A stretch of 64,000 bases of DNA from Natrialbaceae archaeon (GTDB lineage Archaea > Halobacteriota > Halobacteria > Halobacteriales > Natrialbaceae), in assembly GCA_003559215.1 (NCBI GenBank), contig PWMF01000215.1, forward strand, positions 1-64,000, read 5' to 3'. Below, in pieces: positions 1-64,000 of the stretch (positions are counted from its first letter, which is position 1; each line of letters begins with the position of its first letter). The notes under the pieces were generated by a model that had not been told where the DNA came from, searched no databases, and was given only the letters and a program-made list of their open reading frames with translations. A program made the translations under genes and the position numbers.

Positions 1-2
1 CG

Positions 3-815
3 GCCCGCGTCGCGGACGACGAGCGGGCCGCCGCCGATATCGAGGTGCCCGGTCTCGAGCGCGTCGATCCGACGGCTCTTCGACAGCCGCTGACTGAGCA
101 AGATATCGAGCGGTACCGAGAGCTGAGCGGACAGACGGCGTCGGCCGTCGAATCGGTCTGTCGAGAGCTCCGCGCCGAGGACAGCGAACACGAGGTCGCG
201 TCGGCGCTGCGGGTCGCCCTCTCAGCGCGCGACATCGAAGCCCCCGTCGTCCTCGTCGGCGGGAGCGAGCGCGCCCAGCGGTACCGCCACTACACGCCCA
301 CCGAAGCCGAACTCGGCGACTACGCGCTGGTCTCGGTGACGACACAGCGGGCCGGTCTCCACGCGAGCTGTACCCGCACCGTCGCCTTCGACCCGCCGTC
401 GTGGCTCGAGGACAGACACGCGACCGCTGCCCGCGTCGAGACAACTGCGCTCGCGGCGACGCAGGCGGCAGCGACCGAGGGCGGAACCGCCGGGGACGTC
501 TTCGAGGCGATCCAGCACGCCTACGACGCGCTCGACTATGACGGCGAGTGGGAGCACCACCACCAGGGCGGTGCGGCCGGCTTCGCCGGCCGGGAGTGGA
601 TCGCGACGCCCGATCACGAGGCGACCGTTCGGTCGCCGATGGCCTACGCCTGGAACCCGACGGTGCGGGGCGCGAAAAGCGAGGACACCGCACTCGTTAC
701 CGAGACCGAAATCGAGGTGCTGACCGAGACCGGCGAGTGGCCGACGCTCGCCGCGACGGCCGCCGATCGGGAGTTCGAACTCGAGCGTCCGGCGGTGCTC
801 GGACTCGAGGAGTAG
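3..815 (+). CDS. M24-family metallopeptidase-like protein (Xaa-Pro aminopeptidase-like), 5' end outside window
   Basis: Frame is open to the window edge; the C-terminal part resembles pita-bread aminopeptidases (HHHQGGAAGFAGREW...; ...NPTVRGAKSEDT). Confidence 0.75.
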   Translation, partial: ARVADDERAAADIEVPGLERVDPTALRQPLTEQDIERYRELSGQTASAVESVCRELRAEDSEHEVASALRVALSARDIEAPVVLVGGSERAQRYRHYTPTEAELGDYALVSVTTQRAGLHASCTRTVAFDPPSWLEDRHATAARVETTALAATQAAATEGGTAGDVFEAIQHAYDALDYDGEWEHHHQGGAAGFAGREWIATPDHEATVRSPMAYAWNPTVRGAKSEDTALVTETEIEVLTETGEWPTLAATAADREFELERPAVLGLEE

Positions 816-821
816 CGTCCG

Positions 822-1421
822 CTACCGGTCCGGCTCGAGCTCGTCGTCGTCCGTCTCGCTCCCGTCGATGTCCACGTCGTCCTCGAGGGCCGTTGGGTCG
901 GTCTCGCCGCCGGCCGACGTCGTGTCGGTGTCCGCGACGGTGATCGTGACGGGCTCGAGGTCCTCCCCGAGGGCGTCCTCGGAGTGTCGATCGAGGACGC
1001 GATCGAGTGTGAAAATGGTGTTGAGCTCGTGTTGAACCTGGTCGACGACGCCGCCGACCAGTTCGCTCGGCTGGATCGCCGTGTACTCGTAGGGGTTGTT
1101 GCCGGCTCCCTCGCTCTCGCGTTTCTCCCGGCTGACGCGCTCCTCCTCGTGGAGCTCCGCCAGCGCCTCTCGGACGGTGCTCGGGTAGAGCCCGGTCCCC
1201 TTCGCGACCTCCTCGGAGGTGCTACCGGGGCTGGCCAGCAGGTGAACGTAGATCTTCGCGCGCGTTTCCGTGTCGAGGATCCACGAGAGCAGGTCGACGA
1301 TCCGCTGGTCGACCTCCTCGACGGTCGGCGGACGTTCGGTTCCCGTCCCGTCGGCCTCGAGTCGTTCGTCGTTCCCGCCCCCCTCCTCGTCCGGGCGGTC
1401 GACGGTGTCGTCTGAAGCCAT
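822..1421 (-). CDS. winged-helix/HTH transcriptional regulator
   Basis: 199 aa; HTH-like core RAKIYVHLLASPGSTSEEVAKGTGLYPSTVREALAELHEEERV; next to sugar ABC genes. Confidence 0.75.
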   Translation of the reverse strand: MASDDTVDRPDEEGGGNDERLEADGTGTERPPTVEEVDQRIVDLLSWILDTETRAKIYVHLLASPGSTSEEVAKGTGLYPSTVREALAELHEEERVSREKRESEGAGNNPYEYTAIQPSELVGGVVDQVQHELNTIFTLDRVLDRHSEDALGEDLEPVTITVADTDTTSAGGETDPTALEDDVDIDGSETDDDELEPDR

Positions 1422-1496
1422 GTCCCTCTCGTGGAGGACGAGGCCACCTGCATGGTTAAACCTTTGTGGGAGTTCGGTCTCCGACCGCGCGTCGGT

Positions 1497-2642
1497 TCAA
1501 ACGCGTGTTTCGAGCAGCTTCTCCTCGTCGTCGATCCGGCGGTTGTGCAGCGCCCGCCCGCTCGAGCGATCGAAGAGGTGGATCGCGGATTCGGGCAGTC
1601 GAGCGGCGTAGCGCTGGCCGGCCTCGACGTGGCGCATCCCGTCGACGATCGCGTTGACCGACAGCTCGGTTCCCTCGAACGTCGCCAGCAGGTTGTTCTC
1701 GTTGCCCATGGGCTCGACGACGTCGATCGTGACCGGGAACGCGTGGTCGTCGGTCGACTCCGCGACGATCTCGACGTCCTCCGGGCGAACGCCCAGGACG
1801 AGGTCGGTTTCTCCCTCGAGCTCCTCGCGGATCGACGCCGAGAGCGGGTACGACAGCTCGGTCCCCTCGAGGACGAGTTGGCCCTCCTTGAGGGTCGCAT
1901 CGAAGAAGTTCATCGATGGCTCGCCGATGAAGCCGGCGACGAACAGGTTCCGCGGACGGTGGTAACACTCCAGCGGCGTCGCGACCTGCTGGAGGCGGCC
2001 GCCATCCAGGATGGCGATCCGGTCGCCCATCGTCATCGCCTCGGTCTGGTCGTGGGTGACGTACACTGTCGTCACGTCGAGGTCGTTTTGCAGCCGCTGG
2101 AGCTCCATGCGCATCCCCGCGCGGAGCTTCGCGTCGAGGTTGCTGAGGGGCTCGTCCATCAGGAACACGGCGGGATCCCGGACGATCGACCGCCCCAGTG
2201 CGACCCGCTGTTGCTGGCCGCCCGAGAGCTCGCCGGGCTTGCGCTCGAGCAGCTCCTCGATCTCGAGCAGTTCGGCGGTTCGCTCGACGGAGTCGTCCAT
2301 CGTCTCGGTGTCGAGGTCGGTCGACTCCTCGAGGCCAAAGCGCATGTTCTCCCGAACGGTCATGTGGGGGTACAGCGCGTAGCTCTGGAACACCATCGCG
2401 ATGTCCCGTCGCTGTGCGGGGACGTCGTTGATGATCTCGTCGTCGATCGCGATCGCGCCCTCGGAGATCGTCTCGAGGCCCGCGATCATTCGCAGCGTCG
2501 TCGACTTGCCACAGCCGGAGGGACCGACGAGAACGAGGAACTCGCCGTCGTCGATCTCGATCGATACGTCGTCGACCGCGACGATCTCGTCGTCGCCGTC
2601 GGCGAAGCGTTTCGTTACGTTTTCGAGCGTGAGAGTTGCCAT
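1497..2642 (-). CDS. sugar ABC transporter ATP-binding protein (MalK/UgpC type)
   Basis: Walker A GPSGCGKS, signature LSGGQQQRVALGR, Walker B VFLMDEPLSNLDAKLR, C-terminal MalK-like domain. Confidence 0.95.
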   Translation of the reverse strand: MATLTLENVTKRFADGDDEIVAVDDVSIEIDDGEFLVLVGPSGCGKSTTLRMIAGLETISEGAIAIDDEIINDVPAQRRDIAMVFQSYALYPHMTVRENMRFGLEESTDLDTETMDDSVERTAELLEIEELLERKPGELSGGQQQRVALGRSIVRDPAVFLMDEPLSNLDAKLRAGMRMELQRLQNDLDVTTVYVTHDQTEAMTMGDRIAILDGGRLQQVATPLECYHRPRNLFVAGFIGEPSMNFFDATLKEGQLVLEGTELSYPLSASIREELEGETDLVLGVRPEDVEIVAESTDDHAFPVTIDVVEPMGNENNLLATFEGTELSVNAIVDGMRHVEAGQRYAARLPESAIHLFDRSSGRALHNRRIDDEEKLLETRV

Positions 2643-2666
2643 TGGTAGTGAGTGTGTCGTGGTCGT

Positions 2667-3653
2667 CTACGATGCACCGGTGATCCCCTTCGCGAACTGC
2701 CGTCCGAAGACGACGTAGATGATGATCGTCGGCAGGGCGGCGATAAAGGCGCCCGCCATCTGGATATTGTACTCCTGGGCCATCGATCCCTGTAGCTCGT
2801 TCAGCGACTGGGTCACGACGTAGTTCGACCGCGACGTGACGAGCACCAGCGCGAACAGCAGGTCGTTCCAGACCTGCGTGAACTGGTAGATCAGCGTCAC
2901 GGCGAACATCGGCATCGACAGCGGGAGGATGATCCGCTTGTAGATCCCGAATGCGTTCGCGCCATCGATCTTCGCCGCCTCGATCATCTCGTCGTCCAGC
3001 GTCTTGTAGTAGGATCGGAACAGGATCGTACAGATCGGGATCCCGTAGGCGGTGTGTGTGACCGTCAACTCGATCAGATCCGCTCGGTTCGCGAGAAACG
3101 GCGCGAACGCGAGCAATCCCGCGAGGTCGACTGCCGACCAGAACTGGCGCAGGGGAACCAGCACCGACTGGTAGGGCAGGAAGACCCCCGCCAGAAAGAG
3201 CACGAGGATTCCGATCTGTCCCCGCCAGGACAGCTTCGTCAGCCCGTAGGCCGCGAGGCTGCCCAGCAGCGCCGACAGGACCGTCGCCGGGACGACGAAC
3301 AGCAGGCTGTTGACGAGCCCGCCCTGCATCGTCGCAAAGGCCAGCTCCCAGGGCTCGAGTGTGAACCACTCGGGGGTCGGCGGCGCCAGCGGCGTCGTCT
3401 GGACGAATCCCGTCTGGGTCTTGAACGCCGTCGTCAGCCCGCCCCACAGCGGGGAGAGGTAGAACGCGATCAGCCCGAGCAGGACCGCGTACAGCGCGGC
3501 CCGCTGACTATCGATCGTCTCGAGGGTCGTCGCGATTCGGCTCTCGCTCGAGGTCGATTCGGTTCGCTCGGCGGCGGTCATCGGTCGCCACCCCCGTCGC
3601 GTTCGGTCCCGCTCGGTCGGATCGTCCGGGTTCGTCGTTCCATCAGAGATCAC
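2667..3653 (-). CDS. carbohydrate ABC transporter permease (MalG type)
   Basis: Multiple TM segments; EAAKIDGANAFGIYKRIILPLSMP permease motif. Confidence 0.93.
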   Translation of the reverse strand: MISDGTTNPDDPTERDRTRRGWRPMTAAERTESTSSESRIATTLETIDSQRAALYAVLLGLIAFYLSPLWGGLTTAFKTQTGFVQTTPLAPPTPEWFTLEPWELAFATMQGGLVNSLLFVVPATVLSALLGSLAAYGLTKLSWRGQIGILVLFLAGVFLPYQSVLVPLRQFWSAVDLAGLLAFAPFLANRADLIELTVTHTAYGIPICTILFRSYYKTLDDEMIEAAKIDGANAFGIYKRIILPLSMPMFAVTLIYQFTQVWNDLLFALVLVTSRSNYVVTQSLNELQGSMAQEYNIQMAGAFIAALPTIIIYVVFGRQFAKGITGAS

Positions 3654-4650
3654 CCCGCTTGTACTGCATGTAGAGGTACGGAGCGACGACCGACAGCGCC
3701 ATCAAAAAGAGGACGGTCGCGACCGCCGCGCCGTAGGCCCACTCGGTCCGCGAGAACGCGACCCGGAACATCATCACCGCGAGGATGTCCGCGGATCGCC
3801 CGGGCGTGTCGCCGAACATCACGAAGATGAAGTCGAACGCCTTCAGCGCGAACACCATCAACACGACCGCGGCGGAGGTCGTCGACGCGCTGAGCTGGGG
3901 GACGATTACGCGGCGGTACATCCGCAGCGAACTCGCGCCGTCGACCTTCGCGGCCTCGTAGTGTGCGTCGGGGATCGCCCGCAGCCCCGCGAGATAGACG
4001 ACCATCGCGTAGCCGCTGAACTGCCAGGTCAGCGCGAAGATGATTGCCGCCAGCCTGGTCGTCGGATTACCGATCCAGTCCATCGTCAGGAAATCGAGCC
4101 CGATCGAGCTGAGGAAGACGTTGATCGTCCCCGTAGAGGGGTTGTACATCCACGACCAGAAGATCGCCGTGACGACGAACGACAGCGCCATCGGCAGCAG
4201 GTAGATCGTCCGGAACGTGTTCTCGAAGCGGATGTTCTGGTCGACCAGGATCGCCAGCACGAGGCCGATCGCCAGCGAGACGACGGTAAAGGCGACCAGC
4301 AGGACGACCGTGTTCCGAAACGCCGCGATGAACGAGGGGTCGTCGGGCATCTGTCTGTACATCTCGAGCGAGAGGCTCGTGTAGTCGGGCTGGACGAGCC
4401 CGCTCCAGTCGGTCAGCGAGATGAGCAGGTTCCAGCTGACCGCGCCGTAGACGAACAGCCCGACCAGAAGCGCCGGCGGCAGCCAGAACGGGAGCGCTTG
4501 TACGGCATCGCTGTGGCGCAGCCGCGAGGCCCTGCTGCCGCGACTCGAGGTCAGCCCACCATCCGTCCTGAGCGGCCGCTTACTGTCTTCGGAGCCGTCG
4601 GTATGTCCGCGGCGAATACGATCGAGTAGTCGACGTATATCAAATCCCAT
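3643..4650 (-). CDS. carbohydrate ABC transporter permease (MalF type)
   Basis: Multiple TM segments; EAAKVDGASSLRMYRRVIVPQL motif; overlaps the MalG-type gene. Confidence 0.93.
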   Translation of the reverse strand: MGFDIRRLLDRIRRGHTDGSEDSKRPLRTDGGLTSSRGSRASRLRHSDAVQALPFWLPPALLVGLFVYGAVSWNLLISLTDWSGLVQPDYTSLSLEMYRQMPDDPSFIAAFRNTVVLLVAFTVVSLAIGLVLAILVDQNIRFENTFRTIYLLPMALSFVVTAIFWSWMYNPSTGTINVFLSSIGLDFLTMDWIGNPTTRLAAIIFALTWQFSGYAMVVYLAGLRAIPDAHYEAAKVDGASSLRMYRRVIVPQLSASTTSAAVVLMVFALKAFDFIFVMFGDTPGRSADILAVMMFRVAFSRTEWAYGAAVATVLFLMALSVVAPYLYMQYKRGDL

Positions 4651-4669
4651 AAAATATCGTCGTGGCTCG

Positions 4670-5989
4670 TCAGAAGATACCGATCAGATCCTCGGTGGTC
4701 TCCTCGGGATCCCAGTTGTCGGTAAACACCGCGAACGCTTCCTCGACCTCGCTGGCCTGGGCCGGCTCGAGACCGCTCCCGTGGGAGATCGACGTTACCT
4801 GCTCGTCGGAGCCCTCGAAGTCGTCCATCTGATCCTGGAGGAACGGCGGGAACTCGTCGGTCGGAACGTCGGTGCGGGGCGGGATCGACCCCTTCGGCGG
4901 GTTGAACCGCTCCTGGGCGTCGACGGTCGAGCAGTACTCGATCCACGCCTCGGTTGCGTCGGGCGAGGGGTTGTTCGCCGGCATGACGAACGAGTCCATC
5001 ACGAGCGTGTAGACCTCCTCGGTACCCGGGAACGGGATGTAGTCCCAGTCCTCACCGTACTCGAAGTCGTCGGCGCCCTGGTACTCGCCGGCGGCCCAGT
5101 CGCCGTTGTGGTGGAAGGCGGCGTCGCCGGTGATCACGTCCGCGTTGGCCTCGTCCCACGAGACCGTTCCCGCGTCCTCGTTGTAATACTCGCTGGTCCC
5201 CTCGACCAGCGACAGCGACTCCTCGATCTCGTCTTCGAGTTCGGCCGCCTCGCCGTCTAAGAACTGCTCGAAGGCGTCGACGCCGTGCTGGCCGGTGAAG
5301 ACGACCTCCCAGAGCTGGAGCACGCCCCAGGGCTCCTGGGTCTGCTGGGCGAGCCCGACGTAGCCCGCGTCGTCGGCCGCCTCGAGGGCATCGAGGAACG
5401 CCTCCGGACTGTCGATCCCCTCGGGATCGACGCCCGCGTCCTCGAGCACTTCGACGTTGTAGAAGACGTTGTTCAGCCGGTGGATGTTGATCGGCACCGC
5501 CACGACGTCGCCCTCGGGGCTAGATGCTTCGAGGACGCTGTCGAGGTACTCCTCTTCGGCGCCGTCCTCCCACAGGTCGCCGACCGGCTCGAGGGCGTCG
5601 GCGTCGGTGTACGTTCGCAGCGCCTCACCGGGCCAGATCTGGAACGTCCCCGGCGGATCCTCGTCGAGGACTCGCGTCTGAACCTCGGCGTCGATCGCCG
5701 CGCCGGCCCCACCCGGCGCCGGGTTCGCCTCGACCGCGTACTCCGTCTCGGACTCGAAGCCGTCGACCAGCGCCTCGAAGGCCTCCTCCTCGCCGCCCGC
5801 GGTCCACCAGTGGACGACCTCGAGGTCGCCGTCGTCGTCACCGTTCCCGTTTTCGTTTCCGTTCCCGTTCCCCTCGTCGTCGATCTCGTCGGGATCCTCG
5901 TCCTCGGCACAACCTGCCAAGGCCGTTACACTGGCTGCACCCGTCGCTAGCAGATACTTGCGCCGTGTAAATGTCGTTCTGCTTGCCAT
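4670..5989 (-). CDS. extracellular sugar-binding lipoprotein (Tat/lipobox)
   Basis: TRRKYLLATGAASVTALAGC signal and lipobox, Asp/Asn/Gly-rich linker, MalE-like body. Confidence 0.93.
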   Translation of the reverse strand: MASRTTFTRRKYLLATGAASVTALAGCAEDEDPDEIDDEGNGNGNENGNGDDDGDLEVVHWWTAGGEEEAFEALVDGFESETEYAVEANPAPGGAGAAIDAEVQTRVLDEDPPGTFQIWPGEALRTYTDADALEPVGDLWEDGAEEEYLDSVLEASSPEGDVVAVPINIHRLNNVFYNVEVLEDAGVDPEGIDSPEAFLDALEAADDAGYVGLAQQTQEPWGVLQLWEVVFTGQHGVDAFEQFLDGEAAELEDEIEESLSLVEGTSEYYNEDAGTVSWDEANADVITGDAAFHHNGDWAAGEYQGADDFEYGEDWDYIPFPGTEEVYTLVMDSFVMPANNPSPDATEAWIEYCSTVDAQERFNPPKGSIPPRTDVPTDEFPPFLQDQMDDFEGSDEQVTSISHGSGLEPAQASEVEEAFAVFTDNWDPEETTEDLIGIF

Positions 5990-6038
5990 GATATACCATA
6001 AGGTGTGTTTCCATGCCTAATAAGCTTACTTGTCTTTT

Positions 6039-6054
6039 AACTCAAGATTGAGTT
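6039..6054. promoter_or_regulatory. inverted repeat upstream of the sugar-binding protein gene, candidate operator
   Basis: aactcaa-ga-ttgagtt, perfect 7-bp arms, about 50-65 nt upstream of the start codon at 5989. Confidence 0.4.
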
Positions 6055-6348
6055 CTCTCCAAACTTCTCTGGAATATTCTTCTCATGACATGAGAGGGAT
6101 TGAGTAGATACGCCACGTGAGCGTGTCGAAGCAGCCGAACCTGTCGGCTGGATCTGCGTTCTCGCTCATTTGCCGCCTCCGCTCGTCGGGTACGCAACGG
6201 TTAGACCGGAGTTCGGATCCGAACGAATCTACTACCGATCCCCAGACAGGAGGGTGCAGAACGGTATCTCGGCGGAACCGTACGTGTCCGAAGCTCCGTC
6301 TGGGGTTTCTCGAACCGGCTTCGAGAGCAAACGGGAGTCGAAGAGCGC

Positions 6349-8859
6349 TTACCGCTGCTGGAAGAGTGCGAGCAGATTCATAGCCGCTCCGGACTCTTTT
6401 TTACTGTCGGCACGAGGGATCGGAATCCTCTGACTCTCAGAAATTCCCTCGGTTTGTTCGATCACAAGTGTCGTCGTCCGATCGCCGACGGACAGTTCGT
6501 ACTCGCCGGCCTCGACGACCTTCGGTTCCGTCCCGGGAACGTCACCGGGAACGACCTCGAGGGTCGACAGATCCAGTTCGACCGTTACCGTCTCGGAACC
6601 ACCGGCATCGACCTGGACTCGTTCGAACCCGACGAGACGTCGGTGGGGTTGGAGAACGGAACCGTACGACTCCGTGTTGTAGACTTCGACGATATGCTCG
6701 CCGTCCGTATCACCCGTGTTTTCGACGGTTACTTCGGCTGCAACGGTTGGTTTTGACGACGGAGATTCGATCTCGTTCGTGGACAGGGAGAGCTCCGAGT
6801 ACTCCCAGTCGGTGTAGGAGAGTCCGTGACCGAACTCGTACTGGACCATCCCGTCCTGGGCCCCGACGGACTGACAGGGCGGGTAATCGTCGTAAAACAG
6901 CGGCGTGAATCCAACGTTTGACTCCCATGTGAACGGCAGCTTGCCGGACGGGTTGTACTCACCGAACAGGACGTCAGCAACGGCAACACCGGTGTCGCTC
7001 CCGGGTTGGCCGGCGAACAGGATCGAATCGAGGTGCTGGAACGTTTCGTCCGTTCCTCGAGGGCTCCCGGCTAAGATGACACCGACGAGCGGCACCTCAT
7101 CGCCGAGTTCGTCCGCGAGTAGTGCGACGAGTTCCTGCTGGGCCTCCGGAAGCCGCATCCGGTCGCGGTCACCGAACCCTTCGTTGTGCGGTCCTTCGCC
7201 GAGGACGACGACGGCCGCGTCGGTCGTTGCCGCAGCGTCACCGATCGCGTCCGACTGCTCGTCAGTGAGGTCGAACCGTCCGTTCTCGAAGTCCTGCACG
7301 GTGCCGAACGGATCCGCCTCGAACGACGTCGGAACGTGGGTGAACTGGTCGCCGAGCCGGTCAGAGAGTTCGCCTGCGATCGTGCTCTGGCGCGGTCGCG
7401 GTCCGTCCTCGGTCGGGTAGCCTTCCTCGACGCCCTGCCAGCCTAGCGTCCAGCCGCCGTGTTGCATCAGGAACCGGTTTTCGGTACCGTTGTCGACACC
7501 CGGACCGGTGAGCAACACCTCCTCGTCGCCGTTAAGCGGCAGCGTCTCGTCGTCGTTTTCGAGCAGGATCAGCGACTCCTTGGCGAGCTGCTCGGAGACG
7601 TCCTGTGCGCCACCCACGAGGCTCTCGATCTCGCTTTCGTCGGTGTACGGGTCCTCGAGAAGACCGAGGTCGCGTTTGAGCTCGAGGATGCGGCGTACCG
7701 ATTCGTCGATGCGGGCTTCGTCAAGTTCGCCGTCTTCGACGAGTTCGATCGTCGTGTCGATGAACCGCGTCGGCGGGGTCTCGGCGCCACACATGCACAT
7801 GTCGATCCCCGCTTTCAGTCCGCCCTTGATGGCGCGTCGCCAGCCATCCTCGGTGTCGGGAACGTAATCGTGGTTCGAGATCTTCCGCTCGAAGTCGTCC
7901 CAGTCGCTGAGGACAACGCCGTCGAACTCGTAGTGCTCTCGCAGGACCGTCGTGAGCAGCCACTCGGAGGCGTGAGCGGGTTTGCCGTTGACGGCACCGC
8001 TGTTTACCATCACGGTTTTTGCCTCTTCGAGCGCGCGTTCTTGGGGCGGTAACTGTCTCGTGCGAAGGTCACGAAGCGACGTTCGAACGTGCGCTCGGTC
8101 GTTACCGATGTTCGGCGTTCCGTAGCCGCTGAAGTGCTTGACTGTCGCCGCAACTCGGTCGTGACACTCGAATCCCCGGGCACGGACGCGCGCCATCTCT
8201 CCGAGAAGCATCGCGTCCTCGCTGTGTCCCTCGAAGAACCGTCCCCACCGCATATCCCGAAGAAGGTCAGCGGTCGGGCCGAAGTTCCAGTGACCACCCA
8301 TCGCGGCGACCGACTCGCCGGTATGCATCGCAGCGGCTTCGACCCGCTCCAGGTCGCGCGTCGCACCCATGTTGAGTCGCTGCGGGAAGCTCGTACATCC
8401 GTCGAGGAAGCAGTTCCCGTGCAGGGCATCACCACCCCAGATGAACGGTACACCGTGGTCCGTGTTCTCGATGTTGTACTCCTGTAGGTCGTTGAGTCCG
8501 CTCACGAATTCCGACCCATCCTGGGTCGGTCCCGACGACCCGCCATGTAGGATCGACCCGACGTAGTGCTCACTGAACAGATCGCCGATCGTTTCGACGT
8601 CGTCATGCGTAGTGACCTCCTCGTTCGGGTCGAATCCTTCGCCGTCCTCGCCGAGTGCGACCTGAGTCATCTGTCCGACTTTTTCCTCGAGACTCATCCG
8701 TTGGACGAGTCCCACGATGTTCTCGTCTCCTTCGTCTGCACCGACAGTGTTTACACCGGCTCCGACCGCCGCTGTCGTTGCTCCAGTGGCTTTCAAAAAC
8801 GTTCGTCTGGACGTATCCGCTTCACTTTGGTCGTTGCTCTTACATTGATCAGTCGACAT
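6349..8859 (-). CDS. glycoside hydrolase family 3 (beta-glucosidase-like), Tat-exported
   Basis: 836 aa; SRRTFLKATGATTAAVGAG Tat signal; GVVLSDWDDF matches the GH3 nucleophile region; C-terminal Fn3-like domain. Confidence 0.93.
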   Translation of the reverse strand: MSTDQCKSNDQSEADTSRRTFLKATGATTAAVGAGVNTVGADEGDENIVGLVQRMSLEEKVGQMTQVALGEDGEGFDPNEEVTTHDDVETIGDLFSEHYVGSILHGGSSGPTQDGSEFVSGLNDLQEYNIENTDHGVPFIWGGDALHGNCFLDGCTSFPQRLNMGATRDLERVEAAAMHTGESVAAMGGHWNFGPTADLLRDMRWGRFFEGHSEDAMLLGEMARVRARGFECHDRVAATVKHFSGYGTPNIGNDRAHVRTSLRDLRTRQLPPQERALEEAKTVMVNSGAVNGKPAHASEWLLTTVLREHYEFDGVVLSDWDDFERKISNHDYVPDTEDGWRRAIKGGLKAGIDMCMCGAETPPTRFIDTTIELVEDGELDEARIDESVRRILELKRDLGLLEDPYTDESEIESLVGGAQDVSEQLAKESLILLENDDETLPLNGDEEVLLTGPGVDNGTENRFLMQHGGWTLGWQGVEEGYPTEDGPRPRQSTIAGELSDRLGDQFTHVPTSFEADPFGTVQDFENGRFDLTDEQSDAIGDAAATTDAAVVVLGEGPHNEGFGDRDRMRLPEAQQELVALLADELGDEVPLVGVILAGSPRGTDETFQHLDSILFAGQPGSDTGVAVADVLFGEYNPSGKLPFTWESNVGFTPLFYDDYPPCQSVGAQDGMVQYEFGHGLSYTDWEYSELSLSTNEIESPSSKPTVAAEVTVENTGDTDGEHIVEVYNTESYGSVLQPHRRLVGFERVQVDAGGSETVTVELDLSTLEVVPGDVPGTEPKVVEAGEYELSVGDRTTTLVIEQTEGISESQRIPIPRADSKKESGAAMNLLALFQQR

Positions 8860-9192
8860 ACGGCCTGTGATAACTTACAACAGTATAAATAATCTTTCAC
8901 AGAATATTTAAATGGATGTATGAACGTTACTAGTTGAACCTCTTTCCGTAGAAAATGATACACACCGTTCACCGATCTCCTTCTTCCGAAAACAATGGTA
9001 TACATACCACAAGCACTTATTATAGGTGTTAAATACGACCGCAGGTAGCACGTGCCGCTCGACCCGAGGACACGGTACCACCAATCGATTCGTTACGGGG
9101 CCCAATCGACCGACGGCCCCTCGAGACAGCTACCGTCAGTGAGAGTTCGGTCGCGGAAGACGTAAACCGGATCGCACTCGAGACCAGCGTGG

Positions 9193-9828
9193 ATGGACGA
9201 CGCACTGCGGTATCCGCTTCGCGGCGAGCACGGGGAGAAGGCGCTGCTCGTCGCCTGGCTCTGCGTGCTCGTCCACGCAATCGCCGTTCCGTTCCTCGCG
9301 CTCGTCCCGCTGGCGGGGTATCTCGTCTCGGTGTTCGCCGCGGCGCCCGATCCTGACCCCCCGTCGGCGCTCGATCGAGCCGTGCTCTCCCAGGGCGCCG
9401 TCGCCATCGGGCTCGGAATCGCCTATCTCGCCGCGCCCCTGTTGGCCGCGGGCGTGACGTTTCGGCTGCTGCTCGAGACGACGCGAGCGCCGACGGGCGG
9501 CGACGCCGTCGTCGTACTGGCCGGCTCGACGGCCGTGCTGTTCGCCCTCGCGGTCGCCGGCTACCTGCTCCCGATCGGAATCGGGAACTACGCCCGTACC
9601 GGCTCGCTCCGGGCCGGCCTCGCCGGCCTCGGCGACGCGGCGGGCAACGCCGCCTACTTCGTCGGCTGGTGTTCCGGGGCGATCGTTTTTCTGCTCGGGG
9701 TCGCCTTCTCGAGCGCGCTCATCGAGATGGGGGGATTCGCGCTCGTCGTCGGCTCGCTGGTCGGGGCCTACGCGACGCTGGTCGCGACGCGACGGGTTGC
9801 GCGGGGATACGTCGCCGCGACGGGGTGA
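9193..9828 (+). CDS. DUF4013-like membrane protein
   Basis: 211 aa, multi-TM, DALRYPLRGEHGEKALLV N-terminus typical of the family. Confidence 0.75.
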   Translation: MDDALRYPLRGEHGEKALLVAWLCVLVHAIAVPFLALVPLAGYLVSVFAAAPDPDPPSALDRAVLSQGAVAIGLGIAYLAAPLLAAGVTFRLLLETTRAPTGGDAVVVLAGSTAVLFALAVAGYLLPIGIGNYARTGSLRAGLAGLGDAAGNAAYFVGWCSGAIVFLLGVAFSSALIEMGGFALVVGSLVGAYATLVATRRVARGYVAATG

Positions 9829-9853
9829 TCGGCTCGTTGCGCCGCTGCTCGCC

Positions 9854-11041
9854 TTACTCGAGCCCGCCCTCCTCGAGCGCTCGCATCGCGAGCCAGGCGT
9901 TCGTTAGCGGATGGTAGCCCGGCTCGACTTCGGGACCGTGGTTCGGGTCGTCGCGCTCGTGGTCGCGGGTCAGGCGCTCGTACCAGTTGCCGTACTTCGG
10001 GTTCCGGAGGTGCTCGAGCGAGTGCTCCCAGAGGCGGTCGTACCAGTCGACGTAGGCGTCGTCGTGGCGGCTCAACAGAGCGCTGGCGCCGATCGCTTCG
10101 GTGTGGACCCAGCCGTACTTGTCGGGAACGATCGGCTCGCCGTCGGCCTCGACCGTATAGTAGAGTCCGCCGTGCTCGTCGTCCCAGCCGAGGTCGACCG
10201 CGGCGTCGAACAGCTCGACGGCGCGCTCGATGAGCCACGGCTCCGAACGGTAGTCGGCCAGCAGGGCCAGCAGCTTCGCCCACTCGGCGTGGTGGCCGGG
10301 CTGGTAGCCCGGCGGACGGAACTGGTGGCGCGGCTCCTCGGCGTTGTACGAGAGATCCGGTTCCCAGTCCTCGGCGTAGTGCTCCCACAGCAGGCCGTCG
10401 GTCGCGCTCGTCACCTCCCGCGTAAAGCGGGCGGCGACGGTGTAGGCGCGCTCGAGGAACTGGTCCTCGCCGGTCGCCTCGTAGGCCGAAAGTAGCGCCT
10501 CGCAGGCGTGCATGTTCGCGTTCTGCCCGCGGTAGGGCTCGAGCTCCCAGTCGGACGTGGCCTGGTCGGCGTACAGCCCGTGTTCGGGCTCCCAGAAGCG
10601 CTCCTCGAGGACGTCGAACGCTCGCTCGAGCTCCGCTCGCCCGCCGGGGATCCCGGCCTGGTGGGCGCGTGCCCCGGCCAGCAGGGCGAACGCGTGGCCG
10701 TAGCAGTATCGGGTTCGATCGGTCGGCTCTCGACCGTCGAGCAGCCAGTCGTACCCCTCGCGGTCGGCGTCCCAGTGGGCGGTAGAGAGGAATCGCAGCC
10801 CGTGCTCGGCGGCGTACCGACACCAGTCGGGGCCGTCGGCGAGGACGCCCAGGCTGAAGTTGTGGACGCCCCGGGCGGTCGCGACGAGATGTCTCGTCTG
10901 CGAGTCGTAAACGTGGCCGTCCCGTTCGTCCAACTGAGCGACGTAGCCCCCGACCGAGGTGTCGATGCAGGCCGGATAGTAGAAGTTCAGGACGTCCCGA
11001 AACTGGTGGCGTAGCCCCGTCCGGGTCCGGTAGACGTTCAT
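9854..11041 (-). CDS. N-acylglucosamine 2-epimerase (AGE) family protein
   Basis: Start trimmed to ATG (MNVYRTRTGLRHQF); RGQNANMHACEALLSAYEAT, PGHHAEWAKLL and NPKYGNWYERL are AGE-family features. Confidence 0.88.
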   Translation of the reverse strand: MNVYRTRTGLRHQFRDVLNFYYPACIDTSVGGYVAQLDERDGHVYDSQTRHLVATARGVHNFSLGVLADGPDWCRYAAEHGLRFLSTAHWDADREGYDWLLDGREPTDRTRYCYGHAFALLAGARAHQAGIPGGRAELERAFDVLEERFWEPEHGLYADQATSDWELEPYRGQNANMHACEALLSAYEATGEDQFLERAYTVAARFTREVTSATDGLLWEHYAEDWEPDLSYNAEEPRHQFRPPGYQPGHHAEWAKLLALLADYRSEPWLIERAVELFDAAVDLGWDDEHGGLYYTVEADGEPIVPDKYGWVHTEAIGASALLSRHDDAYVDWYDRLWEHSLEHLRNPKYGNWYERLTRDHERDDPNHGPEVEPGYHPLTNAWLAMRALEEGGLE

Positions 11042-11134
11042 GTGCCGTCGTACCCGGCAGGACCACATAGTAATTCGGACCGATGCGGGGCTCGAGCGCC
11101 CACCTTCTTTGCGACCGGCTGAGTGGTCGGACGT

Positions 11135-12112
11135 ATGGAGTTCGGCATCATCGGTACGGCGGGGATCGCGCGGAAGTCGGTGCTGCCCGCGATCGAAGCG
11201 AGCGAACACGAGGTCGGCGCGATCGCCTCGCGCAACGGCGAGCGGGCGCGGGCGTTCGCGGACGAGTTCGAGGTTCCGAGACGCTACGGCGCCTACGACG
11301 ATCTGCTCGAGGACGGCGGGATCGACGCGGTCTACGTTCCCCTCCCGAACGCCGCCCACGCCGAGTGGACGAAACGGGCGGCGGACGCCGGCCTGGACGT
11401 GCTCTGCGAGAAGCCGCTGGCGGTCGACGCCGACCAGGCTCGCGACGTCGCCGCCCACTGCGAGGACCGCGAGGTAACCCTCATGGAGGCCTTCATGTAC
11501 CGCTACCACCCGCGAACCGAGCGCGCGATCGAACTCGCCCGAACGGAGCTCGCGGACGTCCGTTCGGTCTCGGCCGCGTTCAAGTTCCCGCTGTTCGGCG
11601 ATCCCGACAACGTCCGCCTCGATCCCGATCTCGCGGGCGGCTCGCTGATGGACGTCGGCTGCTACGCCGTCTCGGCCGCCCGCCAGTTTCTGGGCGAACC
11701 CGACCGGGTCTACGCCCACACCCACGACTCCCGGGGTGCGGGCGTCGACACCGAACTCGCCGGCGTCCTCGAGTACGACGACGGCGCCTCGGCCCGGGTC
11801 GCCTCCGGGTTCGACACGCAGAAGGTACAGCGCTACCGCGTCGAGGCCGAAAACGGCTGGCTCGAGGTCGCGGACGCCTTCGACGCTCCACTGGACGAAC
11901 CGCTCGAGCTGGAGTACCGGATCGACGGCCGCCACGCCGTCGAGACGTTCGATCCCGTGGATCACTACCGCCTGCAGGTCGAACAGTTCGCCGACTGCGT
12001 CGAGTCGGGCACGCGGCCCCGGACCGACGCCGACGAGGCGATCGCGAACATGCGGGTGATCGACGGCCTCTACGAGAGCGCCGAGCGCGGGGAGCTCCGG
12101 GCGCTCCCGTAG
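11135..12112 (+). CDS. Gfo/Idh/MocA family oxidoreductase
   Basis: MEFGIIGTAGIARKSVLPAI Rossmann start, CEKPLA motif, 325 aa. Confidence 0.93.
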   Translation: MEFGIIGTAGIARKSVLPAIEASEHEVGAIASRNGERARAFADEFEVPRRYGAYDDLLEDGGIDAVYVPLPNAAHAEWTKRAADAGLDVLCEKPLAVDADQARDVAAHCEDREVTLMEAFMYRYHPRTERAIELARTELADVRSVSAAFKFPLFGDPDNVRLDPDLAGGSLMDVGCYAVSAARQFLGEPDRVYAHTHDSRGAGVDTELAGVLEYDDGASARVASGFDTQKVQRYRVEAENGWLEVADAFDAPLDEPLELEYRIDGRHAVETFDPVDHYRLQVEQFADCVESGTRPRTDADEAIANMRVIDGLYESAERGELRALP

Positions 12113-12133
12113 TCGCCGAAACGCGGAAAACGA

Positions 12134-13216
12134 TCAGTGCGTCTCGAGCAACAACGACTCGCAGAGGGCGTCCGCACCCTCCTCCTCGCGGAGCCGGCGC
12201 TGACGCTCGGCACCGCTCTCGCGATCGTAAACCTCGCGGATTCCGTCGATCCCTAGCCGTTCGCACTCCCGGTCGACGAGTTCGCCCAGGTCGACGGTCC
12301 CCTCGAGGTCCCGATCGATGAGCGAGACGTCCTGTCCGTGGCGGATCGCGCGCCACTTGTTCTCGTCGAGTAGTTCCCGGCGGTGCTGGTGGCCGGCGGT
12401 GCCGTCCTCGTACTCCTCGGCGAGGACCTCGACTAACGCGTGGGCGTACTCGACGAACGCCATCACGATGTCCGGATCGGCCTGGCCGTCGGGTGTCCGT
12501 AGCTCGACGGTGCCGTGGGCCGTGTGGGGGCGAACGTCGTACCAGAGCTCACCCCGGTCGGCGATCGCGTCGGTCTCGAGCATCCGTCGCTCGAACCGGT
12601 CGAAGTCCTCGAAATCCTCGAAGTGCGTCGGCATTCCGGTGTTAGGCAGCGCCTCGAAGATCTTCGCGCGGGCAGACTGGAGCCCGGTGTCGAACCCGTT
12701 CCAGTACGGCGAGTTCGCCGAGAGTGCGAGCAGGATCGGCACGTACCAGCGCAACTCGTTGGCGATCCAGACCGCCTTGTCGGCGTCGTCGACGCCGACG
12801 TGGACGTGGACGCCGGCAGTTGTGTTGCGGTGCTGAGGGTACTGGATCCGATCGAGCTGGGAGCGGTAGCGGGGTTTCTCGGCGTGCTCGAGCTCGCGCC
12901 ACTTCGCCAGGGGGTGCAGTCCCGCCGCGGCGATCCGGTAGCCGTGGGTCTCGGCGTGTTCGGCCAGCGCCTCCCGAACCGAAAGCAGCGAGTCGCGGGC
13001 GTCACTCGGTTCCTCGATCAGCGGGGTCTGGGTCTCGATGACGAACTTGAACAGCTCGTGGTCGAGCCGTCCCTCGAGGATCTCGGGCGGATCGTGCTCG
13101 TAGACGAGTTCGTCGGTGCCGCTCGTCGGGCGGCCCCGTTCGTCGACGACGTAGAACTCCTCCTCGATTCCGAGCGTGCCCATGCGCGTGAACGATTCCG
13201 ACGACCCGCGTTCCAT
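12134..13216 (-). CDS. gshA: glutamate-cysteine ligase (GCS2-like)
   Basis: [12 protein letters not shown] start, [48 protein letters not shown] motif. Confidence 0.92.
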
Positions 13217-13285
13217 TAGCTGCCGTTTTCGGCCGCGGTGATAAATACCGTTTGGACTCGGCAGGGCACCAGATGAACCGGGTGC

Positions 13286-14611
13286 TCAGTCGTCGGCCGG
13301 CTGTGCCTGCGAGGTCGGCTGTGGCTCGCCGAGCATCTCCCGCAGGTCGGCCTCGGGCTCGCCGATCGGCTGCAGGCCGAACTCCTCGTGGAGCAGTTCG
13401 ACGTTCGGTTCGGTGAGAAAGTCCGGCACCGTCGGCCCGAGACGGATGTCCTCGACGCCGAGGTAGAGCAGCCCCAGCAGGACGGCAATGGCCTTCTGCT
13501 CGAACCACGACAGCACCACCGACAGCGGGAGATCGTTGACGCCGCAGTCGAACGCCTCCGCGAGCGCGGTCGCGATCTTCACCGTCGAGATCGAGTTGTT
13601 GCACTGCCCGAGGTCGATGTAACGGGGAATCTCGGTGCCGGGAACGGTCCCCATCTCGAGGTCGTTGAACCGGAACTTGCCACACGAGGTCGTCAGCACG
13701 ACGCAGTCCTCGGGGATCGCCTTGACGAGTTCGCGGTAGTAGTCCCGTCCCGGCGTCGGTCCGTCACAGCCAGCGACGACGAAGAAGCGCCGAAGCTTCC
13801 CCGACTCGACCGCGTCGACGATCTCGTCTACCTGCTCGAGGACGGGCTCGTGGTGGTAGCCGGTCGTGACGGTCTCGTCGCTCTCCCAGTCGACCGCCGG
13901 CAGCTCGTTGGCTTTCTCGATGACGGGTTCGAACGCGTAGTCGTCGATCGACTCGACGCCCTCGAGTCCGGTCAGTCCCGTCGTGAAGAACCGGTCGCGG
14001 TACTCCTCCTTGGGCGGCTGAACGCAGTTGGTCGTGCCGACGATTGCGCCGGGGAAGTCCTGAAAGAGTAGTCGCTGGTCGTGCCAGGCGCCCCCGACGT
14101 TGCCTTTCAGGTGGTCGAACTTCGCGAGTTCGGGGTAGCCGTGGGCCGGCAGCATCTCCGAGTGCGTGTAGACGTTGACCGGCTCCTCGGCGGTCTGCTC
14201 GAGCAGCTTCTTCAGTCCGTAGAGGTCGTGACCCGTGACGAGGATCGAGTGTCCCTCGACGGCGTTCTGGGACACCCCCGTGGGTTCGGGGACGCCGAGT
14301 TCGGTCGTGTGGGCCTCGTCGAGCAGCTCCATCACGTCGACGGCGGCCTCGCCGGCCCGCATCGCCAGATCGACGTGGTCCTCGGTGCTGAAGTTGACGT
14401 TCGTCAGCGTCGAGTACAGCGCCTCGTGGACGAGGGCGTCGACGTCGGGGTCGCGGTAGCCCATATCGCGGGCGTGGGTCGCGTACGCCGAGATCCCCTT
14501 GAGTCCGTAGACGACGAGCTCCTGCAGACCGTTGATATCGGGCTCCTTCCCACAGACGCCCCGAACCGTACAGCCTCCCTCGGGCGTTTGCTCGCACTGG
14601 TTGCAGTCCAT
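13286..14611 (-). CDS. hcp: hydroxylamine reductase / hybrid-cluster protein, short form
   Basis: MDCNQCEQTPEGGCTVRGVCGK N-terminal Cys motif; TTNCVQPP, AGCDGPTPGRDYY, TTSCGKFRFND and DLGQCNNSISTVKIA. Start trimmed from the ORF track. Confidence 0.92.
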   Translation of the reverse strand: MDCNQCEQTPEGGCTVRGVCGKEPDINGLQELVVYGLKGISAYATHARDMGYRDPDVDALVHEALYSTLTNVNFSTEDHVDLAMRAGEAAVDVMELLDEAHTTELGVPEPTGVSQNAVEGHSILVTGHDLYGLKKLLEQTAEEPVNVYTHSEMLPAHGYPELAKFDHLKGNVGGAWHDQRLLFQDFPGAIVGTTNCVQPPKEEYRDRFFTTGLTGLEGVESIDDYAFEPVIEKANELPAVDWESDETVTTGYHHEPVLEQVDEIVDAVESGKLRRFFVVAGCDGPTPGRDYYRELVKAIPEDCVVLTTSCGKFRFNDLEMGTVPGTEIPRYIDLGQCNNSISTVKIATALAEAFDCGVNDLPLSVVLSWFEQKAIAVLLGLLYLGVEDIRLGPTVPDFLTEPNVELLHEEFGLQPIGEPEADLREMLGEPQPTSQAQPADD

Positions 14612-14776
14612 ACTCGAGTCACGGAACGGCGACCACATAACAGCCGAGCGCAATTCCCGCGGGCTTGCAATACCTGCAAAACGGGTTCGGGCCGGAGTTT
14701 ATGTGCCTCGTCGTGAGGCTCTGGTCAAGCGAAGCGATCGGCCACGGAACAGCTCCCCAGACGCGGCCTCGCCTGG

Positions 14777-15421
14777 TTACCGCGGGCGCGCGACGATCCC
14801 GAGGTGGTCCGCGTGGTAGTCGTCGAGCTGCTGACTCTCGAGGATCTCGTACCCCTCGGTCAGCTCCTCGCGGACGTCGGCGAAGACGGCCGCGGGCTCG
14901 CGGGTGACGTCCTCGCTTCTGGCCTTGACCGCGAGCAGCAGCCGGCCGTCGTCGGCGAGAAACTGGCGGTTCTCGAGGGCGACCCGGGCCTGTCCCCGCG
15001 TCGCGACGTCCTGGACGATTGCGCCGACGTCGCTCTCGACGACGTGGGCGTAGGTCTCGGGTTTCCGGGCGTCCGCGAGCAGTGGGAAGAGGCGGGGTCG
15101 GGAGTCGGCTGCCTCGAGCAGATCCCGAGCGGGGCGGGCGGCGAACTCGACGGCGTAGGTCGGGCCCGAAACGTCGGCGACGTGGCTGACCGTCGTCCCG
15201 CTGGCGGCGCCGAGATAGAGCACCGTCTCCTCGTCGCCGCCCGCGAGACCGGCGTCCATCCCGAGCTCGAGCATCGCGCCGAGCTTCGACCGGTTCGGGT
15301 TCCAGGCGCGCCACTCGCCGTCGGTGGGTTCGCCGTAGACGGGCTCGCCCCGTGTCGCGAGGCGCTCCTCACCGTCGAACGCGCGACGCTCGACGCCCGC
15401 AGGGAGTGCGGCGTTGCTCAC
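14777..15421 (-). CDS. flpA: fibrillarin-like rRNA/tRNA 2'-O-methyltransferase
   Basis: VLYLGAASGTTVSHVADVSGPTYAVEFA SAM motif; VGAIVQDVATRGQARV. Confidence 0.95.
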   Translation of the reverse strand: MSNAALPAGVERRAFDGEERLATRGEPVYGEPTDGEWRAWNPNRSKLGAMLELGMDAGLAGGDEETVLYLGAASGTTVSHVADVSGPTYAVEFAARPARDLLEAADSRPRLFPLLADARKPETYAHVVESDVGAIVQDVATRGQARVALENRQFLADDGRLLLAVKARSEDVTREPAAVFADVREELTEGYEILESQQLDDYHADHLGIVARPR

Positions 15422-16296
15422 TCGCCGTCACCTCCGTTTCCGCCGGCTTCGTCGTCGGCGGTCCGCGCCTGGATCGTCTCGATGCGTTCCTCGAGTTCGG
15501 CCTCGAGCTCGGGTTTGCGCTCGCCCGAGTAGTGGTCGACGCGGGCGGCGATGGCCAGTTTGCCCGCGACCGCCCGTGCCGCGGAGCCCCGCTCGTCGGG
15601 GTGGGTGCCCCGCACCGCGTCGTGGGTGTAGATGATCCCGTGTTTCGGCGAGGAGGCGTGGCCCCGGAGGTGAGCGAACAGCGCGTCTTCGGCGCCCAGC
15701 ACCTGGACGGTTCCGCTGGGTTTCTTCGCGAGGGGCTCGAGGCCGCCGGCAAGCGAGATCAGCCGAGCCGCCAGCACGGGGTCGGCCAGCCCCGCGAGGT
15801 TCGGCGCGACCGTCGGCGTCTCGCGCTCGACGTACTCCCGCAGGTCCTCGGCCTCGTCGGCCAGCGCGGTAATCCGCTCTGCGAGCGAGCGGACGCGGGG
15901 GTGGTCGACGGCCCCCTCGTCGGCGGCCAGTTCGCGGGCGTAGTCGACGCCCGCACCCGCGTCGGGATCGATCGTCCCCGCCCACTCGGCGAGGCGTTCG
16001 GCCAGCTCGTTGGCCGTTCGCTGACAGTCGTCCATCGTTCGCACCGCGTGGACGAGCTGTCGGTCGTCGGCTCGCTCGGCTCGCTCGACGGCCTCGCGGG
16101 TCGCCGCCGTCGTCGCCTCCTTGAGCCGGTCGTAGTACTCCGCCTCGTCGCTCGCGAAGCCTGCCTCGACGGCCAGCCGTGGCCAGTTCGCGGGCTCGGC
16201 GGCCGTCCCGTCCGCGATCGCGTCGGCCGCAGCCTCGCGGTCGTCGGGCTCGAGGCCGTCGAACCAGCCTGCGCTCCCGGATCGATCGTCGGTCAT
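15418..16296 (-). CDS. Nop5/Nop56/Nop58-family C/D-box sRNP protein
   Basis: GAEDALFAHLRGHASSPKHGIIYTHDAVRGTHPDERGSAARAVAGKLAIAARVDHYSGE; overlaps fibrillarin by 4 nt. Confidence 0.95.
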   Translation of the reverse strand: MTDDRSGSAGWFDGLEPDDREAAADAIADGTAAEPANWPRLAVEAGFASDEAEYYDRLKEATTAATREAVERAERADDRQLVHAVRTMDDCQRTANELAERLAEWAGTIDPDAGAGVDYARELAADEGAVDHPRVRSLAERITALADEAEDLREYVERETPTVAPNLAGLADPVLAARLISLAGGLEPLAKKPSGTVQVLGAEDALFAHLRGHASSPKHGIIYTHDAVRGTHPDERGSAARAVAGKLAIAARVDHYSGERKPELEAELEERIETIQARTADDEAGGNGGDGE

Positions 16297-16363
16297 ACCT
16301 CCCTCTTGGCGTTCGCGGCCGTATAGGCGTCCCGATCGGACGGTCCTGCGGTGGCGAAGTCGA

Positions 16364-17044
16364 TCATTCGCGCCACCCGACGATCTCGTCTACGTTCTCG
16401 AGGGTCACGTCGGTCCCCTCGCTCTCGCCGGGTAGGATATCTCCGAGTGCGGCGCCGAACGCGGCGGCGGTCCAGATGACGGTAATCCGGCCGACCGCCT
16501 CCGCGGTCGTCGGCTCCCCCTCGAAGATCCGTCCCCACATGATCATCAGTCCCGTCGCCGTCAGCAGCGAGATCCCGAGGACGCCGACCAGGCGGCGGGG
16601 GACGAACCCGAAAAGCGGGTCGGTCACGCCGACGTCGCGGATGTCGGTCCAGTACAGCAGCGCGGTCGTGAACAGCCCAATGAACAGGACGTTCGAGAGG
16701 AGGAAGATCGGTACTCCCCGGACGGCGAACTCGATGAAGTGCTCGGCGATCTCGAAGACGCCGTCCTCGACGAGCAGCGGGAGCGAGAGGAGGATACTAC
16801 CGACGAACGCCTCGGCCATGTCGCGGGTCGTGTAACGTTTGATCCCGTTCTCGACCGCGTGGACACCCGGCACGCGGTGGGCGGCGTGGATCGCCTTTTG
16901 CACCTTCTTTCGCTCGTCCGGGTGGTCGACGAACTCCTCGAGCTCCTCCAGGTGCTCGAGCAGTCGCTGCATCTCGGCCTCCGACGGCGGCTCCTCGCCC
17001 CGAGCCGATCCGCCGGATCCGGACCCCGATTCTCGGTCGCTCAT
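16364..17044 (-). CDS. DUF2391 family integral membrane protein
   Basis: 226 aa; four or more hydrophobic segments; typical sequence. Confidence 0.8.
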   Translation of the reverse strand: MSDRESGSGSGGSARGEEPPSEAEMQRLLEHLEELEEFVDHPDERKKVQKAIHAAHRVPGVHAVENGIKRYTTRDMAEAFVGSILLSLPLLVEDGVFEIAEHFIEFAVRGVPIFLLSNVLFIGLFTTALLYWTDIRDVGVTDPLFGFVPRRLVGVLGISLLTATGLMIMWGRIFEGEPTTAEAVGRITVIWTAAAFGAALGDILPGESEGTDVTLENVDEIVGWRE

Positions 17045-17116
17045 TCGGAACGAACCTCAGAGAGCGAGAGCAAAAGTACGTCGACTCAGAACGGACGCTC
17101 GAGGGTGCACCGACGG

Positions 17117-18235
17117 TTAGACCCCGAACGTCGCCCGGAGCATGTCGCGGGTACCGGGACCGAGACCGACGGCGACGACGGCGACGAGCAGCAGGAACGC
17201 GAACTGTGGACTCTCGTCGAAGATCTCCTCGTTGAACAGCCAGATGATGAACACGGGCGCGGCGAGTTTCAGGAGGGCGAAGGGCCAGGCCTGACCGATC
17301 ACCTCCGCGCTCTGTGGGAGCAACGCTCCGGTGTAGGTGACGATCGCGTCGTTGACAGGGTGTTTCGGCGTGTATTCGAGCCCCCAGACGTGCGACCAGT
17401 CGAGCATCAGCTGGTTCGCGAACCCGTCGACGGCGTGAGCCCAGATGATGACGATTCCCATGTGTCGGGTTCCCGCGTTCAGATCGGGTGCGAACCGCTC
17501 GATCGCGAGCCAGAGCAGCGCGGTCGAGACGGTCGCGGCCGTGAGCACGATCGCCGGAATCGAGGGGTAGAACGTCGAGTAGGGTTCGGTCGCCGCGGTG
17601 TACCCCAGGAAGCCGAGCGTCGCGGCGAGTGCGACGGCGCCGACCCCGAACAGCGGGTACTCGTAGCCCGAGACGTACTCCTTTCGCTCGAGCCAGACCC
17701 CGGCGACGATCGCGATCAGCGCGACCAGGAAGACGGTGACGTAGATCAGCGGACTGATCAGAAAGCCCGACCACGGCAGCTCGATCGCCAGCTCACCGGT
17801 ATCGCGGTAGGCCGCGACGTTCGCGTCCTCGACGGTTCGCAGGGCTCCGCCGAACAGCATGAACGGGAACAGCGCAAAGAAGCCCGCTCGGTAGCGCTCG
17901 ATCTCGAGCCAGTCGATGATGAAGTAGATCCCGATCAACAACAACAGAAGCGTCGGGATGTAGCCGGCGTACGAGATCGCCGTGTAGCCGGGCTCGGCGG
18001 TCGGTCCGGCGTCGGCACCGGCCTCGTTGCAGGGTAGCTCGGCGCCGTCGGCCCACGCGACGCAGTTCCAGCCGTGGGCGTCGGCGACGACGGGGCCCCA
18101 GTAGTACTGCCAGATGAGATCGACGTACACTCGCTGTGGAAACGCCACCGCGAGGGCGACGACGGCGACAGCGAGCACGACGACAGTCGCGGCCCAGATT
18201 CTGGCGGGGCCGAACCGTTCGATGTACTCGTCCAT
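17117..18235 (-). CDS. DUF63 family membrane protein
   Basis: 372 aa multi-[25 protein letters not shown]. Confidence 0.85.
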
Positions 18236-18297
18236 ACCCGATACCGTGGGAGCGACCGCTTACCGTTTCCGGTTTTCGCTCCGAGAAAAACGCCAGC

Positions 18298-19101
18298 CTA
18301 CGCGTCGATTCCCCGGGCGGCCTCGAGCAGTTCGTCGTGGATCGCGCCGTTGGAAGCGACCAGCCCCTCGCTGTCGTGGCGCCAGCGCTCGCCCTCGAGG
18401 TCGGTGACCTGACCGCCGGCCTGACGGATCATGTGAACGCCGGCGACGGTGTCCCACGGGTTCGCCCGCAGGTTCGTCGTGATCCCCTCGAGGGCGCCCG
18501 CGGCGACCATCGCCAGTCCGAGCTGGGCGCAGCCGAACCGTCGCATGTCGCCGAAGCGGGTGACGATCTCCCGGTTCGCCGCGGCGTACTGGTCGCGGTG
18601 ATCGAAGTCCCACCAGAACGTCGGCGAGACCGTCGCGGCCTCGGGATCGGCGCAGTCGCTGACCGTGATCGGCTCCTCGTTCCGGAACACCCCCTCGGGA
18701 CCGCTTCGGTACTCGTCCTCGAGGGCCGGACACACGATCGCCGCGCCGACTGGTTCGCCGTCGACGACCGCGGCGACGGCGGTGCCGAACGCCCGGATTC
18801 CTCGGACGAAGTTGTTCGTTCCGTCGATGGGGTCGACGATCCAGGCCGGTCCCGACTTCGGGACTTCCTTTAGCTCGTCGTCCTCCTCGCCGACGACGGG
18901 GTCGTCGGGGTACGTCTCGCGGATCGCCTCGATCACCGCGACCTGGGCCTCGCGGTCGGCCCGTGTGACGACGTCTGTCTTGCCGTTTTTCGTCTCGACG
19001 TCCAGCGACGTGCGAAACGCGTCGCCGGCGATCGCGGCGCCTGCTCGAGCCGCGCGTACGGCGGTGTCAGCCCGTCGGTCGAGTTCGTCGGAGTTACTCA
19101 T
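18298..19101 (-). CDS. inositol monophosphatase / fructose-1,6-bisphosphatase family
   Basis: WIVDPIDGTNNFVRGI and VVTRADREAQ motifs. Confidence 0.93.
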   Translation of the reverse strand: MSNSDELDRRADTAVRAARAGAAIAGDAFRTSLDVETKNGKTDVVTRADREAQVAVIEAIRETYPDDPVVGEEDDELKEVPKSGPAWIVDPIDGTNNFVRGIRAFGTAVAAVVDGEPVGAAIVCPALEDEYRSGPEGVFRNEEPITVSDCADPEAATVSPTFWWDFDHRDQYAAANREIVTRFGDMRRFGCAQLGLAMVAAGALEGITTNLRANPWDTVAGVHMIRQAGGQVTDLEGERWRHDSEGLVASNGAIHDELLEAARGIDA

Positions 19102-19295
19102 TGTCCAGACTCAGTGCTCGACGTCAAAAAGGGATCACGTTTCGACCCGCCCTCGGCGCGAGTCGACGTCCGTGGAGCGACGGTTCTCAAAGGGAACTGA
19201 CAGCAACTGTAGCAGTAGATAGTAACACGTTTTATTTCTTCAAACATCACATAAAAATAGCGTTACGCACAGGTGAGAGACAGAGCAAGCAGTAA

Positions 19296-19454
19296 TCAAG
19301 ACCCCATAATCACGAACACTAGAATGTACGAAATTATTCCAAAGAGGGCGGTGGCTCCCATCCAGACAGCAACTATTAGCGCTGCCTGTTTTCCAGTCAT
19401 ATCTTCTCCTTCAAGCAGTTCACTAAATTGTGACAGCATCTCCGGGAAACCCAT
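19296..19454 (-). CDS. 52-aa single-TM microprotein (not in the ORF track)
   Basis: Manual translation: MGFPEMLSQFSELLEGEDMTGKQAALIVAVWMGATALFGIISYILVFVIMGS*. Confidence 0.6.
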   Translation of the reverse strand: MGFPEMLSQFSELLEGEDMTGKQAALIVAVWMGATALFGIISYILVFVIMGS

Positions 19455-19600
19455 TATGGTGATTCAACGTATTGCTTGAATAGCGACGCCCAGAGACGCT
19501 CGAAGTGATTGGCATAGAACGGTGGGGTGTTCCCGGCGGGGAGGTAGAATTTTGGTTCAGTGTCGCTGCCTCGATCACCGTCACGGTATCTCTGTGTCAT
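19454..19600 (-). CDS. 48-aa hydrophilic microprotein overlapping the next start (not in the ORF track)
   Basis: Manual translation: MTQRYRDGDRGSDTEPKFYLPAGNTPPFYANHFERLWASLFKQYVESP*; TAATG stop/start overlap. Confidence 0.55.
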   Translation of the reverse strand: MTQRYRDGDRGSDTEPKFYLPAGNTPPFYANHFERLWASLFKQYVESP

Positions 19601-19723
19601 ACTAACATGTACCGGCCGTACCCGCATTGGTCTCTCTCTTAATCGAATAATCCATTTATATCGGGTCTGGGAGTGTCGCGACCGAAACGCACCAAATCGA
19701 TCTAGATTTACGGCCTAGACTGA

Positions 19724-19759
19724 GATTCATCCCACGGCTAAAACCGTGGGCTTTCTCCT
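19724..19759 (-). mobile_element. IS200/IS605-like terminal hairpin remnant
   Basis: gattcat-CCCACGG-ctaaaa-CCGTGGG-ctttctcct: perfect 7-bp stem in the context recalled from ends of haloarchaeal IS200/IS605 elements; no transposase alongside. Confidence 0.6.
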
Positions 19760-20053
19760 GTATTTCGTATAAGGAAACCGTACTGCAAACCACTAATAGT
19801 AACAGCTGGAACTGTTTTGCACACTGATCGTATTGTTCGCGGTTCTCACTCACTCCGTTCGCTCACGAGTCACGTTGTGCCCCCGCTTGCAGCCACGGTT
19901 CTCACTCGCTTTGTTCGCTCCGAACCGCGCTCGCTCCGCACTGCGCTCCAGTCATGCGATGGTGTGCACTGACGTTCAGTGGCTACTCGTCGGTTGGCGT
20001 TGGGTAGAAGTTTGCGAGGGCAAGAGGCTCGCTCTTGCCGCACTGGTTGCCAG

Positions 20054-20075
20054 TGCGAGGGGAGGGAATCGAACC
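20054..20075. repeat. 22-bp exact copy of the tRNA-Leu 3' end (att-like direct repeat)
   Basis: tgcgaggggagggaatcgaacc is identical to 20166-20187. Confidence 0.8.
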
Positions 20076-20165
20076 ACCTCCGGGAACCTGCGCGAGGCGC
20101 AGAACCCCGGCGTCGTTCGATCCCTCCGTGCATTTTCGTTCGGCACGAGATGTGCCTCACTGCAA

Positions 20166-20248
20166 TGCGAGGGGAGGGAATCGAACCCACGAACGTCTAC
20201 ACGAGCGGATCTTGAGTCCGCCGCCGTTGACCGCTTGGCTACCCTCGC
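20166..20248 (-). tRNA. tRNA-Leu (anticodon CAA)
   Basis: GCGAGGG...CCCTCGCA acceptor stem, D-arm GCCAAGCGGTCAACGGC, anticodon arm GCGGA-CTCAAGA-TCCGC, long variable arm, TTCGATT T-loop. Confidence 0.93.
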
Positions 20249-20296
20249 ACGCAGTCGATGGTTCGCATCTGCCGTATGAATAGTCTGCGGTTTCGT

Positions 20297-20458
20297 CTAC
20301 ACCGGAGGGTGGCACTCGAGGCCGCTTCGCTCCGCTGATCTCCCGCCGAGGGGCTCGAGGAGGTGTCGCGCGCCGCAGTTGTGACACGCGTATCCCCCGT
20401 CGATGTGAGCAAAGAGTCGCTCGCCACAGCTCAGGCAGCGTCCGTCCGAGTGCTTCAT
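20297..20458 (-). CDS. 53-aa zinc-ribbon-like protein (not in the ORF track)
   Basis: Manual translation: [53 protein letters not shown]; two CxxC knuckles. Confidence 0.6.
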
Positions 20459-20665
20459 CAGTTCGACGGTCACTCCTGCCGGGGAATAAGCGTTCCGGCA
20501 GCGGGCGGCGAGTTGCGAATCCGGCGGGGCGGTCGGGGAGGACGGTCGCGGCCACGTGGAAGTGAGTACCCGTCGAGCGAAACGTACGGGACCCTCGAGC
20601 CCGAACGGTCACACGATGGGAGTCGAACCGCTCGTGGACCGCGTCCGATCACCGACCGACCACCG

Positions 20666-21169
20666 ATGACCGACCACACCCGAGACTACGCCGTTGCGCC
20701 GCCGATTTCGGGCTCGCCGACGGGGTGGGATCCCGACCGCGGGGAGTCCAACGGCTGGGAGCACGGCACGCTCCGGCGGGCCGTCGTCCACGGCGTGCGG
20801 CTGTTCAACGACGGCGCGTTCCACGAGTCTCACGACTGCTTCGAGCTCGAGTGGTACAACTACGGCCGCGGGACGACCGAGAGCGCCTTCCTCCACGGGA
20901 TGGTCCAGGTCGCCGCCGGGGCCTACAAGCGCGCGGACTTCGAGGACGACGGCGGGATGCGGAGCCTGTTCCGGACGGCCCTCCAGTACCTCGAGGACGT
21001 TCCCGACGACTACTACGGCGTTGACGTCCGCGAGGTCCGGGAGATCATGGAGACGGCCCTCGAGGAGCCCGCCGCGATCGACGGCTGGCGGATCGCCCTC
21101 GACGGCGAGCGACCGACCGCACGGGCGATCGATCGGGAGTACGCGGCCGACCTCGAGAACGGGCCCTGA
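20666..21169 (+). CDS. DUF309 domain protein
   Basis: [30 protein letters not shown]...[14 protein letters not shown] motif; start trimmed to [10 protein letters not shown]. Confidence 0.88.
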
Positions 21170-21248
21170 CGGCCGCGTCGATAGCTCGAGACGCCGCGAG
21201 CGCTATCGGACCGAATCACATTTGAACTCGAAGTTCCTACAACTGGTA

Positions 21249-22046
21249 ATGAAAGTTGCACAGCTCGGGTCCGGAACGCCCGAGATAGCGGTCGTTGGAG
21301 GAATCCACGGCGACGAACCCAGCGGGGTTCGCGCCGTAGAGCAGTTGCTCGACGAGAACCCGTCCGTCGAGCGTCCCGTCAAGCTCGTGGTCGCCAACGA
21401 GAAGGCCCTCGAGCGGCAGGTCCGGTACGTCGACGAGGATCTCAACCGGGCGTTTCCGGGGGATCCAAACGCGAAGACCCACGAGGGACAGCTCGCCGAC
21501 GATCTCGTCGAGGAGCTGTCGGGCTGTTTCACCTTCTCGATGCACTCCACGCAGAGCCACGCCGAACCGTTCGCCATCGTCAACGAGCTCCACGAGCGGG
21601 CGGAGTCGATCTGCCCGCAGCTCCCCGTCCAGGCGATGGTCGAGACCAGCGAGTTCGCCGAGGGACGGCTGTTCTCCGAGATCGACACCATCGAAGTCGA
21701 GTGCGGACTGCAGGGCTCGGAGACGGCCGCCCAGAACGCGCTTCGGCTTACGCGGTCGTTCCTGACCGCCGTCGGCGCCTTGCCCGGCGACACAGTCAGC
21801 CGAGAGCTGCCCGTCTACCGGCTCGTCGACTCGATCCCGAAGGGAGAGGCCGACAGCTACGAGGTCTTCGTCGACAACTTCACCCAGATCGAGCCCGGCG
21901 ATCCGTTCGCCGCCGCCGACGGCGATATGCAGGTCGCGACCGAGTCGTTCTACCCGGTGCTTATGTCTTCCTACGGCTACCGCGACGTCTTCGGCTACGC
22001 CGCCGAGAAGCTCGACGTGTTGTCGACCCCGAGTGCGGCCGACTGA
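21249..22046 (+). CDS. succinylglutamate desuccinylase/aspartoacylase family protein
   Basis: VVGGIHGDEPSGVRAVE zinc motif, DEDLNRAFPG, MHSTQSHAEPFA. Confidence 0.9.
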   Translation: MKVAQLGSGTPEIAVVGGIHGDEPSGVRAVEQLLDENPSVERPVKLVVANEKALERQVRYVDEDLNRAFPGDPNAKTHEGQLADDLVEELSGCFTFSMHSTQSHAEPFAIVNELHERAESICPQLPVQAMVETSEFAEGRLFSEIDTIEVECGLQGSETAAQNALRLTRSFLTAVGALPGDTVSRELPVYRLVDSIPKGEADSYEVFVDNFTQIEPGDPFAAADGDMQVATESFYPVLMSSYGYRDVFGYAAEKLDVLSTPSAAD

Positions 22047-22165
22047 CCGACCGGTTTTTTGTCGACACGCGTGCACGCGTAAGATCGCTTTTTCCGGTTT
22101 CCGGCTCGAGCCGGCCCGGAGCGGGATCCGAGATACGCACAAGTTTCCCCGAGTGAGGAGGATTG

Positions 22166-22750
22166 ATGCCTCGCCGTCCCTATCGAGCGTATATGACAGC
22201 GATAGCACTCCTCGCGGTCGCGTTCGGGGAGCTGTTCCCGAACGGGATCAGCCACTACGCGATCGGCGGTCTCCTGGTCGGTCTCGGCACCGTCGTCATC
22301 TATCTGGGCACCGGTATCGCCGCGGGCGCGAGCACGTTCCTCGAGTCGACCCTCTCGTACGTCTCGAACCTCTCGCGGTTCCAGCGGTACGTCTCCTCGC
22401 GGGACTGGCGAGTCGTCTTTACGCTGGGGATCGTCGCCGGCGCGGCGATCTACGCCGTTACGTTTCAGTCCGGACTGGTCTCGAGCTCGCTCCACCAGCC
22501 CGCGACGACCGGAGAGCTCTACGACGTCGGCGGACTGACGCTGTGGATGACCGAGGTCCAGCCCTGGCGGCTGTTTCTCGGCGGGATCCTGATCGGGATC
22601 GGAACGCGGGTCGGGAAGGGGTGTACCTCCGGGCACGGCGTCTGTGGCGTCGGCTCGGCCTCGAGCGCCTCCCTCGTCGGCGTCGCGACCTTCCTGCTGA
22701 TCGCGATCGGGGTCGCCCAGCTGGTGCAGGCCCTGGGGGTGAGTCCCTGA
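22166..22750 (+). CDS. YeeE/YedE (TsuA-like) sulfur-compound transporter, first half
   Basis: LGGILIGIGTRVGKGCTSGHGVCGVGS motif, multi-TM. Confidence 0.88.
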   Translation: MPRRPYRAYMTAIALLAVAFGELFPNGISHYAIGGLLVGLGTVVIYLGTGIAAGASTFLESTLSYVSNLSRFQRYVSSRDWRVVFTLGIVAGAAIYAVTFQSGLVSSSLHQPATTGELYDVGGLTLWMTEVQPWRLFLGGILIGIGTRVGKGCTSGHGVCGVGSASSASLVGVATFLLIAIGVAQLVQALGVSP

Positions 22751-22835
22751 TGAGCGGGACTCGAGCCGTGCGAGAATCCCGGAGACGCGAGCGGCGAGCG
22801 AAGCGAACCGCGAGCTACGAACGGAGGTGTGAGCG

Positions 22836-23303
22836 ATGAGCGCCGACCACGAACAACATCCGCTGTTCATGCCGCTGGTGTTCGTCGGCGGACTGATCTT
22901 CGGCTTCGGCCTCGGGTTCAGCCACATGGCCCAGCCCGAGATCGTGCTGCACTTCCTGCAGTTCGAAGACTTCGGGCTGCTGTTCGTCATGGGTGGGGCG
23001 GCGGTCGTCACCGGGATCACGTTCTTCGGCATTAACTACGTTCGAAGCAGCGCGCCGTTTACCGGCGCACCCTACGTCCGTCGGCTGAAGACCCTCGACC
23101 GAAACGTCGTCCTCGGCGGCGGCATCTTCGGCGTCGGCTGGGGGCTCTCCGGGATCTGTCCCGGTGCGGCCTACGCCAGCCTCGGCGTCGGGAACGTCGC
23201 GATCCTCTACGGGATCGTCGGCATGTTCCTCGGCGCCTACGTCCAGGGCTACTGGCGGTCGGCCCGGGCCGAGGCCGACGCCCCGGCGTCGACGGCCGAC
23301 TGA
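22836..23303 (+). CDS. YeeE/YedE (TsuA-like) sulfur-compound transporter, second half
   Basis: GFGLGFSHMAQPEIVLHFL and GVGWGLSGICPGAAYASLGVG motifs. Confidence 0.88.
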   Translation: MSADHEQHPLFMPLVFVGGLIFGFGLGFSHMAQPEIVLHFLQFEDFGLLFVMGGAAVVTGITFFGINYVRSSAPFTGAPYVRRLKTLDRNVVLGGGIFGVGWGLSGICPGAAYASLGVGNVAILYGIVGMFLGAYVQGYWRSARAEADAPASTAD

Positions 23304-23375
23304 GGATACGGACACGAACTGCGGCTCGGTAACCGGGGACGTAAGGTCTATCCGCGTCACGGCCGTACCAGGGGT

Positions 23376-23723
23376 ATGGACTTTCCACCGAACCAGGGGC
23401 TCGATCAGGACGAAGTCGACGAACAGGTCGCCGACGTGCTCGAGGACAACGAGGTCGTCCTCTTCATGAAGGGGACGGAGCTGATGCCACAGTGTGGGTA
23501 CTCTCGCCGAGCGCTCGGGCTGATCGACCAGTACCGTGACGACTACGAGACCGTCGACGTCCTCGAGTCGCTCGACGAGTACCGGGCGGCCCTCGAGGAC
23601 CACAGCGGCTGGGAGACGATTCCGCAGACGTTCGTCGACGGAGAGTTCGTCGGTGGCTCGGACATCCTCGCCGAACTCGAGGAACGCGGCGAGCTGGCCG
23701 AGACGCTCGAGGCCGACGGATAA
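23376..23723 (+). CDS. glutaredoxin family protein
   Basis: VVLFMKGTELMPQCGYSRRALGLI and ETIPQTFVDGEFVGGSDIL (monothiol Grx-like). Confidence 0.9.
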   Translation: MDFPPNQGLDQDEVDEQVADVLEDNEVVLFMKGTELMPQCGYSRRALGLIDQYRDDYETVDVLESLDEYRAALEDHSGWETIPQTFVDGEFVGGSDILAELEERGELAETLEADG

Positions 23724-23838
23724 CTAGCAGCGATATCGAATTGAATTTATTCCTTTCAAAAGAGACCGAATTTAATAGCAGGTCATATAAGCCACGCGAC
23801 CGTACTAGGAACCAGCGACCGCTCCACACCTTCCCACT

Positions 23839-24420
23839 ATGTCCACAGAGGAATCCAGACACGTATATCGGCTGCATTCGACCCTCGAACTGCCCCTCGA
23901 AGACCTCCACGACCACATCGACGAGGCGACGTACCCCGACGGGGTCTCGGACGTCGAGATCACGCGGCGAAACAATACGCTCATCCTAAAGGCCGTCGCC
24001 GAGGACGAGACGGTAAGCAAGTACACGCCGACGGCCCAGCTCAAGGCCAGCGTCACCGAGAATCGGGTCTACGAGGAAGACCCCGACGAGCGACACAACT
24101 CGTTCCGATGGGACGAGGACGAGGAGGACGAAATCGAGTCCGAACTCGTCGAGTACGCCGCGTTCAAGGGGGACCGCGAGACCGTCCTCCAGAACTCCTT
24201 GCTGCAGTACGAGATGTTCCTCGTCCTCTGTGAGATCGCTGAGGCCGCCGAGAAGGGCACCCTGACGGCGATCGCCGAGTTCGACGACGAACTCGAGGCG
24301 ACCCGGATCGTCGAGGGCGAGCCCCGGCCGGCCGATATCGAGGTCGTCGAGGGACCGCGGGACCACGGCTCGAGTCAAGGCGGCGTCAACTGGCGCGACA
24401 ACAAGTTCATCAGCGACTGA
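23839..24420 (+). CDS. conserved haloarchaeal protein of unknown function (possibly DUF7110)
   Basis: 193 aa acidic ORF with haloarchaeal codon usage. Confidence 0.65.
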   Translation: MSTEESRHVYRLHSTLELPLEDLHDHIDEATYPDGVSDVEITRRNNTLILKAVAEDETVSKYTPTAQLKASVTENRVYEEDPDERHNSFRWDEDEEDEIESELVEYAAFKGDRETVLQNSLLQYEMFLVLCEIAEAAEKGTLTAIAEFDDELEATRIVEGEPRPADIEVVEGPRDHGSSQGGVNWRDNKFISD

Positions 24421-24493
24421 GCGGTCTCGCCGCGCGAACTTCTCGAGACCCGACCGACGGTAGCGATTTCCGCTCCGTTCCCGTACCCCACGC

Positions 24494-24808
24494 ATGGACG
24501 ATCCGAGCAGCTACGGGATCGTCGGCCGACTCGCGCTCGCGGCGTTCGTCACGATCGCACCGACGATCCTCTTTCTCGGGCTGGTACGGGGGTTAGAGCG
24601 GCTGCAAAACGACGCGCTCGTCCTCGAGCTACGACAGCAGGGGACCCTCGAGCCGTCGCCGGACGACGACGTCCTCGCCGTGCTGGCGGACGGGCTCGAG
24701 TTCGACCGTGCCGAGGGCTCCGGGCTGCAGTGTCCGACCTGCGGAGAACCGAACGGCTCCGACGAGCGCTACTGTCCGGAGTGTCTGGCCCGGTTCTCGG
24801 GGCCCTGA
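24494..24808 (+). CDS. membrane-anchored zinc-ribbon protein
   Basis: One N-terminal TM, then CPTCGEPNGSDERYCPECLARF. Confidence 0.75.
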   Translation: MDDPSSYGIVGRLALAAFVTIAPTILFLGLVRGLERLQNDALVLELRQQGTLEPSPDDDVLAVLADGLEFDRAEGSGLQCPTCGEPNGSDERYCPECLARFSGP

Positions 24809-24817
24809 CGGTCGAGA

Positions 24818-25129
24818 TCAGGAAACCGGTTCGAACCGGTGGAGAAACGCCGTGTTCTCGTCGTCCCATTCGGTGCCGTGGGTGCGCTCGATCCGTCGCT
24901 TGTAGGCCTCGAGATCCGGCGACCCCTCGGCGCGTGCGTCCTCGTCGGTCAGATCGCCGAGTCGTCGTTCCGTCACCTCGACGAGTTCGAACGTCGTCCC
25001 CTCGATCTCGAAGGTGTCGCCCTCCGCAGCGTGTCTGTCTCCCCGGTGGAGCTGGGTGATCTCTCCCTCGAGAGCGCCCGTTCGCAGCCGTTCGGCGGGC
25101 AAGAGGTCGCTCGCTTCGATCGTCGTCAT
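24818..25129 (-). CDS. ASCH-domain protein
   Basis: LRTGALEGEITQLHRGDRHAAEGDTFEIEGTTFELVEVTERRLGDLTDEDARAEG. Confidence 0.75.
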   Translation of the reverse strand: MTTIEASDLLPAERLRTGALEGEITQLHRGDRHAAEGDTFEIEGTTFELVEVTERRLGDLTDEDARAEGSPDLEAYKRRIERTHGTEWDDENTAFLHRFEPVS

Positions 25130-25186
25130 GATCGCAACGTTCGGTCGCTGCGGAATAATGCTACCGGTCACCCGTTCTGGAAGCGG

Positions 25187-26404
25187 TTAGCTCCCGATCG
25201 GGGTGCCGTCGACGTACACCGTTTCGGGATTCCTGATGGCGCCGATATCGTCGCGGGGGTCGTCGACGAGCGCGAGGACATCGCCGCGGTTGCCGACCTC
25301 GAGCGTGCCGATATCGTCGTCCGGAACCGTCTCGGCGGCGACGCGGGTCGCGGCCTGGATCGCCTCGTGTTCGCTCATGCCGATCTCGTCGACGAACAGC
25401 TCGAGCTCGAGGGCGTTCTCGCCGTGAGGGACCAATTCGGGGCCGAGGAAGTCCGTCCCCGTCGCGATCGGAACGCCGGCTTCGTAGGCGCGCCGAACGG
25501 AATCGGAGTGGGCTTCGCTCGCTTCGCGGGCCTTCTCGAGTCCGTAGTCGGGCACGCCGTGGTCGGACCCGTGCTCGAGTAGGCGATGCATGATCGACAG
25601 CGTGGGGACGAAGATCGCCCCCGTCTCGGCGAACAGCTCGAGGCACTCCTCGTCGACCCAGAACCCGTGTTCGATGGTGTCGACGCCGTTGCGGAGTGCA
25701 GCCTTGATCCCCGGTGCGCCCTGAGCGTGGGAGGCGACCGGGATCCCCACCCGGTGGGCTTCCTCGACGAACGCCCGGATCTCGGCGTCGGTGAACTGGC
25801 TCTGGTCGGGGGCGTCCTTCTCGCTCAACACTCCGCCGGTCGTCATGATCTTGAGGACGTCGACGCCGTCACGGATCCGCTTGCGGGCTTCCTTTCGGCA
25901 CTCGTCGGCGCCGTCGGCCAGCGTCGCGAGCGCGTCGTCGCCGTCCGCGGCCCACTCGTAGGGGAGGAAGTGCGAGTCGCCGTGGCCCCCCGTCTGACTG
26001 ATACTCTGCCCGCTCGTGAACACCCTCGGTCCCGGAATCGCGCCTTCGGCGACGGCCCCGCGAAGCCCCAGCCCCGTCGAGGAGCCGACGTCCCGGACGG
26101 CCGTGAAGCCGGCCGCCAGCAGCGCCCGGAGGTCCGCGGTCGCCCGCGCGGTGCCGAGCTCCGAGGACTCGGTGGTCCAGACGAGCGGGTTCATCTCCCG
26201 GGTTCCCTGCAGGTGGACGTGAGCGTCGATCAGGCCCGGGGTGACAGTAGGGTAGCTGTCGTGGGTGGCCTCCGACGGTGCGCCGACGTCCTCCTGTGTC
26301 CCGACGGCGTCGATCCGTCCCTCGTCGTCGACGACGAGCCGTCCGTCGGAGAGCGGCTGTTCGTCACGACCCGTCACGACCACGTCTGCGTCGATAACTC
26401 GCAT
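25187..26404 (-). CDS. metal-dependent amidohydrolase
   Basis: VTPGLIDAHVHLQGTRE, GIPVASHAQGAPGIKAALRNGVDTIEHG, ATGTDFLGPEL. Start trimmed to MRVIDADVVV. Confidence 0.92.
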   Translation of the reverse strand: MRVIDADVVVTGRDEQPLSDGRLVVDDEGRIDAVGTQEDVGAPSEATHDSYPTVTPGLIDAHVHLQGTREMNPLVWTTESSELGTARATADLRALLAAGFTAVRDVGSSTGLGLRGAVAEGAIPGPRVFTSGQSISQTGGHGDSHFLPYEWAADGDDALATLADGADECRKEARKRIRDGVDVLKIMTTGGVLSEKDAPDQSQFTDAEIRAFVEEAHRVGIPVASHAQGAPGIKAALRNGVDTIEHGFWVDEECLELFAETGAIFVPTLSIMHRLLEHGSDHGVPDYGLEKAREASEAHSDSVRRAYEAGVPIATGTDFLGPELVPHGENALELELFVDEIGMSEHEAIQAATRVAAETVPDDDIGTLEVGNRGDVLALVDDPRDDIGAIRNPETVYVDGTPIGS

Positions 26405-26509
26405 ATCGGGAAATTCGGAACGGGGTGGGATATCAGTTGTGCGCCACCGACCGCATCCGGATGAGTTTCGCTTCGAAATAGCTTTCATCCCGACCTCGAG
26501 AGAACCGGT

Positions 26510-27865
26510 GTGCCCGGGGACCGACTCCAGTTTTGGACGCTCTATCTCGCCCGCTTCGCCGAGGGGTTCGGCTTCATCACGCTGATCACCCTGTTGCCCT
26601 ACTACATCAACGAGCTCGATCCGAGCGGGACGACGGTCTTCGGGATCACGATCGGCGCCGGCCTCATCGTCGGGCTGTACACGACCGGTTTTACGTTCGC
26701 ACAGACGTTCGCGGTCGTTCCGCTGGCTTGGGCCGGCGACCGCTTCGACAAGCGTCTCGTTCTGCTCGGCGTCCTCGGACTTGGCGCTGGCGTCTACGCG
26801 CTGTTCCCGCTGGTCGACTCGAGCGCCTCCTTTATTGCCGTCCGCGCGCTCCAGGGGATCGCCGTCACCGGCGCCGGACTGATGAGCCTCTCGCTGGTCG
26901 GGCAGATCGCCACCCTCGAGACGCGGGCGAACTACATCGGGAAGGCCAACGCCGCGAGCTTCGCTGCTTCGATCCTCGGTAGCCTGAGCGCCGGCTCGCT
27001 CTACGAGGCGTTCGGCTTCGGACCGATCTTCGCGATCATCGTCTGTATCATGCTCGTCGCGTGGCTCGGCACGTTCCTCTCGCTCGAGCCCGACGACACG
27101 CGCGTTCACGGCTTTCCGTTCGCCGACCTCGCGTTCAACCGCCGGCTGCTCACTATCTCGACGTTTCGCTTCCAGTATGCCTTCTCGGTGACGCTGGTGC
27201 GGACATGGGTGCCGATCTTCGCGGGCGTCTCCGCGGCCCAGGGCGGCCTGGCCTACGGCGCGCTCGCGGTTTCGCTTACGGTCGTCGCCGAGAAGTTCAC
27301 CAACATGTGCTGTCAGCCGTTTACGGGCCGGCTCTCGGACGCTTACGGGCGCGCGCTGTTCGTCTTCGTCGGCGGCGGCGCCTACGGACTCGTCGCGCTG
27401 GCCGTTCCGTTCTCGCCGGCGATCGGGACCGCGCTCGGCGTTCCCGCCGAACTCGTCGTCTCCGTGCCGACCGTCCTCGCGGGCGCGACGCTTCCCGCCT
27501 GGATACCCCTCGAGGCGGTCCCCGCCCAGTTCTCGCTGTTCGGCGAGGTCTCGCCGGCGTTCCTCCCGCTCGTCGCGCTGTCGGGGCTGCTCGGCGTCGC
27601 CGATAGCTTCCGAGAGCCGGCGAGCATGGCGCTGTTCGCCGACGAGGGGACCGACGACGGCGGCGTCGCCTCGAGTTTCGGCATCCGCGAACTCGTCTGG
27701 CGGCCGGGCAGCGTGATCGCCCCGCTGCTTGGTGGCTGGCTCATGTACGAGGTCGGGATGGCGTCGGTGTTCTACGTCGGCGGGGCGTTCGCACTAACTG
27801 GCGTCGCGACGTTCCTCCTGATCCTCGTCCGGAGCCACGGCCGCAACGCGCTGTTCGAGTGGTGA
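26510..27865 (+). CDS. MFS transporter
   Basis: 451 aa, about 12 TM; AWAGDRFDKRLVLL and GRLSDAYGRALF loops. Confidence 0.9.
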   Translation: MPGDRLQFWTLYLARFAEGFGFITLITLLPYYINELDPSGTTVFGITIGAGLIVGLYTTGFTFAQTFAVVPLAWAGDRFDKRLVLLGVLGLGAGVYALFPLVDSSASFIAVRALQGIAVTGAGLMSLSLVGQIATLETRANYIGKANAASFAASILGSLSAGSLYEAFGFGPIFAIIVCIMLVAWLGTFLSLEPDDTRVHGFPFADLAFNRRLLTISTFRFQYAFSVTLVRTWVPIFAGVSAAQGGLAYGALAVSLTVVAEKFTNMCCQPFTGRLSDAYGRALFVFVGGGAYGLVALAVPFSPAIGTALGVPAELVVSVPTVLAGATLPAWIPLEAVPAQFSLFGEVSPAFLPLVALSGLLGVADSFREPASMALFADEGTDDGGVASSFGIRELVWRPGSVIAPLLGGWLMYEVGMASVFYVGGAFALTGVATFLLILVRSHGRNALFEW

Positions 27866-27869
27866 TCCC

Positions 27870-28625
27870 CTACTCCGACGATGGCCGAACCGCGACTCGA
27901 TCAGGCGAGCTCGCGTCGGCTCGAGCGAGCGAGGCGCCCAGCTCCCGGCCGAGGTCGGTGTCGGCCTCGAGGTGGAGTCGTACCGTCCCGCCGTCGACCG
28001 TGGCGATCGTCAGTTCGGTCGCGCGGGTTCGCGAGAGCCCGACGCCGTCGAACGCGGCGACGAACCGGGGAGTCCAAGCGAGGTTCGCCAGCCCGACTAC
28101 CGTCGCGAGCGCCAGCAGCGACGGAGAGATAGCCGAGACGACGGCTGCGAGCGCGGCGATCGACAGGACGAGGAAGACGCTGGCGCCGACCAGGAGCCGC
28201 CGAACCGTCCGTTCGAGTCCAGTCACCGCGCGGACGCGGCGAGCGACCCCGAGAGCCGTCGCGGCAATCGCCGCGAGCGCGGTCGTGAGCGCGCCGCCAA
28301 TCGGTCCCACGCCGGCGGCGGCGCCGACCGCGACGAGGACGCCGATCGCCGCGAGGAGCGCTCCGATGGCTCCGACCAGGAGCGCGTCGTCCGTCCGGTA
28401 CCGATACGTCCACCGCCGTCGGGGCCGGCTCCCGACCGAGCTAACGAACTCGTACCTGATATCGGTGAGCGCCCCCTCCTCCGAGATGCAGAGCACGCGC
28501 CGATCGGTGAGGCCGACGGTCACCGAACCCGATCCGGGCTCTCCGAGGAACGAACCGGTCTCGAGAACTCGAACCGATTCGTCGTCGACGAGGTGTCTCG
28601 CGAGCCGGTCTTCGGCGAACGTCAT
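27870..28625 (-). CDS. membrane protein with N-terminal PH-like domain
   Basis: VTVGLTDRRVLCISEEG resembles bacterial PH-type domains; several TM segments; start trimmed to MTFAEDRLA. Confidence 0.6.
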   Translation of the reverse strand: MTFAEDRLARHLVDDESVRVLETGSFLGEPGSGSVTVGLTDRRVLCISEEGALTDIRYEFVSSVGSRPRRRWTYRYRTDDALLVGAIGALLAAIGVLVAVGAAAGVGPIGGALTTALAAIAATALGVARRVRAVTGLERTVRRLLVGASVFLVLSIAALAAVVSAISPSLLALATVVGLANLAWTPRFVAAFDGVGLSRTRATELTIATVDGGTVRLHLEADTDLGRELGASLARADASSPDRVAVRPSSE

Positions 28626-28874
28626 CGCCCGACTCTGCTCGGGGAACCGACAAAGTAAGCCACACCATTCCTCGGGCGAACGACGTTTCGAGAACCGAAC
28701 TGAACCGGTTCGCGGCGCGATCGAACGCGGCGCCATCGCCGATTCGAGCGAGTGCCGTCGGGCGGTTCTCTTCCGGTAGCCCCCTATTATCGTCGCCGAT
28801 CGAGGGGGCGAGTCGATCGCCGGCGAAACTCGCTGCGCGAGGGGCGGTGCGGTCGGCGTCCGCCCGAATCCGCG

Positions 28875-29537
28875 CTACCTCGCCGCGCCGGGCTCATCGC
28901 GGCGGCGACCCGACGGCCACACGAGTCCGGGAACGGCCCGGACGAGCCGCGGGAGGGGGGCGAGCGAGAAGAGACCGAACTGCGAGAGGAGGCCGAGCGC
29001 GACCAGCGCCAGAAACGCCGGCGACGTCACGTCGAACAGCAGCGGCTCGAGCGTCAGCGTCTCCCCTGCGGCGAGAACCCCCTCGGGAGTAAGCGACCGC
29101 GACGCGAGTGCGGCGCCGATGACTGCCGTGATCGCGGCGGTCACCCACCGTGTCAGCGCCAGCCCGAGCACCGCCGCGACGAGGCCGACAACGACCGCGA
29201 GCCCCCACTCGAGGGCCCAGCCGCTCTCGGGGGCGAGCGCGGCGATTGCGGCCAGCGTGAGGTACGAGCCGACGACGAACCCCAGAAGCGAGACGGCCGC
29301 CGACAGGACGAGGTAGCTCCCGAGGCCGCCGACGACCGCGCCGAGCGCGGCGGTGGTTCCCGCGGCGGCGACTCCCTCGAGTCCCAACGCGGCCCCGACC
29401 GCGGGACCGACCAGATACCCGCTGCCGGCGCCAGCCGCGAGCCCGACGGCGACGACGCCGTACACCGAGAGGGCGGTACCGGAGAGGAGGAGGGCGATCC
29501 CGGCGAGGACGAACGCGGCGGCGACCGCATCGATCAT
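28875..29537 (-). CDS. multi-pass membrane protein of unknown function
   Basis: 220 aa almost entirely hydrophobic Gly/Ala/Leu helices; start trimmed to MIDAVAAAF. Confidence 0.6.
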   Translation of the reverse strand: MIDAVAAAFVLAGIALLLSGTALSVYGVVAVGLAAGAGSGYLVGPAVGAALGLEGVAAAGTTAALGAVVGGLGSYLVLSAAVSLLGFVVGSYLTLAAIAALAPESGWALEWGLAVVVGLVAAVLGLALTRWVTAAITAVIGAALASRSLTPEGVLAAGETLTLEPLLFDVTSPAFLALVALGLLSQFGLFSLAPLPRLVRAVPGLVWPSGRRRDEPGAAR

Positions 29538-29686
29538 GGTGAGTGTTCTCGCGCCCGGATAAATAAACGATTTGTTCACTCGTCGACAGCCGACCTGTCG
29601 GGTACCGTCGAGCGTCCGGAGTTCCGTCAGAGGTTTCCGGTCCCATAAACGGTTTAACGCTCCTAATTATATCTAATTACAGTACG

Positions 29687-30658
29687 ATGACCGAGAGCTT
29701 CCCCGACTACGTCGACGTAAACTACGAGGACGGCGAGGGCCAGGATCCCGAGGACTACCCGCACATCAACGAGAAGATCGAGAAGGCGATCGAGGTCACC
29801 CGCCAGGGCTTAGAGCAGTACGAGAACCCGGCAGTCATGTGGACTGGCGGCAAGGACTCGACGCTCGTGCTGTACTTCGTCAAGGAGGTCGCCGACCGGT
29901 ACGACCTCGAGGTCCCCCCCGCGATCTTCATCGACCACTACCAGCACTTCGACGAGATCCACGACTTCGTCGACGAGTGGGCCGAGAAGTGGGATCTGGA
30001 GGTTATCTACGCGCGCAACGACGACGTCGGCGAGTACGTCGACGAGCAGGGCCTCGAGCCCGGCGACGAGGTCGAGATCGAGGAGCTCTCCGAGCAGAAC
30101 CGCCACCACGTCCGGGATCTGCTCGAGTACGAGGAGGACACCTTCCCGTTCCTGCTCGACACCTACGTCGGCAACCACCTGCTGAAGACGGTTGCGCTGA
30201 ACAACGCCCTTGAGGAGCACGACGTCGACGGCGTCATCTCCGGCGTCCGCTGGGACGAACAGGAGGCCCGCGCCGACGAGACGTTCTTCTCGCCGCGCCA
30301 CGACCCCGACATCTACCCGCCCCACGACCGGGTCCAGCCCATCCTGCAGTTCGAGGAGGCCGCAGTGTGGGAGGCGTTCTGGAACTTCGTGGTGCCGGAC
30401 ACCGTCCCCGAGTTCCCGGATGAGGGCTACGTTCCCGAAGGGAAAGACGACCTGCCCGAGGACCTCGAGCCCTGGGACACGCCCGTCTCACCGAAGTACT
30501 GGGAAGGGTTCCGATCGCTGGGCAGCGAGATCAGCACCGAGAAGACCGAGGACGACCCCGCCTGGCTCCAGGATCTCGAGGGGACGACCGAGCGCGCGGG
30601 CCGCGCCCAGGACAAGGAGGACCTGATGGAGCGCCTGCGCGATCTGGGCTACATGTAG
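29687..30658 (+). CDS. CysH/CysD-like PP-loop family protein, cysteine-free
   Basis: PP-loop WTGGKDSTLVLYF; GVRWDEQEARADETFFSPRHD; no Cys in 323 aa. Confidence 0.85.
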   Translation: MTESFPDYVDVNYEDGEGQDPEDYPHINEKIEKAIEVTRQGLEQYENPAVMWTGGKDSTLVLYFVKEVADRYDLEVPPAIFIDHYQHFDEIHDFVDEWAEKWDLEVIYARNDDVGEYVDEQGLEPGDEVEIEELSEQNRHHVRDLLEYEEDTFPFLLDTYVGNHLLKTVALNNALEEHDVDGVISGVRWDEQEARADETFFSPRHDPDIYPPHDRVQPILQFEEAAVWEAFWNFVVPDTVPEFPDEGYVPEGKDDLPEDLEPWDTPVSPKYWEGFRSLGSEISTEKTEDDPAWLQDLEGTTERAGRAQDKEDLMERLRDLGYM

Positions 30659-30722
30659 GCGCGGTCGCGGTCGAGTAGCGTCTCGAAACGGACCTTTTCT
30701 TTCGACACCCGATGCCCCAGTA

Positions 30723-31268
30723 GTGCGTTTCATGCGTTCTCGTCGCGTCGATACCTCGATGACCGACGAGGACTCGAGAGCCATCGACGACGCGCGCCGA
30801 TCCCGTCCCACGACCGAGGAGAGCTACGGAATCCCCGACGACGGCGACGGGCTGCTCCCCTGGACGTTCGTCGCGGAGAAGCTGGCCGACGACCGCTCCT
30901 ACTGGATCACGACCGTTCGTCCGAACGGGTTCCCGCACGTCCGTCCGACGTGGGGCGTCTGGGTCGACGGTGCCTTCCACTGCGGCGGCGGGGAGCGGAC
31001 GCGGTGGGTCCGCAACCTCGAGCGTAACGCCGATATCGTCGTCCACTGCGAGGACGCCGAGGAGGTCGTGATCCTCGAGGGACGGGCCGAGCGACTCGAC
31101 GAGGAGACGGCCGACACCGAACTCCTCGAAGGTCTCGACGGAGCCTACGAAGAGAAGTACGACGTCCGCCACGGAACGCCGTTCTTTCGCGTTCGTCCGG
31201 ACGTCGCGTTCGCGTGGTCTGCGTTTCCGACCGATGCGACTCGCTGGACGTTTGCCGACGGCCGATAG
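30723..31268 (+). CDS. pyridoxamine 5'-phosphate oxidase-family (FMN-binding split barrel) protein
   Basis: YWITTVRPNGFPHVRPTWGVWVDGAFHCGGGERTRWVRNLERN. Confidence 0.88.
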   Translation: MRFMRSRRVDTSMTDEDSRAIDDARRSRPTTEESYGIPDDGDGLLPWTFVAEKLADDRSYWITTVRPNGFPHVRPTWGVWVDGAFHCGGGERTRWVRNLERNADIVVHCEDAEEVVILEGRAERLDEETADTELLEGLDGAYEEKYDVRHGTPFFRVRPDVAFAWSAFPTDATRWTFADGR

Positions 31269-31296
31269 GAGAGCGAATCAGACTCGAGGGAGCCGG

Positions 31297-31488
31297 CTAC
31301 TTTGTCGCCCGGTACTGGCCGTGTTTGATCCCGATCAGCAGCATGATCCCGCCGAATATCACCATCGAGGGGACGACCATCATCAGAATGCTGTCGGTCG
31401 TCATCATATCCGAGGCGATCATCCCGACCGCGCCGAGCGTGATCAGCGCGATAAACGTCGCCGCCGTGGTTGGCAGATCGAACTCCAT
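31297..31488 (-). CDS. 63-aa membrane protein
   Basis: MEFDLPTTAATFIALITLGAVGMIASDMMTTDSILMMVVPSMVIFGGIMLLIGIKHGQYRATK; two TM segments; lies inside the longer ORF 31297..31956. Confidence 0.7.
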   Translation of the reverse strand: MEFDLPTTAATFIALITLGAVGMIASDMMTTDSILMMVVPSMVIFGGIMLLIGIKHGQYRATK

Positions 31489-31640
31489 ACGTAATCGTGG
31501 GACGGCGAACCCCCAAAGGGTATCGGAAACCGGCAGTACGCTCGGCCTGATGCTCGAGCTGGGCCGAACGTATTCGGATCTGATACCTTCGCCGAGCGAC
31601 ACGGCTCCGGGGATGGAACGTTCTCTCGCTTTCGGAACCC

Positions 31641-32432
31641 CTACGCCTCGAGGTCCGCTTCCAGCCCGTGCGCCGCTTCGACGAGTTCCCGCAGACGCCC
31701 GACGAACCGGGCGGCGGGCGCGCCGTCGACGACGTCGTGGTCGACCGTCACGGTGAGATCGAGGAACTCTCGGGGCACAACCTCTCCGTCGACGAACCTC
31801 GGCTTGCGCTCGATACCGCCGACGGTGAGCTGGAGCGCGTAGTTCGTCGGACTGATCCCCCAGCCGCCGCCGGAACCGAACATTCCGACGGAGGTCACAG
31901 CGACCGTGCCGGCGAGGCGTTTCCAGTGGCGGGGAGAGACCTGCGGCAGTCGCCACATCAGCCGTCGAACGGGGCCGGGAAGTCGCAGGCTTGCAGCTGC
32001 CAGCCCGCTTTGTCGTCCCTGGCTCGGATCCGTCTGGGCCGCTCGGATCTCCTCATGGATCGACTCGAGCGACCGCCGGTTCGTCGCCCTGAGGACGTGG
32101 GGGATGCCGATCCGCTCGCCGTCGACCACCCGTTCGATCAGGACGTTCACGTCGACGTCCTCGAACCGAACGAGCCGGCCCCGCCAGTTGCGGTAGGTCT
32201 GAACGCGGGGGTGGTCGTCGATCGCCCGGGCCAGACACGAGATCAAAAACGCGGTGAACGAGTACCGTGTTCCCGTTCGCTCCTCGTGCTCGCGGATGCG
32301 CCGTCGAGCCTCGGTCACGTCGAGTTCGACGAGGCCGTGGACGACGCTCCGTCGGCCGGCCATCCGCATATAATCGACGGTGCCGCGTCGCTGCAGGGGG
32401 AAGGGTTCGATCGTTTCGCCGTTTTCTGTCAT
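31641..32432 (-). CDS. stand-alone 2-oxoacid dehydrogenase E2-type acyltransferase catalytic domain
   Basis: YSFTAFLISCLARAIDDHPRVQTYRN and DLTVTVDHDVVDGAPAARF (catalytic HxxxDG). Confidence 0.85.
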   Translation of the reverse strand: MTENGETIEPFPLQRRGTVDYMRMAGRRSVVHGLVELDVTEARRRIREHEERTGTRYSFTAFLISCLARAIDDHPRVQTYRNWRGRLVRFEDVDVNVLIERVVDGERIGIPHVLRATNRRSLESIHEEIRAAQTDPSQGRQSGLAAASLRLPGPVRRLMWRLPQVSPRHWKRLAGTVAVTSVGMFGSGGGWGISPTNYALQLTVGGIERKPRFVDGEVVPREFLDLTVTVDHDVVDGAPAARFVGRLRELVEAAHGLEADLEA

Positions 32433-32480
32433 AGCCGTCGCACCACGAGGACGAGTATACCGCTTGCCCGCGACCCCGAT

Positions 32481-33227
32481 TCAGCTCGAGGGCCGCACCA
32501 GGTTCGCCAGCGCGACCGCCAACCCGAACAGCCACCCCACCGGGAACGCAATCGCGAACCACATCGCCGCGTAGGCCGCGCCCGCGAGTTCGAAGTTCGC
32601 CCGCAGGATCTCGTTGAGCCCGCCGACGGCCAGCGGCCCCTCGAGCAACTGAACCGCGAACGCGTAGCTGGGGTCAAGGACGTACCCCTCGAGCGACGGG
32701 GTCACGAGCGCGGCGACGACCGGCGGCAGCAAGAGGGCGGTCAGCGCGAACGGGTACGCGAGCAGGACCGAGACGAGCCGGCCGCCGACCCTCGAGCAGC
32801 CGGCCGAAAGCGCCGTCGCTCCCGTTGCGACCGCGCTCGCCGCGGCGACCGCGAGGACGGCGTCGGATTCGAGTTGAAGGTGGGCGACGGCAGTCAGCGT
32901 CCCCCACGCGAGGAGAGCGAGGGCGGTGACGCCGGCGACGCCGAATCGGGTTCGGGTCGAGTCGAGTTTCGCCGCGTAGTAGCGGGTCGCGAAACCGAGG
33001 ACGGTGAGGGGATACAGCGCCAGCAGGCCGAGCGCGCCGACGATTCCCCAGCCGTAGTAGCCCACCTGCTGGGGCGTCGTCTCGGGAATCCACCGACCCA
33101 TGACGGCGTGGCCGCGGCCGCGCTGTCTGGGGAAGACGAGCGCCATCCAGCCGCCGTGGAGCCGCTGGAGATCGGTCGCGACCTCCCCGACGACGCCGGT
33201 GTCACCCCTCCGTGTGCGGGTTGCCAT
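32481..33227 (-). CDS. multi-pass membrane protein of unknown function
   Basis: 248 aa, several hydrophobic segments. Confidence 0.6.
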   Translation of the reverse strand: MATRTRRGDTGVVGEVATDLQRLHGGWMALVFPRQRGRGHAVMGRWIPETTPQQVGYYGWGIVGALGLLALYPLTVLGFATRYYAAKLDSTRTRFGVAGVTALALLAWGTLTAVAHLQLESDAVLAVAAASAVATGATALSAGCSRVGGRLVSVLLAYPFALTALLLPPVVAALVTPSLEGYVLDPSYAFAVQLLEGPLAVGGLNEILRANFELAGAAYAAMWFAIAFPVGWLFGLAVALANLVRPSS

Positions 33228-33306
33228 AGCGCCTGCGACGGCTCGAAAACTGGTAAGCTTTCTTGCTATTCAGGAGTTCGAACCTATCGGGCCGGTAGCG
33301 CTCGAG

Positions 33307-34140
33307 TCAGTTCCAGGGGGCGAAGTCGGGGTCGACCTCGCGGTTGACGTCGTCGACGTTGTCGATCGTGTCGATATCCGAGCTGTCGAGTTCGACCAGC
33401 AGCGACTCCCAGTTATTTTCGATGTGGTCCTTGCCGGTCGCCTTCGGGATCGCGGTGACGCCCTTCTCGCGCAGCCAGGCGAGACTGACCTGGACCTCGC
33501 TGACGCCGTGTCGGGCCGCGACGTTCTGGATCCCCTCGTGGTTGAACACCTGGCCGCGGGCCAGCGGCGAGTAGGCGACGACGTCGACGTCGTAGTGCTC
33601 GCAGCGCTCGCGCAGGTCGTCCTGCTGGAGCAGCGGGTGGAGTTCGACCTGATTGGCCGCGATCGGCGCGTCGCAGACGTCGATCGCCGTCTCGAGGTCC
33701 TCGGCCATGAAGTTGCTGACGCCGACGTTCTCGATCAGCCCCTCGTCGTACAGCTCCGCGAACGCCGAGAGGGTCTCTTCGGGCTCGTACGCCTCGGCGG
33801 GCCAGTGAACGTACAGCAGGTCGAGGTAGTCGACGCCGAGGCGGTCCATGCTCTCCCGGGCCGTCTCCTTGACGTCCTCGTAGCCGAGGTTGTCGGTCCA
33901 GATCTTCGTCGCGAGGAAGACCTCCTCGCGGTCGACGTCGGCGCTGGCGATCCCCTCGCCGACGGCCGCCTCGTTGTCGTAGGCCTGTGCCGTGTCGATG
34001 TGTCGGTACCCCCGCTCGAGGGCGTTCCGGACGCTTTCGGCGCACTGTTCGGGGTTGTCGTTCTGCCAGGTGCCGAGGCCGAGCATCGGCATCCCGTGAG
34101 ACGTCGTCGGACAGAAGTCGGGAGCGATTTGGTCTGCCAT
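33307..34140 (-). CDS. aldo/keto reductase
   Basis: MPMLGLGTWQ, GYRHIDTAQAYDNEAAVGEGI, YLDLLYVHWP, ENVGVSNF. Confidence 0.95.
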   Translation of the reverse strand: MADQIAPDFCPTTSHGMPMLGLGTWQNDNPEQCAESVRNALERGYRHIDTAQAYDNEAAVGEGIASADVDREEVFLATKIWTDNLGYEDVKETARESMDRLGVDYLDLLYVHWPAEAYEPEETLSAFAELYDEGLIENVGVSNFMAEDLETAIDVCDAPIAANQVELHPLLQQDDLRERCEHYDVDVVAYSPLARGQVFNHEGIQNVAARHGVSEVQVSLAWLREKGVTAIPKATGKDHIENNWESLLVELDSSDIDTIDNVDDVNREVDPDFAPWN

Positions 34141-34330
34141 GTCCGAAGGATGCGTCAGGACCCGAAAAGGGGTTGGGATTGCGTGAGCAAGATCGGCAGC
34201 TCGACGCGTTAACCCGACGCACAGTGGCGGCTCGGAACACGAGGTCTGTGTTCAGGAGGTAGCCGCGAAACAGCCGTTCAGCACAGGCGGAGCTGATCTC
34301 ACTGCGGAAGGCGTCAAGCGCAGCACCCGT

Positions 34331-34403
34331 GAGCGACCAGCGGGAGCGAGCGGCTTTTTAGCGTAGATTTTTGCAAGCGGTTCGAGCGACCGCAGGGAGC
34401 GAG
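34331..34403. repeat. pair of REP-like units
   Basis: GAGCGACCAGCGGGAGCGAG (34331-34350) and GAGCGACCGCAGGGAGCGAG (34384-34403), near-identical 20-mers in a non-coding gap. Confidence 0.5.
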
Positions 34404-34445
34404 GACCCGCAGCAAAAAGGTACGTGCTCGCACTCGAGTCGCCCG

Positions 34446-35186
34446 CTACTGGTACATCCGCAGCGGCTGGGCCTGGGAGCTCTCGTCCTGGCTCAACTGC
34501 TGCATCTGTCGGGCGAACTGCTCGCGTTTCTCCCGGATCTCTTCGGCCCGATCGACCAGTTCCGCGACGTCGATCGAGACGTCCGTGATCGGTGCGATCC
34601 CCTCCTCGAGCAGGACGCTCGCCGCCTCGGGATCGGGAAACTGCGGGCTCGAGTCGACGATCAGCCCCAAACTGTCATCGCCGCGCTGTGCGGCGCGGTC
34701 GAGTAACGCCCCCGTCGGCCCGCTGACGACGCCGTCCTCCGGGGGCGCCGCGATCCCGTGGTCCTCGAGCGTCTCGAGTTGGCTTCCGGTCGCGATCCCG
34801 TACAACGACGGGCGCTCCTCACGCTCGGACGGGAGCCCGCTAAGGTAGATCGGCCGTGCCTCCTGGGCGGCGATCCAGCTCGAGACGCAGTTCGCGACGC
34901 TGCCGACGGCCGGCGAACTGATCGGCACGTCGCTCTGCAGTGCGATCAGGTCGTGGGCCTCGCTGGCGTAGAGCCGAACGGGCGGGCGCACTCGCCCCTC
35001 ACCGGCTCGGTACGTTCCCACGCGGGGCAGCCCCTCGCAGTCGACACTGGCGTAGTACTCCATCTCGAGTTCCCTGATCAGGTGGTCGGTCGCGATCTTG
35101 CCGACGAGGCCGACGCCGGGAAACCCCTCGACGAACGTCGGGTTCTCGAGCGACACCTCGGAAGTCTGCAGCTGGATCCCTGCCAT
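34446..35186 (-). CDS. PAC2-family proteasome assembly chaperone-like protein
   Basis: PTFVEGFPGVGLVGKIATDHLI start; start trimmed to MAGIQLQ. Confidence 0.88.
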   Translation of the reverse strand: MAGIQLQTSEVSLENPTFVEGFPGVGLVGKIATDHLIRELEMEYYASVDCEGLPRVGTYRAGEGRVRPPVRLYASEAHDLIALQSDVPISSPAVGSVANCVSSWIAAQEARPIYLSGLPSEREERPSLYGIATGSQLETLEDHGIAAPPEDGVVSGPTGALLDRAAQRGDDSLGLIVDSSPQFPDPEAASVLLEEGIAPITDVSIDVAELVDRAEEIREKREQFARQMQQLSQDESSQAQPLRMYQ

Positions 35187-35279
35187 GCGTTGACAGTCGA
35201 GACTGGAGAGCATAAAGACGGTGGCGGTTCGCGCGCCGGTTCGAAACCCACAAGCGACGGGGCCCCGAACCCGCCTCCA

Positions 35280-36188
35280 ATGGAGCCACTCGAGCGGTAT
35301 CGGCCGATCGTCGACGACTTCGAGGCGTTTCTGGCCGCCTGTGAGCGCCCCCTCGGCAACGCGGTCCGCGTGAACGCGATCAAGGCCTCGGTCGACCGGG
35401 CAACGAGCGCCCTCGAGGAGGAGGGCGTCGGCTACGAGAAAGCCGACTGGAACCCTCGGGTGCTACGCCTCGAGACCGACTCGCCGGGCTCGACGTGGTC
35501 GTCGTTTCACGGCTTCACCCACGGCCAGGAGGAGGTGTCGGCGGTTCCCGCGACCGTCCTCGAACCCGAGCCCGGCGAGCGCGTCTGGGACTGCTGTGCC
35601 GCCCCCGGCGGAAAGGCGACCCAGCTCGCGGCGCTGATGGGCGATCGGGGCACCGTCGTCGCCAACGACAGCAACCTCGGCCGGATCTCGGCACTGCGCT
35701 TCAACGCCGAGCGGCTTGGCGCGACGAGCCTCGCGGTCACGAACGACGATGCCCGCAACTACTCCCTCGAGCGGTTCGACTTCGACGAGTTCGACCGCAC
35801 GCTCGTCGACGCGCCCTGTTCCTGCGAGGGGACGATCCGGAAGAACCCCGACGCGCTCGACGGCTGGTCGGAGGGCTACCTCGACGAGGTCTCGGGGATC
35901 CAGAAGGGAATTCTCGGGCGTGCCGTCCAGGCGACTCGCGAAGGCGGGACGGTCGTCTACTCGACGTGTACCTTCGCCCCCGAGGAGAACGAGGCCGTCG
36001 TCCAGCACGTCCTCGAGGAGGAGGACTGTCGCGTCGTCGACTTCGACCTCGACCTCGAGCACTCGCCGGGACTCACCGAGTGGGGCGGCGAGGAGTACGA
36101 CGACGAGCTCGAGCAAGCGGCGCGGATCTACCCTCACCAGAACGATACGGGCGGCTTTTTCGTGGCAAAGATGGAGGTGACCGGCTGA
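35280..36188 (+). CDS. RsmB/NOP-family RNA cytosine-C5 methyltransferase
   Basis: VWDCCAAPGGKATQLAALM, DAPCSCEGTIRKN, VYSTCTFAPEENEAVV. Confidence 0.93.
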   Translation: MEPLERYRPIVDDFEAFLAACERPLGNAVRVNAIKASVDRATSALEEEGVGYEKADWNPRVLRLETDSPGSTWSSFHGFTHGQEEVSAVPATVLEPEPGERVWDCCAAPGGKATQLAALMGDRGTVVANDSNLGRISALRFNAERLGATSLAVTNDDARNYSLERFDFDEFDRTLVDAPCSCEGTIRKNPDALDGWSEGYLDEVSGIQKGILGRAVQATREGGTVVYSTCTFAPEENEAVVQHVLEEEDCRVVDFDLDLEHSPGLTEWGGEEYDDELEQAARIYPHQNDTGGFFVAKMEVTG

Positions 36189-36736
36189 TGGGCGACGACG
36201 CCACGGACGACCGGACGAGCGACGCGACTCTCGCCGAAAACGACGGTCAGCAGTTCGGTCGGCTGCCGGCGACCGCCGCGGAGCGGACCGTCGAGGGCCG
36301 GGTCAGCCGCGAGGACGTCGTCGACTACTTTGCGGACCGCTTTGCGATCCCGCCCGAAACGTTCGACGACTACACGTTCTGGGAAAAAGGGGCGGGCAAG
36401 ATCTGGATCTACGGCGGGGACGCTCCGTCGCCGATCGAGATCGAGGCGATCGGGATGACCTGCCTGCGAACGCGTCAGGAACACTGGAAGCCGACGACGG
36501 ACTTCGTCCAGCGGTTCGGTCGAGCGGCCAGCGAGTGCGTGATCGAACTCGAGCCCGAGGAGGCCCGGGCGTTCGCTGCCGGCGAGGACCGGGACCTCGA
36601 GCGCTGGGAGGGTGACTGGGGGTACCTGATCGCCGCCCACCGGATCGCGGGAGCGCTCGAGCCGATCGGGATCGGGCTGTACGTCCACGGCGAGTTGCGC
36701 TCGATGGTGCCGAAGGGACGCCAGCGAGATCTCTAG
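36188..36736 (+). CDS. NOL1/PUA-like domain protein coupled to the methyltransferase
   Basis: ATGA overlap with the upstream gene; GIGLYVHGELRSMVPKGRQRDL resembles the C-terminal tail of NSUN-type proteins. Confidence 0.7.
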   Translation: MGDDATDDRTSDATLAENDGQQFGRLPATAAERTVEGRVSREDVVDYFADRFAIPPETFDDYTFWEKGAGKIWIYGGDAPSPIEIEAIGMTCLRTRQEHWKPTTDFVQRFGRAASECVIELEPEEARAFAAGEDRDLERWEGDWGYLIAAHRIAGALEPIGIGLYVHGELRSMVPKGRQRDL

Positions 36737-36737
36737 G

Positions 36738-38867
36738 TTACTGCGGGCTCGCCGCTTCCGGGACGTCGTCCGCGTCGCCGTTGGCGTCCGCGTTCCGTTC
36801 CGCGACTTCGTCTGCGAAGTGACACTTCGAACGGGCGTCGCTGACCGTACTGACCGACGGCTCGTCGGTCGTACACTCGAGTTCCGCCACTGGACATCGA
36901 GTGTGGAACGAACAGCCCCCGGGTGGGTCGGCCGGACTCGGGATCTCACCCTCGAGCGTCGGACACGCCGGGTCGTCCGGGTTCAGCGACGGAATCGCCT
37001 CCAGTAACGCCTGCGTGTAGGGGTGGCTCGGCCGATCGAACAGCTGCGTTGCGGGTCCGACCTCGACGAGCTCTCCCAGGTACATCACCGCGATGCGGTC
37101 GGCGACGTGCTCGACCACGTCCAGATCGTGGGAGATCAGCAGGTACGTCAGCTCGAAGTCGGCCCGGAGCTCCAGCAGGAGGTTGAGGATCCTGGCCTGG
37201 ACGGAGGCGTCGAGCGCCGAGACAGGCTCGTCGAGGACGAGCAGGTCGGGATCGAGCGCGATCGCCCGGGCGATCGCGACGCGCTGGACCTGTCCGCCGG
37301 AGAGTTCGTGGGGATACTTCCCCGCGTGATCGCTCGACAGGCCGACGCGCTCGAGCAGCGCCGCGACGCGTTCGCTCCGATCGCGCTCGGGCCAGCCGTG
37401 GGTCCGGAGCGGCTCGGCGATCGCCTCGGCGGCCGTAAGCCGCGGATTGAGGCTCGATCGAGGGTTCTGGAAGACGACGCCGACGTCGGCGAGCGTCTCC
37501 GAGTCGCGGTCCGCGGCGGGGCCGACCGCCTCGCCGTCGAACCGGACCGTCCCCGCCGTCGGCGCCTCGAGCCCGGTGACGAGGCCGGCGAGCGTCGACT
37601 TGCCGCTGCCGCTCTCGCCGACGAGCCCGAAGACTTCGCCCGCGCCGATCTCGATAGAGACGTCCTCGACGGCGCCGAGGGTTCGGGTGTCCCCGAGGAC
37701 GCGATCAACGAGTCCGTCGTCGAGAGCGTAGCGCTTCGAGACGGTCTCGAGCTCGACCAGCGGTCGTTGGGCGGTGGCGCCGTCCGTCGATCGATCGCGT
37801 CGGTCGCTCTCGGCACCGGTCTCCGTCGGCTCCCGCTCGACCACCGCGTCGGCCTCGAGCACGATCGGTTCGCCGCAGGCCGCCCGCCCCTCGCCGAGAT
37901 CGACGACGGGAACGTCGCCCCGCCGACAGCGGTCAGTGGCGTGCTCACAGCGGGGCGCGAACGGACAGCCGCTCGTCTCGCCGCGCCGTTCGGGGACCGT
38001 CCCCTCGATCGTCGGCAGGCGGCTCTTGGGTTCGGCGGTCTGGGTCAGACACGACAGCAGCGCGCGGGTGTAGGGGTGGCGCGGGTCCTCGAGGACTCGA
38101 TCGGCCGGACCCGTTTCCATCACCTCCCCGGCGTACATCACGACGACGCGATCGCACAGCTCCGCAACGACGCCGAGGTCGTGGGTGATCAACAGCACCG
38201 CGAGCCCGCGCTCGTGGTTGAGCCGACGGAGCAGGTCGAGGATCCCCGCCTGTGTCGTCGTGTCCAGGGCCGTCGTCGGCTCGTCGGCGATCAGCAGCTC
38301 CGGTTCGGAGGCCAGCGCGATCGCGAGGCCGGCCCGCTGGCGCATTCCGCCCGAGAGTTCGTGGGGGTAGGCGTCAACCCGGTCTTCCGGGCTCGCGATG
38401 CCGACCCGGTCCATCAGTTCGACCGCCCGTTCCCGCTTTGCCGCCCAGTCCGAGTGGTCGCCGAACAGCGGCGCGTGGAGGTACTCGCGCAGGCGCTGGC
38501 GGTCGTCGTCGTGGACCTTCAGCGCCTCGGCGATCTGCTCGCCGACGTCGAAGACGGGGTTCAGCGTCTCGGTCGGGTCCTGGAACGCCATCGAGACCGT
38601 CTCACCGCGGAGCCGGCGGAGCTGGCGCTCGCTCGCGGTCGTCACCTCGATGCCGGCCAGCTCGATCGAGCCTGCAACGACCTCGCCCGGGTCCTCGAGG
38701 CCGAGGATCGACCTGGCGGTGACGGACTTGCCGCAGCCGCTTTCGCCGACGATACCGACGATCTCGCCCTCGTCGACGGTAAAGGAGGCGCCGTCAACGG
38801 CGCGGACGGGACCCTCGTAGCTATCGAACTGGGTGTGTAGGTTTTCGACTGAGAGGAGTTTACTCAT
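36738..38867 (-). CDS. peptide-type ABC transporter, fused double ATP-binding protein
   Basis: Two Walker A motifs (GESGCGKS, GESGSGKS), two signatures (LSGGMRQRAGLA, LSGGQVQRVAIA), two oligopeptide-type C-terminal Cys regions. Confidence 0.94.
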   Translation of the reverse strand: MSKLLSVENLHTQFDSYEGPVRAVDGASFTVDEGEIVGIVGESGCGKSVTARSILGLEDPGEVVAGSIELAGIEVTTASERQLRRLRGETVSMAFQDPTETLNPVFDVGEQIAEALKVHDDDRQRLREYLHAPLFGDHSDWAAKRERAVELMDRVGIASPEDRVDAYPHELSGGMRQRAGLAIALASEPELLIADEPTTALDTTTQAGILDLLRRLNHERGLAVLLITHDLGVVAELCDRVVVMYAGEVMETGPADRVLEDPRHPYTRALLSCLTQTAEPKSRLPTIEGTVPERRGETSGCPFAPRCEHATDRCRRGDVPVVDLGEGRAACGEPIVLEADAVVEREPTETGAESDRRDRSTDGATAQRPLVELETVSKRYALDDGLVDRVLGDTRTLGAVEDVSIEIGAGEVFGLVGESGSGKSTLAGLVTGLEAPTAGTVRFDGEAVGPAADRDSETLADVGVVFQNPRSSLNPRLTAAEAIAEPLRTHGWPERDRSERVAALLERVGLSSDHAGKYPHELSGGQVQRVAIARAIALDPDLLVLDEPVSALDASVQARILNLLLELRADFELTYLLISHDLDVVEHVADRIAVMYLGELVEVGPATQLFDRPSHPYTQALLEAIPSLNPDDPACPTLEGEIPSPADPPGGCSFHTRCPVAELECTTDEPSVSTVSDARSKCHFADEVAERNADANGDADDVPEAASPQ

Positions 38868-38873
38868 GGATGA

Positions 38874-39800
38874 TCACGTCGGTTTCTCCACGCTTGCTTC
38901 GTGTTTCGGATCGAGCAGGTCCCGCAGCCCGTCGCCGAGGAGGTTGAACCCGAGGACGGTACACATGATCGCGACCCCGGGAACGTTCGCCAGCCACCAG
39001 GCCTCCCGGAGGTGGTGGCGCCCGGCCGACAGCATCGTCCCCCACTCGGGGGTCGGCGGCTGGGCGCCGAGTCCGATAAAGGAGAGTCCGGCCGTCGCGA
39101 GCACGACCGTCCCCATGTTCAGCGTCGCGAGGACGATCACCGGACTGGCGACGTTCGGCAGGAGGTGGCGGACGGCGATCCGGGTCCGGGAGACGCCCAT
39201 CAGCCGGGCCGCGTCGACGAACGGTCGCTCCTTCGTCGAGAGGACGCTGCCGCGAACGACCCGGGCGTAGGAGGCCCAGCCGACGACCGCGAGCGCGATC
39301 ATGACGTTACGAAGGCTGGGGCCGAGGATCCCCGCGATTACCAGCGCGAGCACCAGCCCGGGGAAGGCGAGCTGGACGTCGACCAGCCGCATCAACAGCT
39401 CGTCGATCCAGCCGCCAACGTAGCCCGCGACCAGGCCGATCGTCGTCCCGAGGACGAGCCTGATCCCGGTGACAGCTACGGCGATGCCGAGCGAGATCCG
39501 GGCGCCGTACAGCAGCCGCGAAAGGAGATCCCGGCCGAGCTGGTCCGTCCCGAGCGGGTGGGACCGCGAGGGTGACTGAAGCCGGTTGGCGAGGTCCTGG
39601 CCGGTCGGATCGTAGGGGGCGACGACGGGGCCGACGACCGCGGCGGTCGCCACGGCCGCGACGAGTGCGAGCCCAACGACGTTGAGCGGGTTCGCGAAGA
39701 AGGCCCGGAGCTCGCGGGAGTTCCGGAACGACCGATAGCGGCGGCGAATGCCCGCAGGGATCACCGAGCCGGCGTCGCTGGTCGCTGCGTCGCCGCTCAC
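38874..39800 (-). CDS. peptide-type ABC transporter permease (DppC-like)
   Basis: DQLGRDLLSRLLYGARISLGIAV; FIGLGAQPPTPEWGTML. Confidence 0.94.
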   Translation of the reverse strand: MSGDAATSDAGSVIPAGIRRRYRSFRNSRELRAFFANPLNVVGLALVAAVATAAVVGPVVAPYDPTGQDLANRLQSPSRSHPLGTDQLGRDLLSRLLYGARISLGIAVAVTGIRLVLGTTIGLVAGYVGGWIDELLMRLVDVQLAFPGLVLALVIAGILGPSLRNVMIALAVVGWASYARVVRGSVLSTKERPFVDAARLMGVSRTRIAVRHLLPNVASPVIVLATLNMGTVVLATAGLSFIGLGAQPPTPEWGTMLSAGRHHLREAWWLANVPGVAIMCTVLGFNLLGDGLRDLLDPKHEASVEKPT

Positions 39801-40741
39801 GCCGTCTCACCCCCGAGCGCGACGCGGGGATCGAGGTATCGGTAGGTCAGGTCGACCAGCAGGTTCGTCCCGACGAAGACGACGGCCGTGACGAGCGCGA
39901 TTCCCTGCACGACGGGGTAGTCCCGATCGAAGACGGCGTCGACGAGGACCATCCCCAACCCCGGTCGCTGAAAGACGATCTCGACGACGACGGCGCCGTT
40001 GAGCAGCGAGCCGAACTGGAGACCGACGATCGTCACGACCGGGAGCAAGGCGTTCCGGAGCGCGTGTTTGTAGACGACGATACGCTCGCGAAGTCCCTTC
40101 GAGCGAGCCGTGTCGACGTACCCCTCGTCGAGGACCTCGAGCATCGAGGTCCTGATCAGCCGGGTGAGGACGGCCGCCATCCCGGTGCCGAGCGTGATCG
40201 CCGGTAACACGAGCTGTGCGGGGCTTCCGGCGCCGGCTACCGGGAGCACCCCGAGAAGCAGAGCGAACACGAGGATGAGCAGGTAGCCGAGCCAGAAGTT
40301 CGGCATCGAGACGCCGACCAGCGCGCCGAGCTGACTCGCGACGTCGACGCCGGAGCCCTGACGGACCGCGCTCACGACGCCCGCGGGGACCGCGAGGACG
40401 AGCGCGACGACCATCGCCGCGGCGGCCAGCTCGAGGGTCGCCGGCAGCGCCTCGACGATCAGCGACGAGACCGCGGTGTCGCTGTAGTAGGAGGTGCCGA
40501 GATCGCCTCGGAGAACGTCCGTCAGCCAGTCGGCGTACTGAACCGGGAACGGCGCGTCCAGCCCCTGCTCGGCCTCGAAGGCGGCGACCTCCGCGGCGGC
40601 GGGCTGGCGCTCGAGGCGCTCGCGCAGGATGATCTCGGCGGGGTCGCCCGGCGTCAGGTAGATCAGCCCGTAGGTGACAACGGAGACGCCGAACATGACG
40701 AGCAGCGAGGTCCCCAGCCGGTAGGCGAGGTAGTTGCGCAT
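39797..40741 (-). CDS. peptide-type ABC transporter permease (DppB-like)
   Basis: YLAYRLGTSLLVMFGVSVVTYGLIYLTPGDPAEI; ARSKGLRERIVVYKHALRNALLPVVTIVG. Confidence 0.94.
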   Translation of the reverse strand: MRNYLAYRLGTSLLVMFGVSVVTYGLIYLTPGDPAEIILRERLERQPAAAEVAAFEAEQGLDAPFPVQYADWLTDVLRGDLGTSYYSDTAVSSLIVEALPATLELAAAAMVVALVLAVPAGVVSAVRQGSGVDVASQLGALVGVSMPNFWLGYLLILVFALLLGVLPVAGAGSPAQLVLPAITLGTGMAAVLTRLIRTSMLEVLDEGYVDTARSKGLRERIVVYKHALRNALLPVVTIVGLQFGSLLNGAVVVEIVFQRPGLGMVLVDAVFDRDYPVVQGIALVTAVVFVGTNLLVDLTYRYLDPRVALGGETA

Positions 40742-40744
40742 CGG

Positions 40745-42298
40745 CTATCGTTCGAGCTCGCGCCAGTCAGCGAACCGATCGATCGGGTGGAGATCGATCC
40801 CCTCGAGGGCGGCGTCGGCGGCGACGACGTCCTCGAGGTAACACAGCGGAACGACGACGCTCTCCTCGAGGAGCCGGACTTGGGCCTCGACGTAGGCCTC
40901 CCGTTTTTCGTCGGGGTCGGTCGACCGGAACGCGGTCTCGATCAGCTCGTCGACCTCGCCACCGAGGTTGTGGACGCCGGTGCCCTCGGCCTCGTAGAGG
41001 TCGACATTATGGACTCCCTCGGAGTGGAAGTTCTCCCACATGATGTAGTCGGCGGCCGGGCTGTTCGACTGGGATCCCGCGAGGTCGAGGTGGAACTCCC
41101 CACGGTTGGTCCGGTCCTGGTAGGAGGCCGACTCGAGGACCTCGACGTCGATCTCGACGCCGATCTCCTCGAAGTTCGCCTCGAGGACCTGCGCGATCAG
41201 CTCGCCGTCGTCCATGTCGTTGCGGACCAGACAGGTCAGTGCCTCGCCGCCGTAGGCTGACTCCTCGACGAGCTCGGCCGCGGCGTCGAAATCCTGCTCG
41301 TAGCTCGGCAGGTCGTTGTCGTCGCCCGCCCAGTCGATCACCGTCGAGATCGGGCCGGCGGCCGGCAGGCCGAGCCCCTCGAGGACGGAGTCGACGATCT
41401 CTTCCTGGGAGACCGCGTAGCTGAGCGCCCGACGCAGCGTCGCGTCGTCGGTCGGCTCCCGGTAGAGGTTGACCGCGAGGAAGTACGATCCCGGGGATTG
41501 CTGAGTGTGGACCTCGACGTCCTCGTCGTCCCGGAGCGACGAGACCCGGCTCTTGGCCGGGTCGAAGACGACGTCGGCGTCGCCCGACTCGAGGAGGTTC
41601 GTCCGCGTCGTCGCGTCCTCGGCCGCGCGGAACGTCAGCCCGTTCGGGTTCGGCTCCCCGCCCCAGTACTCCTCGTGGACGCCGAGCTCGAGGGACTGGC
41701 CGCCGTCGACCGACTCGAGGATGAAGGGGCCGCTCCCGACCACGTCGCCGTTCCACGGGTCGGCCGACGGCGGGTGGATGTCGATCATATTGTGGGCGAT
41801 CGTTCCGGGGAACCCCGAGAACGGCTCCGTGTTCTCGAACTCGACGGTGTAGTCGTCGACCTTCTCGACGCTGCCGGGCTCGAGGTGGAGCCAGCCGTAG
41901 ACGTAGTCGCCGTACTCGGTCAGGATGTCGTCCTCGAAGGAGTGGACGACGTCGTCGGCGGTCATCTCCTCGCCGTTGTGGAAGACGACGTCCTCGCGGA
42001 GTTCGAACACCCACGTCGTCTCGCTCGTCGCCTCCCAGTCGGTCGCGAGCCAGGGTTCGGGCTGCATCTCCTCTGTCCCCCAGACGAGCGGCTCGACGAC
42101 GCGCGTCCAGTACGGCGTCATCCCGCCCCACCGTTCCCAGTCGTCGCCGGAACCGGTCGGATCCATGTGCGGGACGATGGTAAACGCCTGCTCGTCGTCG
42201 TCCTCGTCGGCCACCCCTTCGGCGCAGCCGGCCAGGCCGGCGACAGTTCCCGCGGCGATACCGCCCAGCGTCTCTCGTCTCGAGATACGTTCGCTCAT
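40745..42298 (-). CDS. peptide-type ABC transporter substrate-binding lipoprotein
   Basis: SRRETLGGIAAGTVAGLAGC Tat/lipobox; SBP family 5-like body. Confidence 0.93.
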   Translation of the reverse strand: MSERISRRETLGGIAAGTVAGLAGCAEGVADEDDDEQAFTIVPHMDPTGSGDDWERWGGMTPYWTRVVEPLVWGTEEMQPEPWLATDWEATSETTWVFELREDVVFHNGEEMTADDVVHSFEDDILTEYGDYVYGWLHLEPGSVEKVDDYTVEFENTEPFSGFPGTIAHNMIDIHPPSADPWNGDVVGSGPFILESVDGGQSLELGVHEEYWGGEPNPNGLTFRAAEDATTRTNLLESGDADVVFDPAKSRVSSLRDDEDVEVHTQQSPGSYFLAVNLYREPTDDATLRRALSYAVSQEEIVDSVLEGLGLPAAGPISTVIDWAGDDNDLPSYEQDFDAAAELVEESAYGGEALTCLVRNDMDDGELIAQVLEANFEEIGVEIDVEVLESASYQDRTNRGEFHLDLAGSQSNSPAADYIMWENFHSEGVHNVDLYEAEGTGVHNLGGEVDELIETAFRSTDPDEKREAYVEAQVRLLEESVVVPLCYLEDVVAADAALEGIDLHPIDRFADWRELER

Positions 42299-42608
42299 TC
42301 GCGGTGGGCGCTCGGTACTCGACTCTCTTCTATAAAGCCACCCAAACTAACTTTCACTAATTCACATTTGGTTGTATAGGGTTCGTTCAGCCACATCTGA
42401 TACCAATCTAGAGGGACTATTTAATAAGAGTTATTATTTTAATAGGTGTTTTTAATACATCTCGCGAGCCGTCGTGCGCCGATCGCGAGCCGTCGTCCTC
42501 GAGTCGGTGCGGCCGTCATCGGTTCCCGAAAGCGGCCGATTCGGTCGACGAATCCCGCAGCTGGGCGCAGTACGGGCGAACGCCGCCGCTGCGGAAGCCG
42601 CCGGATCG

Positions 42609-44189
42609 TCACTCTCGCTCGGCGATTGTCCCGCCCGCGAGCCCCTCCCATTCGACGCGGTACCCGAGCGTCGAGAGAACGGCGCTCGAGTCGCCGATCC
42701 CGTAGGTCTCGAGCGTCGCCTCGGCGTCCGACAGCGACGAGCCGGCCTCGATCTCCTCGCCGAGTTCCTCGAGCACCGACGGCCGAACCAGTGTTCGGCC
42801 GACAAGTTCGTGCTCGGGGAAGGCGACGTCGGCCAGGGCGTCCTCGCTCACGCCGCGGTCGGCGGCCAGCTCCTCGAGCGAGACGACGTCCGCGTCGGGT
42901 CGCAACTCCTCGGGTAGCGCGGCCGCGCCCTCGGCGACGAGCTGGCGTTCGTACTCCCGGAGGACGTCGCGAACGTCCTTCAGCCGGACGCTGCCGGAGT
43001 AGGGGATCGCCCGGAAATCCCGCGCCGCGATCTCCTCGCCGACGCCAAGCGTTTCGTCGACGGCGACGATCAGCTCGACGTCCTCGAGATCCTCGAGCTG
43101 TCCGAGCTTCTTCTCGACGTACTCGGGCGTCCAGAAACCCATGATCTCGAAGAAGACCCGAAAGTCGCCATGCTGGTAGTCGAACGCGAAGTCGGGGATC
43201 ATCACCCGGGTCCCGGTCTCGAGCGGCTCGGGCTCGCGGACGAGCTCCCAGTCCAGATCCAGGCTCGAAAAGCGCCCGGCGAAGTCGGCCTCGACGCCGC
43301 TGTCAAAGGAGACGTCGGCGACGGGCTCGGCGTTGGGCACCCGCACGGGATCGGCGTCGGAGAGCTCGAGGACCCGTTCGGTGCCACGGTCGTCGATCGT
43401 CGCCTCGAGGCGCCACTCGCTCGCCTTCGCGACCGTCCGCAGAAGCCGAGCGAACCGAGTGCCGTACCGACGCGTCGCCCGGAAGAGGTGGGTGGGACCG
43501 GTGACGACGACCTCGCGGTCGCTCAGGTCGGTTTCGTTCGCGTCGGCGTCCTCTCGCCTTCGAATCTCGTACATCAGCCGAAGCCGCTTGATCGCCGACA
43601 CCAGCGCCTTCGGATCGCTCGAGCGCACCCGAAGTTCGGTGGCGTCGAACAGCGCCGTCTGGGCGAGCGAGAGGTTGTACTGCGCGACGAGGCCGTCGGG
43701 ATCCCACCGGGGGTCGACCGCCTCGAGGACCTGTCGCTCCTCGAGGTCGGCGTACAGCGCCCGTTCGAGGTCGTCGGGCGAGAGCCCGAGCCCGTCGGCA
43801 GCCTGGGAAAGCGCCGCCTCCCGCTCCTCGGCCGTGACGACGCCGACGTCCTCGGCCGCCTCGAAGGCCGTTTTCCGGGCGCGCTCGGGTTCGATCACCG
43901 CGTCGGTCTCGAACGTCGCGTCGCGCTCGAGCAGGGCCGAAAAGCCCCGGACGAGCTTGAAGTGGTCGGCGTCGCGCTCTCGCGATGGCTCGCTCGAGCC
44001 GTTCGGAACGCGCGGCGTCCCGCGCTCGAGATCGGTCAGGGCGTCCTCGAGGCCGCCGCGAGTCTCGCCGACGTGACCCTGGTAGGTGCCGATAACGCGA
44101 GCGGCGAGGGGACGATGCTCGCGGCTCGCGAACTGCGGGTGGTACCCCCCGCCGGCTCTCGAGACGCGGAGCAGGTCCTTTGTCAGCAT
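42609..44189 (-). CDS. DUF790 / Bax1-type nuclease (XPB partner)
   Basis: MLTKDLLRVSRAGGGYHPQF start; PDFAFDYQHGDFRVFFEIMGFWTPEYVEKKLGQL nuclease-like motif. Confidence 0.88.
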   Translation of the reverse strand: MLTKDLLRVSRAGGGYHPQFASREHRPLAARVIGTYQGHVGETRGGLEDALTDLERGTPRVPNGSSEPSRERDADHFKLVRGFSALLERDATFETDAVIEPERARKTAFEAAEDVGVVTAEEREAALSQAADGLGLSPDDLERALYADLEERQVLEAVDPRWDPDGLVAQYNLSLAQTALFDATELRVRSSDPKALVSAIKRLRLMYEIRRREDADANETDLSDREVVVTGPTHLFRATRRYGTRFARLLRTVAKASEWRLEATIDDRGTERVLELSDADPVRVPNAEPVADVSFDSGVEADFAGRFSSLDLDWELVREPEPLETGTRVMIPDFAFDYQHGDFRVFFEIMGFWTPEYVEKKLGQLEDLEDVELIVAVDETLGVGEEIAARDFRAIPYSGSVRLKDVRDVLREYERQLVAEGAAALPEELRPDADVVSLEELAADRGVSEDALADVAFPEHELVGRTLVRPSVLEELGEEIEAGSSLSDAEATLETYGIGDSSAVLSTLGYRVEWEGLAGGTIAERE

Positions 44190-44285
44190 CTACCTCGAGT
44201 CGGCGCGGCGAACGCAAAAGTGATCCGGGACAGCGAGGGCCGACTGCGGAGCCGGATACCGCCTGAACGGCGCCGGCCGGGACGA

Positions 44286-45761
44286 TCAGTCGTCGGCCGG
44301 AGAAGTACCGCCCGTCGTCGGCTCCGGCACGCCCGCGACGTCGGCGCCGGTGTCTGCGGTTGCGAGCGTGACGCCGACGATCGTGGCGATGCAAACGGGC
44401 CAGACGAAGATCGGGAAGTAGTCGGGCAACAGATAGAGGTTCCCGATCGACGAGACGAGGCCGACGACGATACCCGCCAGGATCGCCTCCCCGGTCGTTC
44501 GCTTCCAGAACAACATGAACAGCAGAGGCAGTCCGAACGTCGCACCCAGTCCAACGTAGGCGAACTCGATGATCTCGAAGATGGTGCCGGGACGGACGAA
44601 CGCCAGCGCGATGCCGCCGAGCGCCAGGACTCCGACGGTCGCCCGGCCGAGCAGGATCAGCGTCCCCTGGCTGGCGTCCGGGTCGATCCGCTCCTCGTAG
44701 AATCGGGTGAAATCGGACGAAGCGACCAGTAGCATCGAGTCCGACGTCGAGAGGATCGCCGAGACGATCGCCGCGAGCAGGATGCCGGCGATAACGGCGG
44801 GGAAGAAGTCGACGATCGCCATCATCGCAACGTTCTCGGGGTTGTCGACGGAGCCGTAGAGGACGCGACCGGCGGCTCCGATGAGCAGCGGCACCGTCAG
44901 CCGCAGTGACTGGAAGGCAACGGCGATGACCGCGGCGGGACTGAGCAGGCGTTCGGAACGGATCGCCTGCAGCCGCATCAGCGAGTGGGGCTGACCAATG
45001 GTCCCGAACGCGAAGGTTACCCACGCGAGCGTCCCGATGAGCAGGGCCTGGCCGGCGAGTCCGCCGGTAATGTCGAGCAGCGCCGCGTCGTCGACTGCGC
45101 CGGCCTCGGCGACGAACGCCGACCAGCCGCCGACCTCGCCGATCATCAGGATCGGCAGGGTGACCGCGGCGACGAAGATCAGGATCCCCTGGAAGACGTC
45201 GGTCCAAATCGAGGCGTTGAACCCGCCGAGCATCGTGTAGAGTCCGACGACGACGCCGCCGACCGCGATGGCGAGGCCGTAGTCGATTCCGATTCCGGTG
45301 TCCATCGCCTCGCCGACCGCGATGATCTGTGCGCCGATGTAGGCGCCCATGAATACGAGGATCGAAAGCGTCGCGACGACGCGGATCTGCGTGCTGAGGC
45401 GGTCGTTCGTCACCGCCAGCGAGAGGTGATCGGCGATCGTGATAGAGCCCAGGTCCTCGGACTGGCGACGGAACCGCGACCCGACGTAGCGGTACATGAA
45501 GATGACGAGCAGGATCATCGTGACCGAGAACCACAGCCCGTTGATACCGGTCGCGAAGCCGACGCCGACCCAGGCGAAGAAGGTCCAGCCGCTGGCGACC
45601 GAAGAGACCTCGGAGATGGCGACCGGCCACGTCCCGACGTCCCGACCGGCGAGCAGGTAATCCGAGAGGCGGTTCGTCTCCGTCGTCACGAAGAAGTACG
45701 CTCCGATCGCGAGCAGGATGAGCAGGTAGGCGCCGAACGTGAGTTGGATCGTCGAGACCAT
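44286..45761 (-). CDS. sodium:solute symporter (SSS) family protein
   Basis: 491 aa, about 13 TM; SSVASGWTFFAWVGVGFATGINGLW. Confidence 0.93.
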   Translation of the reverse strand: MVSTIQLTFGAYLLILLAIGAYFFVTTETNRLSDYLLAGRDVGTWPVAISEVSSVASGWTFFAWVGVGFATGINGLWFSVTMILLVIFMYRYVGSRFRRQSEDLGSITIADHLSLAVTNDRLSTQIRVVATLSILVFMGAYIGAQIIAVGEAMDTGIGIDYGLAIAVGGVVVGLYTMLGGFNASIWTDVFQGILIFVAAVTLPILMIGEVGGWSAFVAEAGAVDDAALLDITGGLAGQALLIGTLAWVTFAFGTIGQPHSLMRLQAIRSERLLSPAAVIAVAFQSLRLTVPLLIGAAGRVLYGSVDNPENVAMMAIVDFFPAVIAGILLAAIVSAILSTSDSMLLVASSDFTRFYEERIDPDASQGTLILLGRATVGVLALGGIALAFVRPGTIFEIIEFAYVGLGATFGLPLLFMLFWKRTTGEAILAGIVVGLVSSIGNLYLLPDYFPIFVWPVCIATIVGVTLATADTGADVAGVPEPTTGGTSPADD

Positions 45762-45762
45762 C

Positions 45763-45912
45763 TCAACGCCTCCCCACGATCGACACGTAGCCGTCGTTAG
45801 TCGTCAGGTCAATCCAGTACAGTACGAACGTCAGAACCGGAAGCAGTACCATCAGGAGGATCGCAACGGTACTCCCCACCGGAAGATCCAACACCATGGG
45901 TAGTAGTGGCAT
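45763..45912 (-). CDS. 49-aa membrane microprotein, putative symporter partner (not in the ORF track)
   Basis: Manual translation: MPLLPMVLDLPVGSTVAILLMVLLPVLTFVLYWIDLTTNDGYVSIVGRR*; its stop is 1 nt before the symporter ATG. Confidence 0.65.
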   Translation of the reverse strand: MPLLPMVLDLPVGSTVAILLMVLLPVLTFVLYWIDLTTNDGYVSIVGRR

Positions 45913-45990
45913 ATCGAGGTGTGATATAGTTATCGAATTGATCCCGAGTTAGAGACATACGTTCAATGGATCGACACACTCCTGTAGATC

Positions 45991-46009
45991 AATCCACTTT
46001 TTGTGGATT
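45991..46009. promoter_or_regulatory. hairpin/inverted repeat in a divergent intergenic region
   Basis: aatccac-ttttt-gtggatt, perfect 7-bp arms. Confidence 0.4.
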
Positions 46010-46211
46010 TCGGTGACAGACCTGACGGTCGACACTCCTCATCGTCTCGAGTCGGCGACGACCGATACGCCGAGCCGAAGAAACGGCTGGATGGTTCCAC
46101 CGCCGAAGGAGACAAAGCCTCGGACTCGCGTCGTCGCGCGCCGAGACCCGCGTCGGGCACCTGATCGTACAAGCCCGTTCGTTATCGGCTCGTGGGTTGT
46201 TCGGGGGGACG

Positions 46212-46577
46212 ATGGTCGGAAAACACACCTGGACGATTCCGGAGGGGTACATCCCCGAGGAGAGCACGGGTCCCGAGCCCGAGATGACCAGCCACGGAAC
46301 GGTTTGCATCCTGAACGCGACCGACGAGGACGCTACCGTCGAGCTCACCGCCTACTTCACCGACCGCGATCCCGTCGGCCCCTACGAGGTGACCGTCCTG
46401 GCGGAGCGAACCAGGCACGTCCGGTTCAACGACCTCGAGGATCCCGAACCGATCCCGACGGGCGAGGACTTTGCGAGCGTGATCGAGTCCGACGTTCCAG
46501 TCGTCTGCCAGCACACCCGCCTCGACTCGCGCCAGGCGGAGAACGCGCTGCTCTCGACGATCGCCTACGGCGAGTAA
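46212..46577 (+). CDS. sensory rhodopsin transducer (ASRT-type) family protein
   Basis: HTWTIPEGYIPEESTGPEPEMTSHGTVCILNATDEDATVELTAYFTDRDPVGPYEVTVLAERTRHVRFNDLEDPEPIPTG. Confidence 0.9.
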   Translation: MVGKHTWTIPEGYIPEESTGPEPEMTSHGTVCILNATDEDATVELTAYFTDRDPVGPYEVTVLAERTRHVRFNDLEDPEPIPTGEDFASVIESDVPVVCQHTRLDSRQAENALLSTIAYGE

Positions 46578-46640
46578 CCGGCCCGTCGCCGAAGGTGCGG
46601 TTGGACCCCCGGGAGCGGATTCGCGGCCCCGCCGTCGGAG

Positions 46641-47573
46641 TCACTCGCTCTCTCGTCGATTGCGCACCGTCCACGGGCGCAGGATCGCGTAGACGGCTTC
46701 GGTCGTCGGAACCGCGACGTCGTTCTCCCGGGCCTTCCGGACGACCGTCCCGTGTAGCGCCTCGAGCTCCATCGGCTTGCCGTGAGTCATGTCGTAGTGC
46801 AGCGACGAGTAGGCGTCGGCGTCAAGTCCCTCCGCGAACGCCATCCAGCGGGAGACCGTATCGGCTGGCAGCTCGATGTCCGTCGCTCGAGCGACGCTAC
46901 AGACCTCCTCGACGAGCCGTCGATACGTGCGCCAGGACTCGTCCGTGTCGCGGATCTCGCCCAGCGGCAACCGGGTCGCCGCGGTCATCCCCGCCTGGGC
47001 GCAGATGAACGCGGCCTTTTCCCAGAGTTCGATCCGGATCGACGTCGAGAGCTCCGCGCTCATCTCGTCGGCGCGCTCGCACTGCTCTAGGAGCCGTTCG
47101 GCCCGCTCGCTGCGCGTCCCGTCCAGCTCGCCGAAGGTGATGCTGGCCGGTCCGCCGGTCTGCTCGATACGCCCCGGCTCGGCGATCGTCGAGAACACGT
47201 ACGCGACGCCGCCCATAACGCGATCCTCGCCGATCACGCCGGCGAGTTTCTCCTCGTTGTCGAGGCCGTTCTGGAGCGAGACGACGGCGGTCTCCTCGTC
47301 GAGCAGCGGCTCCAGCTCCCGGGCGGCCGCGGTCGTATCGAAGGACTTCACCGCGAACAGGACGTAGTCACACGACCCGATCGAGTCGGGATCGTCGGTC
47401 ACCGGTAGCTCGACCTCGAAGTCGCCGCGAACGCTGTCGACGCGGAGGCCGTCCCGCCGGAGCGCCTCGAGGTGGGCTCCTCGGGCGAGAAGATGAACGT
47501 CGGCTCCGGCTCGAGCGAGCCGGCCGCCGAAGTACGCGCCCACGCCGCCCGCACCGTAGATCGCGATCTTCAC
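46641..47573 (-). CDS. 2-dehydropantoate 2-reductase (ketopantoate reductase) family
   Basis: MKIAIYGAGGVGAYFGGRLARAG; SLQNGLDNEEKL; WEKAAFICAQAGMTAATRLPLG. Confidence 0.93.
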   Translation of the reverse strand: MKIAIYGAGGVGAYFGGRLARAGADVHLLARGAHLEALRRDGLRVDSVRGDFEVELPVTDDPDSIGSCDYVLFAVKSFDTTAAARELEPLLDEETAVVSLQNGLDNEEKLAGVIGEDRVMGGVAYVFSTIAEPGRIEQTGGPASITFGELDGTRSERAERLLEQCERADEMSAELSTSIRIELWEKAAFICAQAGMTAATRLPLGEIRDTDESWRTYRRLVEEVCSVARATDIELPADTVSRWMAFAEGLDADAYSSLHYDMTHGKPMELEALHGTVVRKARENDVAVPTTEAVYAILRPWTVRNRRESE

Positions 47574-47682
47574 GCGGGATCAGCTCCCGGCCGACTCTCG
47601 AGCGTCTCGTCGTCTGTCATCGTCGGGAGTTCGGTGCGGCTCGCGTTATACGTTACCACTCCATTCCGAGGACGAACCGCGA

Positions 47683-49146
47683 TCAGTCTCGACGCCGCCT
47701 CGAGGTCCGCTCCTCGGCGGTCTCGCCCGCGACGACCTCGTACAGTAGCGCGCGGCCGCCGTCGTCCTTCGGGCGCAGGATCCGACCCAGCCGCTGGGTG
47801 AACTCCCGTTCGCTGCCGCTGCCCGAGAGCACGACCGCGACGTTCGCGTCGGGGACGTCGACACCCTCGTCGAGCACGTTCGAAGTCACGATCCGCGCGT
47901 ACGTTCCCTCACGGAACCGCTCGAGGATCTCTCGCCGTTCGGCGGCCCCCGTCTGGTGCGTGATCGTCGGGATCAGGAACCGCTCGCTGACGTCGTACGC
48001 GAGGTCGTTGAACGCCGTGAAGACGATGATCCGCTCGCCGCGGTGGTCCGCAAGGATCCCCTCGAGCGCGTCGATCTTCGCCCGACTGCCGTACGTGATC
48101 TCGCGGGCGCGCTGGCGCGCGAGCAGCGCCTCGCGAGCCTCGGGGTCCGATCCCGAGCGCTTGACGAGTTCCTGGTAGTCCGAGCCGCTCGAGAACTGAA
48201 TGTTCGACTTCGCGAGATAGTCCGCGAAAACCTCCTGGTTGCGGTCGTACTCGCCGCGTTCCTCGGGGGTGAGCGACACCTCGAGTCGCTTCACGTCGTA
48301 GGGTGCCAGGTAATCGCCCGCTAGCTCGTCCGGCGAGATTCGGTAGACGAGCGGGCCGACGATTTCCTCGATGACCTCGTGGGCGCCGTCGGGCCGTTCG
48401 AACGTCGCGGTCAGACCCAGTCTCGCGGGCGCGGCGAGCAGCCGGGCGATCTCGCGGTACCCCTCGCCGCCGAGGTGGTGGACCTCGTCGAAGACGACCA
48501 GCCCGAACCGGTCGCCGACGGAGTCGGCCTTGAGGTACGCCGAGTCGTACGTCGAGACGGTGATCGGTCCGATTCGCTGCTCGCCGCCGCCGAAGCGTCC
48601 GATCTCGCAGTCGAACTCTCGCTCGAGTTCGCGTTGCCACTGCTCGAGCAAGTCGATCGTCGGGACGACCACGAGCGTCGGCGTCGCGAGGCGTTCGATC
48701 GCCTTCAGCGCGATGACGGTCTTCCCGCTGCCGGTGGGGAGCTCGAGGACGCCACCGGGAGCGCGGTCGACGGGCAAGTTGGCATCCTCGAGGGCCGACC
48801 CCGTCCAGCGGTCGAGTTCGAGCCACGCCGACAGCGCCTCCTGCTGGTACTCCCGGAGCTCGTAGGCCGAGCGCAGCCCCGGTAGGGAGTCGAGCTCGAG
48901 CACCCGATCCCGAACGTTGACGCCCTCGAGCGCCAGCGCCACCCGAAGCGCGGCGTATCGGAGGGCGGGAACCCGCCGTCCGCCCGATCTGGAGTCGGCC
49001 TCGAGCGCCGGAACACGCTCTCGCAGCGCCGATGCGAGATCCGCGTCGACCCCCTCGAGGCGGACGGTGCCGTCCTCGTATCGGAGCTCGATGGCATCCT
49101 CCTCGAGCGTCGGTGTCACGCCGAACACTGCGGTCGGCGGGCACAT
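47683..49146 (-). CDS. XPB/Rad25-like DNA helicase
   Basis: LPTGSGKTVIALKAIERL, VVFDEVHHLGG, LTATFERPDG, QRLGRILRPK; start trimmed because the ORF-track start runs into grpE. Confidence 0.92.
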   Translation of the reverse strand: MCPPTAVFGVTPTLEEDAIELRYEDGTVRLEGVDADLASALRERVPALEADSRSGGRRVPALRYAALRVALALEGVNVRDRVLELDSLPGLRSAYELREYQQEALSAWLELDRWTGSALEDANLPVDRAPGGVLELPTGSGKTVIALKAIERLATPTLVVVPTIDLLEQWQRELEREFDCEIGRFGGGEQRIGPITVSTYDSAYLKADSVGDRFGLVVFDEVHHLGGEGYREIARLLAAPARLGLTATFERPDGAHEVIEEIVGPLVYRISPDELAGDYLAPYDVKRLEVSLTPEERGEYDRNQEVFADYLAKSNIQFSSGSDYQELVKRSGSDPEAREALLARQRAREITYGSRAKIDALEGILADHRGERIIVFTAFNDLAYDVSERFLIPTITHQTGAAERREILERFREGTYARIVTSNVLDEGVDVPDANVAVVLSGSGSEREFTQRLGRILRPKDDGGRALLYEVVAGETAEERTSRRRRD

Positions 49147-49216
49147 ATATCGTCGGATCGCGCCCCGTCGAGTCCGGATCTCAACCCTTTTACCGCCGCT
49201 GGTCGTTGACCCGATC

Positions 49217-49876
49217 ATGAGCGAAGACGAGGGCACGAACGCGTCAGCCCAGGGTGTCCCGTCCGAGGATCGACCCGACGACAACGGCGTCGATACCGAC
49301 GCAGGGGACGAATCGGACGTGGAAACGGCCGAGCCGGAGGCAGAAACGGAATCGACCGACGTGGAGGCCGAGACCGTCGAGCAGCTCCGCACCGAGCTCG
49401 AGGAGGCCGAAGCCGAGATCGAGGACCTCGAGAGCCGCCTCAAGCGCAAACAGGCCGACTTCCAGAACTACAAGAAGCGCGCGAAAAAGCGCCAGGAGCA
49501 GATGAAAGACCGCGCGACCGAGGATCTGGTCGAACGGCTCGTCGGCGTCCGGGACAACCTCAAGCGCGCCCTCGAGGAGGACAGCGACGACGTCGAGAGC
49601 CTGCGGGAGGGCGTCGAGATGACCCTGCGGGAGTTCGATCGCGTCCTCGAGGACGAGGAGGTTTCCGAGATCGACCCCGAGCCCGGCACCGAGACCGACC
49701 CCCAGCGCCACGAGGTCATGATGCAGGTCGACAGCGACCAGCCCGAAGGAACGATCGCCGACGTCTACACGCCTGGCTACGAGATGGGCGAGAAGGTCAT
49801 CCAGAACGCCCAGGTGACGGTGTCGAACGGCGACCTCGAGGGCGGCGAGTCGGAAGACGAGGACGAAGCGGAGTAG
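49217..49876 (+). CDS. grpE: nucleotide exchange factor GrpE
   Basis: LKRKQADFQNYKKRAKKRQEQ and VMMQVDSDQPEGTIADVYTPGYEMGEKVIQNAQVTVSNG. Confidence 0.95.
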   Translation: MSEDEGTNASAQGVPSEDRPDDNGVDTDAGDESDVETAEPEAETESTDVEAETVEQLRTELEEAEAEIEDLESRLKRKQADFQNYKKRAKKRQEQMKDRATEDLVERLVGVRDNLKRALEEDSDDVESLREGVEMTLREFDRVLEDEEVSEIDPEPGTETDPQRHEVMMQVDSDQPEGTIADVYTPGYEMGEKVIQNAQVTVSNGDLEGGESEDEDEAE

Positions 49877-50382
49877 TTCCTCGTGGCATGAAGCCCGGTA
49901 ACCGTTCTAGCCACGAAACCGAGTTCGGAACTGCTCGTCGGCGTTGCTATCCGTAGTGTGAGAAGGGGGAGCAAGACCGAAGACGCGTACTGGGAGATCA
50001 GAGCGTAGCTAGTCGGTACGGTATTCGGCGTCACGATCGGCTATCCGGCGTAGGCACTCTATCCTGTCTCCTCTGACAGGTGTGTCTCTCGGCGTCCGTT
50101 ACCGACCGCTCGGAGACGTTCCCGCTACACTGATTTCGTGTGGCGGACTGGCAGTCTTCTCCGTTGCTGTCGCCTTTATTGAACACTGTATTTATGATAA
50201 TTTTAGGAACCGTGCTGAATACACAGCGGGTATCTTTCAGGAAGCCGATTGGGATTGATGGCAGTAGATCGGTCGAACAAGACAATTATGCTACTCTAAC
50301 TGATACAGGTATTTTTCCTGGCGGCAGCGGAGTGACGCGCTGCACCCCCCCGGTGAGACGGGGAATTCGCGCTGGTTTTCGC

Positions 50383-51084
50383 TCAGATTGTGAATCCCGG
50401 ATGTTCGGCGAAGGCGTTGTTGATTATGAGGTTCCCTCGGTGTTTGGCTCGTTGCTTCATCGCCGACGTGGTGCGAGCCCCTTCCGCGTAGAACCACCAC
50501 AGATACAGCGCGTTGTACATCCAAGCGCCCTGGAAATCCCAATCGGAATCGGCCCCGTCCCTCCCTTCACCGTAGATGGATCCGGGCGGGAACTCGTCGT
50601 TATGAGATTTGCCTCCCTGATGCCGTGCTTCGTGGACGAGCGTTCCTGCGCGTTCGGGAACGGTATGCTTGAAAAAGAATCCCCGATACAGTTCGACTCG
50701 ATTCTTTATGAACCAACCACGAAATGATGCAGCGATCGCTGAGCCATCGCCACACTTCGCTCTGTGCCGTGACGTGTTCTCGCGAACGTATCGACGGGCC
50801 CAGTTCAGCATCGGTGCATCCCAATCGTCGTTTCGGTAGTCTTCGGCAGAGTAGGTGAGGAGATAACACGCGTTGAACGTGCGTGCGAGGGGTTTACTGG
50901 TATCGCACGGATTTTCCCACCCGAATCCATCGTCCCAGTAGCTTTTGTTCCCCTCGAATCCGTATGTCTCCCAAAAGTAGTCAATATACGTTTGTGAGCA
51001 GATGACGTCTCCGTACAGATTGTCCCCGCTCGCGTCCTTGTCCGGTACTGTGGCGTTACAGACCGTCATGACCGATCTCTCCAC
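50383..51084 (-). CDS. putative zinc metallopeptidase with HExxHxxGxxH motif
   Basis: TLVHEARHQGGKSHND; conserved-looking WMYNALYLWWFYAEGARTTSAMKQRAKHRGNLIINNAFAEHPGF tail. Confidence 0.7.
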   Translation of the reverse strand: MERSVMTVCNATVPDKDASGDNLYGDVICSQTYIDYFWETYGFEGNKSYWDDGFGWENPCDTSKPLARTFNACYLLTYSAEDYRNDDWDAPMLNWARRYVRENTSRHRAKCGDGSAIAASFRGWFIKNRVELYRGFFFKHTVPERAGTLVHEARHQGGKSHNDEFPPGSIYGEGRDGADSDWDFQGAWMYNALYLWWFYAEGARTTSAMKQRAKHRGNLIINNAFAEHPGFTI

Positions 51085-51099
51085 TGTTCCCGTCGTCGT

Positions 51100-51825
51100 T
51101 CAGTGGCTGTGTTCGTCTTCATCTCGTGTTTCCTCGTCGTAGTCCGGAGGTGGCACAGCGTCCGTTTCTTCTGGTGCCAGATCCAGGTGACCCTGGGCCT
51201 GTGGTACGTCCTCGACGTCCGCTTTCCGAATGTCAAGCAGTGAATGATCTTTTTCGGGAAGTAACCGCTGCAGCGTCGTCTCCGCCTGGTCCCCCAGTTC
51301 TAAATACCCCTGAATCGCGGCCACCTGAATCGATCGATTGTTGTCTCGAGCGTGTTTTTCTAGTATTTTTACCGCACGATCGCTCTTCGGGGCGACTCGC
51401 GTGACCGCTCCAATAGCCGTAGTTCGAATCATAATCTCCTCACCGACCGTTGTGAAATGGTGTGTCCCCTCCGACTTCTCTTCGGGAATCTCGCTGGAAA
51501 TGACCTCGTCCAGAAAGTCTAGCGCCCGCTTGTCTTCGAGTTCGACGAGCAGTTGAATGAGCGACCAGCGCTCTATGTATCGCTCCTCGGGAAGTTGGTC
51601 ATACAGTTCTGCGACTCGCGCGACGACCTCCTCTTTATTCCGATACAGTCCATCCAGAGTGCGCTGGTACTCCTCTTCCGCCTCGGCCCCCACCGCACCC
51701 ATTGTGTGGACTGCCTCTACGATCGCCTTGTCAAGAGGAGCTTCCGAGTCGGTTTCGAACGGCTGTGAATCCCGCTCTATCTCTAACTCGTCGTCGTCGT
51801 CCTCAATCGTTGGTCTGTCACCCAT
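51100..51825 (-). CDS. HEAT-repeat-like protein
   Basis: WSLIQLLVELEDKRALDFLDEVI, IRTTAIGAVTRVAPKSDRAVKILEKHARDNNRSIQVAAIQGYLELGD. Confidence 0.75.
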   Translation of the reverse strand: MGDRPTIEDDDDELEIERDSQPFETDSEAPLDKAIVEAVHTMGAVGAEAEEEYQRTLDGLYRNKEEVVARVAELYDQLPEERYIERWSLIQLLVELEDKRALDFLDEVISSEIPEEKSEGTHHFTTVGEEIMIRTTAIGAVTRVAPKSDRAVKILEKHARDNNRSIQVAAIQGYLELGDQAETTLQRLLPEKDHSLLDIRKADVEDVPQAQGHLDLAPEETDAVPPPDYDEETRDEDEHSH

Positions 51826-52480
51826 TATCCAACCATATGAAGTTGTCGGTAGCGGAAATAATAAATCCTCGCTCGACTCATTTGAAATGTGGTAGTGTCG
51901 GTACAGTAATTGGATCGGGACGGAGAACCGGTTGACATATCTAGATTGACGAATACAACTGGCATACAGTCCAAGCCCCGTTTTAGTATCGAAAGGAATT
52001 TTGTTACAGTGAGTACAGAAAACGAACCGTCCCGTGATTACTCCTCGGGTTCCATTTGGGACAGTAACTACATCAAAGTATTCGCGTTCCTCTTAGATCT
52101 TCCCGTCAGGGACCATTGTCGTCGTCATGGTTGGAGATTTTTATCACTCGAGCAGTCGGTGAGGACCCATCGACTTCTCCATTTTGGGTGCCAACCATCT
52201 TCCGTCCACCGAGCAGAGCAGTTCGGAGACGAACCCACGACTGCATACGGAACCCCAACTATCGGTGTGAGAGCGTCCGAGCAAGGCCGGGAGAGTGCTG
52301 CTATCCAGAGGACCACGTCGTTCTCACGCGTTGTGCTGCCCTGGACGGCACGATCGGCGACGCGAGAATACGGCGGGACGACTTCCCGTCGTAACTCTAC
52401 TTTGTAGCTAAAAGCACTTAAACCGAGGACGGCGGGCCACAGCACTCGAGGCGAGCCGCTCGAGCGAAACGAGAGTCCCG

Positions 52481-53566
52481 TCACTCGTTTCGAGCGTCGA
52501 GAACGGCCAGCGCCTCCGCCATCGTGACGATCTCGAGGTCGTTCTCGAGGGCGGCCTCGATGGTGTAGCGGATTCGGTCCTCGGTGAGGGTGTCGAACTG
52601 GGAGTGGCCGCCGACGATCGCGAGGACGTCTTCGTCCGCGGCGGTTCGCATGAACGCGTCGACGTCGTCCTCGCCGGCCTTGTCGGTCTCGACGTACATT
52701 CGCCGCATCGTCGTCGGGTCGAGTCCCTCGAGGTCGTTGTGCCCGCCGCCGTAGCGGTGGTTCGCGACCGCGTCGTGGTGATCGCGAACGAGGTCCTCGG
52801 CGACGCCGTGGTACCGTCCGTAGGTGTAGACAAAGCCCGTCACGTCGAGTCCCCAGGACTCGAGCCGGTCGTCGGTCCGCTCGAGGAGCGCTTCGATAAA
52901 CGCCTCCGGATAGCGGACGTAGCCCGACGGGTCGACGGGTTCGGCGAGCGGCTCCGCGAGGTCGACGTACTCGCCGACCGAATCGCTGCCCCTGCTGGCG
53001 ACCGTCGCGGTCGTCTCGCTCTCGTCGTCGAAGATCACGAGCGGGTCGTCCTCGATGGCGCCGTGGCGATTGGCCTCGACGTAGAGACGGTCGTCGCCCG
53101 CGCGGGCGGGCTCGGTCAGTTCGATTCGGCCAAGCGACCGGTGGTGGTAGGTGTGGGACATGACGTCCCAGCCGTCGGCCTGCATCTCCCGAAGCTGATC
53201 GGGCTCGAGATAGGCGTCGCTCTCCTCCATCAGTCCCGGGCAAGCCGCGACGCAGCCGGGAACGTCGTACTCACGGTGAACGTCGTATGTGAGGGTGTAG
53301 TCCTCGACCGGACTGTCGTCGTAGGTGAACACGAGCATACCTTCGGCGTCCGCGACACGATCCCTCACCGATTCGTCGTCCTCGTCGCCGGTCGGGCCCT
53401 CGTTTGTCTCGTCGACGTTCGAATCGCCCGTCCGCTCGCCTCGCCGAGCGCGCGTCTCCCCCGATTCTCGCGTCTCCCCGGATTTCTCCTGCCCGTCGCG
53501 TGCGAGGGCGTACCCGCCCAGCGCACCTCCGCAGGCGATACCGGACAGAAACGTTCGTCGATCCAT
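52481..53566 (-). CDS. polysaccharide deacetylase-like (NodB fold) exported protein
   Basis: MDRRTFLSGIACGGALGG signal; FTYDDSPVEDY, WDVMSHTYHHRSL, GFVYTYGRYHG. Confidence 0.82.
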   Translation of the reverse strand: MDRRTFLSGIACGGALGGYALARDGQEKSGETRESGETRARRGERTGDSNVDETNEGPTGDEDDESVRDRVADAEGMLVFTYDDSPVEDYTLTYDVHREYDVPGCVAACPGLMEESDAYLEPDQLREMQADGWDVMSHTYHHRSLGRIELTEPARAGDDRLYVEANRHGAIEDDPLVIFDDESETTATVASRGSDSVGEYVDLAEPLAEPVDPSGYVRYPEAFIEALLERTDDRLESWGLDVTGFVYTYGRYHGVAEDLVRDHHDAVANHRYGGGHNDLEGLDPTTMRRMYVETDKAGEDDVDAFMRTAADEDVLAIVGGHSQFDTLTEDRIRYTIEAALENDLEIVTMAEALAVLDARNE

Positions 53567-53826
53567 GTCCGTTCGGATTCGATGAACGTGATTCAGTATA
53601 CGGCGGCTACCCCGACGTAACCGCCACCTACCGCCGCTCGAGGCCGGTATCGTCGGTTTCGGCCCCTCCCTCGCGTTCGCCGTAGCGTCGCTGGCCTGTG
53701 GATTCGATCGCGGATCGGCGCTCCTCGGAGTGCGTCACGAGAACTCGCTTCGGGGGACCCGGCCGGTATCCGGTGAAAGGCGTCTGTTCGGCTCGAGAGG
53801 GATCTTACCGCCCGGTTTCCTATAAT

Positions 53827-53869
53827 CCAAAGTGCGCTCGCTCGCTGTGATAAGCTTTAAACCAAAGTG
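53827..53869 (+). promoter_or_regulatory. dnaK promoter region with duplicated ccaaagtg motif
   Basis: ccaaagtg at 53827-53834 and 53862-53869 flanking aagctttaaa. Confidence 0.35.
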
Positions 53870-53887
53870 AGCATTACCCGTCTCGTA

Positions 53888-55822
53888 ATGACGAGCAACA
53901 AGATTCTCGGTATCGACCTCGGTACCACGAACAGCGCGTTCGCGGTCATGGAGGGAGGCGATCCGGAGATCATCGCCAACGCGGAGGGCGACCGGACGAC
54001 GCCGTCGGTCGTCGCGTTCAACGACGACGAGCGACTCGTCGGCAAGCCGGCCAAGAACCAGGCCGTCCAGAACCCCGACCGGACGATCCAGTCGATCAAG
54101 CGCCACATGGGCGAGGAGGATTACACCGTCGAGGTAGACGACGAGGAGTACACGCCCGAGGAGATCTCGGCGATGATCCTCCAGAAGATCAAACGCGACG
54201 CCGAGGAGTACCTCGGCGACGACGTCGCGAAGGCGGTCATCACGGTACCGGCGTACTTCAACGACAAGCAGCGCCAGGCGACCAAGGACGCCGGCGAGAT
54301 CGCCGGCTTCGATGTCGAGCGCATCGTCAACGAGCCGACCGCCGCCTCGATGGCCTACGGCCTCGACGACGAGTCCGACCAGACCGTCCTCGTCTACGAC
54401 CTCGGGGGCGGCACGTTCGACGTCTCCATCCTCGATCTCGGCGGGGGCGTCTACGAGGTCGTCGCGACCAACGGGGACAACGACCTCGGGGGCGACGACT
54501 GGGACGAGGCGATCATCGACTACCTAGCCGAGGAGTTCGAGGCCGAACACGGTATCGACCTCCGCGAGGACCGCCAGGCCCTCCAGCGGCTCAAGGACGC
54601 CGCCGAGGAGGCCAAGATCGAGCTCTCCTCGCGCAAGGAGACCGACATCAACCTGCCGTTCATTACCGCGACCGACGACGGCCCCGTCCACCTCGAGGAC
54701 TCCCTGACCCGCGCGAAGTTCGAGAGCCTCACCGAGGACCTCATCGAGCGCACCGTCGAGCCGACCGAGCAGGCCCTCGCGGATGCCGGCTACGACAAGG
54801 GCGACATCGACGAGGTGCTGCTCGTCGGCGGCTCGACCCGGATGCCCCAGGTCAGCGAGAAGGTCGAGGAGCTCACCGGCCAGGAGCCCCAGAAGAACGT
54901 CAATCCCGACGAGGCCGTCGCGCTGGGCGCGGCGATCCAGGGCGGCGTGCTCTCGGGCGACGTCGACGACATCGTCCTGCTGGACGTCACGCCCCTCTCG
55001 CTGGGGATCGAGGTCAAAGGCGGTCTCTTCGAGCGCCTGATCGAGAAGAACACGACCATTCCGACCGAGGAGTCGAAGGTGTTCACCACCGCGGCGGACA
55101 ACCAGACCTCCGTGCAGGTCCGGGTCTTCCAGGGCGAACGCGAGATCGCCGAGGAGAACGAACTGCTCGGCGAGTTCCACCTCACCGGCATCCCGCCGGC
55201 CCCGGCCGGAACGCCCCAGATCGAGGTCACGTTCTCGCTCGACGAGAACGGGATCGTCAACGTCTCCGCCGAGGACCAGGGCTCGGGCGAGAGCGAGGAG
55301 ATTACCATCGAGGGCGGCGTTGGCCTCTCCGACGATGAGATCGAGGAGATGCAGGAGGAGGCCGAGCAACACGCCGAGGAAGACGAGAAGAAGCGCCAGC
55401 GCATCGAGGCCCGCAACGAGGCCGAGGCGACGATCCAGCGCGCCGAGAAGCTCTTAGAGGAGAACGACGACCAGATCGACGACGACGTCCGCGCCGACAT
55501 CGAGGCGGCGATCGAGGACTTAGAGGAGACCGTCGACGACGACGAGGCCGACGCCGAGGACCTCGAGGACGCGACCCAGGAGCTGAGCACCGAACTGCAG
55601 GAGATCGGCAAGCAGATGTACCAGCAACAGGCCGGCGCGGCGGGCGCCGGCGGCGCTGGCGGTGCGGGTGCCGCTGGCGGTGCTGCCGGTGCCGGACCCG
55701 GCGGAATGGGCGGCATGGGTGACATGGGCGGCGCCGGACCCGGCGGTGCGGCCGGCGGCGACGAGGACGAGGAGTACGTCGATGCCGACTTCGAAGACGT
55801 TGACGAAAACGACGAAGACTGA
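53888..55822 (+). CDS. dnaK: molecular chaperone DnaK (Hsp70)
   Basis: [46 protein letters not shown], Gly-rich acidic tail. Confidence 0.98.
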
Positions 55823-55857
55823 GTCGTTTTCGTCAGCCCGTCAGACGTAGTCTGACG
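55801..55857 (+). promoter_or_regulatory. two tandem hairpins at the dnaK stop / dnaK-dnaJ junction
   Basis: tgacgaaaacgac-gaagactga-gtcgttttcgtca (13-bp stem) then cgtcagac-gta-gtctgacg (8-bp stem). Confidence 0.6.
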
Positions 55858-56005
55858 ACGTTGAAGACGACGACGAGAACTAACGTCGTTCGTCGATAAC
55901 TCTCGAGACGAACGGCGCCCGTCGACCGATCTGTTTTCGCTCGCTCCGACGTTCCGTACGGGAACGGTCGTTTCAAGTGTCTCAACCGAGTACCGCCCAC
56001 AACGA

Positions 56006-57163
56006 ATGAGCGAGGATTTCTACGACGTTCTCGGCGTGAGTCGCGACGCGTCCGCCGACGAGATCAAAAGCGCCTACCGGGAGAAGGCCACGGAGTACCA
56101 CCCGGACGTCAGCGACGACCCTGACGCCGAGGAGAAATTCAAGAAGATCCAGAAGGCGAAGCAGGTCCTGACCGACGAGGAGAAGCGGGAGGCCTACGAC
56201 CGAATGGGCCACGACCGCTACGAACAGGCGGAAAAACACGGCTACGACGCCGGCGGTGGCGGCGGCGGAATGGGCGGCGACCCGTTCGGCGGGATGGGGG
56301 GCGGCGGCATGGGCGGTGGCGGTCTCGGCGACATCTTCGAGCAGGTCTTCGGCGGCGGTGGCGGCCGCGGTCGTCAGCGCCCGCGCAAGGGTCGCGATCT
56401 GCGGACCGAACTCGAGATCACCCTCGAGGAGGCCTACGAGGGCGTCGAGAAGCAGTTCTCCGTCGAACGGCCCGAGGAGTGTGACGCCTGTAACGGCGAG
56501 GGTCACCCGCCCGAGGCCGACGCCCAGACCTGCCCCGAGTGTCAGGGGCGGGGGCAGGTGACACAGGTCCAGCAGACGCCGCTGGGTCGGGTCCAGCAGA
56601 CGACCGCCTGTCCGCGCTGCGAGGGCGAGGGGACGCTGTACTCCGAGACCTGTGGCGACTGTCGCGGCGAGGGATACGTCCGCGGCGAGGCGACGCTGAC
56701 CGTCGAGGTGCCAGCCGGGATCCAGAGCGGCCAGACGCTGCGAATGGAACGCGAGGGATCGCCCAGTCCCGAGGGCGGCCCCCGCGGCGACCTGCTGATC
56801 GACGTCGCGGTCGCCGAACACGACGAGTTCGAGCGCGAGGGCGACGACCTGCGCCACCGGCTCCCGATCTCGTTCCCGCAGGCGACGTTCGGCGACACGG
56901 TCCAGGTGCCGACGCTCGACGGCAGCGTCGAGTTCGACGTCCCCGAGGGGACCCAGAGCGGGGAGACGTTCCGCCTGCAGGGCAAGGGGATGCCCCGCCT
57001 TCGCGGGCGCGGCCAGGGCGACCTCTACGTCAAGGTCCAGATCGTCACGCCCGACTCGCTCAACGAGGAACAGCGCGAGGCCCTCGAAGCGTTCGCCGAG
57101 GCCGGTGGCGACGAGATCGAAGTCAACGAGGGCTTCTTCGAGAAGATCAAGCGGGCGTTCTGA
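56006..57163 (+). CDS. dnaJ: molecular chaperone DnaJ
   Basis: J domain with HPD (YHPDVS), G/F region, four CxxCxGxG-type zinc repeats. Confidence 0.98.
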   Translation: MSEDFYDVLGVSRDASADEIKSAYREKATEYHPDVSDDPDAEEKFKKIQKAKQVLTDEEKREAYDRMGHDRYEQAEKHGYDAGGGGGGMGGDPFGGMGGGGMGGGGLGDIFEQVFGGGGGRGRQRPRKGRDLRTELEITLEEAYEGVEKQFSVERPEECDACNGEGHPPEADAQTCPECQGRGQVTQVQQTPLGRVQQTTACPRCEGEGTLYSETCGDCRGEGYVRGEATLTVEVPAGIQSGQTLRMEREGSPSPEGGPRGDLLIDVAVAEHDEFEREGDDLRHRLPISFPQATFGDTVQVPTLDGSVEFDVPEGTQSGETFRLQGKGMPRLRGRGQGDLYVKVQIVTPDSLNEEQREALEAFAEAGGDEIEVNEGFFEKIKRAF

Positions 57164-57254
57164 GCACTCTCGACGACGAACGTTCCAGTCCGAAAGATAG
57201 TGTCGACAGCTATCAACGCGAGTTTTCCTGATTCGTGTCGTACGTGAACACGCC

Positions 57255-57845
57255 ATGTCCGAACAGATACTCTTGCTGGCCGGCGACTTCGTCGAGGACT
57301 ACGAGGTAATGGTGCCGTTCCAGGCGTTACAGGCCGTAGGCCACGACGTCCACGCGGTCTGTCCCGAGAAGGGGGCCGGCGACCAGTGTCCGACGGCGAT
57401 CCACGACTTCGAGGGCGACCAGACCTACACTGAGAAGCCGGGGCACAACTTCGAGCTGACCCACGAGTTCGACGCGGTCGACCCGAGCGACTACGACGCG
57501 CTCGTCGTTCCCGGCGGTCGCGCACCCGAGTACCTCCGCACGTACGACGAGGTCCTCGAGACCGTGCGGCACTTCTTCGAGGAAGACAAACCCGTCGCGT
57601 CGCTGTGTCACGGGCTGCAGATCCTCGCGGCCGCGGACGTGCTCGAGGGACGAACATGTACGGCCTATCCCGCTCTCGAGGCCGATATGCGCCAGGCCGG
57701 CGCGGAGTGGGAGGAGGGTGTCGCACGGGACGGCAACCTCGTGACCGCCCAGGCCTGGCCCGATCACCCCGAGTGGCTCGCGGCGTTTCTCGACCTGGTG
57801 GGGACCGACCTCGAACGGGCGATCCCCGGGGCGGCCGACGACTGA
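57255..57845 (+). CDS. DJ-1/PfpI family protein
   Basis: [49 protein letters not shown]. Confidence 0.93.
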
Positions 57846-57906
57846 CGACCGACGACTGGCGCCCGCGAGTCGGCGTGCTTTTTGGGATCGGCCCCCACTC
57901 GCGGAT

Positions 57907-58644
57907 ATGAACGCCGTGACAGTCGACGACCTGCTCGCGCGGGAGCGACGCGGCGATCGGACGGCGCTAGTCGACGCGACCGGGCGCGAGTACGACCGCC
58001 ACTGGCTCTGTACCTCCTCGTGGAAGGCTGGCAACTTCCTTCGACACTCGGGCGTACGCGAGAGCGTCACCGTCGGCGTCGTCGGCGAGGGGCCCCTCGC
58101 CCTGCTCGCCTTTTTCGGGACGACCCTGCTCGAGGGGCGGACCCGGTTCGATCCGCCGACCGACCTCGCGAACGAGGACGCGTTCCGCGCTCTCGTCGCA
58201 CCGACCGAGTCGGGTTGGGGCTACGAGCTGCCGCCGGGTGCTCAGCGGGTCTACTACGGCGACCAGCCCGACGAACCGGGCGTCCACCACTTCGACGCCG
58301 GGCTCTGGAGCGAGAACCCCTCGTTCCCCCCGCTTTCGATCGAGCCGGAGACGGTGCTGGTGACCGACGGCGAGCGGACGCTCACCCACGGCGAGGCTCT
58401 CGAGGCGGCCCGCGCGGTCGTCGAGGAACACGATCTCGAGACTGACGATCGGGTCGTCGTCCGGGCACCGCTGTCGAATCCCGGAACCGTGATCGCCGGC
58501 GTGCTCGCGCCGCTACTGGTCGAGGGGACGATCGTTCTCACCGACAGGGCCGAGAGTGACCCAGAGAAACGCGGGGATGTCGCCGTCTCGAGCGATCCCG
58601 CCGCCGAGTCGGCCCGGATCGACGTCGACGCACTCGAGTACTGA
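57907..58644 (+). CDS. truncated acyl-CoA synthetase-like (ANL) protein
   Basis: N-terminal ANL-like pattern (LLARERRGDRTALVDATGREYDRHWL; LVTDGERTLTHGEALEAARAV...DRVVVRAPLSNPGTVIAGVLAPLL) without adenylation core motifs. Confidence 0.6.
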   Translation: MNAVTVDDLLARERRGDRTALVDATGREYDRHWLCTSSWKAGNFLRHSGVRESVTVGVVGEGPLALLAFFGTTLLEGRTRFDPPTDLANEDAFRALVAPTESGWGYELPPGAQRVYYGDQPDEPGVHHFDAGLWSENPSFPPLSIEPETVLVTDGERTLTHGEALEAARAVVEEHDLETDDRVVVRAPLSNPGTVIAGVLAPLLVEGTIVLTDRAESDPEKRGDVAVSSDPAAESARIDVDALEY

Positions 58645-58704
58645 GCGCCGAAACGGCCTCTCGCCTTGCATAACCTTTACTGACAGCTCGTGGTAGGGTC
58701 GTCC

Positions 58705-59277
58705 ATGCCAGACGTAGCCATCGTCGGCGGCGGGACAGCCGGATTGAGCGCGGCGCTTTTTACCGCGAAGAACGGCCTCGAGACTGCCGTCTTCGACACC
58801 GACGAGACCTGGATGCACAAGGCCCACCTGTTCAACTACCCAGGGATTCGCAGCATCAGCGGCAGCGAGTTCATGTCGGTTACCCGGGGTCAGGTCCAGG
58901 ATCGGGGCGCTGACCTCCACATGACCGAGGAGGTGACCGACGTGGAGGCGACCGACGACGGGTTCCGGATCGAGACCGCCGACAGCGAGTACGAGGCGAC
59001 TTACGTCGTGCTCGCGACCGGTGCCGACCGATCGATCGCCGAGGAAATCGGCTGCGAGTTCGACGGCGACGATACCGTCGACGTCAACCTCAGCATGGAG
59101 ACGAGCGTCGAGAACTGTTACGCGACGGGCGCGATGGTTCGCGCCGAGGAGTGGCAGGCGGTGATCGCCGCGGGCGACGGCGGCGCGGCGGCGCTCGATA
59201 TCCTCAGCGCCGAGAAGGGCGAACACTACCACGACTTCGACACGCCGGGCGACGTTCCGACGTTCGAGTCGGAGTAA
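58705..59277 (+). CDS. minimal thioredoxin-reductase-like FAD protein
   Basis: VAIVGGGTAGLSAALFTAKNGL; TSVENCYATGAMVRAEEWQAVIAAGDGGAAALDIL. Confidence 0.85.
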   Translation: MPDVAIVGGGTAGLSAALFTAKNGLETAVFDTDETWMHKAHLFNYPGIRSISGSEFMSVTRGQVQDRGADLHMTEEVTDVEATDDGFRIETADSEYEATYVVLATGADRSIAEEIGCEFDGDDTVDVNLSMETSVENCYATGAMVRAEEWQAVIAAGDGGAAALDILSAEKGEHYHDFDTPGDVPTFESE

Positions 59278-59342
59278 CAACGATCCGCCCTGCGTGTTCG
59301 TGGTCGGCGACTATTCGTGCGGCGGGCGCTTGTTAACGTAGT

Positions 59343-59852
59343 ATGAGCATCGACACACTCGAGGGGCTGTTCGTCTACAAACTCCGCCAGCAGTACTACG
59401 TCGAGCGGGAACTCGTCGAAACCCTCGACGAGCTGGCGACGAGCGCGAACAACGGGCGATTAACCCAGAGCTTCGCCGACCACCGCGACGAGACTCGAGC
59501 CCAGATCGAGCGACTCGAGGCCGTCTTCGAGGCGCTGGACGTTCGGGCGGAAACCCGGGAAGCACCGATCCTCGACGCGATCGACGCCCAGCGGCGCGGC
59601 TTCGAGGCCCAGATCGACGACGACGACCTCCTAGATACGGTGTATCTCAACGCCGGGCTGATGACCGAACGTGTCGAGATGACGACCTACGAGGGGCTGT
59701 CGATGCTCGCGACCGAACTCGGGCTCGACGAGACGGTCAGAGAGCCCCTCGAGGCGAACTACGACGAGGAGCAGTCGGCCCACGGCGAACTCGACACGCT
59801 GGCGGCTGCCTCCGAGATGAAGTCGCTGTGGGATCGACTGACGCCGTCGTGA
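59343..59852 (+). CDS. DUF892 / YciF-like ferritin-like protein
   Basis: FVYKLRQQYYVERELVETLDELA ... HRDETRAQIERLEAVFEAL. Confidence 0.85.
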   Translation: MSIDTLEGLFVYKLRQQYYVERELVETLDELATSANNGRLTQSFADHRDETRAQIERLEAVFEALDVRAETREAPILDAIDAQRRGFEAQIDDDDLLDTVYLNAGLMTERVEMTTYEGLSMLATELGLDETVREPLEANYDEEQSAHGELDTLAAASEMKSLWDRLTPS

Positions 59853-59870
59853 GCCGCCGTGGCGGTAATC

Positions 59871-60935
59871 TCAATCCCGCTTTAGGAGCCAGTCGACGAT
59901 CCGCGGCCACCCCCGCTCGTGGGCGACCTCCGCCACGGAGAGCCCGACGTGGCCGGTCGGAAGCTCGATGGTCTCGGTCTCGTCGCTCCCGATCTCCTCG
60001 AGAATCGGGATGCTCGCCTCCCGGGGAACGAACCTGTCGTCCTCACCGAGAGCGAGCAGGGTCGGGGCGTCGATCGCCGAGAGGTCCACCTGCTGGACGC
60101 CGAGTCGGAGCTCGTTCTCGATAAGTCGGTTCTCGAGGAGCAGGTCTCCGACGAACTCGCGGTAGAGCCGCGCCGGAACGTCGGGGCCGCCCAGGCCCCA
60201 CTCGAGTTTCCGCCCCCGTTCCTCGACGAACGCTGGATCGTCAAGTCGATCCCAGAGTCGAAGCGGTTCGGTGACGGTGTACTCGACCGGTTTCCGACAC
60301 GCGAGGCCGACCTCGAGCAGCGGCGTCGGAACGGCGTCGAACACCCTCGTTACCTGCTCGTGGTCGTGTCCGTCCGCGAGCGTCCGAAACAGCTCCATGT
60401 CGTCCCCGGCGCGAAAGTCGATCGGCGGTCCCTGGAGGACGAGCGTCCGGACGCGATCCGGAAACAGGGCGGCGTAGGCGACGACGAGCGGGACGGACGT
60501 CGAGTAGCCCAGCAGGTGTACCGACTCGGCCCCCTCCTGCTCGCGGACGGCGTCGACGCAGTTCGCGAGGAATCGCGTCACGTAGTCCTCGAGTCCGAGC
60601 GAGCGATCGATCGGCGACGGATCTCCCCAGTCGACGATGTAGACGGGGATCCCTCGCTCGAGGAACTGTCCGACGACGCTTCGATCCGCCGAGAAATCGA
60701 GGATTGAGGGATCGTTGATGAACGCGTAGGCGATCACTACCGGCGTCGCGTCGGTCGTCCCCTCCGGGTCGTACCGTCGGAGCCGAACCGGGGACTCCTC
60801 GTAGACCACGTCGTACGGCGTCTCGCCCGGTTCGGTCGCGGCGAGCTGGAGCGTTCGGTACGGCGCCTGCCCGAGCTTCCGGGGGGTTCGGGCGGTCCGA
60901 TCCGCGAGCTGGCGCGAGAGCTCGAGAAGGTCCAT
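59871..60935 (-). CDS. PhaC-like alpha/beta hydrolase with Ser nucleophile
   Basis: VIAYAFINDPSILDF, YIVDWGDPSPIDRSLGLEDYV, HLLGYSTSVPLV, LALGEDDRFVP, TGHVGLSV. Confidence 0.85.
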   Translation of the reverse strand: MDLLELSRQLADRTARTPRKLGQAPYRTLQLAATEPGETPYDVVYEESPVRLRRYDPEGTTDATPVVIAYAFINDPSILDFSADRSVVGQFLERGIPVYIVDWGDPSPIDRSLGLEDYVTRFLANCVDAVREQEGAESVHLLGYSTSVPLVVAYAALFPDRVRTLVLQGPPIDFRAGDDMELFRTLADGHDHEQVTRVFDAVPTPLLEVGLACRKPVEYTVTEPLRLWDRLDDPAFVEERGRKLEWGLGGPDVPARLYREFVGDLLLENRLIENELRLGVQQVDLSAIDAPTLLALGEDDRFVPREASIPILEEIGSDETETIELPTGHVGLSVAEVAHERGWPRIVDWLLKRD

Positions 60936-61016
60936 CTGTCGTCCGTAGTCGAACAGTCCACGCGCTTGAGTCACGCGCTTGCAGGGCTCGTCGCTGTCGA
61001 GCCCGCGGAGTCGGTG

Positions 61017-61961
61017 CTAATCCCCGGAGCGCGGGCGACCGGGGCTCGAGGCGGGCGGGGACGAACCGGCCGTCGGTTCGGCGGCCCCGCTCCCCCGCCG
61101 AAGCCGTCGCTTGGCACGCCCGGCGAGGTTTTTCAGCAGGATACGTCCCGAAAACGAGAGGCTGTGGCGCAGTTTCCGGTAGTAGACCTCGCCCAGCTCG
61201 GCCTCGGGGACGGTCGTCGGCTCGAACGTCGGATCCCGAAGGTTGGCGAAGCCCTCGCTCAGCAGCGAGATCTGTCGGCCCACGACGCGGTCGAAGACGT
61301 CCCACAGCGTGGGGCAGTCGTCGATCGGGACGTCGTCGTACGCGACGATCTCGCCGCCGTCGATCGACTCGTTCAGCCGCTGGAGCGTGGCGCCGCATCG
61401 GTCCTGCCCGTCGTGAAACACCGCCGGCGGCCCCATCCCCCGGTACGATCGAATGTCGGCTGGGTGGAAGCTCAGCACCCCGAACTCGGGCGCCTCGAGG
61501 ATCGGTCCGCGGACGAGTCCGAAGCCGAAAAGCACCAGCGCGTCACACTCCTCGGCGACGCGATCGACGACGGCGTCCGGAAACTCGTACCAGGTGCCGT
61601 CGGTTTCGGGCTCACACCGGACGTGGTCGGCCTCGGCGAGGGCGGCGACGTTCTCGACCGATTGGCGCCGCCAGAGCGGCCGCTCCTCGCCGATCAGCTT
61701 GGCGAGGTTGCGCTCAGCGAGCACGAGCGCCCACGCCCGCTGGCGCCCGAAAAGGCCGACGAACTGTCGGGCGTCCGCCAGCCCGAGCCGGTTTCGCGTG
61801 TTCCACGCCTCGGGGTCGCTGTCGGCTTTCTCCTCGTTAGTAACGACCAGCGACACCGTCACGTCGTGGTCGGCCTGTAGCTGCTCGAGGGCACGGACCT
61901 GCCACTCGTTGAGGTAGGAATCGGCCAGGATCCCGATCGTCTTCGGCCCGGATCGTGTCAT
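61017..61961 (-). CDS. formyltransferase-family protein
   Basis: VLSFHPADIRSYRGMGPPAVFHDGQDRCGATLQRLNESIDGGEIVAYDDVPI. Confidence 0.88.
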   Translation of the reverse strand: MTRSGPKTIGILADSYLNEWQVRALEQLQADHDVTVSLVVTNEEKADSDPEAWNTRNRLGLADARQFVGLFGRQRAWALVLAERNLAKLIGEERPLWRRQSVENVAALAEADHVRCEPETDGTWYEFPDAVVDRVAEECDALVLFGFGLVRGPILEAPEFGVLSFHPADIRSYRGMGPPAVFHDGQDRCGATLQRLNESIDGGEIVAYDDVPIDDCPTLWDVFDRVVGRQISLLSEGFANLRDPTFEPTTVPEAELGEVYYRKLRHSLSFSGRILLKNLAGRAKRRLRRGSGAAEPTAGSSPPASSPGRPRSGD

Positions 61962-62143
61962 GGTACGTTCGTCCGCCCGTCTCCCCCTTAGTTACAGTCA
62001 CCGTGCGTTCGGTTACGGGCTCCGAACAGAAGGGTAGACTCGCTCGTTACATCCCCGTCGAACTCAGTTCGGCAGCGAGCGGGAGCGCTCGGCTCGATAC
62101 GGACTCGTCGCCGGGCGCTCGAAGACAGGAAGAAAAGCGGCGA

Positions 62144-62434
62144 CTACGACTCCGAGAGCAGTTCCTCGACGTACTGCTGTTCCCACTCCCGGCGCGCCTC
62201 GAGTTCGCGCTTGCCCCGCCGCGTAACGGTGTAGAAGTTCGTCCGTCGGTCGACCTGGCCCTTTTCGACGAGCCCCTTGTCGACGAGCGTGTCGAGGTTC
62301 GGATACAGCCGTCCGTGGTGGATGTCCTTCTCGTAGTACCCCTCGAGTTCCTCCTGGATCGCCAGCCCGTGGGGCTCGTCCTGCCCCTCGATGACGTACA
62401 ACAGGTCCCGTTGAAAGCCGGTTAAATCGTACAT
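62144..62434 (-). CDS. PadR-family transcriptional regulator
   Basis: LTGFQRDLLYVIEGQDEPHGLAIQEELEGYYEKDIHHGRLYPNLDTLVDKGLVEKG. Confidence 0.92.
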   Translation of the reverse strand: MYDLTGFQRDLLYVIEGQDEPHGLAIQEELEGYYEKDIHHGRLYPNLDTLVDKGLVEKGQVDRRTNFYTVTRRGKRELEARREWEQQYVEELLSES

Positions 62435-62531
62435 GTTTTCTCGATTGAGCTATTGATATAATACGATATCGGAATCGAACCGATCCCTGAACCGAGTCCG
62501 CTCGTCCCGCTCGGACGGTCTCGAACGACGG

Positions 62532-62672
62532 TTATTTTGAGAGGGCCACGTCGGTACCGCGACACTCGGGACAGATTCGTTCGCCCCCGACCCTCGGATC
62601 CTCGTCACGAACCCTCCAGTTGAGTTCGTTCGCCTCCCCGCTCCAACGACACGTTCGACACTCGGATCGCAT
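62532..62672 (-). CDS. 46-aa zinc-ribbon-like protein (short start inside ORF 62532..62828)
   Basis: MRSECRTCRWSGEANELNWRVRDEDPRVGGERICPECRGTDVALSK; CxxC...CxxC. Confidence 0.5.
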   Translation of the reverse strand: MRSECRTCRWSGEANELNWRVRDEDPRVGGERICPECRGTDVALSK

Positions 62673-62882
62673 CGAGTCCGGTACACCGCGGGAAATGATA
62701 CCTCTTTTTGCACGGTAGCGAACAGGTGTCCGGATCGACCGAATCGGCGAGACACACTCGAGGGACAGCCTCGTGGCTGTAAAACGCACACGCGGCGAAC
62801 GTACAAGAAGGACGAACCCCGACGACACCCTCGCGGTGGCACCGTAGTTGGTCGAACGGAGCGGTCCGGCTCCGGGATCCGC

Positions 62883-63059
62883 TCACTCGGTCGTCGCGTA
62901 CGGATCGGTCGGCCTACTCTCCAGTACTTCGAACGACGTACCCCCGCAGGAACACTGGCGGACGCCGATCGGCTCGATCGCTCCGCCGTCGGACTGCCGG
63001 ACTGCGAATACGTTTCCACACTTCGTACACGTCCCGGCAGCCCTGGTTTTGGACGCCAT
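62883..63059 (-). CDS. 58-aa zinc-ribbon-like protein (not in the ORF track)
   Basis: Manual translation: MASKTRAAGTCTKCGNVFAVRQSDGGAIEPIGVRQCSCGGTSFEVLESRPTDPYATTE*. Confidence 0.55.
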   Translation of the reverse strand: MASKTRAAGTCTKCGNVFAVRQSDGGAIEPIGVRQCSCGGTSFEVLESRPTDPYATTE

Positions 63060-63732
63060 ACCTGTCCTATCAGTATCGCTCGATATAAGCCGTCCGTGAA
63101 TTCGAACGTAGTACCCGGGCTGTTACTACGGGAGTAACAACTTCGATCCACGACAGGGTGACAGCGCGTCGCGTTCGACCGCCGCTGTAGCCAGAACCCG
63201 CCTCGAGCGAGAGCGGACGGCGGTAAGGGGCCGAGTCGATTCAGCCCCGACTGACGGTCGACCATTCCGAGAAAGCGCGCGAGGTGAAGTCCCGCTTCAG
63301 CTCGCTCCGTGTGGTTCGTGTGTAGATGGTTCGTGGTGCGAGGTCGGTGGGATTGAGGGCATGACCTCTGACCGTTAGGGCAGTTCGAATAACTCCCCCA
63401 CCGACCACGTTGTTCTACTTAGGGTGGTTATAATAATCTTTTTATTAGTCAGGCATAATAAGAAGTTCAGCTGACCAGCTAAACATACTAGACGAGGCGC
63501 GGTTTCGACCGTGGATCGACCTCTTGCACGGTCGATCCTCGAGTCGACGGGGTTCCCGGACGAGCCGATGTTCCAGTCGCTCGGAACGCAGAGTTCGAAA
63601 CCTCGCGAAAGAGCAGCGATGGGGGGGGAGGGGAGTGGCCGGGGAACCCCACGAGCGATGCGTGTCAGAGGCGGTATTCCGCCGAACGTTTCCCACAACA
63701 CCGTATTGAAATAAATACTTTCTGTCCGACTT

Positions 63733-64000
63733 TTAGTTTTGCCTGTCGGCCCAGGCGAGGAACAGTTCCTCCTTCGAGGCCAATCCCTCGTCGGGCAGGG
63801 CGTGCTCGAGGACGTAGCTACTCGCCTCGTGTTCGTTGTCCCACATCGCCTGGTGGGCCTCCGGAAGGTCGTCCCAGTCGACGACCTCGGGGTCGGTGAG
63901 ATCGATCTCGCCAGCGTCGATCGCTTCGTTCAACTGTTCGACCTCGTAGGCGTTGCTGAGGTGCGTGCCGAGGATTTCGGCGGTCGGCATCAACACCTCG
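63733..64000 (-). CDS. C-terminal part of a medium-chain (zinc-type) dehydrogenase/reductase, truncated by window edge
   Basis: EVEQLNEAIDAGEIDLTDPEVVDWDDLPEAHQAMWDNEHEAS; frame open to the window end. Confidence 0.65.
   Translation of the reverse strand, partial: EVLMPTAEILGTHLSNAYEVEQLNEAIDAGEIDLTDPEVVDWDDLPEAHQAMWDNEHEASSYVLEHALPDEGLASKEELFLAWADRQN

Follow-up and report, generated by a model that had tools for sequence, protein, structure and literature searches.

Proteins with an HExxH helix mostly belong to peptidases, whose classes are recognized by what accompanies the motif. Metzincins carry HExxHxxGxxH/D, with the conserved glycine, a third histidine or aspartate and a Met-turn as hallmarks; in gluzincins the third zinc ligand is a glutamate in a following helix; and aspzincins (M35) combine HExxH with an aspartate ligand in GTxDxxYG. 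HEAT proteins, in turn, include CpcE and CpcF, which serve bilin attachment. The window analysed here, a stretch of 64,000 nt from a Natrialbaceae archaeon, encodes a HEAT-repeat protein (gene H) directly upstream of an HExxH protein (gene M), and the two form a real, undescribed and horizontally mobile gene pair. The proposal that this is an undescribed system, made from the DNA alone, has held: M matches no Pfam, NCBIfam, PADLOC or PDB family, and a literature search found no description of the H–M pair. Neither Pfam nor NCBIfam has a model for this family, which crosses the divide between archaea and bacteria as an autonomous two-gene cassette yet is rare. With so wide a spread and so little sequence change, such genes plausibly have a universal target or carry out a demanding reaction, and the near-frozen sequence of M in distant hosts points to a real, uncharacterised cellular system. 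Tests of activity, binding and knockout should be easy, since the pair is small, its proteins are soluble in most hosts, and its carriers include Paenibacillus and Amycolatopsis, which can be cultured.

The gene pair and its genomic island

Both open reading frames lie on the minus strand, H before M, where the initial annotation had placed them. Gene H (51100..51825) encodes 241 aa. For M, 233 aa had been read from a GTG at 51084 (50383-51084, minus strand), 15 nt 3′ of H. Because the relatives share a conserved Met-x-x-Cys at their start in the alignment, the start of M is probably the ATG at 51069 (MTVCNATVPDK...), picked by means of 22 homologues; this gives a gene of 228 codons (50383..51069, minus strand) and a gap of 30 nt between H and M. 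Upstream of H, an AT-rich stretch (51826..51930, minus strand) holds the TATA-like sequence GATTTATTATTTCC, read directly from the DNA as a possible archaeal promoter. Direct reading of the two window proteins also bears out the earlier statement that neither has an N-terminal signal peptide.

H and M lie in a foreign island of ~2.25 kb (49955..52202, ends approximate), which is absent from eight congeneric genomes and whose ends were set by comparison with L043, L045 and L046. GC content is 0.55–0.56 in H and M versus 0.66–0.67 in grpE, dnaK and a deacetylase-like gene, and GC3 is 0.60–0.64 versus 0.85–0.92 in the same three genes. The description of the pair as inserted between grpE and dnaK stands insofar as both genes flank the region; it had overlooked the polysaccharide-deacetylase-like gene (52481-53566, minus strand; Tat-like N terminus, MDRRTFLSG...) that also sits between H and dnaK. 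As to a stress function linked to these flanks, grpE and dnaK are present in each of the eight congeneric genomes with no H–M pair at this site, and other hosts carry the pair among unrelated genes; the link to grpE/dnaK is accidental.

The grpE–dnaK interval may be an insertion hot spot, since one congener has another insert at the same place (3.2 kb, with an 810-aa histidine-kinase-like gene by ORF reading; L042:2819-5251). The deacetylase-like gene occupies its position in only one of the eight congeners (L044). A transposon was rejected as the source of the island, at whose ends neither convincing terminal repeats nor a transposase was seen, and so was contamination. The island is resident, because its flanks match those of congeners (dnaK 86–98% and grpE 83–92% identical) and H shows the acidification typical of haloarchaea, with 26% Asp+Glu in the window versus 11–18% in relatives. 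Set against the acidic H, the acidity of M has changed little (13% Asp+Glu in the window versus 8–12% in relatives), and therefore constraint on M is indicated.

The HExxH motif of M and the peptidase classes

The window M is 52–75% identical to its relatives over the full length, with a mean column identity of 81%, and ~78 columns are invariant among 16 aligned sequences. Many of these are Trp, Tyr or Gly; they also include Cys4, Cys24, Cys55, Cys106, Asp174 and His223, as well as His146, Glu147, Arg149, His150 and His156 of the motif HEARHQGGKSH (residues 146–156 of the 228-aa protein; 50602..50634, minus strand). This motif, already pointed out in the initial annotation, is the sole strict HExxHxxGxxH in the window among ~79,700 residues in open frames 100 aa or longer. 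The His, Glu and His of HExxH are invariant in all 23 M sequences, as expected of zincins in the broad sense, and HEARH is kept in the homologues except at the variable A/S position. Because His146, Glu147, His150 and His156 are invariant, M is likely an HExxH metalloenzyme; its zincin-like character is suggested mainly by the motif and the conservation of the motif.

Membership in the metzincins, which the window motif had suggested, is not supported by the alignment. The strict HExxHxxGxxH is found in 19 of the 23 sequences, and several metzincins (e.g. MMPs and 3lmc) are among the non-significant fold matches of M, but the Gly at motif position 8 is lost in L018, L019, L021 and L022. In both Thorarchaeota proteins (L018/L019) it is replaced by Cys, and in both Bacteroidota proteins (L021/L022) the H150–H156 loop, hence the spacing to the third His, is one residue shorter. 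Nor is any Met after HExxH invariant: the two proposed Met-turn candidates vary, AWM becoming AWT in L021/L022 and SAM becoming SAL in Amycolatopsis. No sequence or fold match to metzincins is significant.

Gluzincins (HtpX 3cqb, M48) share with the low-confidence model of M the strands that precede the HExxH helix, and HtpX has the highest probability among the local fold matches (0.41 over 45 columns), but the M alignment has no invariant Glu after residue 147 and M has no membrane helices, nor any strongly hydrophobic stretch. As for aspzincins, GTxDxxYG is absent from the alignment and Pfam M35 is not matched, although Asp174 is invariant. A weak match to the putative metallopeptidase DUF6782 (PF20573) covers 13 residues of M at HExxH, but its E-value of 0.2 and its score of 11 bits, where the cut-off is 27, leave M outside that family. 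Searches of Pfam, NCBIfam, PADLOC and PDB sequences gave no match to M above threshold. The AlphaFold2 model of M is poor (pLDDT 52, pTM 0.54); in it, two strands run up to the HExxH helix, which further helices follow. Foldseek found no significant match to this model (MMPs at E above 1). HExxH metallopeptidases (MMPs, HtpX 3cqb, 3lmc and 6mdx) make up about half of the 50 PDB matches listed, none of them significant, which at this model quality would indicate a zincin tendency at most.

Gene H, constant pairing and horizontal spread

The label of HEAT-repeat-like protein given to H proved accurate, for H has a genuine HEAT fold. Its AlphaFold2 model (pLDDT 80) has an ordered core (~25–205) between disordered tails, and ten helices are stacked in the antiparallel pairs of HEAT proteins. 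Alone, H gives sub-threshold HEAT matches; used as a profile, it clearly matches HEAT and alphaRep proteins (alphaRep at E 4e-24, and the HEAT proteins CpcE/F as well), and Foldseek likens the model to alphaRep and CpcE/F structures (probability about 1.0, E from 0.003 upwards). The weak NCBIfam matches of H, below curated cut-offs, are NblB and CpcF. H thus shares fold and profile matches with CpcE/CpcF, NblB and alphaRep designs, but differs from them by its fixed partner M and by conserved motifs of its own in the tails (PFxF towards the N terminus, VPQ and D..PPP towards the C terminus). It is less conserved than M, with 25–49% identity between window and relatives. Three H sequences, one from Thorarchaeota and two from Bacteroidota, start with a strongly hydrophobic helix that leads into basic residues; these three proteins would be membrane-anchored, with the HEAT domain predicted to be cytoplasmic because the basic residues come after the helix (positive-inside rule).

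When 84,980 species genomes were scanned once with the window M as query, 22 further M loci came up at 52–74% identity, a lower bound since exact peptide words were used. The hosts are Amycolatopsis (11), Rhodococcus, two Paenibacillus, Pelomonas, two acidobacterial MAGs, two Bacteroidota MAGs, one Methanothrix MAG and two Thorarchaeota MAGs. Both M and H are absent from 393 other Halobacteria genomes sampled. In profile searches, counting the seed genome each time, M occurs in 3/151 Paenibacillaceae (2%, in a sample centred on a carrier), 1/199 Actinomycetota, 1/199 Acidobacteriota, 1/148 genomes of the phylum of the Thorarchaeota, 1/188 of the class of the Bacteroidetes MAG and 1/190 of the order of Pelomonas, so that in most groups M is present in at most ~1% of the genomes sampled. 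Profile scores are all-or-none, with E either below 1e-116 or, where short chance matches are concerned, above 0.006, and therefore no intermediate paralogue family was seen in these samples. Two weak matches among the 199 Acidobacteriota genomes align at the strand plus HExxH helix and were set aside as other HExxH proteins. They are membrane proteins with a HESxH motif beside what reads like mfd (L031:1126-1794 and L032:1126-1791); no peptidase model matched them where tested, and one has a zinc-ribbon-like N terminus.

In all 22 related loci, H directly precedes M on the same strand, at 6–67 nt by the chosen starts (in L018, H is cut by the contig end), so that the recurrent pairing expected of a two-gene system is indeed observed. 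It is seen in 13 distinct genomic backgrounds including the window, in addition to L027, a further Paenibacillaceae genome that carries both genes. Conversely, H occurs in only 2 of 111 Paenibacillaceae genomes, both carriers of M. From the conservation of the pair in 22/22 loci and from the low dN/dS of M (0.007–0.15), both genes can be taken as real. For the same genome pairs, dN/dS of H is 0.07–0.23, and M has the lower value in 7/7 pairs (for M, the Paenibacillus dS of 1.5 comes close to saturation); M is under strong purifying selection.

The H–M pair has spread horizontally across archaea and bacteria. In the M tree, Pelomonas (Pseudomonadota) groups with Paenibacillus (98/95), against the species tree, and the window groups with Methanothrix (87/97), many other branches being unresolved. 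The distance matrices of M and H correlate (r 0.82, or 0.78 after removal of near-duplicates; Mantel p about 1e-4) in a test that used the first H alignment, where the row of L020 (H ORF ending at 9990) was distorted, an error corrected for the tree and not in A2. This correlation fits joint transfer of M and H; shared ancestry alone could yield the same.

When neighbouring ORFs were compared all against all, no gene besides H and M proved to be shared by the backgrounds, with few exceptions. Apart from the M6 gene described next, these are limited to the synteny of the two Paenibacillus strains and a few low-identity matches of widespread families, e.g. ABC transporters and histidine kinases; the other neighbours are ordinary and differ between hosts. 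A gene with a full M6 metallopeptidase domain (TIGR03296, E 1e-47 or better) adjoins the pair in two hosts, 22 nt downstream of M in the Methanothrix MAG (L003:10678-12573) and just upstream of H in Rhodococcus sp. RD6.2 (L020:7678-9204). The two M6 proteins are 54% identical over 491 aa, and both lack the signal peptide present in a Pseudoalteromonas plasmid homologue. M itself, unlike these neighbours, has no detectable homology to M6.

Proposed mechanism and alternatives

The favoured reading, with a probability of about 0.5, takes M as a cytosolic zincin-like peptidase and H as its dedicated HEAT adaptor or regulator; for M we infer metal binding, peptidase activity and contact with H, and for H the adaptor role. 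The two proteins would act as one functional unit that travels horizontally. In the predicted active site, carried by the HExxH helix, His146 and His150 would be metal ligands and Glu147 the base, with His156 or Asp174 as the third ligand, while the four invariant Cys would probably form a structural zinc site or disulphides. H would bind M, positioning or restraining it, and would either present substrate or, where it has the N-terminal anchor, hold M at the membrane. The constant pairing and order, the invariant catalytic-type residues and the M6 neighbour in two hosts argue for this reading; the lack of a significant sequence or fold match to any peptidase family, the low-confidence model and the shorter H150–H156 loop in two sequences, which makes the third ligand ambiguous, argue against it. 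More tentatively, M might found a new clan of HExxH metalloenzymes with a third ligand of its own, its activity switched or aimed by the co-transferred HEAT protein towards a target common to archaea and bacteria, which the near-frozen sequence of M would reflect.

The main rival, rather unlikely in our view, is that M is a non-peptidase HExxH metalloenzyme, e.g. a small-molecule or cofactor hydrolase or lyase, and H a chaperone or scaffold like CpcE/CpcF. Conservation over the whole length of M (81% mean column identity, with invariant Trp/Tyr/Gly) suits a demanding active site, and the combination of no peptidase family match for M with NblB and CpcF as weak matches for H points the same way; however, HExxH helices are mostly those of peptidases, the extra neighbour that recurs in two hosts is a metallopeptidase, and no metabolic genes recur beside the pair.

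The toxin–antitoxin or defence module offered in the initial annotation, in which M would damage the cell or an invader and the first-encoded H would restrain it, is improbable. Patchy spread across domains, a two-gene make-up with the putative inhibitor upstream and a foreign composition in the window are what such modules would lead one to expect, but the phage, plasmid and viral collections searched gave chance matches only (E of 2 or more), PADLOC found no system or family beyond a marginal HEAT match, and the neighbours are unrelated and mostly not defence genes. The would-be toxin is, moreover, nearly invariant and kept with its partner across 11 Amycolatopsis species, and a membrane-anchored H would be unusual for an antitoxin. 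One match on a Vibrio plasmid (E=2) runs across the boundary between two larger ORFs and was taken as chance.

Export by a non-classical route of leaderless enzymes such as M and its M6 neighbour, for which H would be the loading factor, is very improbable, as the missing signal peptide of the M6 proteins and the four invariant cysteines of M are outweighed by an M6 gene in only 2 of 13 backgrounds and by the absence of recurrent secretion genes beside the pair.

One Thorarchaeota contig also carries, ~2.4 kb upstream of H, a gene that combines a helix-turn-helix with an IrrE-like (Peptidase_M78) part (L019:967-2133).
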